Below, piece by piece: positions 1 to 33,468 of a stretch of DNA of 33,468 nucleotides. The notes below the pieces were generated by a model. The model was not told the DNA's origin. It saw nothing but the letters and a program-made list of their open reading frames with translations, and did no database searches. Both the position numbers and the translations under genes were made by a program. Position 1 is the stretch's first letter, and each line of letters starts with the position of its first letter. The stretch covers positions 1 through 33,468 of IMG/VR virus record IMGVR_UViG_3300028025_000390; one strand, 5' to 3'. The DNA is from a virus.

Positions 1-1
1 C

Positions 2-1159
2 ATCATTGTAGAGTTTCAAGACGGTGAACAGTTTCGTGTTCTAGTACGTGGTGCAGAACAACGTGTTCGGGGTCTTAAATGGGATCAGAAGCGTCCAGAC
101 TTAATACTCTGTGATGACTTAGAAGGTGATGAACAAGTACTTTCTAAAGATCGTCGTGAGAAGTTTAGACGTTGGTTCTATGCAGCTTTGTTACCTTGCC
201 GTAGTCAACATGGTATAGTCCGTATTGTAGGTACAATCCTACATCTAGACTCACTACTAAACAGGCTTATGCCTCCTGACTATGATGGTGATTATACTAA
301 AGTAGAACCACTTAAAGTATACTCAGCACGTAAGAAAGTAGAGTGGAGATCTGTTAGGTACAGGGCACACTCTGAGGACTACACGCAGATACTCTGGAAA
401 GATCGATATACTGCAGAGTTCTTTAAGGACAAGAAGGAAGATTATACTAAACAGGGTATCCCTGAAGTATATGCCCAAGAGTTCTTAAACTACCCAGTTG
501 ATGAGTCTACAGCTTACTTTAAACGTACTGACTTTGTAGAAATACCTAAGTATACACTAGAAGCTATAAGACACAAAGAAAAGAAATTAGTGTACTACGC
601 AGCAGTTGACTTTGCGATTAGTACTAAGGAAAGATCAGATTACACTGTTATTGCTATTGGTGGTATTGATAGTGATGGCATAATGAACATCATTGATATG
701 CGAAGAGGTCGTTGGGATGCTCTTGAAATTGTCGATGAAATGTTTGCAGTACAAAAGAAATACGATCCACACTACTTTGTAACAGAGCGGGGTGCGATTG
801 AAAAAGCAATTGGTGCTATCCTACGTAGGGAGCAAATAAGCAGACAGACATATATGAATCTGTTGCCTATGACTCCTACTAAAGATAAGCAATCTAGGGC
901 TAGAAGCTTCCAAGCTAGGTTTAAAGCTGGTGGTGTTAAGTTTGACAAAGGTGCTTCTTGGTATAATGAGCTTGAGGAAGAGATGGTTCGCTTCCCTAAA
1001 GCAAGACATGATGACCAGGTAGATGCCTTAAGTTGGTTAGGTCTAGTTGTAGACCAAGTACATGAAGCAGACTCTCCAGAAGAAGAAGCAGAGTACGAAT
1101 ACCAAATGGCCCAATCACAATCTCAGAGCGATGGTAGATCATCGGTAACAGGATATTAG
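2..1159 (+). CDS. terL: Terminase large subunit (5'-truncated)
   Basis: Packaging motor that moves phage DNA into the prohead through the portal and cuts the concatemer. The frame is open to the first bases of the window, so the N-terminus with Walker A lies outside; 385 residues are visible. The Walker B-like LILCDDLEG lies at visible residues 34-42. A RuvC-like nuclease domain follows, with acidic residues in VDFAIS (about 203), FVTERGAIEK (about 262) and HDDQVDALS (about 337-341). A TTG at 188 could be mistaken for the start, but coding clearly continues upstream of it, including the Walker B strand. The stop is immediately followed by the portal ATG, as usual for terminase-portal pairs. 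The call is firm; the exact subfamily is not determined. Confidence 0.93.
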   Translation: MIVEFQDGEQFRVLVRGAEQRVRGLKWDQKRPDLILCDDLEGDEQVLSKDRREKFRRWFYAALLPCRSQHGIVRIVGTILHLDSLLNRLMPPDYDGDYTKVEPLKVYSARKKVEWRSVRYRAHSEDYTQILWKDRYTAEFFKDKKEDYTKQGIPEVYAQEFLNYPVDESTAYFKRTDFVEIPKYTLEAIRHKEKKLVYYAAVDFAISTKERSDYTVIAIGGIDSDGIMNIIDMRRGRWDALEIVDEMFAVQKKYDPHYFVTERGAIEKAIGAILRREQISRQTYMNLLPMTPTKDKQSRARSFQARFKAGGVKFDKGASWYNELEEEMVRFPKARHDDQVDALSWLGLVVDQVHEADSPEEEAEYEYQMAQSQSQSDGRSSVTGY

Positions 1160-3277
1160 ATGAAATTAGATGTAAAACTAAACATTAATAAGATGCTTAA
1201 CTCACCTAATATCGTAGATATGTTAGATGAGAAGTGTCTTAATACTATTGGTCATAATGTAATTACTGAGTTTTTATTAGACAAAGAGTCTCGTAGTCAG
1301 TGGGAAAAACGTGTAGAAGAAGCTATGATGCTTGCTTTACAAGTAGCAGAGACTAAGTCTTTTCCTTGGTCTAATGCTTCTAACATTAAGTTTCCTTTAG
1401 TTACTATTGCAGCTTTACAGTTCCACAGTCGTGCTTACCCAGCACTAATTCCTACACAGGACATTATCAAGATTGATTGTGAAGCTGATCCAGAAACTCC
1501 ACCTGAAGAGCAACAAAAGTATGTAGCTCGTGACAAACGTGTAGAACGTCACATGTCATACCAGATCCTTAAAGAGGATGAGAACTGGGAAGCAGAGATG
1601 GACAAGGTACTGATTACAGTGCCTATCGTTGGTTGTGCGTTTAAGAAGACTTACTGGAACTTTAATGAAGACCATCCAGTATCAGAGAACATCTTAGCTA
1701 AAGACTTTGTTGTTTCTTACTGGACTAAGAATCTTAAAGACTCACCACGTCAGTCACATGTTTTATATCTAAGTGCTAATGATATCATCTCACGTCAACG
1801 TAGAGGTATCTGGTGCGACTTTAAATTAAATCCTGTTGAGACACTACCAAGTGATAACTTAACGGCAGCCCAAGATAAAGCACAGGGTACTAATCAACCT
1901 AACAATGATCCTGCAACTCCATATGAGTTCATTGAGCAACATCGTTGGGAAGACTTAGATGGTGACGGCTTTGCTGAACCATACATCATTACTGTTCACA
2001 GACAAACAGGTCAAGTAGTTCGTATTGTAGCTAACTACTTTGAGAGTTCAATTAAACGTAACTCTAAAGAAGAAATTATAAACATTAAACCAGAAAGCTA
2101 CTTTACTAAGTATCCTTTCATTCCATCTCCAGATGGTGGTTTCTATGATATTGGTTTTGGTATCTTACTAGGTCCATTGAATGAGTCAATCAATACCATC
2201 ATTAACCAATTGGTTGATGCAGGTACAATGGCTAACACTGCTGGTGGTTTCTTAAGCCGTGGTATTAAGATCCGTGGTGGTAACTATAACTTTGCTCCAC
2301 TAGAGTGGAAACACGTAGACTCTACAGGTGAAGACTTAGCTAAGGGTATCTACCCATTACCAGTGCGTGAACCAAGCCAAGTATTATTCACACTATTAAC
2401 TACATTAGTTAACTACGGTGAGCGTATCATTGGTGCTACAGATATTATGGTTGGTGAGAACGTAGGTCAAAATACACCTGCTACCACTAGCCAAGCAATG
2501 ACAGAGCAAGGCATGAAAGTCTTTGCTGGTATCTTTAAACGTATCTATCGTTCATTGAATGAAGAGTTCCGTAAAGTATACCGCTTGAATCAGTTATATC
2601 TACCAGATCAGTACTCATTTGGTGGTGGTGGTAAAGTCTATGCATCTGACTATCAGAATGCTCCAACAGACTTACGTCCGTCAGCTGATCCATACATTGT
2701 ATCAGATACACAACGAGTTATGCAAGCAGAAACACTACGAGCAGCAGCAATGTCTACTCCTGGTTTTAACACCTATAAAGTTATGGTTAGATATCTTGAA
2801 GCACTTAAGATCCCTAACATTGAAGAGATTTTGCCTGATCCATCTGGTCCGAATGCCATCCAAAGTGGTCCTTCAGAGAAGATACAGATTGAGCAAATGA
2901 AAGCCCAAGAGCGTCAACTCTCAGTACAAATCAAGTTTAAACTTGGTATAATGAAGTTGGCATCTGAAGCTGAGATTAATAAAGCGAAGATAACCAAGTT
3001 AGAAGCTGAAGCACTCTATATTTTAGAACAATCTAGTGGTGCAGAACAGAACCAAAAGATAGCATTAATTAATGCCCAAATTGGAGCTCTTAAGTCACAT
3101 CAGGAAGGTGTTCTTCGTTCTATTGATACAATGATGAAAGCAACTGAGATGACGGGAGAAGCACAGTATGGTTCTGACGCAAGAGGAATTCTTGGATTGG
3201 CTGGAGAACCCAGCGACCAAGGCCCTCAAGAAAGCCCTGACCAAGGACAGGGAGTACTTGAAGGAAATGTGGTGTAG
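1160..3277 (+). CDS. Portal protein
   Basis: Dodecameric ring at the capsid vertex; docks the terminase and later the tail. The length (705 aa) matches large podoviral portals of the P22/T7 type. The N-terminal stretch AETKSFPWSNASNIKFPL and the following HSRAYPALIP are characteristic of podoviral portals. The middle holds the stem/wing region (LGPLNESINTIINQLVDAGTMANT and a later TTSQAMTEQG). Residues about 580-680 are highly charged and helical (runs rich in E, K, Q, A), compatible with a C-terminal barrel or coiled coil. It lies directly after terminase with no gap, and its last 110 nt also encode the start of the next gene in another frame. Confidence 0.9.
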   Translation: MKLDVKLNINKMLNSPNIVDMLDEKCLNTIGHNVITEFLLDKESRSQWEKRVEEAMMLALQVAETKSFPWSNASNIKFPLVTIAALQFHSRAYPALIPTQDIIKIDCEADPETPPEEQQKYVARDKRVERHMSYQILKEDENWEAEMDKVLITVPIVGCAFKKTYWNFNEDHPVSENILAKDFVVSYWTKNLKDSPRQSHVLYLSANDIISRQRRGIWCDFKLNPVETLPSDNLTAAQDKAQGTNQPNNDPATPYEFIEQHRWEDLDGDGFAEPYIITVHRQTGQVVRIVANYFESSIKRNSKEEIINIKPESYFTKYPFIPSPDGGFYDIGFGILLGPLNESINTIINQLVDAGTMANTAGGFLSRGIKIRGGNYNFAPLEWKHVDSTGEDLAKGIYPLPVREPSQVLFTLLTTLVNYGERIIGATDIMVGENVGQNTPATTSQAMTEQGMKVFAGIFKRIYRSLNEEFRKVYRLNQLYLPDQYSFGGGGKVYASDYQNAPTDLRPSADPYIVSDTQRVMQAETLRAAAMSTPGFNTYKVMVRYLEALKIPNIEEILPDPSGPNAIQSGPSEKIQIEQMKAQERQLSVQIKFKLGIMKLASEAEINKAKITKLEAEALYILEQSSGAEQNQKIALINAQIGALKSHQEGVLRSIDTMMKATEMTGEAQYGSDARGILGLAGEPSDQGPQESPDQGQGVLEGNVV

Positions 3278-3386
3278 GGGAAGCCTTACCAACGAAGAGG
3301 AAATAAAAGGTAGGTGTAATGCAATATTAGGTATTCTTAATTTAACTTATGAAGACTTAATAGAAGGGAGTAAAGATGGAGAATAA
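3168..3386 (+). CDS. Small protein overlapping the portal gene
   Basis: A 72-residue acidic protein beginning QEEFLDWLENPATKALKKAL. It starts 110 nt before the end of the portal gene in a different frame and ends 11 nt into the GroES-like gene. The start is supported by a GGGAG Shine-Dalgarno at 3154-3158. The FLDWLENPATKAL motif is familiar to me from small phage proteins in this genomic position, which suggests conservation rather than a chance frame, but no function is known to me. It is probably helical (two predicted amphipathic stretches) with a CRGSLTNEEEIKGRCNAILG segment in the middle. It may be a head-assembly accessory protein, judging only from its neighbours. Confidence 0.72.
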   Translation: MVLTQEEFLDWLENPATKALKKALTKDREYLKEMWCRGSLTNEEEIKGRCNAILGILNLTYEDLIEGSKDGE

Positions 3387-3684
3387 GAGTGGGATTCACC
3401 CTAAGGGGCACCGAGTTCTTATCTATCCAGAACCTGTAGAGAATGTCACTGCTAGTGGTATTATCATCAATACAGGAGATAATATAGAGAGAGAACGACT
3501 TGCTCAATTACGAGGCGTCATTGTAGAAATAGGTAGTACGGCTTGGCATGATCAACCAGAACCATGGGTTAAAGTAGGTGATAAAGTCATCTTCGGTAAG
3601 TACTCAGGTTTGATTTACAAGGGTGATGATGAACTAGAGTATCGTATTATTAATGACCTAGATATCGTAGCAACAGTTAGTTAA
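3376..3684 (+). CDS. GroES-like co-chaperonin (Cpn10)
   Basis: A 102-residue Cpn10-fold protein. GIHPKGHRVLIYPEPVEN at the N-terminus matches the opening strand of GroES; residues about 23-37 (TASGIIINTGDN) correspond to the mobile loop that contacts GroEL, with the hydrophobic GII tripeptide. The C-terminal half has the typical VGDKVIFGKYSG and YRIINDLDIVATV strands. In T4 (gp31) and similar phages, a phage co-chaperonin pairs with host GroEL to fold the major capsid protein. Its place between portal and scaffold fits that role. No GroEL partner is visible. The start follows a GGGAG Shine-Dalgarno (3366-3370) and overlaps the previous gene by 11 nt. Confidence 0.88.
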   Translation: MENKSGIHPKGHRVLIYPEPVENVTASGIIINTGDNIERERLAQLRGVIVEIGSTAWHDQPEPWVKVGDKVIFGKYSGLIYKGDDELEYRIINDLDIVATVS

Positions 3685-3697
3685 AAGGAAAATAGAG

Positions 3698-4555
3698 ATG
3701 ACAGATGAAGTAGTAAGTGGACAAGAACCACAGCAAGACCAAGAAGCTCAAGCAGTTAATGAGCAGGTTGCAAAAGAAGCTCGTATGTTTGGCTGGGTAC
3801 CACGGGAGGAATTCCGAGGCTCAGATGAAGAGTGGGTAGACGCTGAAGTTTTTGTAAAGCGTGGAAAGGAAATCAATCCTATCCTTCGTAAGAACAATGA
3901 AATTCTTATGAAGAAGCTTGATGAAAAATCCAAAGAAATTGACAGCATAAAAGCAGACGTTCAGGAATTTAAAAAATTCCAAAAAGAGTCTTTTGATCGT
4001 AAGCAAGTAGAACTTGAAGTTCAAATTGCAGAATTAAAGGCTAAGAAACGTGAAGCTATTGCAGAAGGGAATGGCGATTTAGTTGTTGACATTGACGACC
4101 AAATCGACGATATTAAAGAAGCACAACGTGAAGCTAAAGAAGAGGCTAAGAAAAAGCCTGAAGAAGTAGCTCAAACGAATACCACAGTTCCAGATGATCC
4201 AGCTCTACAATCTTGGTTAGGCCGTAATACATGGTTTGGCGAAGATACAGAGATGACTGATGTAGCTAATGGTCTAGGTGCTTCCGTTCGTAGACAATTC
4301 CCTCACCTGTCTGGTCAAGAGTTCTTAAATAAACTTGACGAGAAGATTACAGAGTACTTCCCTCACAAAGTCCTAGGCAATAAAGCTAGGGGTAGTGCAG
4401 TAGATAGTACAGGTAATGTTCGAGGCGGTACTGGTAGTGGTAAAAAGTCTTATGACAATTTACCTGCAGACGCAAAAGCGGCTTGTGATCGTTTTATTAA
4501 AAACGGTTGGATCAAGTCAAAACAAGAATATTTAGACAGTTACGACTGGAATTAA
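3698..4555 (+). CDS. Putative head scaffolding protein
   Basis: A 285-residue, strongly acidic and helical protein placed between the portal/GroES genes and the head proteins, the usual site for a scaffold. The N-terminus contains AKEARMFGWVPREEFRGSD, a motif found in many phage scaffold-like proteins. Residues about 65-150 form a long charged coiled coil (many E, K, Q, D in heptad-like spacing). A linker is followed by a globular part (WLGRNTWFGEDTEMTDVA) and a basic C-terminal helix (about 255-285) that could bind coat protein, as in P22 scaffold. No protease motif is visible. The assignment rests on composition and position. Confidence 0.7.
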   Translation: MTDEVVSGQEPQQDQEAQAVNEQVAKEARMFGWVPREEFRGSDEEWVDAEVFVKRGKEINPILRKNNEILMKKLDEKSKEIDSIKADVQEFKKFQKESFDRKQVELEVQIAELKAKKREAIAEGNGDLVVDIDDQIDDIKEAQREAKEEAKKKPEEVAQTNTTVPDDPALQSWLGRNTWFGEDTEMTDVANGLGASVRRQFPHLSGQEFLNKLDEKITEYFPHKVLGNKARGSAVDSTGNVRGGTGSGKKSYDNLPADAKAACDRFIKNGWIKSKQEYLDSYDWN

Positions 4556-4566
4556 GGAGAGCAATT

Positions 4567-5061
4567 ATGGCTAAAGCACTTACATTAGACGAGAAAAAAG
4601 AACGAGCACTTAGTAGAACTGCAGAAACTCGCCCATCAGGCGAACGTGTACGCAATCCATTCAATGGTACTAAAGCTAAGTTAACCGTTAACAAACAAAT
4701 CCCTGGATACAAACTGTACATCTTTAATGATGAAGCAGGCCGTATTCAGACCGCACTTGAAGGGGGTTGGCAATTTGTACATCCCGATGAGGTGGGCGGT
4801 GTTGGAGAGAGAGTAACGTCAGGTAATACTGACCTAGGAGATAAAGTTAGGTTCCTTGTAGGAACATCCGAGAAAGGCGATGGAGCTTATGCCTACCTGC
4901 TTAAAATTAAGCAAGAGTGGTGGGACGAAGATCAAGCTGCATTGCAAGAACGTAATGACTTGGTAGATGATGCTATCCGTAGTGGAACGAACGCTAAATC
5001 TGGTACTAATACAGAAGGCTTCTATACACCTCGTGAAGGTATTAAGTACCAAACTCGATAA
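4567..5061 (+). CDS. Head-associated protein of unknown function
   Basis: A 164-residue protein between scaffold and the first structural protein. The ATG at 4567 is preferred over an upstream in-frame TTG at 4507, because an AAGGAGA Shine-Dalgarno sits at 4554-4560 and the longer form would overlap the scaffold gene. It begins MAKALTLDEKKERALSR and has a globular middle with PGYKLYIFNDEAGRIQTALEGGWQFV, which reads like a small beta-rich domain. The C-terminus is polar. I recognise similar proteins next to capsid genes in environmental podoviruses but know no activity. Confidence 0.68.
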   Translation: MAKALTLDEKKERALSRTAETRPSGERVRNPFNGTKAKLTVNKQIPGYKLYIFNDEAGRIQTALEGGWQFVHPDEVGGVGERVTSGNTDLGDKVRFLVGTSEKGDGAYAYLLKIKQEWWDEDQAALQERNDLVDDAIRSGTNAKSGTNTEGFYTPREGIKYQTR

Positions 5062-5081
5062 TTTTTTTAGGAGTCTTTTAA

Positions 5082-5705
5082 ATGGCTAACGTAAATACCC
5101 CTCGTGGGTTGTCACCAGTAGGTACCATTACTGGCGCAGCTTACAACGAACAGGGTCGTCTCTACGCTATTGCTAACGACGGCACTAACACATACGCTAT
5201 TGGCGATGTTGTTAAAGTTGCTGGCGGCAGTGATGCTTCAGGCGTTCCCTACGCAACAAAAGCAGCAACCACAGATACACCAGTAGGTGTTATTGTTGGT
5301 ATTCGTGTTTCTGATCCAAGTACATCTCTAGTAGGTACTACTTTGGCTCTTAACACAATCTACTTACCTCTAAACTCTGGCTTACGCTACGTTTATGTTG
5401 TAGATGATCCATCTGTTATTTTCCAAGTAGAGTCTGATGCAACTGGTGTTTCAGCAGCTAATGTATTTAGTAATACAGGTCTAACGATCACAGCTAACCA
5501 AACATCTCTAGCTCAATCATCTCCACTATCTAGCACAGTAGTTGCTGGTGCTTCAATTAAAGCTATTGGTACTTCTGGTTCATTGGCATTGCCATTGCAA
5601 ATCATTGGTCTAGAGCAAATTGAAAACAACGCTGCTGGCGCTTACGCTAACGTATTGGTTAAATGGAACAAACATCAGTTCCTAAATCCAGTTGGCACTG
5701 CTTAA
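5082..5705 (+). CDS. Virion structural protein (capsid-associated or decoration type)
   Basis: A 207-residue, Ala/Val/Thr/Gly-rich, beta-strand-rich protein starting MANVNTPRGLSPVGTITGAAYN. This opening is shared by phage structural proteins encoded directly before the major capsid gene. Its composition (few charges, many short hydrophobic strands) suits a capsid-surface or minor head protein. It follows an AGGAG site at 5070-5074 and ends 16 nt before the capsid gene, so the two are probably co-translated at high levels. The codons are regular and highly expressed in style, as in the following gene. Confidence 0.7.
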   Translation: MANVNTPRGLSPVGTITGAAYNEQGRLYAIANDGTNTYAIGDVVKVAGGSDASGVPYATKAATTDTPVGVIVGIRVSDPSTSLVGTTLALNTIYLPLNSGLRYVYVVDDPSVIFQVESDATGVSAANVFSNTGLTITANQTSLAQSSPLSSTVVAGASIKAIGTSGSLALPLQIIGLEQIENNAAGAYANVLVKWNKHQFLNPVGTA

Positions 5706-5721
5706 TAATTAGGAGAATAAT

Positions 5722-6636
5722 ATGGCTGGTATAATTACTACAGCAAGTCACCCAAAGGCTCTCTGGCCTGGGATTAAGGCTTGGTGGGGTCAAGTTTATG
5801 ACGAACATGCGACAGAATATGACAAATTGTTCGATTCAGATACTTCCTCAATGAACTATGAAGAAGACGTACAATTAACAGGTTTTGGTCTTGCACCTCG
5901 TAAACCTGAAGGTTCAGGCGTTTCATATGACTCAGAGATCCAAGGTTTCACAACTCGTTACACACACATTGCTTACGCTTTGGGTTACATCGTAACGAAA
6001 GAAGAATTGGATGATAACTTGTACGAGCAAGTCTCTCGTCGTCGTGCTGCAGCTCTAGCAATGTCTTTCCGTCAAACGAAAGAGAACGTTGGTGCTAACG
6101 TTTACAACCGTGCATTCAGTGATACGTATACTGGTGGCGATGGTGTTTCTTTATGTAACACTGCTCACCCTAACGTCTCTGGCGGTACTTTTGCAAACAA
6201 ACCATCAGTTGACGCTGACTTGTCTGAAGCTTCTCTAGAAGATGCTTTGATTGCAATTATGGGCTTCCAAAATGACCGTGGTCTTTTGATCAATGTTATG
6301 CCACGAAGCTTAATTGTAGCTCGTCAAAACTGGTACAATGCAAATCGTATCTTAAAATCTACATACACTCCAGGTTCTGCCGACAACTCTATCAACGTGT
6401 TGAAAGCAACTAACGCACTACCAGAAGGCATCGTAATGAACCATTACTTGACTTCTCCAAATGCATGGTTTGTACGTACTAATATCCAAAACGGTTTGAA
6501 ATACTACAGCCGTGTTGGTATTCAATTCGACCAAGACAATGACTTTGATACCATGAATGCGAAAGCAAAAGGTTACGAGCGTTATTCATTCGGTTGGACA
6601 GACCCACGCGCCATCTACGGTGTTAACGGTCCGTAA
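5722..6636 (+). CDS. Major capsid protein
   Basis: A 304-residue protein with the sequence style of HK97-fold coat proteins of the Mu gpT-like group: an N-terminal arm (WPGIKAWWGQVYDEHATEYDKLFD), a YTHIAYALGYIVTKEELDDNLYEQVSRRRAAALAMSF helix region and a P-domain/A-domain with LINVMPRSLIVARQNW. The C-terminus YSFGWTDPRAIYGVNGP resembles the final strand of this family. No N-terminal cleavage site is evident. Its location after scaffold and a co-encoded structural protein, and the GGAGAAT Shine-Dalgarno just upstream, support a highly expressed coat protein. Confidence 0.88.
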   Translation: MAGIITTASHPKALWPGIKAWWGQVYDEHATEYDKLFDSDTSSMNYEEDVQLTGFGLAPRKPEGSGVSYDSEIQGFTTRYTHIAYALGYIVTKEELDDNLYEQVSRRRAAALAMSFRQTKENVGANVYNRAFSDTYTGGDGVSLCNTAHPNVSGGTFANKPSVDADLSEASLEDALIAIMGFQNDRGLLINVMPRSLIVARQNWYNANRILKSTYTPGSADNSINVLKATNALPEGIVMNHYLTSPNAWFVRTNIQNGLKYYSRVGIQFDQDNDFDTMNAKAKGYERYSFGWTDPRAIYGVNGP

Positions 6637-6644
6637 TTAGGTTA

Positions 6645-6681
6645 AGGGGCGGAAGGCTTAAAACGCTTTTGTAAGTCCCCT
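6645..6681 (+). other. Imperfect hairpin just after the capsid gene
   Basis: AGGGG (6645-6649) can pair with CCCCT (6677-6681), and CTTA (6657-6660) with TAAG (6672-6675), giving a stem with an asymmetric internal loop. No T-run follows, so it is not a normal intrinsic terminator. It could stabilise the 3' end of the capsid mRNA or act as a processing or weak termination signal. This is seen by eye only; no folding energy was calculated. Confidence 0.4.
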
Positions 6682-6704
6682 CCTACTCTTGTAGAGGAAA
6701 TAAA

Positions 6705-6770
6705 ATGTCATACCCAATTCAAGAAGCAAAGGGCAAACGCCCTCCAGTACCACCAATTAAAAAGAAATAA
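6705..6770 (+). CDS. 21-residue Pro/Lys-rich mini-protein or leader peptide
   Basis: A very short reading frame with a clear Shine-Dalgarno (AGAGGA at 6693-6698) eight nt before its ATG. The peptide starts MSYPIQEAKGK and ends in RPPVPPIKKK, so it is basic and carries two proline pairs close to the C-terminus. It lies alone in a 229-nt gap after the capsid gene and directly precedes a structured RNA element. It might be a tiny capsid-binding protein, or a leader peptide whose proline pairs slow ribosomes. I know no homologue with a function; the coding call rests on the ribosome site and context. Confidence 0.5.
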   Translation: MSYPIQEAKGKRPPVPPIKKK

Positions 6771-6778
6771 ATTATTAT

Positions 6779-6847
6779 CTAGGAATCTCGCTTATACAGA
6801 CTGTCCTAGCAGACGTTATAGAGACGGTATAAGCTAAGTGCTATAAC
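6779..6847 (+). ncRNA. Candidate structured RNA: intramolecular kissing hairpins
   Basis: Three perfect inverted repeats interlock here. Stem 1: CTAGGA (6779-6784) with TCCTAG (6804-6809). Stem 2: GTTATAG (6815-6821) with CTATAAC (6841-6847). The two 19-nt loops contain GCTTATAC (6790-6797) and GTATAAGC (6827-6834), which are fully complementary over 8 nt. In both loops the 8-mer is flanked by 5 nt on the 5' side and 6 nt on the 3' side, so the geometry is identical. This is an A-B-A'-C-B'-C' order, the topology of a loop-loop kissing complex, or a switch in which the 8-bp helix replaces the two hairpins. It ends 18 nt before the next ATG. No matching known RNA family comes to mind. Confidence 0.55.
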
Positions 6848-6865
6848 ACGTAAAGGAATTTAAAA

Positions 6866-7111
6866 ATGGCAAATACACACTTCAGTGGCCCAGTAAACTC
6901 AGAGAATGGTTTCGTAGGTGACTTCACTGGTAATGTAACTGGTTCAGTAACACTACCTACTTACACAGTAACTACAGCTAATGCTCTAACACCTAAAACA
7001 GCTGGTAAAGTAATTTATGTAAGCAATGGTTTAGCAGGTGCTCCATGTTTAGCAGTAGGCAATGGTACAATTTGGGTTTCTCCAGCTGGTACAGCAATCG
7101 CAGCATCTTAA
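6866..7111 (+). CDS. Small virion protein, head-fibre-like
   Basis: An 81-residue protein starting MANTHFSGPVNSENGFVGDFTGNVTG, followed by beta-rich sequence (GKVIYVSNGLAGAPCLAVGNGTIW). The FxGDxTGNVTG pattern is common in short phage head-fibre or collar-fibre proteins, and the second half reads like the small domain that displays a sample value in such fibres. It is the first gene after the capsid/RNA element and has an AAAGGAA ribosome site at 6852-6858. The function as a capsid-surface fibre is inferred from position and motif. Confidence 0.6.
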   Translation: MANTHFSGPVNSENGFVGDFTGNVTGSVTLPTYTVTTANALTPKTAGKVIYVSNGLAGAPCLAVGNGTIWVSPAGTAIAAS

Positions 7112-7124
7112 TTAGGAGGTCAAC

Positions 7125-7541
7125 ATGGCTAATGTAACCTCAATTCAAATCCTAGAAGATGGTGACCGTAATGTGGTTGCTAAACTTGTAGGTAAACTAG
7201 ACACAGCTAATGCTACACTAGCTACTCTCCTAGATCCAGCAACTCTTGCTTCAGTTAATGCATCAGCAATGAACCCTCAAAAAGCTAGCACTCTAGCTAT
7301 TGAGACTGTTACTTTTGATATTGAAGATGGTTTAGTTGTTAGACTTTGGTGGGATGCGGATGTAGATGTGCCTATCTGGTACTTCTCAGGTCGTGATAAG
7401 ATGAACATGGAGTTTACTACATTCTTGCAAAACAATGCAGGCACAGGTAAAACAGGTAAAATCTTATATGATACTGATGGGTATACAACAGGTACTAAGT
7501 ACTTTTCAATGACAATTCAGTGTATTAAACAGTGGAGCTAA
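7125..7541 (+). CDS. Putative structural protein
   Basis: A 138-residue protein following an AGGAGGT Shine-Dalgarno (7114-7120). The N-terminus MANVTSIQILEDGDRNVVAKLVGKLD begins a beta-rich domain, continuing as VTFDIEDGLVVRLWWDADVDVPIWYFSGRDKMNMEFTTFLQ with several hydrophobic strands. Similar proteins occur in head-completion regions of environmental phages; I cannot name a function. It lies between the head-fibre-like gene and a DUF5856-type gene and is probably co-transcribed with both. Confidence 0.58.
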   Translation: MANVTSIQILEDGDRNVVAKLVGKLDTANATLATLLDPATLASVNASAMNPQKASTLAIETVTFDIEDGLVVRLWWDADVDVPIWYFSGRDKMNMEFTTFLQNNAGTGKTGKILYDTDGYTTGTKYFSMTIQCIKQWS

Positions 7542-7542
7542 C

Positions 7543-7893
7543 ATGGAAGAGATCATAGGGTTGCTATTTTATGCCCGAACCATAACTCACAGAGAACATC
7601 TTAAAACTAAAAGTTATGCTCAACATGTGGCTCTAGGATCTTTTTATGATGATGTAATTGATGTAGCTGATAAACTAGCAGAAGCTTATCAAGGATATGC
7701 GGGTGTCATGAAAGACATCCCAGTATTCTCTAAAGTTCCTACTGAAGCTATCGACGACTTTCTTGAAAAACAAATGAAGTCAATTGAGAAACTAAGAGTT
7801 GATGCTTGTGAGTTGTCAGCTATACAAAACATCATTGATGAAGTTATTAGTTTATACTTAAGTACACTTTATAAATTACGTAATCTATCATGA
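7543..7893 (+). CDS. DUF5856-type helical protein (Dps/ferritin-like)
   Basis: A 116-residue all-helical protein. ARTITHREHLKTKSYAQHVALGSFYDDVIDVADKLAEAYQG matches the opening of a phage family (DUF5856, as I recall) that resembles Dps/ferritin four-helix proteins, including the His residues of the THxxHL segment and the later acidic helix. Whether it binds iron is unknown: a classical complete ferroxidase ligand set is not obvious by eye. It may protect DNA or act as a small structural/assembly factor. It sits 2 nt after the previous gene and its stop overlaps the next start (ATGA). Confidence 0.62.
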   Translation: MEEIIGLLFYARTITHREHLKTKSYAQHVALGSFYDDVIDVADKLAEAYQGYAGVMKDIPVFSKVPTEAIDDFLEKQMKSIEKLRVDACELSAIQNIIDEVISLYLSTLYKLRNLS

Positions 7894-8045
7894 TAACCAC
7901 ACAAACTAAAGTAAAAGAAATGGTACTCTCAGCTGTTATTACTAGAGCAGATGGTACAGTTCAGGATCTAGGTGCTATACAATACTGGCATTCAAATCCT
8001 ATTAAACGATTTATTTGGAGAATTAAAAAATGGCTACACTACTAG
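7890..8045 (+). CDS. Small basic protein in overlapping frame
   Basis: A 51-residue protein bridging two larger genes: its ATG overlaps the preceding stop (ATGA) and its last 16 nt overlap the next gene. It contains VLSAVITRADGTVQDLGAIQYWH followed by NPIKRFIWRIKKWL, a basic amphipathic C-terminus. The same YWHxNPxKRxxxxIKK layout is familiar from short proteins in other phages, which supports coding despite the overlap. It could associate with membrane or nucleic acid; no function is known to me. Confidence 0.6.
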   Translation: MITTQTKVKEMVLSAVITRADGTVQDLGAIQYWHSNPIKRFIWRIKKWLHY

Positions 8046-8395
8046 TTAATACAGGTAAAGCTGTTGTTACTAATCGTATTAAAGGCTCTGGTACTGAACC
8101 TAACTACTTAGGTTGGGGTACAGGTGCAGGTACGACTAGTGCTACTGATACTACTTTGTTTACTGAGACTGGCTCACGTACTGCTGGTACATCTACACAA
8201 CAAACTACTTCTACCACTAATGATACATATCAAGTTGTAGGTACACTAACTGCAGGCGGTAGCGTTACTGTTACCAATGCTGGTTTGTTTGATGCTTCTA
8301 CAAGTGGTAACTTATTTGTTAAAGGTGATTTTACTGGTATTGCCTTAACTGGCGGTGACAGTATTCAGTTTACTTTCAAAACACAATTTAGTTAA
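8030..8395 (+). CDS. Thr/Gly-rich virion protein
   Basis: A 121-residue protein with almost no charged residues and a strong bias to Thr, Gly, Ser and Ala. NYLGWGTGAGTT near residue 30 and TYQVVGTLTAGGSVTVTNAGLFDAS later are recurrent in phage structural proteins found near fibre genes. It is predicted beta-sandwich or beta-prism. It probably forms part of the virion surface, but I cannot assign an exact location. It overlaps the preceding small gene by 16 nt, suggesting translational coupling. Confidence 0.6.
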   Translation: MATLLVNTGKAVVTNRIKGSGTEPNYLGWGTGAGTTSATDTTLFTETGSRTAGTSTQQTTSTTNDTYQVVGTLTAGGSVTVTNAGLFDASTSGNLFVKGDFTGIALTGGDSIQFTFKTQFS

Positions 8396-8415
8396 TTTGA
8401 ATAGGAGCCTGAGCT

Positions 8416-9321
8416 ATGGCTCTTAATCAAGCAGCAATTAATAAAGGTGTAATTAATGGAGCAGCTGGTGGTAATGTATTTACCCAGGCTTTGACTGTAG
8501 TATCTTCTGTAACAGCAAGTATTCTAAAAGCTGCTACAAAAACATTATCATACTCACAGACAACCATTGCTAGTATTGTTAAGGGAGTTACTACGACACT
8601 AACCAGTCTAGTAACCTCAACAGTAACCCTGCTTAAAGATGCAATTAAAACTCTTTCAGCTAGTGTTACTAATACTGCAACATTACTTAAAACAGTCGGT
8701 AAGAACCTTACAGCTAATTTAGTAACATCAATATCAACTCTTTCTACAGTAACAGCAAGATTCTTAACCTTAACTTATAATAGTATTACTACTAGTTTAT
8801 TTGTTAGGGCTATAAGTAAAACTCTAGAAGACTTTGAAGTTGCTGTTGCTACAATTATTACAGCTACTAACAGACTTATTACTTTATTAGCTTACTCTGC
8901 ATCTAATGTGTCGGTAACTAAATCTATTAGTTTATCATTTACAGTTTTACAAAGTTCTATAGCAACTTTAAGAAAAGGTGTTCAAAGTACTTTTTCTGTA
9001 TTAGTAAGTTCTTTATCTACTCTAGAAACACATTTATTCTTCTTTAAAGATATGATTGTTACTAGTATGGTCACGGCAAGCATTACAAGGGCCTACAGCA
9101 AACTTTTAGTTGTTTTTAATACCAGCATATCAACTGTTGTTAAAAACGTCTCTAAGACGCTTTCTGTGCTTTCAAATGTTCTACTTGTTCTAATTCCAAA
9201 TAGAATTTACTTTTCTGGACTATTAAGTAAAACTTATATATATGCTGCAGAAAGAATTCGTTCTGTAAGTCTTAAAAAAATACGAACCCTTTACTCACAG
9301 TCTAAGAGTAATAGGTTATAA
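8416..9321 (+). CDS. Repeat-built fibre-like virion protein
   Basis: A 301-residue protein whose central part (about residues 31-254) is made of roughly twelve degenerate 18-20-residue units of the type SIATLhKxhxKTLSxhxxS (h, hydrophobic). Lys/Arg recurs near the sixth and tenth position of many units (K38, K56, K74, K92; K42, K78, K96, K135, K247). The regular alternation of Ser/Thr and Leu/Val/Ile fits a beta-solenoid or trimeric fibre. The N-terminus MALNQAAINKGVINGAAGG looks like a docking segment, and the C-terminal 30 residues are basic. I regard it as a fibre or collar protein by composition and position; no catalytic motif is visible. Confidence 0.6.
   Translation: MALNQAAINKGVINGAAGGNVFTQALTVVSSVTASILKAATKTLSYSQTTIASIVKGVTTTLTSLVTSTVTLLKDAIKTLSASVTNTATLLKTVGKNLTANLVTSISTLSTVTARFLTLTYNSITTSLFVRAISKTLEDFEVAVATIITATNRLITLLAYSASNVSVTKSISLSFTVLQSSIATLRKGVQSTFSVLVSSLSTLETHLFFFKDMIVTSMVTASITRAYSKLLVVFNTSISTVVKNVSKTLSVLSNVLLVLIPNRIYFSGLLSKTYIYAAERIRSVSLKKIRTLYSQSKSNRL
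8506..9177 (+). repeat. Coding repeat array, about 12 units of 54-60 nt
   Basis: Protein-level repeats within the fibre-like gene. The spacing of equivalent residues is 18 for the first four units, then 18-20. The DNA copies are well diverged, so this is an old array under selection for its pattern rather than a recent tandem duplication. Confidence 0.55.
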
Positions 9322-9339
9322 CTTTAAGGATATAACAAT

Positions 9340-9651
9340 ATGAGTGGAACATTCACTTATAAATTAACCACAGAATCCGAACTCTTTTCTTTCAACTATA
9401 GTCCTGTACTTGCTGTTGGTGAAACTATTCTTACAGCAGAATGCACAATCCAAGTTAAAGATGGATCAGATCCAAACCCAAGTGCTATTATGGTTGGTTC
9501 TCCAGCTATAAGTGGATCTGTAGTTGTTCAGCGTATATCAGGTGGTCTTAGTGGTGTGATCTATCGTCTTGAGATGACAGTGACAACTAGCTTAACTAAT
9601 ACCTATACACTAGTAGGCGACTTATCTGTTTATACTCCTCTAGAGGTTTAG
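9340..9651 (+). CDS. Small beta-rich structural protein
   Basis: A 103-residue protein with the pattern GETILTAECTIQVKDGSDPNPSAIM, then GSPAISGSVVVQRISGGLSGVIYRLEMTVTTSLTNTYTLVGDLSVY. This reads as a complete immunoglobulin-like beta sandwich and is frequent in phages next to fibre genes, perhaps as an adaptor between a fibre and the virion. It is followed after 1 nt by the zinc-knuckle gene, an arrangement I have seen repeatedly. The adaptor role is inference. Confidence 0.6.
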   Translation: MSGTFTYKLTTESELFSFNYSPVLAVGETILTAECTIQVKDGSDPNPSAIMVGSPAISGSVVVQRISGGLSGVIYRLEMTVTTSLTNTYTLVGDLSVYTPLEV

Positions 9652-9652
9652 A

Positions 9653-10066
9653 ATGAGTTATACACCTAGATACGATCATGGTGACTGGATTGCAGATTGT
9701 GATATCTGTGGTCGTAAATACAAGGCAAGTCAACTAATTAAACGCTGGGATGGTTTAATGTGTTGTGAGGATGACTGGGAAATCCGTCAACCACAAGACT
9801 TTGTACGAGGTGTAGCTGATACTCAGATTGCTCCTTGGTTACGTCCAGAACCACAAGACCAGTTTATACTTGTTACAATAGCTCAATGGCTTGTATATGC
9901 TAGCACAACAGTTAATACTCTAATAACACAGTTCATTGAAGGTCCTGCTAGACAAAGGACTACTAGTCTTGTTTCAGTAGTTCTTAGTTTTGTTAGAGTA
10001 CTTCCAGTTTCTGCAGGAGCACGAGAAATAAATGGCTCATCACTTAATACAAATTCAATAGGATAA
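9653..10066 (+). CDS. Zinc-knuckle phage protein with fused C-terminal extension
   Basis: A 137-residue protein. The N-terminal 70 residues carry CDICGRKYKASQLIKRWDGLMCCEDDWE, with Cys16, Cys19, Cys37 and Cys38 forming a likely zinc site, followed by RQPQDFVRGV and APWLRPEP. This block is common as a stand-alone protein of about 70-80 residues in phages. Here about 60 extra residues rich in Thr, Val and Ser follow (TTVNTLITQF to the end), similar in style to the repeat fibre protein upstream, so this may be a fusion or an acquired tail. The function of the zinc domain is unknown to me. Confidence 0.65.
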   Translation: MSYTPRYDHGDWIADCDICGRKYKASQLIKRWDGLMCCEDDWEIRQPQDFVRGVADTQIAPWLRPEPQDQFILVTIAQWLVYASTTVNTLITQFIEGPARQRTTSLVSVVLSFVRVLPVSAGAREINGSSLNTNSIG

Positions 10067-10069
10067 AAT

Positions 10070-10552
10070 ATGTCATCTTCATATTTATTTACCAATAACG
10101 CTGCTACGACTTTAGCCTCAGGTATTTCATCTAGTGCTACTAGTCTAACAGTGCTTAGTGCTACAGGTGGTTTGTTTCCAAACCCAAGTGCAGGGCAGTT
10201 CTTCTTCTGTACTCTTCAAAATACAGCTGGTACAGTTGTTGAGATTGTCAAGGTTACAGCTAGGTCTACTGATACCTTCACTATAGTCCGTGGTCAAGAA
10301 GGTACTACTCCAGCTGCTTTTATTACTGGTGATAAGGTAGAACTACGACTTACTGCTGGTGAACTAACTCAACTTTTTTCTGGTGTTGCTCAAGGTGGTG
10401 GTACAGATCAAGTACTAATTGAGAATGCTACAACAGTAACAACAAGCTACACACTAACTACAGGTCGTAATGCAATGTCTGTAGGTCCTATGACTATTAG
10501 TGGTGGTGCAAGTGTTACAGTTCCAAGTGGTCAACGCTGGTTAATTCTCTAA
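10070..10552 (+). CDS. Fibre/spike protein N-terminal-like
   Basis: A 160-residue Thr/Ser/Gly-rich protein. The opening block (SSYLFTNNAATTLASGISSSATSL and TSLTVLSATGGLFPNPSAGQFFF) is a well-known type of phage tail-fibre N-terminus, including the VKVTARSTDTFTIVRGQEGTTPAAF segment. In longer fibres this part attaches to the baseplate or collar and the receptor-binding part follows; here the gene stops at 160 residues (ending QRWLIL) and distal parts appear as separate downstream genes. It is the first member of the fibre cassette. Confidence 0.66.
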   Translation: MSSSYLFTNNAATTLASGISSSATSLTVLSATGGLFPNPSAGQFFFCTLQNTAGTVVEIVKVTARSTDTFTIVRGQEGTTPAAFITGDKVELRLTAGELTQLFSGVAQGGGTDQVLIENATTVTTSYTLTTGRNAMSVGPMTISGGASVTVPSGQRWLIL

Positions 10553-10561
10553 GGAAAACAT

Positions 10562-11155
10562 ATGGCTAGTTCGATAAATGCAATAACAACTGGAGTAGGT
10601 GGTGTAGTAACCACTGGAGATAGCTCTGGTGATTTAAACATACAAAGCGGTGGCTCTACTAAGATTGCTGTGACATCAGCAGGTGTAGCGGTTACTGGTT
10701 TAGCTAAGGCATCGTTACCTACAGGTAGCGTATTGCAAGTAGTGCAAAGTGTTTTTACAGCAGGGTCTTTAATAGCTTCTACAAGTTATACCGCTACTGG
10801 GTTAGCAGCAACAATTACACCAATAAGTGCTACAAGCAAAATACTTGTTATGGTTGAGGCTTGGCACGGGGTAACAACAACAGGTGCATTTAGTGCAATC
10901 ACTACTTTATTCAGAGGCACGACAGCAGGAACAAATTTAGGGGATAGCACTTATGGATTTGGTTATTTTGCAATATCAGGAGTAACTTCTTTTGCAGACA
11001 GGGGGGTTTTGACTTATTTAGACAGCCCAGCAACTACTTCAGCAACTACTTATACCTATGCGGCTAGAGTTAATAGTATTACTTGCTCTATTGAAACAAG
11101 TGCAATTTCAGTAGCCATTCCAGCAACAATAACACTAATGGAGATAGCAGCATAA
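10562..11155 (+). CDS. Short tail-fibre-like protein
   Basis: A 197-residue protein with an N-terminal shaft signature (GDLNIQSGGSTKIAVTSAGVAVTGLAK) as found in phage fibres with 'sample' repeats, followed by a jelly-roll-like C-terminal domain (SKILVMVEAWHG, TTLFRGTTAGTNLGDSTYGF, TTSATTYTYAARV). The C-terminal layout is typical of small receptor-binding heads. Its stop overlaps the next start by 1 nt (TAATG), tying it to a chaperone-like gene. Compared with the flanking head and tail genes, it uses more A-ending codons, which may indicate separate origin. Confidence 0.65.
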   Translation: MASSINAITTGVGGVVTTGDSSGDLNIQSGGSTKIAVTSAGVAVTGLAKASLPTGSVLQVVQSVFTAGSLIASTSYTATGLAATITPISATSKILVMVEAWHGVTTTGAFSAITTLFRGTTAGTNLGDSTYGFGYFAISGVTSFADRGVLTYLDSPATTSATTYTYAARVNSITCSIETSAISVAIPATITLMEIAA

Positions 11156-11415
11156 TGACACTTCAATCTATATTTAAGCTATATCCGCAAGTTACTGTTA
11201 TCTATGGTGACGAAGCCTTTGACGCTGATGGCAACCTAGTCGCATACGACCTAGACCTAGTTCAAGCAGAACAAGAAGCAGAAGCCAAGCGTCAAGAGGC
11301 ACTAGCCTACCTAGCATCAACAGATTACATGATGACAGCAGACTACGACAAAGACACTACAGCAGTTCGTGCGTTAAGGGCGGAAGCTCGTAATGTAATA
11401 AGAGGAGTTAACTAA
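11155..11415 (+). CDS. Tail fibre assembly chaperone-like protein
   Basis: An 86-residue protein. Residues 1-37 form a small N-terminal part (VTVIYGDEAFDADGNLVAYD), and the rest is helical with EQEAEAKRQEALAYLASTDYMMTADYD and a final RALRAEARNVIRG. The 'LASTDWxxxRxxD ... LRxxRxxxR' type of C-terminus is typical of fibre assembly proteins that fold the neighbouring fibre tip. It is fused by TAATG overlap to the upstream fibre gene and ends exactly at the next fibre start, consistent with a matched fibre-chaperone pair. Confidence 0.58.
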   Translation: MTLQSIFKLYPQVTVIYGDEAFDADGNLVAYDLDLVQAEQEAEAKRQEALAYLASTDYMMTADYDKDTTAVRALRAEARNVIRGVN

Positions 11416-12000
11416 ATGCCAGTACTTTTAGCAGGAGCGACAAGCGGTGTAACGACTGTACAAGCTACAGATGCAGTTACAGCAACAATAACATTGCCAT
11501 CAGCAACTGGCACTTTACTGTCATCAGGCACAGCAGTAACAGTAGCCCAAGGTGGTACAGGTGCAACAACCTTAACAAGTGGTTCAGTCTTAGTTGGTGC
11601 AGGCACAAGTGCTATTTCAAGTGTAGCACCAGGCACATCAGGTAATTTACTTACATCAAATGGTTCAGCATGGGTTAGTTCAACGCCTGCAGGTGGCGGT
11701 GTTACATCCTTAAACGGACAAACAGGTGCGATTACCAATACTTCACTTTATGCTATTGGTGGATATGTATGCGGAAGACCGCAAAATACTACAAGTTATT
11801 CCGTTGATTCAACCATTGCGGGAAGTTCCTTATATGCAGCCCCAACTGGAACATATTGGGATGGTAGTCTTTGGATTAACTCCGCATCTTCAAATGTTCC
11901 TGTTTCTTTAGTAAATACTGGAACATGGCGATGCGTAAGTCCTGCAAGTCAAGCCAATGCGGGAAAAAATTATTCAGGTATTTGGGTTCGGATTAGTTAA
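11416..12000 (+). CDS. Short tail-fibre-like protein
   Basis: A 194-residue protein with the shaft motif GTAVTVAQGGTGATTLTSGSVLVGAGTSAISSV, a classic repeat of phage fibres, then TSGNLLTSNGSAWVSSTPAGGG and a C-terminal domain with Cys and aromatic residues (YVCGRPQN, TGTYWDGSLWIN, TWRCVSP). The compact C-terminal part probably forms the receptor-binding tip. It starts immediately after the stop of the chaperone-like gene. The opposite strand also carries a long Pro/Val-rich open frame, which reflects codon bias rather than a gene. Confidence 0.67.
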   Translation: MPVLLAGATSGVTTVQATDAVTATITLPSATGTLLSSGTAVTVAQGGTGATTLTSGSVLVGAGTSAISSVAPGTSGNLLTSNGSAWVSSTPAGGGVTSLNGQTGAITNTSLYAIGGYVCGRPQNTTSYSVDSTIAGSSLYAAPTGTYWDGSLWINSASSNVPVSLVNTGTWRCVSPASQANAGKNYSGIWVRIS

Positions 12001-12009
12001 GGAAAAATT

Positions 12010-12441
12010 ATGGAATACACAAGCGTAACAAACCCTATTTGGGCAGATGCAGAACATAGTGCAATTAACTGTATTGTTGATTTTGTTGATGTAGGCACAG
12101 TTCCATTTACAGCCAATCCATTAGACACAAGCAATCCTAGTTCAAAACAAATCTTTGATGAATGTGTTGCAGGTGACTATGGTCCTGTAGCTGAGTATAT
12201 ACCTCCAGCTCCTTATGTGCCAACAGCAAACGATAATAAAAACACAGCAGTAAGCCTATTGCAAGGTACAGACTGGACACAAATACCAAGCGTTAGTGAC
12301 CCCTCACTTAGCAATCCGTACTTGGCTAACAAATTAGCATTTGATCAGTATCGTAATGATGTGCGTCAATATGCTGTTTACCCAGTAGAAGGCAATGTTA
12401 CATGGCCTACAGTTCCAGTTGAAAACTGGGTTAAAGTTTAA
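12010..12441 (+). CDS. Tail fibre assembly chaperone-like protein
   Basis: A 143-residue protein. The N-terminal half describes a small domain (AEHSAINCIVDFVDVGTVPFTANPLD), followed by a proline-rich link (EYIPPAPYVPTAND). The C-terminal part has the arrangement LLQGTDWTQIPSVSDPSL, LAFDQYRNDVRQYAVYP and TWPTVPVENW. That 'DW..P.v.d.......F..YR..lR......P...WP..P' order is typical of fibre assembly and XkdW-like chaperones. It follows a fibre gene after 9 nt and precedes another fibre gene, so the cassette alternates fibre and chaperone. Confidence 0.6.
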   Translation: MEYTSVTNPIWADAEHSAINCIVDFVDVGTVPFTANPLDTSNPSSKQIFDECVAGDYGPVAEYIPPAPYVPTANDNKNTAVSLLQGTDWTQIPSVSDPSLSNPYLANKLAFDQYRNDVRQYAVYPVEGNVTWPTVPVENWVKV

Positions 12442-12452
12442 AAGGATAAAAT

Positions 12453-12956
12453 ATGGCTATAGTTTTAGACGGAACGGCAAATACGGTAACACCTTTAAAT
12501 GGTGTGTTGGGAGCAACTACTCCAGCAGCAGCTAGTGTTACAACACTTAATGCTAGTGGAGTTATTACTGGCAATGGTTCAGGCTTAACAAATATAGCTG
12601 CTCCAGCAGCATTATCTACTGCTAGTGGCTCTGCGCCATCTTATTCAGCAAGGGCTTGGGTCAACTTTAACGGAACAGGAACGGTTGCTATTCGTGCTAG
12701 TGGTAATGTAAGTTCAATAACAGATAATGGCACAGGAACATATACAGTAAATTTTACAAATGCTATGTCTGATATAAACTACACAACCAACGCAACGATA
12801 AGTCAAGTATATGCCGTATCAAACAATCTTGTGCTTATTAATACTAATGCAAGTGGTGAAGTTGCCCCTACAACATCGGCTGTTGCTGTAATTTGCCTTA
12901 GTAATGCGGGAACTGTCGCAGATGTAAAGTATTTTAGTGTTTCAGTTTTTAGATAA
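12453..12956 (+). CDS. Short tail-fibre-like protein with receptor-binding tip
   Basis: A 167-residue protein. MAIVLDGTANTVTPLNGVLG and VTTLNASGVITGNGSGLTNI are shaft repeats; SYSARAWVNFNGTGTVAIRASGNVSSI and TGTYTVNFTNAMSDINY form a tip domain that I recognise from many small phage and prophage fibres. The tip domain probably trimerises and contacts the host surface. The gene lies 11 nt after the preceding chaperone-like gene and is followed by a short gene commonly found next to such tips. Confidence 0.7.
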   Translation: MAIVLDGTANTVTPLNGVLGATTPAAASVTTLNASGVITGNGSGLTNIAAPAALSTASGSAPSYSARAWVNFNGTGTVAIRASGNVSSITDNGTGTYTVNFTNAMSDINYTTNATISQVYAVSNNLVLINTNASGEVAPTTSAVAVICLSNAGTVADVKYFSVSVFR

Positions 12957-12965
12957 GGATAAATT

Positions 12966-13160
12966 ATGAAACGAATTATTTACAAAACAGCAGAAGGTGG
13001 AGTAGCTATAATAGTTCCTACACTTGAGTATTTAGAAACACACACTATTGAGGAATTAGCAGAGAAAGATGTTCCTGCTGGGGCTAAATTTAAAATTGTA
13101 AACACATCAGATATTCCATCTGACAGAACATTTCGTGACGCATGGGAGTTTGCAGCATGA
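12966..13160 (+). CDS. Small fibre-associated protein
   Basis: A 64-residue protein: KRIIYKTAEGGVAIIVPT, then a helix (LETHTIEELAEKDVPAGAKF) and KIVNTSDIPSDRTFRDAWEF. Proteins with 'I.yK..dGgvaii.P' and 'DRtFRdAWe' occur regularly behind phage fibre genes, perhaps as assembly factors. The stop overlaps the next ATG (ATGA), so it is translationally coupled to the next short gene. Confidence 0.6.
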   Translation: MKRIIYKTAEGGVAIIVPTLEYLETHTIEELAEKDVPAGAKFKIVNTSDIPSDRTFRDAWEFAA

Positions 13161-13378
13161 TTACTATTAATATAGACAAAGCTAAAGAAATTACTAAGGC
13201 ACGATTACGCACAGAGCGTGAGCCTTTACTTGTAGCTCAAGATGTGGCATTCCAACGTGCATTAGAAAGTGGTGCAGATACAACAGCTATTGTTGCAGAA
13301 AAACAACGCTTGCGTGATATTACTAAAGCTGTAGATATTTCAAAAACATTAGAAGACTTAAAAGAGCTGAAAGCATAA
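13157..13378 (+). CDS. Small helical fibre-associated protein
   Basis: A 73-residue protein beginning MITINIDKAKEITKARLRTEREPLL and ending in a helix with KTLEDLKELKA; it is almost entirely alpha-helical and charged. The ATG at 13157 is chosen over one at 13142 because GGGAG (13144-13148) is correctly placed for it and the ATGA overlap with the previous gene is typical here. The IDKAKEI.kdrLR.eR.plL pattern is widespread in phages as the partner of the preceding 64-residue protein. Function unknown, probably fibre assembly. Confidence 0.6.
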   Translation: MITINIDKAKEITKARLRTEREPLLVAQDVAFQRALESGADTTAIVAEKQRLRDITKAVDISKTLEDLKELKA

Positions 13379-13659
13379 TGGAAAAAATAATAGCTAAACT
13401 CAACGCTTTCCTAAGCAAGTTCTGCATCTTATGCAAAGTACCTTGCGACAAGCAAATGCACTTTATCTGTGGCTTTATCATAGCTGCTATACTGACACCA
13501 TTCATCGGCTTCTATGCTGTTGTTGTCGTGGCTATTATTGCGCTACTTAAAGAGATATACGATGCACTACATCCTGACAAGCACACTGCTGACTTTTGGG
13601 ATTGGGTAGCAACTACTCTAGGTGGCTTGGTTGGCTTTGTTGTTATATCATTAATTTAA
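13378..13659 (+). CDS. Membrane protein of the lysis region
   Basis: A 93-residue protein with a short N-terminal part, the motif CDKQMHFICGFIIAAILTPFIGFYAVVVVAIIALLKEIYDALHPDKHTADFWDWVATTLGGLVGFVVISLI and three hydrophobic segments (about residues 28-41, 44-57 and 78-93). DKxxHFxxGF followed by KEIYD and DfWDWxATxLGG is a recognised layout of small phage membrane proteins near endolysins. It may be a holin or antiholin, but a second holin candidate is present downstream. It overlaps the previous gene by 1 nt. Confidence 0.62.
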   Translation: MEKIIAKLNAFLSKFCILCKVPCDKQMHFICGFIIAAILTPFIGFYAVVVVAIIALLKEIYDALHPDKHTADFWDWVATTLGGLVGFVVISLI

Positions 13660-13672
13660 TAGAGAGCTTTTC

Positions 13673-13897
13673 ATGGATCAAGGTATACTTAACATTGCAA
13701 TCATGACAACAGGCTCAGTCTTTGGCTGGATCTTAAGAATGTTATGGACTGCATCACAAGAACTAAAAGCAGACTTAGCTAAACTTCGTGAAGAGTTGCC
13801 TAAGGACTACGTATCAAAAGACGATTACCGTCAAGACATCAAAGAACTTAAAGACATGATTAGTAAGTTATTTGATATTTTAGAGAGCCGTCGATGA
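13673..13897 (+). CDS. Small single-pass membrane protein with coiled coil
   Basis: A 74-residue protein. Residues about 5-26 are hydrophobic (LNIAIMTTGSVFGWILRMLW), followed by a charged helix (ELKADLAKLREELPKDYVSKDDYRQDIKELKDMISKLFDIL). One N-terminal membrane anchor plus a coiled coil suits a spanin-like or holin-accessory protein. Its last 4 nt overlap the endolysin start, supporting a lysis role. The exact type (holin, spanin subunit) cannot be set from sequence. Confidence 0.6.
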   Translation: MDQGILNIAIMTTGSVFGWILRMLWTASQELKADLAKLREELPKDYVSKDDYRQDIKELKDMISKLFDILESRR

Positions 13898-14319
13898 ACT
13901 TGACTCCGCACTTTACTCTTGCGGAACTTACAGTTACTAACAAACCTTTAGATAATACACCTTCTAAAGAGATGGTTGAAGTTCTTCGTACTACTGCTTT
14001 TCACATGGAAAGAGTCCGAGAACTGTTAGGTAATGTTGCTATTAAAGTAAACAGTGCCTACCGTAGTCCAGCAGTAAACAAGGCTGTAGGTGGCTCTAAG
14101 ACTTCTGCACACACTCTAGGCTATGCTGTAGACTTTACAGCTTACGGACATACTCCCCTAACTATTGCTAATACTCTTGCTAAGAGTGATCTTAAGTTTG
14201 ATCAGCTTATCTACGAGGGTACTTGGGTTCACATTAGTTTTGATCCTAAGATGCGTAGAGAAGTTCTTACTGCTAAGTTCAAAGATGGTAAAGCAACTTA
14301 CTTGAAAGGAATTGTATAA
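13894..14319 (+). CDS. Endolysin, M15-type peptidase
   Basis: A 141-residue enzyme of the peptidase M15A (D-Ala-D-Ala carboxypeptidase-like) type, predicted to cut peptide bonds in peptidoglycan at the end of infection. Zinc ligands are visible: SAHTLGYAVDF (His73, Asp80) and WVHISF (His113), with the upstream substrate-binding SAYRSP (residues 54-59). No signal peptide is present, so release depends on the neighbouring holin. It lies between two membrane-protein genes with 4-nt and 1-nt overlaps, giving a compact lysis cassette. Confidence 0.87.
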   Translation: MNLTPHFTLAELTVTNKPLDNTPSKEMVEVLRTTAFHMERVRELLGNVAIKVNSAYRSPAVNKAVGGSKTSAHTLGYAVDFTAYGHTPLTIANTLAKSDLKFDQLIYEGTWVHISFDPKMRREVLTAKFKDGKATYLKGIV

Positions 14320-14693
14320 TGTGGTCAGTACTATTTCCAGCATTACTTCCAGCACTAACAGATGGTGTTCGTGGTATCTTTGCTAAGTTTACTGGAGGAG
14401 CAGGTGGTACTCCTCAGAACGTATCAGAACGTATTCAGTTAATGCAAGCTGAAACAGAAAGACTTAAAGCACTAGCAGAGATTGACAGGCCAGTAGGAGA
14501 ACCTGATAAATGGGTTACGAACTTAAGAACTAGCTTTCGTTATGTAACAATTATTTTAATTTGGTTTGCAACGATAGGAGCTGTTTTTACTCCTGAGGTA
14601 GACCACGCTATCACTGTTATCTTATTGGACCTCTCAGGGGCCTGCATGTCGTTTGTAATAGGTGAACGGATGTATCTTTCTTTAAAGAGATAA
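14319..14693 (+). CDS. Holin-like protein (GTA_holin_3TM type)
   Basis: A 124-residue protein. An N-terminal hydrophobic part (WSVLFPALLPALTDGVRGIF) is followed by an amphipathic middle (ERIQLMQAETERLKALAEID) and the motif DKWVTNLRTSFRYVTIILIWFATIGAVF, then a second hydrophobic segment (AITVILLDLSGACMSFVIGERMYLS). The W..nlR..fry..i...w pattern is typical of the three-TM holin of gene transfer agents and many phages. Directly follows the endolysin (TAATG overlap). Confidence 0.72.
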   Translation: MWSVLFPALLPALTDGVRGIFAKFTGGAGGTPQNVSERIQLMQAETERLKALAEIDRPVGEPDKWVTNLRTSFRYVTIILIWFATIGAVFTPEVDHAITVILLDLSGACMSFVIGERMYLSLKR

Positions 14694-14714
14694 ACTTTAT
14701 TCAAAGGATTTAAA

Positions 14715-15458
14715 ATGGCAACATCAGGAACTACAAGTTTCTCAGTAACAAGAAATGATATTATCTCAGCTTCACTACGCTTATTAGGTGTTCTTGAAGA
14801 GGGTGCTAACCCTAATCCTACTGCTATTGAAAATGCAAGTCTTGTTCTTAACATGATGATTAAGGACTGGATGACTGATGGTATTAAACTATGGACAACT
14901 ACAGAAATTGTTCTACCTTTAGTAGCAGGTCAAACTTCTTACAGCATTGGTCCTGAAAGTTCTAATGACTTAGTGACAAACAAACCACTTCGTTTAATTC
15001 AAGCTTTCTTACGTAACATGTCAGTAGATCCGTACATTGATATGCCTATGACTTTAATTTCTGAACAAGAGTACAATATCTTAGGTTCTAAGTTCAGTGA
15101 AGGTGCTATTAACTCTGTGTACTACAAGCCTTATGTCAATCATGGTATTGCCAAGGTTTTCTTGACACCTAACACTTCAACAGCTGAAGACTATGAACTA
15201 CATTTAAATGTTCAACGTCCAATTGAGGATATTACAAGTGCTAATCAAACATTTGATTTTCCCTCAGAATGGTACCAGTCCTTGCGTTGGGGCCTAGCTG
15301 CTGAATTAGCCTCAGAATATGGCTTGACAACTGAACGAATATCTGCTATAATATCTAGATCAAACTCATATAAAGATAGACTAGCGGCTTGGGATACTGA
15401 GTACAATAGTACTTTCTTCCAACCAGACGTTCGGATGAATCAGCATGCCTACCGTTAG
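14715..15458 (+). CDS. Head completion / tail accessory protein (P22 gp4-like)
   Basis: A 247-residue protein. RNDIISASLRLLGVLEEGANPNPTAIENASLVLNMMIKDWMTDGIKLWT is characteristic of the P22 gp4-type proteins that bind the portal ring after packaging and start tail assembly. The rest contains a helical core and a C-terminal W-rich segment (EWYQSLRWGLAAELASEYGL), also typical of the family. Its end overlaps the gp10-like gene by 14 nt, as such pairs often do. The AAAGGAT site at 14703-14709 supports the start. Confidence 0.83.
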   Translation: MATSGTTSFSVTRNDIISASLRLLGVLEEGANPNPTAIENASLVLNMMIKDWMTDGIKLWTTTEIVLPLVAGQTSYSIGPESSNDLVTNKPLRLIQAFLRNMSVDPYIDMPMTLISEQEYNILGSKFSEGAINSVYYKPYVNHGIAKVFLTPNTSTAEDYELHLNVQRPIEDITSANQTFDFPSEWYQSLRWGLAAELASEYGLTTERISAIISRSNSYKDRLAAWDTEYNSTFFQPDVRMNQHAYR

Positions 15459-16818
15459 ACTTCCACTAGCCTTTCCAATACAGAGTCGTCAAGCAGATCC
15501 TTTTAAAGATGCTAAGATGGTCAATGCCTACAAAGAGGCTGATCAAGTTCTTAAAAGGCCTGGACTGTCATATCTTACAGTAGATCCTGTTCTACCTACT
15601 GACGTTGGTCAAGGTGTCTTTGCTTATAATCAAGCTCTATTTACTTGTATTAATAACGAACTATATAAAGTAGAAGCAGGTGTATCTACTCTTATAGGTA
15701 GTATTACAGGTGATGTTAAGCCTTTATACTGGACTTCTACATTTAATAATAACTATCTGTTCTTTCATAACCAATCTAAAGGTTACGTTTATGATGCAGT
15801 TGGTGGTTTAAATGAGATTACTACTCCGTTTTTTCCTACAAACTTAGTTCCAGGTGTAGGTTACCTAGATACTTATGTAGCAGTTATGAACGTTGATGGT
15901 AGAATCTATACATCAGATCCTGCAGATCCTACTACATGGAATGCTCTTAACTATGTATCTACAACAAGTCAACCAGACTTGGCAACAGGTATATCTAGTC
16001 ACTTGAACTACATTGTAGCCTTTAACCAATGGTCTATGCAGTTCTTCTATGATGTTGGTACGTCAACAGGATCACCTTTGTTATCAAACGCTTCAGCTAA
16101 TCTTGAGATTGGTTGTGCTAATGGTAACTCACTTGTTAAATTTGAACAGACACTAGCGTGGGTGGGTCAGTCAAATACAGCAGGTAAAGGTGTTTACCTT
16201 CTTAATGGTATTGTTCCAATCAAAGTATCTAATCAGTTTATTGATAAGTACTTGGATGCTGATACTTGTGAGAGCTGTAAAGCTACTGGCATTAAGTACA
16301 ATGGTCATAGTTGGTATATACTAACTTTACCTGATTCTGATCTTACCTTTGTGTACGATATCGATGAGAAGATCTGGACATTCTGGTCTTCTGTTCAGAA
16401 TGGCCTTGAACAGTACTTTGTTGGTAACTATGCTACTTCTTTGAATGGTCATTCTTACTTACAAGATAGTGTCAATGGTGAGCTTTACATGCTTGACCAA
16501 GAGACTTACTTAGATGCTGATGGAGTTATTAACTTTAGGTTAGTGTCTCCTCTTATAGATGCTGAGACTCAGTACCGTAAGACTATCATTCGTGTTGAGA
16601 TGATTGGTGACAAGACTGATACAGTCCTTAGGATTAGACACACGGACAATGACTATCAAACGTGGTCTATGTATCGTAGTGTAAACTTAAGTGATTCTCG
16701 ACCTGTACTCTTTCAAAATGGTATAACTCGACGAAGAGCTTATGAGTTCTTTAACAATGATAATACCTTTATTCGTTTAGCTTTCTTAGAACTAGACTTA
16801 ACAGTCGGTGATAACTAA
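15445..16818 (+). CDS. Packaged DNA stabilisation protein / tail hub (P22 gp10-like)
   Basis: A 457-residue protein resembling the P22 gp10 hub family. It begins RLPLAFPIQSRQADPFKDAKMVNAYKE, passes through RPGLSYLTVDP, and then runs as a series of beta-propeller-like strands: GVFAYNQALFTCINNELYKV, NNNYLFFHNQSKGYVYD, GYLDTYVAVMNVDGRIYTSDP, YILTLPDSDLTFVYDIDEKIWTFW. In P22 this protein attaches below gp4 and closes the channel against leakage of DNA. The gp4-gp10 order is preserved here. Confidence 0.84.
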   Translation: MPTVRLPLAFPIQSRQADPFKDAKMVNAYKEADQVLKRPGLSYLTVDPVLPTDVGQGVFAYNQALFTCINNELYKVEAGVSTLIGSITGDVKPLYWTSTFNNNYLFFHNQSKGYVYDAVGGLNEITTPFFPTNLVPGVGYLDTYVAVMNVDGRIYTSDPADPTTWNALNYVSTTSQPDLATGISSHLNYIVAFNQWSMQFFYDVGTSTGSPLLSNASANLEIGCANGNSLVKFEQTLAWVGQSNTAGKGVYLLNGIVPIKVSNQFIDKYLDADTCESCKATGIKYNGHSWYILTLPDSDLTFVYDIDEKIWTFWSSVQNGLEQYFVGNYATSLNGHSYLQDSVNGELYMLDQETYLDADGVINFRLVSPLIDAETQYRKTIIRVEMIGDKTDTVLRIRHTDNDYQTWSMYRSVNLSDSRPVLFQNGITRRRAYEFFNNDNTFIRLAFLELDLTVGDN

Positions 16819-17131
16819 AGTGGACTATATAGAAGAATACGTAAAACATCCAGTACTAATCAAAGAAGACTACACAATATACTTTCAGTACAAAGATGAC
16901 TATATTATAGTTCATTGTGATGTTGATAGATGGTCTAAGACCGTAATGAATAGATTGATACTTGACAGTTTCTATTTATTTAAGATTCAAGAAAAGCCAA
17001 TATATGCTTTTCACGATGTTCAAGATAAGAAGCATTTAAAATTTATAACACGTATGGGGTTTACTTCAGTTGTTTGTGAAGTATCTACAGAAGATGGGAA
17101 TAGACTAATGTTCCAATGGGAAGGTATTTGA
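16808..17131 (+). CDS. Putative acetyltransferase-fold (GNAT-like) phage protein
   Basis: A protein of up to 107 residues (GTG start at 16808; a second GTG at 16820 directly behind the gp10 stop, giving 103 residues, is equally plausible). It reads IYFQYKDDYIIVHCDVDRWSKTVMNRLILDSFYLFKIQEKPIYAFHD then HLKFITRMGFTSVV, which fits the short GNAT-like proteins seen near internal virion genes in podoviruses, with a GF.. turn near the C-terminus. The canonical acetyl-CoA pyrophosphate loop is not obvious, so it may have a structural role only. There is no strong ribosome site, suggesting coupling to the upstream gene. Confidence 0.52.
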   Translation: MITKVDYIEEYVKHPVLIKEDYTIYFQYKDDYIIVHCDVDRWSKTVMNRLILDSFYLFKIQEKPIYAFHDVQDKKHLKFITRMGFTSVVCEVSTEDGNRLMFQWEGI

Positions 17132-17132
17132 T

Positions 17133-17873
17133 ATGGGAAAAGTATTTAAAACGGTAGCCAAAATTGGTGGTGCTGTAGTAGGTGGCATAACTGGTGGACC
17201 AGCTGGTGCAGTTGCTGGGTATAATCTTGGTTCTTCTATTGGTGGAGCTGTCAGTGATATTGCTGGAGGTGGTTCTTCTAATAGCACTCAACAAGGTAAT
17301 ATAGCTAATGGGGCTTACTATGACCCATTTGGTGCTTCACGAGGTATTTATGCTGCTAAGTTAAATACTCTTATGAGTGATCCAGCTGAAGCTGCTAAAA
17401 TGGTTAAAGCTTCTATTCCATACACGGAAGGTATGGCTTCAGGTGAGCGTGCTCTAAGGGCTAACTTAGCTCGCACTGGTCAGACTCAGTCTGGTGCAGA
17501 ACAAATTGCATTTAGTAACTTAGGTCAAGACTTCTTTACTAAATCTTATCAAGACTTATACAATCAGTTCTCTACTTTGTCTGGTGCTACACAGGCTCCA
17601 ATGAGCATGGCTAGTGCTAACCAACTTGGTGCTTCTCAAGGTCGTTTACAAGATCAAGCTTATGGACAAGCTATTGGTGCAATTGGTGATATCTTCACTA
17701 GCACTAGTGGTGGCGGTGGTATTAATATCGGAACTATGCCTAATCCTAATATGGGTAGTAGCTATGCTCCAGGTGCTATAAGTTATGCTCCCACAAATAC
17801 TAATTTTGGTATGGGTGGTTATGTAGGACCTTCAAACATGGGTGGTGGTCTTGTTGGACCTTCTTGGGCTTAA
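17133..17873 (+). CDS. Gly/Ala-rich internal virion (ejection) protein
   Basis: A 246-residue protein with an N-terminal hydrophobic Gly-rich region (KIGGAVVGGITGGPAGAVAGYN), a helical middle with EGMASGERALRANLARTGQTQSGAEQIAFSNLG, and a long Gly/Asn/Ser/Met-rich C-terminus (from about residue 185). Ejection proteins such as P22 gp7 combine the same features. The central SGAEQIAFSNLGQDFFTKSYQDLYNQ resembles a conserved part of phage internal proteins that I have seen but cannot name. It precedes two larger internal proteins, consistent with a DNA-injection group. Confidence 0.65.
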   Translation: MGKVFKTVAKIGGAVVGGITGGPAGAVAGYNLGSSIGGAVSDIAGGGSSNSTQQGNIANGAYYDPFGASRGIYAAKLNTLMSDPAEAAKMVKASIPYTEGMASGERALRANLARTGQTQSGAEQIAFSNLGQDFFTKSYQDLYNQFSTLSGATQAPMSMASANQLGASQGRLQDQAYGQAIGAIGDIFTSTSGGGGINIGTMPNPNMGSSYAPGAISYAPTNTNFGMGGYVGPSNMGGGLVGPSWA

Positions 17874-17884
17874 AGGAAAAAGAT

Positions 17885-19408
17885 ATGCCAATATTAATGT
17901 CAGATGTATATGCAGGTCAGCAAGGTGCTATTGATACTAGAAATAAGCGCATGCTTGAAGAAGAGAACAGATTAAAACTTGCAGAGTTAATGCGTGTTCG
18001 TGATGAAGAAGCTGCGGCTAGGGATATTAAAACTAAGATTGCTAATCAAATTCTAGATAAGCAAACTCAACCTGAGTACGTTCCTCCTGCTGTAGGACAA
18101 GGTCAAGGTTTAATACCTCAAATGCCTCCTACTAATGCTCCTGAAGGCATGGTTCCTCAAGAGGGTTTAACAGGCCTTGGTGGTATGTCTACTCCTCAAC
18201 AAGGACCTATGGGTTTACAACCTGAAGAAGGTCTTACTGGTTTAGGAGGTATGTCTACACCTACAGGTATGGCTCCTGAACAAGCACCTATGGAACAAGC
18301 TGCTCCAACTCAAGGCACTATAATGTCTGCCTTTGATTCTTCTGGAGTTGCTGCTACTCAAGCTATGTCTAAAGTAGACCAAGTTAAACAGGCTGCTATG
18401 GAAATGCGTAAAGCAGGTTTGCATGATGAAGCTGATAAGTACGAAATGAAAGCGTACAAGCTTCAAGGTGCTGCTGATGATGCTCAAAAGACACACTTAG
18501 AACTAGCTGAAAAAGTATCTGACTATATTGGTAGTCAAGCTAATGGTTACTTAAGTGCTATTAAAAATCCAAATGTTAATCCTGAAGCTGCTTGGCAGCG
18601 TGTGCTCTTAAACTTAAGTGCCAATGGTATTGACATTGAAGAAGAAATGGCTGTGCCTCCTGAGCAACGTAAGGCTTATGCAGAACAAGCTGCAGCATCT
18701 GCTGTTTCTAGCAAAGATCAAATAGCTTTACAAAGAACTCTTTTAGCTGAAGCTGGTAAACAACAACGGGCTAATCAATCTGAGAATCTTCGTAGAGAAA
18801 TTCAAACTGAAAAGACTAGGGAACAGGCTCTTAACAGAGATCTTAAAACACGTCGTCTATCTCTTTCAGAAAGTAAGCAAGCTCTTGCTGAGAAAAAAGC
18901 TAACTACGAAGCTCTTAAAGATGATGTTAAATTAAAACTAGATGCATCTAAAGTACAACTAGATCAAGTTAATAAAACAATTGATGACTATACTACTCGT
19001 AAACTAGAACTAGATAAAGGTAACTTATACTTTGATTCTAGGGGTATTGCTATTTCTAGTGATGACGAAGAAGTTCGTGCTCAAGAATCTAAATTCCTTA
19101 ATGATCAAATTGCTTTACTAACAAGCAGGAAAGCTGATCTAACTGGTACTGTTGAAGATTTATCTACAGAACAGTCTGAACTTTCTAGAACATTTGCTGG
19201 TCTTGAAAAAGAACCTGGTGCTAAACCAGAAGCTAAAGCTACTACAGGTAAGTTTGTTTATACTTCTAAAGCTGATGCTGCTAGCCGTAAGAACTATGAA
19301 GCTTTTATGGAACAGACTAAGTCTATTAAAGATCCAGCAGAACGCTCTCGTGTACAGGTAGCTGCTCAAAACAGAATGTTAGAGAACCAGTATATTAAAT
19401 CTAAATAA
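17885..19408 (+). CDS. Internal virion / ejection protein (coiled coil)
   Basis: A 507-residue protein. The start at 17885 is preferred because AAAGGAAAA (17872-17880) precedes it; an earlier in-frame start at 17864 overlaps the previous gene. The first 90 residues are helical and acidic; residues about 70-135 are Gly/Met/Pro-rich with a 22-residue tandem repeat (EGLTGLGGMSTP twice). From about residue 135 to 470 the protein is mostly coiled coil, with long runs rich in K, E, Q, A and L. This architecture matches long internal virion proteins that form an injection channel. No enzymatic motif is visible. Confidence 0.65.
   Translation: MPILMSDVYAGQQGAIDTRNKRMLEEENRLKLAELMRVRDEEAAARDIKTKIANQILDKQTQPEYVPPAVGQGQGLIPQMPPTNAPEGMVPQEGLTGLGGMSTPQQGPMGLQPEEGLTGLGGMSTPTGMAPEQAPMEQAAPTQGTIMSAFDSSGVAATQAMSKVDQVKQAAMEMRKAGLHDEADKYEMKAYKLQGAADDAQKTHLELAEKVSDYIGSQANGYLSAIKNPNVNPEAAWQRVLLNLSANGIDIEEEMAVPPEQRKAYAEQAAASAVSSKDQIALQRTLLAEAGKQQRANQSENLRREIQTEKTREQALNRDLKTRRLSLSESKQALAEKKANYEALKDDVKLKLDASKVQLDQVNKTIDDYTTRKLELDKGNLYFDSRGIAISSDDEEVRAQESKFLNDQIALLTSRKADLTGTVEDLSTEQSELSRTFAGLEKEPGAKPEAKATTGKFVYTSKADAASRKNYEAFMEQTKSIKDPAERSRVQVAAQNRMLENQYIKSK
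18161..18262 (+). repeat. Two-copy coding repeat, 66-nt period
   Basis: The peptide EGLTGLGGMSTP occurs twice, 22 residues apart, in the Gly/Met/Pro-rich linker of the internal virion protein. The DNA of the two copies differs at many third positions, so it is not a recent duplication. Confidence 0.6.
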
Positions 19409-19418
19409 AGGAAGTTAA

Positions 19419-22400
19419 ATGGCTCTTAGCTTTGATGACCTACTTCCTTCTATAAGTAGTCAACCTGCTCCTGTAACTCCTCCTGCTAATACAGATGTCT
19501 CTCAACAAAACTTAACAAAGTTTCTAGACTTTACAAGTAAGTCTGAGGGAGCTGATTACAATACTATAGTCGGTGGTAAATCTTTTGAAGACTATTCCAG
19601 ACATCCTGGAGTCGTCGGTCTTACCACGTCTGCTGGTCCTAGTACTGCAGCTGGTAGGTATCAGATTACTAAGACAACATACGATGATGTTGCTTCTAAA
19701 CTAGGGATCACAGACTTCTCTCCTGAAAGTCAAGACAAGATTGCTCTTGAGCTTATTCGTAGAAAGAATGCTCTTGAGGATGTTCAAGCTGGTAGATTCC
19801 CTGAGGCTATTAAAAAGCTAGGTGGTACATGGGCTAGCTTCTCTTCTAGTAAATATAATCAACCTAAGAACACAGCTGAAAAAGAAGCAAAGCTTCTAGC
19901 TGGATCTAAAGGTGCTTTATCATTTGATGATCTTTTACCTGCTACTAAGGACTCTAAGGGTTCAGTATCTTTTGATGACTTAATGCCTAAAGAAGAGAAA
20001 CAGAACTGGTTAGGTACTGGTCCTGAAATGACTACAGGCGAGTACTTTAAGTCAGGCTTTGTTGGACGTTTCTTATCAAATGCTGAACACCTTGACGAAC
20101 TTGATAAACAAGCTCAAGCTAAAGTTTTAGCTACCTATGGTAAAGGTATTAAAGAGAACACAAGTAAATATCGAGGTCTTGTTAAACAAGAATTAGACTC
20201 TTTAGTAAATCAAGAAAAAGTAAAGGCTCAGGAAGAAGCTAAGGCTAATCCTACTCCTAGTATTGGTGAGTCCTTTAAACAGTTTGGTCAAGAGCTTGTT
20301 GATAGTCCTTGGAAAACAGCTAAGAGTTTCTTATACGAACTTGGCAAAGACCCTGAGTTACTTCTACTAGGTGCTGGTGGAGGTGCTGTAGAGGCTGCAA
20401 CAGCTACAGGTAAACTAGCTAAGACTGCTCAAGCTGCTAAGACTATTGGTGCTGCGGCAGTTAAACCTGCAGCTACTGGTGCTACTCTTGAAACTCTTGC
20501 TGAAACAGGTAGTCCTGCTGGATTTGATCCTCAGGCTATTGCAAATACTGCTGCTATGTTTGGTGCCTTTGGCTCTACTATGAAAGCTGGTGGTATGGCT
20601 TTAAAAGCAGTCAAAACGCCTACTGGTGGTAAACCTAAACAGCCTTATACTGAAGCTGAGTTTGAAACAGAGCTTAATAAGGCAGAACAAGAAGTTCGTA
20701 ATATGGGTGGTGAGCCTGCTCCTAAAACAGAAGCAAAGGCTGAAGCTCCTAAAGCATCTGAAGAAGCTACTAAAATACTGGAAGATGATCCTAGCCTAGC
20801 AGAAGCTGGTGACGTATTTAAAGGTGATACAACTACAGAACAGACCCCTGTTAATGTTATACACCGTGTGATAGCTGATACCATCTTAAACAATAGAGCT
20901 GCTCGAATACTTAGAGAGTCTCTTGAACGTATGGTTCCTAATAAAAAGATTAGGGAACGTATGACTATGGCTATTGAAGGTGCTAAGGAAACTGATCGTC
21001 TTCTTACTGATGTTGAGAAGAATGAGCTTCTTTACGGTACTGGTAAAGTAAAAGCAGGTACACAGTTTGTAGACAAGGGTCTTACTGGTGCTTTAGAAGG
21101 CATGTACAGGAAGTACACTCAAGGTGCTTTCAAAGACGAAGCTGAACGTATTGCTTATAAGGAACGTTTAGACAAGCTTGAGTATACTGTTAACATGCTT
21201 AAAGAGTTACCTTCTGAAGAGAATGCTATCAAGGTTCTTAAAGTAATTCAGGACAGACTTCGTGTTATTGGTGAACAAGCTAAGACAGAAGGTTTGTTTG
21301 ATCAACTACGTCAAAACTATGTTACTCACGTATTAGATTTCTCTGATAGTACTTTATCTAAAGCTCAACAAACATCCTTAAGAGACCGTATTCTAGGTGG
21401 GAAAGAAAGTCGTTTTGTTCGTGACTTCTCACAACATCGTATCTATAAAACTATTCGTGATCTTGAGAAACGCTTGTATGAAGCTGGTCAAGAGATGGGT
21501 CTTGATACTCGTGGTGTTAAGGTTCAACGAGACATAGCTAGGATTGCTGAGATCTATCAGCAGTCTATGATGAATGCTGTTATTCAAAAGAAAGCTATTA
21601 ACTTCTTAGCTAAACAGAAGGCTCCTTTACTTGATGGTAAGCAGTTAGAGCTTCTTACTAAAGATCATAAAGTAGCTTTTGAGAATGGCTATGTTAAGTT
21701 TACTGGACGTGGGTCTGAAGCACTTAAAGATTACATGGTTCATCCTGATCTTGTAGATGCTCTTGGCTATTTGTTTACTGAAAAAGATCCTGGTATAGTA
21801 CTTAAAATATTAAGTGGTGTATCTATGTTGTCTAAAACAATTACAACAATGGCATCACTATTCCATGCTACTTCCTTGGCTCTAGCCCGTGCTGGTGCTA
21901 CTCCTTATGGCATGCTTAAAGAGGGAGTTAAAGGGTTCTCTGGAACTAGGGCAGCTCTTGAGACTATTCGTCATGATGGTTTAAGTAAAGAAGTAGATGC
22001 TTGGACTAGGTCTGGTCTTAAGTTTGAGACAGAAGACATTCAACAAGGTATACTACCAGAGTTTGCTAAGAACTTAGATAACTTTGTAACTAAACTAGCT
22101 ACTTCAGAAGATGTCCGTCTTACACGAAGAGTGATTGATCCTCTTGATGCTAATGTATTACAGACTTTAAATACATTTACTTGGGACTTCATGCATTCTG
22201 CAGGTAAGTTTGCAACTGCTCAGTATATCTTTGCTAAGATTAAAACTCGTAATCCTGAAATGCCTGATAATGTTATTAGGGATGAGGTATCTGCTTTTGT
22301 TAATAATACCTTTGGTGGTCTTGACTGGTTAAAAATAGCTGATGAAGTTCAGAACAAAGTACTTAAAAAGCTAGCTATGGTAGCTTATAGTAATCGTGGT

Positions 22401-23051
22401 AGAACATGGTTGCAGATTGCTATGTTTGCTCCTGACTGGACTATATCTACTCTTCGTTCTTACTCTAAAGCTTTACCTAAAGATTTACTTAAACCTCAAA
22501 ACTGGCAAATTAAAGAAGGTGCTAAAGGATTATTTAATCCTAAGACATCAGGTGATTTGGCTAGACGCTATGTAGCTACTACTGGTTTAATGTGGTTAAC
22601 ACTTCTTAATGGTATTAATATGGCTACATCTGGTCATTATATGTGGGAGAATGATGATCCTACACGTATTGACTTAGGTGATGGTACTACCATGCAGGCT
22701 GCTAAACACTCTATGGAAGGTCCTCACTGGTTAATGCACCCAATTAAAACTGGGTTTAACAAGATGGGCTATGTTCCTAAAACAATTGCTGCTCTTGGTT
22801 CTCCTTATGTTAATAATCCATTAGATGTAGCTAAGACTATTGCTGAACCTTTTGTTCCATTCCAAGTAAGTGCTGCTATGCAAGCACCTGAAGGTGAGAA
22901 GATTAAACGTGGTGTTGCAAGCTTTGTTGGTTTACCTATCTATGGTCAAACAAATAAAGCTAATACTTCTCCTGAAGTTTTAATGGAACGTAAAAAAACA
23001 CGTAAAGAAACTATGAGAGCTAACAAAGAGAAGAAATTGGAGAGGATGTAA
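19419..23051 (+). CDS. Large internal virion protein with lysozyme-like domain
   Basis: A 1210-residue protein, the largest here. Residues about 33-160 resemble a muramidase of the GH24/GH104 type: FLDFTSKSEGADYNTIVGG (candidate catalytic Glu43), then STAAGRYQITKTTYDDVA and a helix with QDKIALELI. In T7 gp16 and similar proteins, such a domain opens peptidoglycan during DNA entry. Around it, SFDDLL or SFDDLM occurs three times (residues 4, 168, 184). The middle is helical; residues about 400-520 are Glu/Ala-rich; the C-terminal half contains helix-rich segments that could span the envelope (about 810-830 and 1040-1060). It overlaps the next gene by 1 nt. Confidence 0.75.
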   Translation: MALSFDDLLPSISSQPAPVTPPANTDVSQQNLTKFLDFTSKSEGADYNTIVGGKSFEDYSRHPGVVGLTTSAGPSTAAGRYQITKTTYDDVASKLGITDFSPESQDKIALELIRRKNALEDVQAGRFPEAIKKLGGTWASFSSSKYNQPKNTAEKEAKLLAGSKGALSFDDLLPATKDSKGSVSFDDLMPKEEKQNWLGTGPEMTTGEYFKSGFVGRFLSNAEHLDELDKQAQAKVLATYGKGIKENTSKYRGLVKQELDSLVNQEKVKAQEEAKANPTPSIGESFKQFGQELVDSPWKTAKSFLYELGKDPELLLLGAGGGAVEAATATGKLAKTAQAAKTIGAAAVKPAATGATLETLAETGSPAGFDPQAIANTAAMFGAFGSTMKAGGMALKAVKTPTGGKPKQPYTEAEFETELNKAEQEVRNMGGEPAPKTEAKAEAPKASEEATKILEDDPSLAEAGDVFKGDTTTEQTPVNVIHRVIADTILNNRAARILRESLERMVPNKKIRERMTMAIEGAKETDRLLTDVEKNELLYGTGKVKAGTQFVDKGLTGALEGMYRKYTQGAFKDEAERIAYKERLDKLEYTVNMLKELPSEENAIKVLKVIQDRLRVIGEQAKTEGLFDQLRQNYVTHVLDFSDSTLSKAQQTSLRDRILGGKESRFVRDFSQHRIYKTIRDLEKRLYEAGQEMGLDTRGVKVQRDIARIAEIYQQSMMNAVIQKKAINFLAKQKAPLLDGKQLELLTKDHKVAFENGYVKFTGRGSEALKDYMVHPDLVDALGYLFTEKDPGIVLKILSGVSMLSKTITTMASLFHATSLALARAGATPYGMLKEGVKGFSGTRAALETIRHDGLSKEVDAWTRSGLKFETEDIQQGILPEFAKNLDNFVTKLATSEDVRLTRRVIDPLDANVLQTLNTFTWDFMHSAGKFATAQYIFAKIKTRNPEMPDNVIRDEVSAFVNNTFGGLDWLKIADEVQNKVLKKLAMVAYSNRGRTWLQIAMFAPDWTISTLRSYSKALPKDLLKPQNWQIKEGAKGLFNPKTSGDLARRYVATTGLMWLTLLNGINMATSGHYMWENDDPTRIDLGDGTTMQAAKHSMEGPHWLMHPIKTGFNKMGYVPKTIAALGSPYVNNPLDVAKTIAEPFVPFQVSAAMQAPEGEKIKRGVASFVGLPIYGQTNKANTSPEVLMERKKTRKETMRANKEKKLERM

Positions 23052-23782
23052 TGGCTATTCAGTTACCACCAATTCCTAACAATCCAATTACAGATGCTTT
23101 TGTATGGCGTGATTGGTTCTTTAAAGTATCTCAGATCCTAGTACAGAATGCTGCTATTGCTTGGTCTAGCCTTAACTTTACTGGTTCTAATCTATTAGAC
23201 ATAGAGACAAGACAGCACAATGCTCTTCAAGATATGCAAGGTGGTTTTACTAATCAGTATTACCATCTTACTCTTGCTCAGTACAACAGTCTAGTTACTG
23301 GTCTTTCTTATGGTGCTTATCAGAACAATGCTGATCAGAACTTAGCTACTGCTAATACTCCTACTGTAGTAGTGTTTAATACTACGGACTATCAGAAGAA
23401 TATATCACGGGCTTCTAATCAACTTACTATAGCTAATGCTGGTGTTTATAATGTACAGTATAGTCTACAGTTAGCTAATACAGATGCAGCTGAACATGCT
23501 GCTACTGTTTGGCTTCGTAAGAATGGTACTGATATTGTTGGTACAGCCAGTAAGTTTGATGTACCTAAAAAACATGGTTCTAGTGATGGGTATTTAATTG
23601 CTGCTGTTAACTTCTATGTTGATGTTACTGCTGGTCAATACCTAGAACTTGTTATAGCTGCAGATCAAGTAGAGAATGGTGTTACTGATGGTATTTATAT
23701 AGAAGCTTATCCTGCACAGACTACTCCTTATGCTCATCCAAGTATTCCTAGCTCTGTTATAACTATAACCCAAGTGGCATAA
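23051..23782 (+). CDS. Fibre/tip protein with C1q-like jelly-roll
   Basis: A 243-residue protein. The N-terminal PPIPNNPITDAFVWRDWFFKVSQIL and SLNFTGSNLLDIETRQHNALQDMQGG form a known attachment block in podovirus virion proteins. The C-terminal 150 residues have the order of a C1q/TNF-type jelly roll: VVVFNTTDYQKNISRASNQLTIANAGVYNVQYSLQLANTD, HAATVWLRKNGTDI and GQYLELVIAADQ. Such trimers often form the end of short fibres. It starts at the stop of the large internal protein (TAATG). Confidence 0.65.
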   Translation: MAIQLPPIPNNPITDAFVWRDWFFKVSQILVQNAAIAWSSLNFTGSNLLDIETRQHNALQDMQGGFTNQYYHLTLAQYNSLVTGLSYGAYQNNADQNLATANTPTVVVFNTTDYQKNISRASNQLTIANAGVYNVQYSLQLANTDAAEHAATVWLRKNGTDIVGTASKFDVPKKHGSSDGYLIAAVNFYVDVTAGQYLELVIAADQVENGVTDGIYIEAYPAQTTPYAHPSIPSSVITITQVA

Positions 23783-23784
23783 CT

Positions 23785-24579
23785 ATGGACTTAAGTCAAT
23801 TAAACAAACTTAAACAGTACCTTGTTTCTAATGCTATGGCCCCTGCTGAACTAGGAGCTAAGGGTGTTTACTCTGCTTGGAAAGAATCTATATCTCCTGA
23901 GTATAGGTTTGCTCTTCAGACACTTTATGGTAATAGAAAACAACCCTTTACTAATGAGGATTTAACTGCCTCTGAATTACAGGGTTACTCTGATATTATA
24001 AAAGAGACAGAACAAAGAAGAAAAGATACTTATCCATCTTTAATAAAAGACAATGAGTTTGCTCTTGAGACTCTTAATAAAGACTTAGCAGTAAAACAAG
24101 AACAGTTTAATAAACTTCCTAAAGATAGAAAGTACTGGACAGAAGATCATTGGGCTCTTTTCCAAGAACTACAAGATATGCAACGTCAAAAAGCTACTCT
24201 TCAGAATGATTATGACATTGCTAAAAGACGGACAGAGAAGTTTAAAGAAGGTAAGGGTGACGTTCAGTATAAGGACTATCAAAAGTTTAATAACCCTACA
24301 AATGACCCAAAGCAAGTTCAAGACTCTTCTATAGCTTTAGCTAATACTATAGGTGCTTTTAATTATCAAAAGACTCCTGAAGGATATAACATAAAAGATC
24401 GTTGGGACTTTGATAATAGTGTAGATCGTCCTTACATAGATAAGTATCAACAAGGAGGATACCCTGCTGTATTTAAAGATGTTTGGAACTCAGGGGATGT
24501 TGGTACTCTTCCAGTAGGATTAGCTATTAAAAAACTAGGTAGGGATGGTAGGGACATTAATATAACTGTTCCTAAATAA
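23785..24579 (+). CDS. Hypothetical protein at the end of the late operon
   Basis: A 264-residue protein: an N-terminal helical part (SQLNKLKQYLVSNAMAPAELGAKG), a charged central coiled coil (about residues 70-160; SLIKDNEFALETLNKDLAV, KDRKYWTEDHWALFQELQDMQRQKATL), and a C-terminal globular part with FNYQKTPEGYNIKDRWDFDN and GLAIKKLGRDGRDINITV. The 'GxFnYkktpeGY.i.D.yDF' pattern is known from end-of-operon proteins of environmental phages, possibly virion-associated. No enzyme motif was seen. It is the last gene before the pqqA unit. Confidence 0.58.
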   Translation: MDLSQLNKLKQYLVSNAMAPAELGAKGVYSAWKESISPEYRFALQTLYGNRKQPFTNEDLTASELQGYSDIIKETEQRRKDTYPSLIKDNEFALETLNKDLAVKQEQFNKLPKDRKYWTEDHWALFQELQDMQRQKATLQNDYDIAKRRTEKFKEGKGDVQYKDYQKFNNPTNDPKQVQDSSIALANTIGAFNYQKTPEGYNIKDRWDFDNSVDRPYIDKYQQGGYPAVFKDVWNSGDVGTLPVGLAIKKLGRDGRDINITVPK

Positions 24580-24599
24580 GAAGAATCATGATTATACTG

Positions 24600-24628
24600 A
24601 TTACAGAAATGTAATGTTATGGTATAAT
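24600..24628 (+). promoter_or_regulatory. Extended -10 sigma70-like promoter for pqqA
   Basis: A perfect TATAAT lies at 24623-24628, preceded by TATGG (24618-24622), the TRTGN extended -10. ATTACA (24600-24605) gives a 4/6 match to the -35 box at a 17-nt spacing. Transcription would begin near 24635, about 38 nt before the pqqA ATG. Host RNA polymerase should be able to use it, making pqqA independent of the late operon. Confidence 0.65.
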
Positions 24629-24636
24629 ATATGTAC

Positions 24637-24652
24637 AGTACAAATTCGTACT
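24637..24652. promoter_or_regulatory. Short dyad in the pqqA leader
   Basis: AGTAC (24637-24641) and GTACT (24648-24652) are inverted around a 6-nt centre, just downstream of the predicted transcription start. It might serve as an operator or form a small 5' hairpin. A 5-bp dyad can occur by chance, so this is only suggestive. Confidence 0.3.
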
Positions 24653-24672
24653 AGACATTTAGGAGATTTATC

Positions 24673-24744
24673 ATGTGGACATCACCATCAGCTACAGAAA
24701 TGCGCTTTGGCTTCGAAGTAACTATGTACGTAATGAACAAATAA
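24673..24744 (+). CDS. pqqA: PqqA, PQQ precursor peptide (phage-borne)
   Basis: A 23-residue peptide with the length and layout of bacterial PqqA. It starts MWTSP, has the core RFGFEVTMY at residues 11-19, and ends VMNK. Glu15 and Tyr19 sit in E-V-T-M-Y, the exact pair joined by the radical SAM enzyme PqqE (with PqqD as peptide chaperone); protease, PqqB and PqqC then turn the two side chains into PQQ. AGGAG (24661-24665) lies 7 nt before ATG. It is flanked by its own promoter and terminator, between the convergent late and replication modules. No pqqB-F gene is present in the window, so processing would depend on the host. The sequence resembles PqqA of proteobacteria such as methylotrophs (from memory, not a search). 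It is too short for routine ORF calling. Confidence 0.9.
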   Translation: MWTSPSATEMRFGFEVTMYVMNK

Positions 24745-24756
24745 CACTCAAATCCT

Positions 24757-24786
24757 CAGCAAGGCTATTTGCAGGGCCTGTGGCTG
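24757..24786 (+). other. Hairpin between pqqA and its terminator
   Basis: CAGC (24757-24760) and AGGC (24762-24765) can pair with GCTG (24783-24786) and GCCT (24776-24779), giving an interrupted 8-bp stem with a 10-nt loop. It is followed by GTTTTAGGG rather than a true T-run. It could protect the 3' end of the short pqqA mRNA or cause partial termination. Confidence 0.45.
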
Positions 24787-24801
24787 GTTTTAGGGTAAAA
24801 G

Positions 24802-24830
24802 AAAGGGGACAATATTCAGTCCCCTTTTTT
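24802..24830. terminator. Strong, probably bidirectional intrinsic terminator
   Basis: AAAGGGGAC (24802-24810) and GTCCCCTTT (24819-24827) form a 9-bp stem around an 8-nt loop, ending in six T residues (24825-24830) on the + strand. On the - strand the hairpin is followed by a T-rich CCTTTCTTTT tract, so it can also stop the replication/RNR operon. It separates the convergent transcription units. Confidence 0.88.
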
Positions 24831-24841
24831 ATTGCGTTAGA

Positions 24842-24865
24842 GCTTCATTGCTGAAGCCACTTTTT
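24842..24865 (+). terminator. Second hairpin with T-run on + strand
   Basis: GCTTCA (24842-24847) pairs with TGAAGC (24852-24857) around a TTGC tetraloop, followed by CAC and TTTTT (24861-24865). It lies 11 nt behind the main terminator and would act as a backup, preventing antisense reading into the - strand genes. The T-run overlaps the stop codon of the convergent 57-residue gene. Confidence 0.6.
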
Positions 24866-25037
24866 AGCTAGCTACTGATAATTTTGCTTTTCGTGGGTTA
24901 AGATGCAATTCTACCTCATCCCATGTCTTAAAAACACTAACTGCTTGCTCAGGATGGTTCTGTCCGAAGACAACTTTAGTTGTTGAGACAATAAAACCGT
25001 TATCTGCTTTGTTAATTTGTACTTGATTGTAATCCAT
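24864..25037 (-). CDS. Small hypothetical protein, end of RNR operon
   Basis: A 57-residue reading frame not exceeding the usual ORF length cut-off. It starts MDYNQVQINKADNGFIVSTTKVVF-like (beta hairpin style), then VFKTWDEVELHLN and a basic end (PRKAKLSVAS). The pattern 'I.k..nGfiV......v....eTWdEve.hL' is common in small phage proteins. GGAG lies 7-10 nt before the ATG, which is only 1 nt beyond the stop of the upstream small membrane gene. The last gene of the - strand operon; function unknown. Confidence 0.62.
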   Translation of the reverse strand: MDYNQVQINKADNGFIVSTTKVVFGQNHPEQAVSVFKTWDEVELHLNPRKAKLSVAS

Positions 25038-25038
25038 A

Positions 25039-25185
25039 CTAACTCCAATTCGTTGTAATTAAAATTCTAACTATTAGTAAATCTAGTACGACGTAGGAAA
25101 ACTCTTCATCCATTTCTAAATCCTTTCCAGAAACAAATTCTATTCCTAACATCATACCTGAAATAAAGCTAAGAGTAAAGTGCAT
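25039..25185 (-). CDS. Small hydrophobic protein
   Basis: A 48-residue protein whose ATG overlaps the ribonucleotide reductase stop (TAATG), with GGTAGGT upstream. HFTLSFISGMMLGIEFV is hydrophobic and could insert in a membrane; a short acidic link (KDLEMDEEF) is followed by SYVVLDLLIVRILI. Similar little proteins ('FisG..LGiEf......yvviDLliiRi') are frequent in phage early regions. An in-frame ATG further upstream lies inside the RNR gene and is less likely. Confidence 0.6.
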   Translation of the reverse strand: MHFTLSFISGMMLGIEFVSGKDLEMDEEFSYVVLDLLIVRILITTNWS

Positions 25186-27065
25186 TAGATACCTACCACT
25201 TCGCACACACCTGCAGTGCAACTTAACTCTTGTGTTCCTGTAGTAGTATCTTCCTCTTCTTTAAACTTAGACCAATCAACAACAGGGAACTTAGCTAAGA
25301 ACTCATTGTAGAATTCCTCTGTTACTTCTTGGTATGGTGCTTGCTTATAAACGTGATCTGAGTGTGGTAAAAGAGACACACCTGAAACATCACTGAAGTT
25401 ATTATAGATCCAAGCACCTACGTCTAAGAACTCGTTATCTTTATAGTACACAGTGATTGACGGATTATGTTCTGTCCAATGCTTCTGATATACACTATAA
25501 AGTTCTAACTGTTCTAAGGCGTTTGTTTCATTTCTAGTGATACCTGATTTGCTACCCTGCTGCGGGAAACTGAAGATCGTGATATCACTCGGTTTTGTGA
25601 CGTCTGGCTCGTTTGGTATGCCTGCTTCTTTAAAGAACATTGTGAGTGGATCTTTGTTGTCCATTCGTACAGTTCTAATATAATGTTTACTGTATGCAGG
25701 ATGAATCCCACTAGAGCAGCCCACCAACTGGGAGACAGTGCCTGAAGGCTTAACAGTAGTGATAGCAACAGACTCAGGAATACCAAGTTTGGAAGCCCAT
25801 TCTTTATTGACTGCAATTGCATGTTCACGTAACTCCTTTAACCATTCAATACATTCTTGACTAGGTTTACTTAGTACAGGATGATCCATAATACCTGTCA
25901 TACTTACACCTAGTAGTCGTTCTTCTTCTTGGTTCTTTCTCCACTCAGACCTTAAGTATCTAAAGTTTGTAAGCGTGGATTGAAATGTCCCGACAATTGT
26001 TGCGACTTCGATTTTTTCTTTAAGGTCAGCAAGGGTATCGTTCTCTCGGATGACAACTTCACTGAGATTACAAACTCCTTTAGATCGGAGGATAATTTCT
26101 CCGCAAGGGTTTGTACCGTAGTCATGACCATCAACATCTCGTCGTCCGTTAGAGGCTGCTTTCTTTGTAGCTGCCACTCGATTGAATAGTCCTCGTTCAC
26201 CGCTCTTCGATTCATACAAAGTACCCCATTCCTTTAAGAAGATACCTACATCAGGTTTCTCCGTGTATGCTACCGAGTTATTGGCAAGAGCACGTTGTAC
26301 ATTGTCTTCCCACCAAGCACCGTTCTTAGCATTACGCATACGATCATCTGTTAGATTAGATAGACTGATGAGCGCACTACGACGAACACCACCAACAATA
26401 ACAATATCAGCAACCTTACATACCAAGTCATGACATTCCAATGAGTTTAGTTTTCGTCCTGCGGCTCGTTTAAAAGTATGAACCGTAAATGCGAATAAGT
26501 CTTCAAGAGGTTTTGGGCCGCTTGCTCTACCACCAAAAGTCCTGAGTCGAGCTCCTGCAGGTCTAATTCCTGAGGTATCCCATTTTGGCAGTCTTCCAGA
26601 ATATAGCAAGCTAATGAGTTCCCTATAAGCAGATGCCCAACCAATTCGTGAATCTTTAACTCTAATGGATGTGTCCGTTTCATGGAACTCCTCAGCTACA
26701 ACTGGTAGGTTGTTAGTAAACTGTCGTTCTACAGAGAAACCAACACCAGTACCACACATTAATATATACATTACTTCATCAAAAGCTTTAGGACTGTCAA
26801 TAGCTACAAAGCTACAGTTATAGCCAGCAATCTCATCACGGTCTAAAGCAGGACCTGCTGTCATAAGACAACGCATACTAGGCATTACTTTTAATTCTCG
26901 TATAGCTTTATTTACTTTCTCTTCAGGGAATACATCAAAACGATTCTTAAAGAATCCTGTGTATCTATTTACTGTTTCTTCCCAAGTCTCTCGACGGTTC
27001 TCATTAGGAACCCAGCGAGCATATCGACTTGCATGGATGAACTTTTGGTAATCAGTTAATGCCAT
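25185..27065 (-). CDS. nrdJ: Class II (B12-dependent) ribonucleoside-triphosphate reductase, monomeric
   Basis: Makes deoxyribonucleotides for phage DNA synthesis using adenosylcobalamin as radical source. Visible motifs: YNCSF (Cys84, redox-active), NPCGEI (Asn319, Cys321, Glu323, thiyl radical/catalytic), GVCNLSEV (Cys332), a later VKPSGTVSQLVGCSSGIHP substrate-binding region, and the C-terminal CTAGVC (Cys616, Cys621), the shuttle disulphide. The overall order fits the monomeric Lactobacillus-type RTPR, somewhat shorter (626 versus about 740 residues). No class I beta subunit or class III activase is present. A perfect consensus promoter lies upstream of this gene and its 58-residue partner. 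It overlaps both neighbours by 1 nt. Confidence 0.92.
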   Translation of the reverse strand: MALTDYQKFIHASRYARWVPNENRRETWEETVNRYTGFFKNRFDVFPEEKVNKAIRELKVMPSMRCLMTAGPALDRDEIAGYNCSFVAIDSPKAFDEVMYILMCGTGVGFSVERQFTNNLPVVAEEFHETDTSIRVKDSRIGWASAYRELISLLYSGRLPKWDTSGIRPAGARLRTFGGRASGPKPLEDLFAFTVHTFKRAAGRKLNSLECHDLVCKVADIVIVGGVRRSALISLSNLTDDRMRNAKNGAWWEDNVQRALANNSVAYTEKPDVGIFLKEWGTLYESKSGERGLFNRVAATKKAASNGRRDVDGHDYGTNPCGEIILRSKGVCNLSEVVIRENDTLADLKEKIEVATIVGTFQSTLTNFRYLRSEWRKNQEEERLLGVSMTGIMDHPVLSKPSQECIEWLKELREHAIAVNKEWASKLGIPESVAITTVKPSGTVSQLVGCSSGIHPAYSKHYIRTVRMDNKDPLTMFFKEAGIPNEPDVTKPSDITIFSFPQQGSKSGITRNETNALEQLELYSVYQKHWTEHNPSITVYYKDNEFLDVGAWIYNNFSDVSGVSLLPHSDHVYKQAPYQEVTEEFYNEFLAKFPVVDWSKFKEEEDTTTGTQELSCTAGVCEVVGI

Positions 27066-27241
27066 TAATATGTTTCCTCATAGTCAGATAATTCATTGTT
27101 AAAGTATTCGTACTTGTCTTCAATACGGTCAAGGAAAGCCTCTACTAAATCCTCTGAGCTAATATTCAGGATCTCTAGTAGAGTAATTTCATCATACTGT
27201 GCGGCAAGACGTTTGGTAATTTCCAACAGAGTTAATGTCAT
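27065..27241 (-). CDS. Small acidic protein before nrdJ
   Basis: A 58-residue protein, MTLTLLEITKRLAAQYDEI at the N-terminus, then TLLEILNISSEDLVEAFLDRIEDKYEYF, ending acidic (NELSDYEETY). It is all-helical, and the LLEIL.isSEdLve.f.drIe...e pattern is widespread in small early phage proteins near polymerase or RNR genes; its role is unknown to me. Its stop shares one base with the nrdJ start. It is the first gene after the perfect promoter at 27272-27300, with only a weak AAAGAAAG ribosome site. Confidence 0.66.
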   Translation of the reverse strand: MTLTLLEITKRLAAQYDEITLLEILNISSEDLVEAFLDRIEDKYEYFNNELSDYEETY

Positions 27242-27271
27242 TTTGCTTTCTTTTTAAAGTTGTTACTTAAT

Positions 27272-27300
27272 ATTATACTATACATAATCTTCGGTGTCAA
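27272..27300 (-). promoter_or_regulatory. Perfect consensus sigma70 promoter for the RNR operon
   Basis: On the - strand, TTGACA (27295-27300) and TATAAT (27272-27277) are separated by exactly 17 nt (27278-27294): full consensus in both boxes and spacing. The -35 and spacer lie inside the 3' end of the DUF3310 gene. Transcription would start near 27265 and read the 58-residue gene, nrdJ and the two following small genes, up to the bidirectional terminator. It indicates use of the host sigma70 polymerase. Confidence 0.85.
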
Positions 27301-27538
27301 TCGAATCCTTGTATTTATCTTCAAGGTCTATTAATAAATCTATAAAGTGTTTAGCCTTTTCTAGATCTTGAACACCACCCTTAAGTCGCCAACGGCATAA
27401 GTATTTAATTGCTGTAGCTTCTAAATAAGGAATGTTATTTACATAACAGAACTCGACTGGTTGGATTGTAAACTCTTTGTAATGAGATCCCCCAACCTGT
27501 GTTGTAAGTGATGATAGTAGTTCCTCATTATGCCCCAT
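27278..27538 (-). CDS. DUF3310 family protein
   Basis: An 86-residue protein with the complete DUF3310 signature: QVGGSHYKEFTIQPVEFCYVNNIPYLEATAIKYLCRWRLKGG, then VQDLEKAKHFIDLLI. In T7 the gp1.7 nucleotide kinase carries a DUF3310-type domain; small stand-alone forms like this one have no proven activity. Its N-terminus overlaps the metallophosphoesterase gene by 11 nt, and its 3' end contains the -35 box and spacer of the RNR promoter. Confidence 0.85.
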   Translation of the reverse strand: MGHNEELLSSLTTQVGGSHYKEFTIQPVEFCYVNNIPYLEATAIKYLCRWRLKGGVQDLEKAKHFIDLLIDLEDKYKDSIDTEDYV

Positions 27539-28292
27539 ACGTCGCCTTTAAATAATTAATTGATACTGCCATTTCGTCAAACGCCCCATCATTAACTTCA
27601 TGAAGCATGTAAAAGCCACGCCAATGTTCATTGCCTTGTGGACCAAGATAGTCCTCATTGTGCTCGTAACACGAGCCAGCAATAATTGCTGTCATTTCTT
27701 TACCGTCAGCCCTACGGGCGTAAGCAATTTGTCGACCCTGTTGGTGTCCGGCAAAGCAGGACATGTGTTTCTTGGTTACTAACATTTGAGCACTGGTTAC
27801 TGGTCGTCCCATAACACCAGAAGTAAAGTAATGAGAATAAGCAATACCACCAATTACCACCACCTCAAGGAACGGATACACTTCCCAACCGTAATCTTCA
27901 TACTTAAGATCGCTAGTAGAAATGAGACCTTCAAGTTTTCTATCATACTCTACCGCCCTATCAATCCTATGTTCATGATTACCTAGAGTAAGAACTAAAC
28001 GAGGATTCCAACGTTTATCTTTGTTACGAACCAATCGCTCTTGTTCTGCAACTATAGGACCCATTAGTGCATCCATACCTTTATGAGCAGCCTTGATGTC
28101 TGCCTTGTAAGTACGTCCTTCAAAGGACTTCTTACCAATGTCATAGCTAGATAGTGAAGGCATATCTGCGAAGTCACCAATACAAACTATTACATCGGGC
28201 TTCTTTTCAGAAGCATACTGACCTATCCAACTAAGATATTCTACAGATTGACCTGGCTTTACCTGGCAATCAGGAATTACTAAATGTTTCAT
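27528..28292 (-). CDS. Calcineurin-like metallophosphoesterase
   Basis: A 254-residue hydrolase with the metal ligands of the family: IPDCQ (Asp8), CIGDFAD (Asp40), LGNHEH (Asn105, His106), a later AYSHYF (His154) and FAGHQQG (His183). The first motif is D-C-Q instead of the usual D-x-H. Many early-region phage genes of this type exist, with proposed phosphatase or nuclease roles on nucleotides or nucleic acids; the substrate is unknown. It overlaps both neighbouring genes and is probably co-transcribed from the replication operon. Confidence 0.82.
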   Translation of the reverse strand: MKHLVIPDCQVKPGQSVEYLSWIGQYASEKKPDVIVCIGDFADMPSLSSYDIGKKSFEGRTYKADIKAAHKGMDALMGPIVAEQERLVRNKDKRWNPRLVLTLGNHEHRIDRAVEYDRKLEGLISTSDLKYEDYGWEVYPFLEVVVIGGIAYSHYFTSGVMGRPVTSAQMLVTKKHMSCFAGHQQGRQIAYARRADGKEMTAIIAGSCYEHNEDYLGPQGNEHWRGFYMLHEVNDGAFDEMAVSINYLKATYGA

Positions 28293-28516
28293 CGGAATTT
28301 CTCCCTCTCATCTAACATACAGTTAGCTATTGCATAAGCTTTAGTAGCTAAGTGTGCTGGTGTACCTACTTTAGCATCAACTACTTTTATTAAACCATTG
28401 AGAGCCTCTAGTGCAAAGTAGTCTCGAAGGTTCATCCCTGTCCACATGCGTTTGTCTTTATCTACACAAGGGAAAGCAGGGGAGTTACCCCTTGGTGCTG
28501 TTTTCACATCACTCAT
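28289..28516 (-). CDS. Conserved small phage protein
   Basis: A 75-residue protein: NSPAFPCVDKDKRMWTGMNLRDYFALEALNGLI, then a helix ending KAYAIANCMLDERE. The pattern 'AFP.......GmtlRDYFA..al.Gl ... A..aYaiAdaML.eRe' is extremely common in phages and prophages, but no function is established as far as I know. It overlaps the metallophosphoesterase start (ATGA) and the preceding gene by 4 nt. Confidence 0.75.
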   Translation of the reverse strand: MSDVKTAPRGNSPAFPCVDKDKRMWTGMNLRDYFALEALNGLIKVVDAKVGTPAHLATKAYAIANCMLDEREKFR

Positions 28517-28707
28517 TGTACTTGACCTCCTTGTTCTTGGAATAGATCTAACTCTTGTTGAGCTTCATTAGCAGCTATCTGAAAGATACCTTTACGGACT
28601 AATTCTTTAATACTGAAGTCCATTAAGAATGAAGCCTCATCTGGATCTACATGAAAGTCAAAGTCCAGAGACCCATCTTTATTTTGCGTACAGTTCGATA
28701 TAAGCAT
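28513..28707 (-). CDS. Small hypothetical protein
   Basis: A 64-residue acidic protein: LISNCTQNKDGSLDFDFHVDPDEASFLMDFSIKELVRKGIFQIAANEAQQELDLF. The 'G.ldf.f.vd..E..fLv.faI..Ll..Gi' style is that of a small phage protein often next to the exonuclease or endonuclease genes. It shares 29 nt with the 3' end of the endonuclease gene and 4 nt with the following gene. Function unknown. Confidence 0.66.
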   Translation of the reverse strand: MLISNCTQNKDGSLDFDFHVDPDEASFLMDFSIKELVRKGIFQIAANEAQQELDLFQEQGGQVQ

Positions 28708-29062
28708 TTAACCAATCCTTTCTAAAGTCTAACCATTGGAAACCGTTGGCTTCCGCCCACATCCAATAGGTAGTCTTACTTCTTTTGTTTATCTTATTGT
28801 CAGGGTTCATGAATAAAAAGATTACAGTTGTATCTGGATTGCATTCTTTAAACCATAGCATCTTCTGACGAGTATCTAAGTCTAACTTACCCTTTGCTTC
28901 TAGATAGATGTTCTTACGTCCAGTCTTAAAGTCAGGAATATAGACCCGATCCTTAGCAGGCTGTACATATTTGAACTTATCAGGTTCATACTTCGTCGAA
29001 GGGAATTTCTCCTTCAAAGTCTTCCAAACCTGTTCCTCCAGTTTGCTCTTGAATGTTGGCAT
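28679..29062 (-). CDS. Endonuclease I-like Holliday junction resolvase (T7 gp3-like)
   Basis: A 127-residue nuclease that resolves branched DNA during replication and packaging. It has the T7 endonuclease I layout: N-terminal helix with FKSKLEEQVWKTL (candidate catalytic Glu9/10), VYIPDF (Asp44), and YLEAKGKL (Glu55, Lys57), corresponding to the E-D-E-K quartet of T7. The C-terminal segment KTTYWMWAEANGFQWLDF is also typical. Its start lies inside the exonuclease gene (77-nt overlap in another frame), a large overlap for two enzymes. Confidence 0.85.
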   Translation of the reverse strand: MPTFKSKLEEQVWKTLKEKFPSTKYEPDKFKYVQPAKDRVYIPDFKTGRKNIYLEAKGKLDLDTRQKMLWFKECNPDTTVIFLFMNPDNKINKRSKTTYWMWAEANGFQWLDFRKDWLNAYIELYAK

Positions 29063-29720
29063 TAAATTTTATACTCCAGTCTTCATCTACATTACGACGA
29101 ATCCAAAGGACTCGCCCATTCATAAGGAATTCTTCATCGTTACCGTAAGCATTACGAACTGCTTTGAACATTTGATATTCGCTATCACAACCTTCAAGAA
29201 TACGTTCTGCTTTCTTAGGACCAATTCCAGGGATACCTTTGATGTTATCGCTACGATCCCCTTGTAAACACTGCATATAGAAATGCTTTAGTCCATCCAT
29301 GTAACCTACTGTTTGAAACTCATCCTTAACAAAGTTATAGTGTTGGCCTGGAATCATTAGAAGATCTTTATCTATAGTACAGATTATAGTTTCTTCTGTT
29401 TGATTAATGCCCATTGCATCATCAGCTTCTTGACCCTCACAGATTTCTGCATTCCAGTTCTTAACTAGATACTCTCGTATCTTCTGTAACCAAAATGGTT
29501 TCTCTGTTGGCCTGTGGGCCTTGTATTCTGGATAGATAGTCTTACGAAAGTTATTACTGCCTGTTAGATAGACCTTATACTCATCGGAGTCTGTATAGAA
29601 AAGTATCTTATCTACGATATCATCTACTTTACTAAATACATAATCCTCTGAGTCATCGTCTTCACAAGTACAAGCAGCACGATAAGCTACTATATCTCCA
29701 TCTATTAATGCTGTTGTCAT
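28986..29720 (-). CDS. 5'-3' exonuclease, FEN type (T7 gp6-like)
   Basis: A 244-residue exonuclease that removes RNA primers and degrades host DNA. Metal ligands are present: LIDGDIVAYRAA (Asp7, Asp9), EGQEADDAMG (Glu95-Asp101), TIDKDLLMI (Asp117, Asp119), and GDRSDNIKGIPGIGPKKAERIL (Asp155, Asp158, then helix-hairpin-helix). RPTEKPFWLQKIREYL is part of the helical arch. The C-terminus is acidic (EDFEGEIPFDEV). A hairpin precedes the gene in the 73-nt gap after the SSB gene. Confidence 0.9.
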   Translation of the reverse strand: MTTALIDGDIVAYRAACTCEDDDSEDYVFSKVDDIVDKILFYTDSDEYKVYLTGSNNFRKTIYPEYKAHRPTEKPFWLQKIREYLVKNWNAEICEGQEADDAMGINQTEETIICTIDKDLLMIPGQHYNFVKDEFQTVGYMDGLKHFYMQCLQGDRSDNIKGIPGIGPKKAERILEGCDSEYQMFKAVRNAYGNDEEFLMNGRVLWIRRNVDEDWSIKFNANIQEQTGGTGLEDFEGEIPFDEV

Positions 29721-29736
29721 GATAATCCTTTAAGGT

Positions 29737-29785
29737 GGGGTACTAACTAACTTAACCCGAGTCGTGTGGGTGTTAGCTTTCCCCC
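29737..29785 (-). other. Structured intercistronic hairpin (SSB-exonuclease gap)
   Basis: In + strand terms: GGGG (29737-29740) with CCCC (within 29781-29785); CTAAC (29747-29751) with GTTAG (29772-29776); ACCC (29755-29758) with GGGT (29768-29771), leaving a TTA bulge and 9-nt loop. Transcribed on the - strand it forms a long stem just upstream of the exonuclease ribosome site (AAAGGA). No T-run follows, so it is more likely to be a stability or attenuation element than a strong terminator. Confidence 0.5.
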
Positions 29786-29793
29786 ATAACTAA

Positions 29794-30330
29794 TTAATAT
29801 GGAATATCATCATGCATGTCAGTGATCTCAGGTATAGCTTTAGCTTCTTCTTTACTAAAGACATAAGCCTCATACTCTTTGGCTAACCTAATAACATCAT
29901 CACTATTAGGACTAGACTTAGCACCCACGGAAAGAGTACCAATAGCAGCACTAATGCTACTTTGTCGAACAATGTATACTTGACGGGCTGCCCGTTCTTC
30001 TTTGGTCTCATAGTTACTCCCTGTTACTTTACCACCTGTTGTAGGAGCACTGCTTGTTGCTGCTGCCGCTGGAGCTGATCCTTGACCAGAACCAATGTTA
30101 GTCCACTGCCAGTAACCGTTGTCATCTTTGGTTGTAACGACATCAACTACATCACCTTTGGTGAGATTCTTAATGTGATTAAACACACTTGGATTACTAA
30201 ACGACATTAGCTTTTTGGTAGCTGTCTGACCGTTGTCACCTTTGTATGTTACTTCGATACTCTGATAGCTACGACCATTCTTAGCAGCGTGAGTATTTGG
30301 TGCACCTACATCTATAATATTAACTTGCAT
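29794..30330 (-). CDS. Single-stranded DNA-binding protein
   Basis: A 178-residue protein. Residues 1-80 look like an OB fold (NGRSYQSIEVTYKGDNGQTATKKLMSFSNPSVFNHIKNLTKGDVVDVVTTKDDNGYWQWTNI), followed by an Ala/Ser/Gly/Thr linker (about 82-105), a helical region, and the acidic tip DMHDDIPY. The tip is close to the DDDIPF of bacterial SSB, which recruits replication and repair proteins. It sits between the polymerase and exonuclease genes and overlaps the polymerase end by 11 nt. Confidence 0.75.
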   Translation of the reverse strand: MQVNIIDVGAPNTHAAKNGRSYQSIEVTYKGDNGQTATKKLMSFSNPSVFNHIKNLTKGDVVDVVTTKDDNGYWQWTNIGSGQGSAPAAAATSSAPTTGGKVTGSNYETKEERAARQVYIVRQSSISAAIGTLSVGAKSSPNSDDVIRLAKEYEAYVFSKEEAKAIPEITDMHDDIPY

Positions 30331-31039
30331 TTACTACCTCCAGGTTACCCCAATTAGGACCGACTTGACACTCGACCCGCATTGGAAGATTAAACTCTAC
30401 TCCGAATAACTTCTCGAAGTTCTTTGGTACATCTGTAAAACATTTATCAACTAAATTTACTATACTAATATTATCGCATATCTTGTCATCTACGTCAAGG
30501 ATTATTGAGTCATGTACAGTATTAATTAGCTTGACACCTTCTATTCCTTTAAGTCTATTACTGAGGGAAACTCTCGCAATGGACATGAGGTCCGCTCCAA
30601 GACCTTGGACAGGATAGTTAAGGATCTTTGTTCGAGGCCATTTAACTTTTCCATAACTAACTTCGGGCTCATAGTTGTACACTCGCCCTGTTGGCATAGT
30701 AAGTTTTCGATCTCGTTTAGCTTGATCGACAATGTTTGTATGCCACTTACCAAGCCCATCGTATTTACGATAGAACTCTCCAATGACACCTTCCCAGAAC
30801 TGTTCTCCGCCAATGTCTTTAAAGTTAGGATCATTAGCATAAGAGTATGCAGATCCTCCGTAGATAAGGCGGAATACGAACGTCTTAGCAATGAGTCTAC
30901 TTGGTAGATTAAATCGCTCTTGGTTGTCTGTGTGCTGGTCAACATTGTTCCATATCTCCTTAATAGCTGTCTGGTCTTGGCTTAGATAAGCTGCACAGAT
31001 CCATTCAAGAGCCTTGGCATCCGCCTGAATCAAGCTCAT
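30320..31039 (-). CDS. Family A DNA polymerase, palm/fingers fragment (C-terminal half)
   Basis: A 239-residue protein carrying all catalytic motifs of the polymerase domain: motif A SLIQADAKALEW (Asp7), motif B RLIAKTFVFRLIYGG (Arg48, Lys52, Phe56 at the E. coli 762 position, Tyr60), and motif C NTVHDSIILDV (His176, Asp177). It begins right at motif A with its own AAAGGAG ribosome site 9 nt before ATG, so it is made as a separate chain. It must pair with the upstream exonuclease/thumb half to be an active enzyme. No intein motif is visible at the junction. Confidence 0.88.
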   Translation of the reverse strand: MSLIQADAKALEWICAAYLSQDQTAIKEIWNNVDQHTDNQERFNLPSRLIAKTFVFRLIYGGSAYSYANDPNFKDIGGEQFWEGVIGEFYRKYDGLGKWHTNIVDQAKRDRKLTMPTGRVYNYEPEVSYGKVKWPRTKILNYPVQGLGADLMSIARVSLSNRLKGIEGVKLINTVHDSIILDVDDKICDNISIVNLVDKCFTDVPKNFEKLFGVEFNLPMRVECQVGPNWGNLEVVNAS

Positions 31040-31169
31040 TGTTGCACTCCTTTTGACATTGCTTTTCCTTTAGTTCTTTAGTTATTTGTTCAGCGTTGAA
31101 CTCTGTAAACTCTTGTGTATAGTCTAAGTTAACTACGCCATAAACATCATTGTAATCTTTAGCTGTCAT
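31005..31169 (-). CDS. Small protein encoded between the polymerase halves
   Basis: A 54-residue reading frame with a good Shine-Dalgarno (AGGAG, 5 nt before ATG), starting in the last codons of the N-terminal polymerase half (11-nt overlap) and ending 35 nt inside the C-terminal half. TAKDYNDVYGVVNLDYTQEF is followed by a charged helix (NAEQITKELKEKQCQKE) and a Cys/Gly end that results from the overlap. It resembles nothing I recognise. A longer version in the same frame starts inside the polymerase gene but lacks a better start. Confidence 0.5.
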   Translation of the reverse strand: MTAKDYNDVYGVVNLDYTQEFTEFNAEQITKELKEKQCQKECNNELDSGGCQGS

Positions 31170-32322
31170 ATCTGCTCCTGAATAATTCTTTAATTTCGCC
31201 ATCAAAGTTCTGAAGGTTTGGTCTACTAGAACTGAGTCTTCCTGTTCTAGCAACACACTGATTAAGCTGTCCGTGTAATTTTCCTTCACTCCATTTCATC
31301 TCCTTTCTTAGTTTAACAAGTCCTTCATAGTAAGTAGATAGACGCTTCTCTAGAGTTGCTCTACGTAATAGTAACTCGACTAACTCCTTAGCGTTCTTAC
31401 TTCCTTTGAGTGACTTAAGTGTTGCTTCATCTGTACTGAAGAACCCATCCTTGGCTAGCTCAGATCCACGCAATGGATTGATTAGCTTTGGAAAAGTAAT
31501 AGGGTATTCTACCCATCTTTCTTTTGGTTCACCAGCTCTAGTACCCGTTTTAAAAACTCCAATAACTTCTCTACGCTTAAGACTAATAGTCCCGCCATAA
31601 AGTAAAGCAGAGAGGTGCTCAGTAGAATTACTATTGAAATCAGGAGTGTTGTGATATTCCATAAGAAGTACATCAAGCCCCTTAATTTGCTCTGTAAGAT
31701 CTTGAGCCAGTTCTGTACTACGAGCTTCATCAAATATAAGTCCATTGTATTCCATCTCCTCTAAGACTAATAGATCTTGGTTGTGTAAACTAATTAATCG
31801 CTGTAGCTGTGGGCTACTAGCGTTAACTTCCTCTAACTGTTTAAGATATACTTGATACGTTAAGTCCAAGTCACCCTGTAAGTACTCTTCAAGGATGTCT
31901 CGTGGTACATTAGTTGTGTCAATTCCATTCTTCCAATACTCAGTACTAACCACGTCAAGCTTAGTACCCAAGCCATAATGAGCAGCGACACCATTGAGAG
32001 ATGGGTAGCTTGCCGTTTGTCCAGACAGTATAAAATGTACAAGCTGACAATCCCAAATACGTTTATTGCTAAAAGTAATTCCATATCGTCTTATCCAATG
32101 TAGATCAAATTTAATATTGAAACCAATTAGTAACTCGCTGTCATCAATGCTACTCTGTATAGATAAAAGGTTACTCCCATAAGGATCAGAATTGTATTCA
32201 ATAGGATGCAGAACAGTAGTATTCTCATTAAGAAGTCCCACATAGCACAGCCTATTTGTTTCATCAAAGGGATTACCTTTATTGCTAATAGTTGTTTCAA
32301 CATCAAGTACCAACCTTTTCAT
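31159..32322 (-). CDS. Family A DNA polymerase, 3'-5' exonuclease/thumb fragment (N-terminal half)
   Basis: A 387-residue protein with the three proofreading motifs: LVLDVETT (Asp7, Glu9), GFNIKFDLHW (Asp73) and EEYLQGDLDLTY (Tyr147, Asp151). A thumb follows (about 200-350), including SSTEHL-type and RRATLEKRLSTYYEGL segments, and CVARTGRLSSSRPNLQNFDGEIKELFRSRYDS at the end, i.e. the sequence that immediately precedes motif A in intact polymerases. It stops there with TAA; motif A opens the next polymerase gene 119 nt later in another frame. Nothing seems lost between the halves. Confidence 0.88.
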   Translation of the reverse strand: MKRLVLDVETTISNKGNPFDETNRLCYVGLLNENTTVLHPIEYNSDPYGSNLLSIQSSIDDSELLIGFNIKFDLHWIRRYGITFSNKRIWDCQLVHFILSGQTASYPSLNGVAAHYGLGTKLDVVSTEYWKNGIDTTNVPRDILEEYLQGDLDLTYQVYLKQLEEVNASSPQLQRLISLHNQDLLVLEEMEYNGLIFDEARSTELAQDLTEQIKGLDVLLMEYHNTPDFNSNSTEHLSALLYGGTISLKRREVIGVFKTGTRAGEPKERWVEYPITFPKLINPLRGSELAKDGFFSTDEATLKSLKGSKNAKELVELLLRRATLEKRLSTYYEGLVKLRKEMKWSEGKLHGQLNQCVARTGRLSSSRPNLQNFDGEIKELFRSRYDS

Positions 32323-32425
32323 TTTGTTTCCTTAGTAAGTATTGTATCATAAGTACTGATACCATGCCAAGTCCAAAGGCTTGGTAATAACATTGAATGT
32401 AGTATATTATATCAGATATCCTCAT
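32303..32425 (-). CDS. Small membrane protein overlapping helicase and polymerase genes
   Basis: A 40-residue frame starting MRISDIIYYIQCYYQAFGLG, then MVSVLMIQYLLRKQNEKVG, i.e. one hydrophobic segment followed by a basic end. It overlaps the helicase by 14 nt and the polymerase by 20 nt, filling an otherwise empty gap. AGAGG stands 9 nt before ATG. Short hydrophobic proteins at exactly this position (between helicase and polA) occur in related podoviruses, from memory. It is too short for routine ORF detection; moderate confidence. Confidence 0.5.
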   Translation of the reverse strand: MRISDIIYYIQCYYQAFGLGMVSVLMIQYLLRKQNEKVGT

Positions 32426-32434
32426 AACGTGCAA
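32406..32434 (-). promoter_or_regulatory. Candidate sigma70 promoter before the polymerase gene
   Basis: On the - strand TTGCAC (32429-32434) and TATAAT (32406-32411) are 17 nt apart, with TGA directly upstream of the -10 (extended -10). The predicted start near 32399 lies 77 nt before the polymerase ATG. The -35 match is only 3/6, but the extended -10 strengthens the call. It overlaps the 40-residue gene. Confidence 0.5.
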
Positions 32435-33467
32435 CCTCTGGTTTAATTAATACTTGAGTAGAGCCATGTCGTAAGTCTGGCATAGTATCTTCATCGCCTA
32501 TTAGTTTGTTCTTGACAATGTTGAAGTACCGAGTCCGTGATGTATTGTCTTGTTCTTTACCAATACCTAGAATCCAGTCAGCTTCACCTTGCTTCGCAGT
32601 CTTGCTGCCGTCTACCATGTCCATCGTAAGAAAGAGTTTACCTTCTGCCTCACCGCTGGCTTGGCTAACAGCAATGACAGGTGCATATGTCTTAGCAATT
32701 TCACGGGCCCATTGGTAGATTGCTTTGAGTTCCAAATCATTTCGTTCTCCTTTGAATCCTTTGATCTTATCGATCTGATCAAATATAATTAGTGCTGGGT
32801 TACTGTTCTTAAGAATGTTCTCAATACGAAACTTACTGTTTGAATCTTCGAAGTCAAGTATCTTGATACGATTACCAGTAGCCTCTATGTACCTACGTTG
32901 TTGTCGTTCTCTGTCCCTGAATAGGTAGTCTGTATTAAGATTAAGTGCAGCTTGGTAGCATCTGATTGCAACCTTTGACCCTTGTTCTTCGTTATTAAAC
33001 CAAAGCACTTCTCCCTCTGTTTGACTAACCATGTGAGTAATCTCACTAGCGAGGAACGTGGTTTTCCCAGTCTCAGGTCTTGCAAAAATAAAGCCAAAGT
33101 CACCTTTTCTAAGAGAGCCAAGAGCTTGATTAAGCCAGTTAACACGCCATCGCAGACCAGGTGTTGCCACTTGCGATTCATACAATCCCTCCAAGTCCAT
33201 GACAATGGGTTTAGGTTCATCTAATTCTATCTCTTGATGTTCGAACTTGTTAAGTAAATCTAACAGATCTTGGACTGGTTTCTTACCAGTCTCTACATCT
33301 AATGATACTAGAGCTACCTCGCCTGCAATGGCTCGGTGTCTATGCTCATCTAAGAGCCCAATAAGGGCCTCTTTGTTTGTAATGTCTTGAGCATCTATGT
33401 CATCTAAGAGAAGCTTTAGTTCTTTTCTTTCTTGTTCTTTTAATAAATACTCTGTATTATAAAATAT
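32412..33467 (-). CDS. DnaB-like replicative helicase (5'-truncated by window end)
   Basis: A 351-residue visible part of a RecA-fold hexameric helicase that unwinds the replication fork. Motifs: FARPETGKTTFL (Walker A, Lys at visible residue 135), ALIIFDQID (Walker B), VIAVSQASGEAEG, and a C-terminal RYFNIVKNKL segment typical of DnaB/gp4 helicases. An ATG at 33200 could be taken as the start, but the frame remains open to the window edge, with plausible helical sequence (LLDDIDAQDITNKEALIGLL) as an N-terminal domain. A primase domain, if any, lies outside. Confidence 0.87.
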   Translation of the reverse strand: MFYNTEYLLKEQERKELKLLLDDIDAQDITNKEALIGLLDEHRHRAIAGEVALVSLDVETGKKPVQDLLDLLNKFEHQEIELDEPKPIVMDLEGLYESQVATPGLRWRVNWLNQALGSLRKGDFGFIFARPETGKTTFLASEITHMVSQTEGEVLWFNNEEQGSKVAIRCYQAALNLNTDYLFRDRERQQRRYIEATGNRIKILDFEDSNSKFRIENILKNSNPALIIFDQIDKIKGFKGERNDLELKAIYQWAREIAKTYAPVIAVSQASGEAEGKLFLTMDMVDGSKTAKQGEADWILGIGKEQDNTSRTRYFNIVKNKLIGDEDTMPDLRHGSTQVLIKPEVARYEDI

Positions 33468-33468
33468 A

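Follow-up and report, generated by a model that had tools for sequence, protein, structure and literature searches.

PqqA is the precursor peptide of the cofactor PQQ, and PqqE joins its Glu15 to its Tyr19. In the Methylophilaceae, PqqA (PF08042, TIGR02107) is encoded by stand-alone genes with a terminator that occur in multiple copies apart from pqqBCDE, and 3–12 pqqA genes with one pqqBCDE have been noted in these bacteria (PMC4109929). A single viral pqqA was reported from in silico work in 2020, in the Lake Baikal virus VP_266, a predicted Methylophilaceae virus in which the gene is accompanied by methanol dehydrogenase (PMC7678222), and a reservoir survey of 2026 includes viral pqqA in its list (PMC13188868). 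Group II phages, which combine a MEP401-type replication module with other morphogenesis genes, mostly have predicted OM43 hosts (PMC10580990). Auxiliary metabolic genes such as psbA are likewise host-derived and thought to aid a host pathway during infection, but psbA-type genes encode enzymes, whereas pqqA encodes a peptide substrate that is consumed.

We analysed a 33,468-nucleotide viral contig (IMG/VR record IMGVR_UViG_3300028025_000390; hereafter the window), which is undoubtedly a tailed-phage fragment, with PHROG matches for terminase, portal, major head protein, head closure, endolysin, ribonucleotide reductase (RNR), DNA polymerase and helicase. The phage collection held no near DNA relative. 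A GroES-like co-chaperonin is encoded at 3376–3684 (PHROG 3188). Positions 24673–24744 (+) translate into MWTSPSATEMRFGFEVTMYVMNK followed by a stop, which a first-pass annotation had claimed to be PqqA. The peptide scores above the curated cut-offs of both Pfam PF08042 (38.8 bits, cut-off 21.1, E 8.8e-10) and the NCBIfam equivalog TIGR02107 (34 bits, cut-off 20, E 1.8e-8), and E15 and Y19, the ExxxY pair for the PqqE cross-link, stand exactly where they had been placed; by these models and residues it is a PqqA precursor peptide. A six-frame PqqA HMM search of the entire record returned this gene as its single match (E 3.1e-10). PHROGs holds no family for the peptide and the PDB no match, and the locus has no Rfam match and no tRNA. 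No pqqB–E gene was seen by inspection among the window reading frames, in agreement with the earlier claim that only the substrate is carried. The gene thus resembles Methylophilaceae pqqA in length, sequence, Glu15/Tyr19 and stand-alone organization with a terminator, and differs in residing in a phage without other pqq genes. It shares with the VP_266 gene a predicted Methylophilaceae virus and the same proposed role, but is an orphan with its own regulatory signals that recurs in unrelated and cultured phages.

Table 1 Features of the pqqA locus in the window.
Feature	Position	Strand	Basis
Two genes 5′ of pqqA that close the rightward structural module	23051–23782, 23785–24579	+	Reading-frame list
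Promoter-like site: ATTACA, 17-nt spacer, TATAAT at 24623–24628, extended −10 (TGGTATAAT)	24600–24628	+	10/12 matches, TG present
Putative leader hairpin AGTAC-AAATTC-GTACT, 5′ of the Shine-Dalgarno	24637–24652	+	Fold −7.1 kcal/mol, z −2.2
Shine-Dalgarno AGGAG, 7 nt 5′ of ATG	24661–24665	+	Direct sequence reading
pqqA, 23 codons and stop, Glu15/Tyr19 present	24673–24744	+	Translation, Pfam and NCBIfam models, six-frame HMM search
Predicted intrinsic terminator, hairpin then T-run	24799–24830	+	Fold −17.7 kcal/mol, z −5.3, 0/200 shuffles equally stable
Downstream convergent neighbour, RNR, end of the leftward replication module	25185–27065	−	PHROG 367, E 7.8e-182

The gene has the gap between the last genes of the rightward structural module (23051–24579) and the leftward RNR gene (25185–27065) to itself (Table 1). 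Relatives of the window phage were found through the portal gene. In four of them (G002, G009, G019 and G037) pqqA follows the homologue of the gene at 23051–23782, and an RNR gene lies 3′ of pqqA in the three whose sequence continues. The slot is also present in G021, a close relative, where a lysozyme-like frame (named by eye) takes the place of pqqA. In this group the cassette is thus conserved yet dispensable. The 50.8-kb relative G037 carries two pqqA genes in separate places (L410:4545–4613 and L411:4381–4449), each with a TTATGGTATAAT promoter-like site.

Promoter-like sites of the quality seen in the window are not rarer in shuffled sequence, so the promoter call rests on the conservation of TTATGGTATAAT 5′ of pqqA in the four pqqA-bearing relatives. 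The terminator core shows compensated pair changes (GGGGAC/GTCCCC in the window, GGGCAC/GTGCCC in G002 and GGCCAC/GTGGCC in G037). The relatives have leader stems of differing sequence, and a stem of at least 8 occurs in 25% of viral leaders against 9% expected, a modest enrichment that offers weak evidence for a 5′ leader hairpin as an element of viral pqqA. Together, the predicted promoter and covarying terminator indicate that the window pqqA is likely a free-standing unit.

The host type was approached through the peptide and through the replication genes. When bacterial genomes were scanned for the core ATEMRFGFEVTMY, the matches listed came from Methylophilaceae genera or from bins labelled Betaproteobacteria, Nitrosomonadales or proteobacterium, groups within which the Methylophilaceae fall. 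The window and the OM43 phage MEP402 share 15 ORFs, with strong matches for helicase, polymerase, exonuclease and RNR and weak or no matches for structural genes. Judged from these shared ORFs, the window has the gene content of the group II Zobellviridae-like OM43 phages, namely a MEP401-type replication module joined to a different morphogenesis module. Because of the ATEMRFGFEVTMY matches and the MEP402-type replication module, the host is very probably a Methylophilaceae methylotroph. We found pqqA in all 120 host-family genomes sampled (1–12 copies each), and PqqE exceeded the cut-off in 17 of the 18 such genomes checked, the exception being a small partial genome. OM43 LSUCC0665 has PqqB, C, D and E, with a pqqBCDE operon that lacks pqqA and three pqqA genes near 52 and 875 kb, all outside that operon. 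Such hosts provide PqqA in trans, so a phage copy would fit directly into the pathway. Demand for PQQ in these hosts is plausible, as xoxF ranks first in abundance among the transcripts of OM43 NB0046 (PMC5120137).

Viral and bacterial genomes were scanned for pqqA with degenerate DNA patterns, and the counts are lower bounds. With a general PqqA pattern, at least 120 IMG/VR contigs matched, and all 120 matches listed encode PqqA peptides of 23–25 aa. Other PqqA types formed a minority of the listed matches, and three of those checked (L030, L031 and L034) come from contigs that also encode phage head, portal or terminase proteins. Among annotated phage genomes, tblastn recovered intact pqqA in Venkman, MEP301, P19250A, MEP401, MEP402, four Melnitz records and a Manatee Spring contig. 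The cultured carriers are six Methylophilaceae phages (OM43/LD28 clades) of several unrelated lineages: MEP402 and P19250A share no ORFs, and the window and Venkman share 2. The 18 phage records that have a related portal (from Alcaligenes, Roseobacter, Pelagibacter, Caulobacter and other hosts) are all missing from the tblastn pqqA matches, so the gene tracks host type and not the lineage of the window phage. HIM624-A, phiMB624-A, MEP431–434, EXVC038S, MG-MTP1 and RSA-MFP1 gave no tblastn match, and either the gene or the record may be missing. With 69 bases, pqqA is too short to resolve the number of separate acquisitions. None of the phage records opened annotates pqqA, including that of MEP402 (pqqA at 43050–43118), and in Melnitz-1 and the Manatee Spring contig an antisense hypothetical frame is placed over it; viral pqqA may have been overlooked because 23-codon genes go uncalled. 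Two candidates were rejected. The match in Escherichia phage ERS-1 is at chance level (E 5), and the record filed as 'Acinetobacter phage MD-2021a' (CAKLQF020000010.1, L006) carries a full pqqABCDE set amid housekeeping genes and resembles the chromosome of a bacterium.

To compare selection across copies, a second IMG/VR pattern was used in which positions E15, T17 and Y19 were left free; it matched at least 120 loci, which overlap the first viral set. E15, T17, Y19 and the 23-residue length were kept in all 120 viral loci listed from this pattern. Over codons 15–22, pN/pS was 0.079 in viruses (among the matches listed) and 0.100 in hosts, and synonymous divergence of viral pqqA was high (pS 0.66) with the peptide fixed. 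Viral peptides fell within host PqqA diversity. Eight of the 120 viral copies are DNA-identical to a fetched host copy, which, together with the absence of the gene from G021, is what would be expected of a neutral passenger picked up from the host by chance and without a role in infection. We consider this highly improbable, since the peptide is fixed despite the synonymous divergence, the gene recurs in unrelated phages, and relatives with differing flanks retain the slot, the promoter and the covarying terminator. By sequence, host metabolic origin in a genuine virus and selection on the viral copies place pqqA among the probable phage auxiliary metabolic genes.

The same data bear on whether the phage peptide serves as a decoy that occupies PqqD/PqqE and thereby lowers or redirects host PQQ synthesis, as the first-pass annotation had also suggested. 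PqqE did not exceed the cut-off in any of the 47 pqqA-bearing virus records, apart from the window, that were searched whole, although one (G078) gave a single weak radical-SAM match, and PqqB, C, D and E were absent beside pqqA at all 151 viral loci searched, again apart from the window. An identical search found PqqB–E beside pqqA at 17–21 of 120 host loci. By these searches and the inspection of the window, no complete pqqABCDE locus is present in the pqqA-bearing viruses. That viruses carry the substrate alone suits a decoy, and a peptide can compete through mass action. A decoy could dispense with the reactive residues, however, and all 120 viral peptides listed retain E15, T17 and Y19 and sit within host diversity; a large virus with both pqqA and a PQQ-dependent methanol dehydrogenase, described below, also points to PQQ demand. 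The decoy reading is for these reasons disfavoured and appears improbable.

Regulatory signals resembling those of the window are widespread among the viral copies. Of 116 viral copies, 47 have a terminator on their 3′ side (1.2 expected), and most viral copies have an AGG/GGA-type Shine-Dalgarno (among the matches listed). A consensus TATAAT often lies ~36–60 nt 5′ of the viral start, whereas this box is depleted in host copies, which means that viruses have not merely taken over the promoter style of the host. Among 72 viral copies with scored neighbours, 31 are antisense to both and 14 are at convergent junctions (45/72 combined), indicating that many viral pqqA genes cannot rely on the promoter of a neighbour.

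Taken together, the most probable reading, which we hold with some confidence, is that the window carries a functional, host-derived pqqA of a Methylophilaceae phage that is transcribed alone and feeds the host PQQ pathway, raising or sustaining PQQ and methanol oxidation. Transcribed by itself from its own promoter, the gene would supply a peptide that host PqqD binds and in which PqqE joins Glu15 to Tyr19; a host protease, PqqB and PqqC would then complete the cofactor. The phage would add a dose of a peptide consumed one per PQQ and leave catalysis to the host enzymes. Since one PqqA can give no more than one PQQ, whereas the enzymes turn over, the peptide would be the part worth carrying. 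A raised or sustained PQQ supply would keep methanol dehydrogenase supplied and methanol oxidation going during infection, to the presumed benefit of the phage. Of the three roles first proposed, this boost fits best, given that the cross-linked residues are strictly conserved, that the host is a probable methylotroph and that multicopy host PqqA acts in trans. Against it count the several pqqA copies already present in hosts and the close relative G021, which does without the gene. In Acetobacter, overexpression of pqqAB increased PQQ by 29% and that of the entire cluster eightfold (PMC7936290), so enzymes can limit PQQ too and precursor limitation is not established.

The third proposed role is a timing variant of the first and inseparable from it on sequence evidence: host pqqA transcripts would disappear once infection has begun, leaving the phage copy merely to restore normal PQQ until lysis. 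Host fit is the same for both, and a predicted promoter and terminator independent of the neighbours would suit such a replacement, which we nonetheless regard as unlikely because PQQ in existing dehydrogenase may outlast infection and the two pqqA copies in G037 suggest that dose matters. Of the first-pass annotation, the identity and the substrate-only cargo stood, the boost fits best and the decoy is disfavoured; its remark that no viral pqqA was known is outdated by the 2020 description.

What is new is the breadth of pqqA in methylotroph phages, viral pqqA itself being already known. PQQ is nowhere named in the publications that describe Venkman, MEP301 and MEP401/402, so that the pqqA present in MEP402 goes unmentioned in PMC10580990, and the Melnitz paper names PQQ solely as a medium supplement. 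No report of pqqA in cultured methylotroph phages was found, with most subscription papers outside the search, and by open literature searches the recurrence of the gene as an orphan, self-transcribed cassette across these phages appears to be unreported. This distribution suggests that methylotroph phages commonly feed the PQQ pathway during infection. Phages that infect PQQ-dependent methylotrophs may commonly be marked by orphan pqqA, repeatedly acquired by unrelated lineages and supplying substrate, not enzyme, and exchange with hosts may feed the unusual pqqA multiplicity of the Methylophilaceae; we give this wider proposal an even chance. The gene would then be a probable metabolic lever of phages on abundant aquatic methanol consumers that standard annotation misses, and the prediction is that cofactor supply is worth buying in infection. 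Phage–host pairs already exist in Venkman and Melnitz on H5P1 and in MEP401/402 on FZCC0133. Strong purifying selection on a gene of 23 codons also shows that searches for viral metabolic genes miss what lies below ~30 codons, and the pqqA type could help to tell which host a methylotroph phage infects.

One large contig, IMGVR_UViG_3300025120_009955 (72.4 kb; L415:5990–10784 and L418:1888–2790), a virus by IMG/VR classification, carries pqqA with a quinoprotein-associated SoxYZ-like carrier nearby, a PQQ-dependent methanol/ethanol-family dehydrogenase (624 aa) and a formate dehydrogenase alpha subunit (946 aa), enzymes of two methanol oxidation steps. A SoxYZ-like gene also lies near the tandem pqqA of OM43 LSUCC0665 (L413). 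The same contig encodes a CsgG curli-transport homologue (L415:1422–3007) and, by eye, curlin-like repeat proteins.
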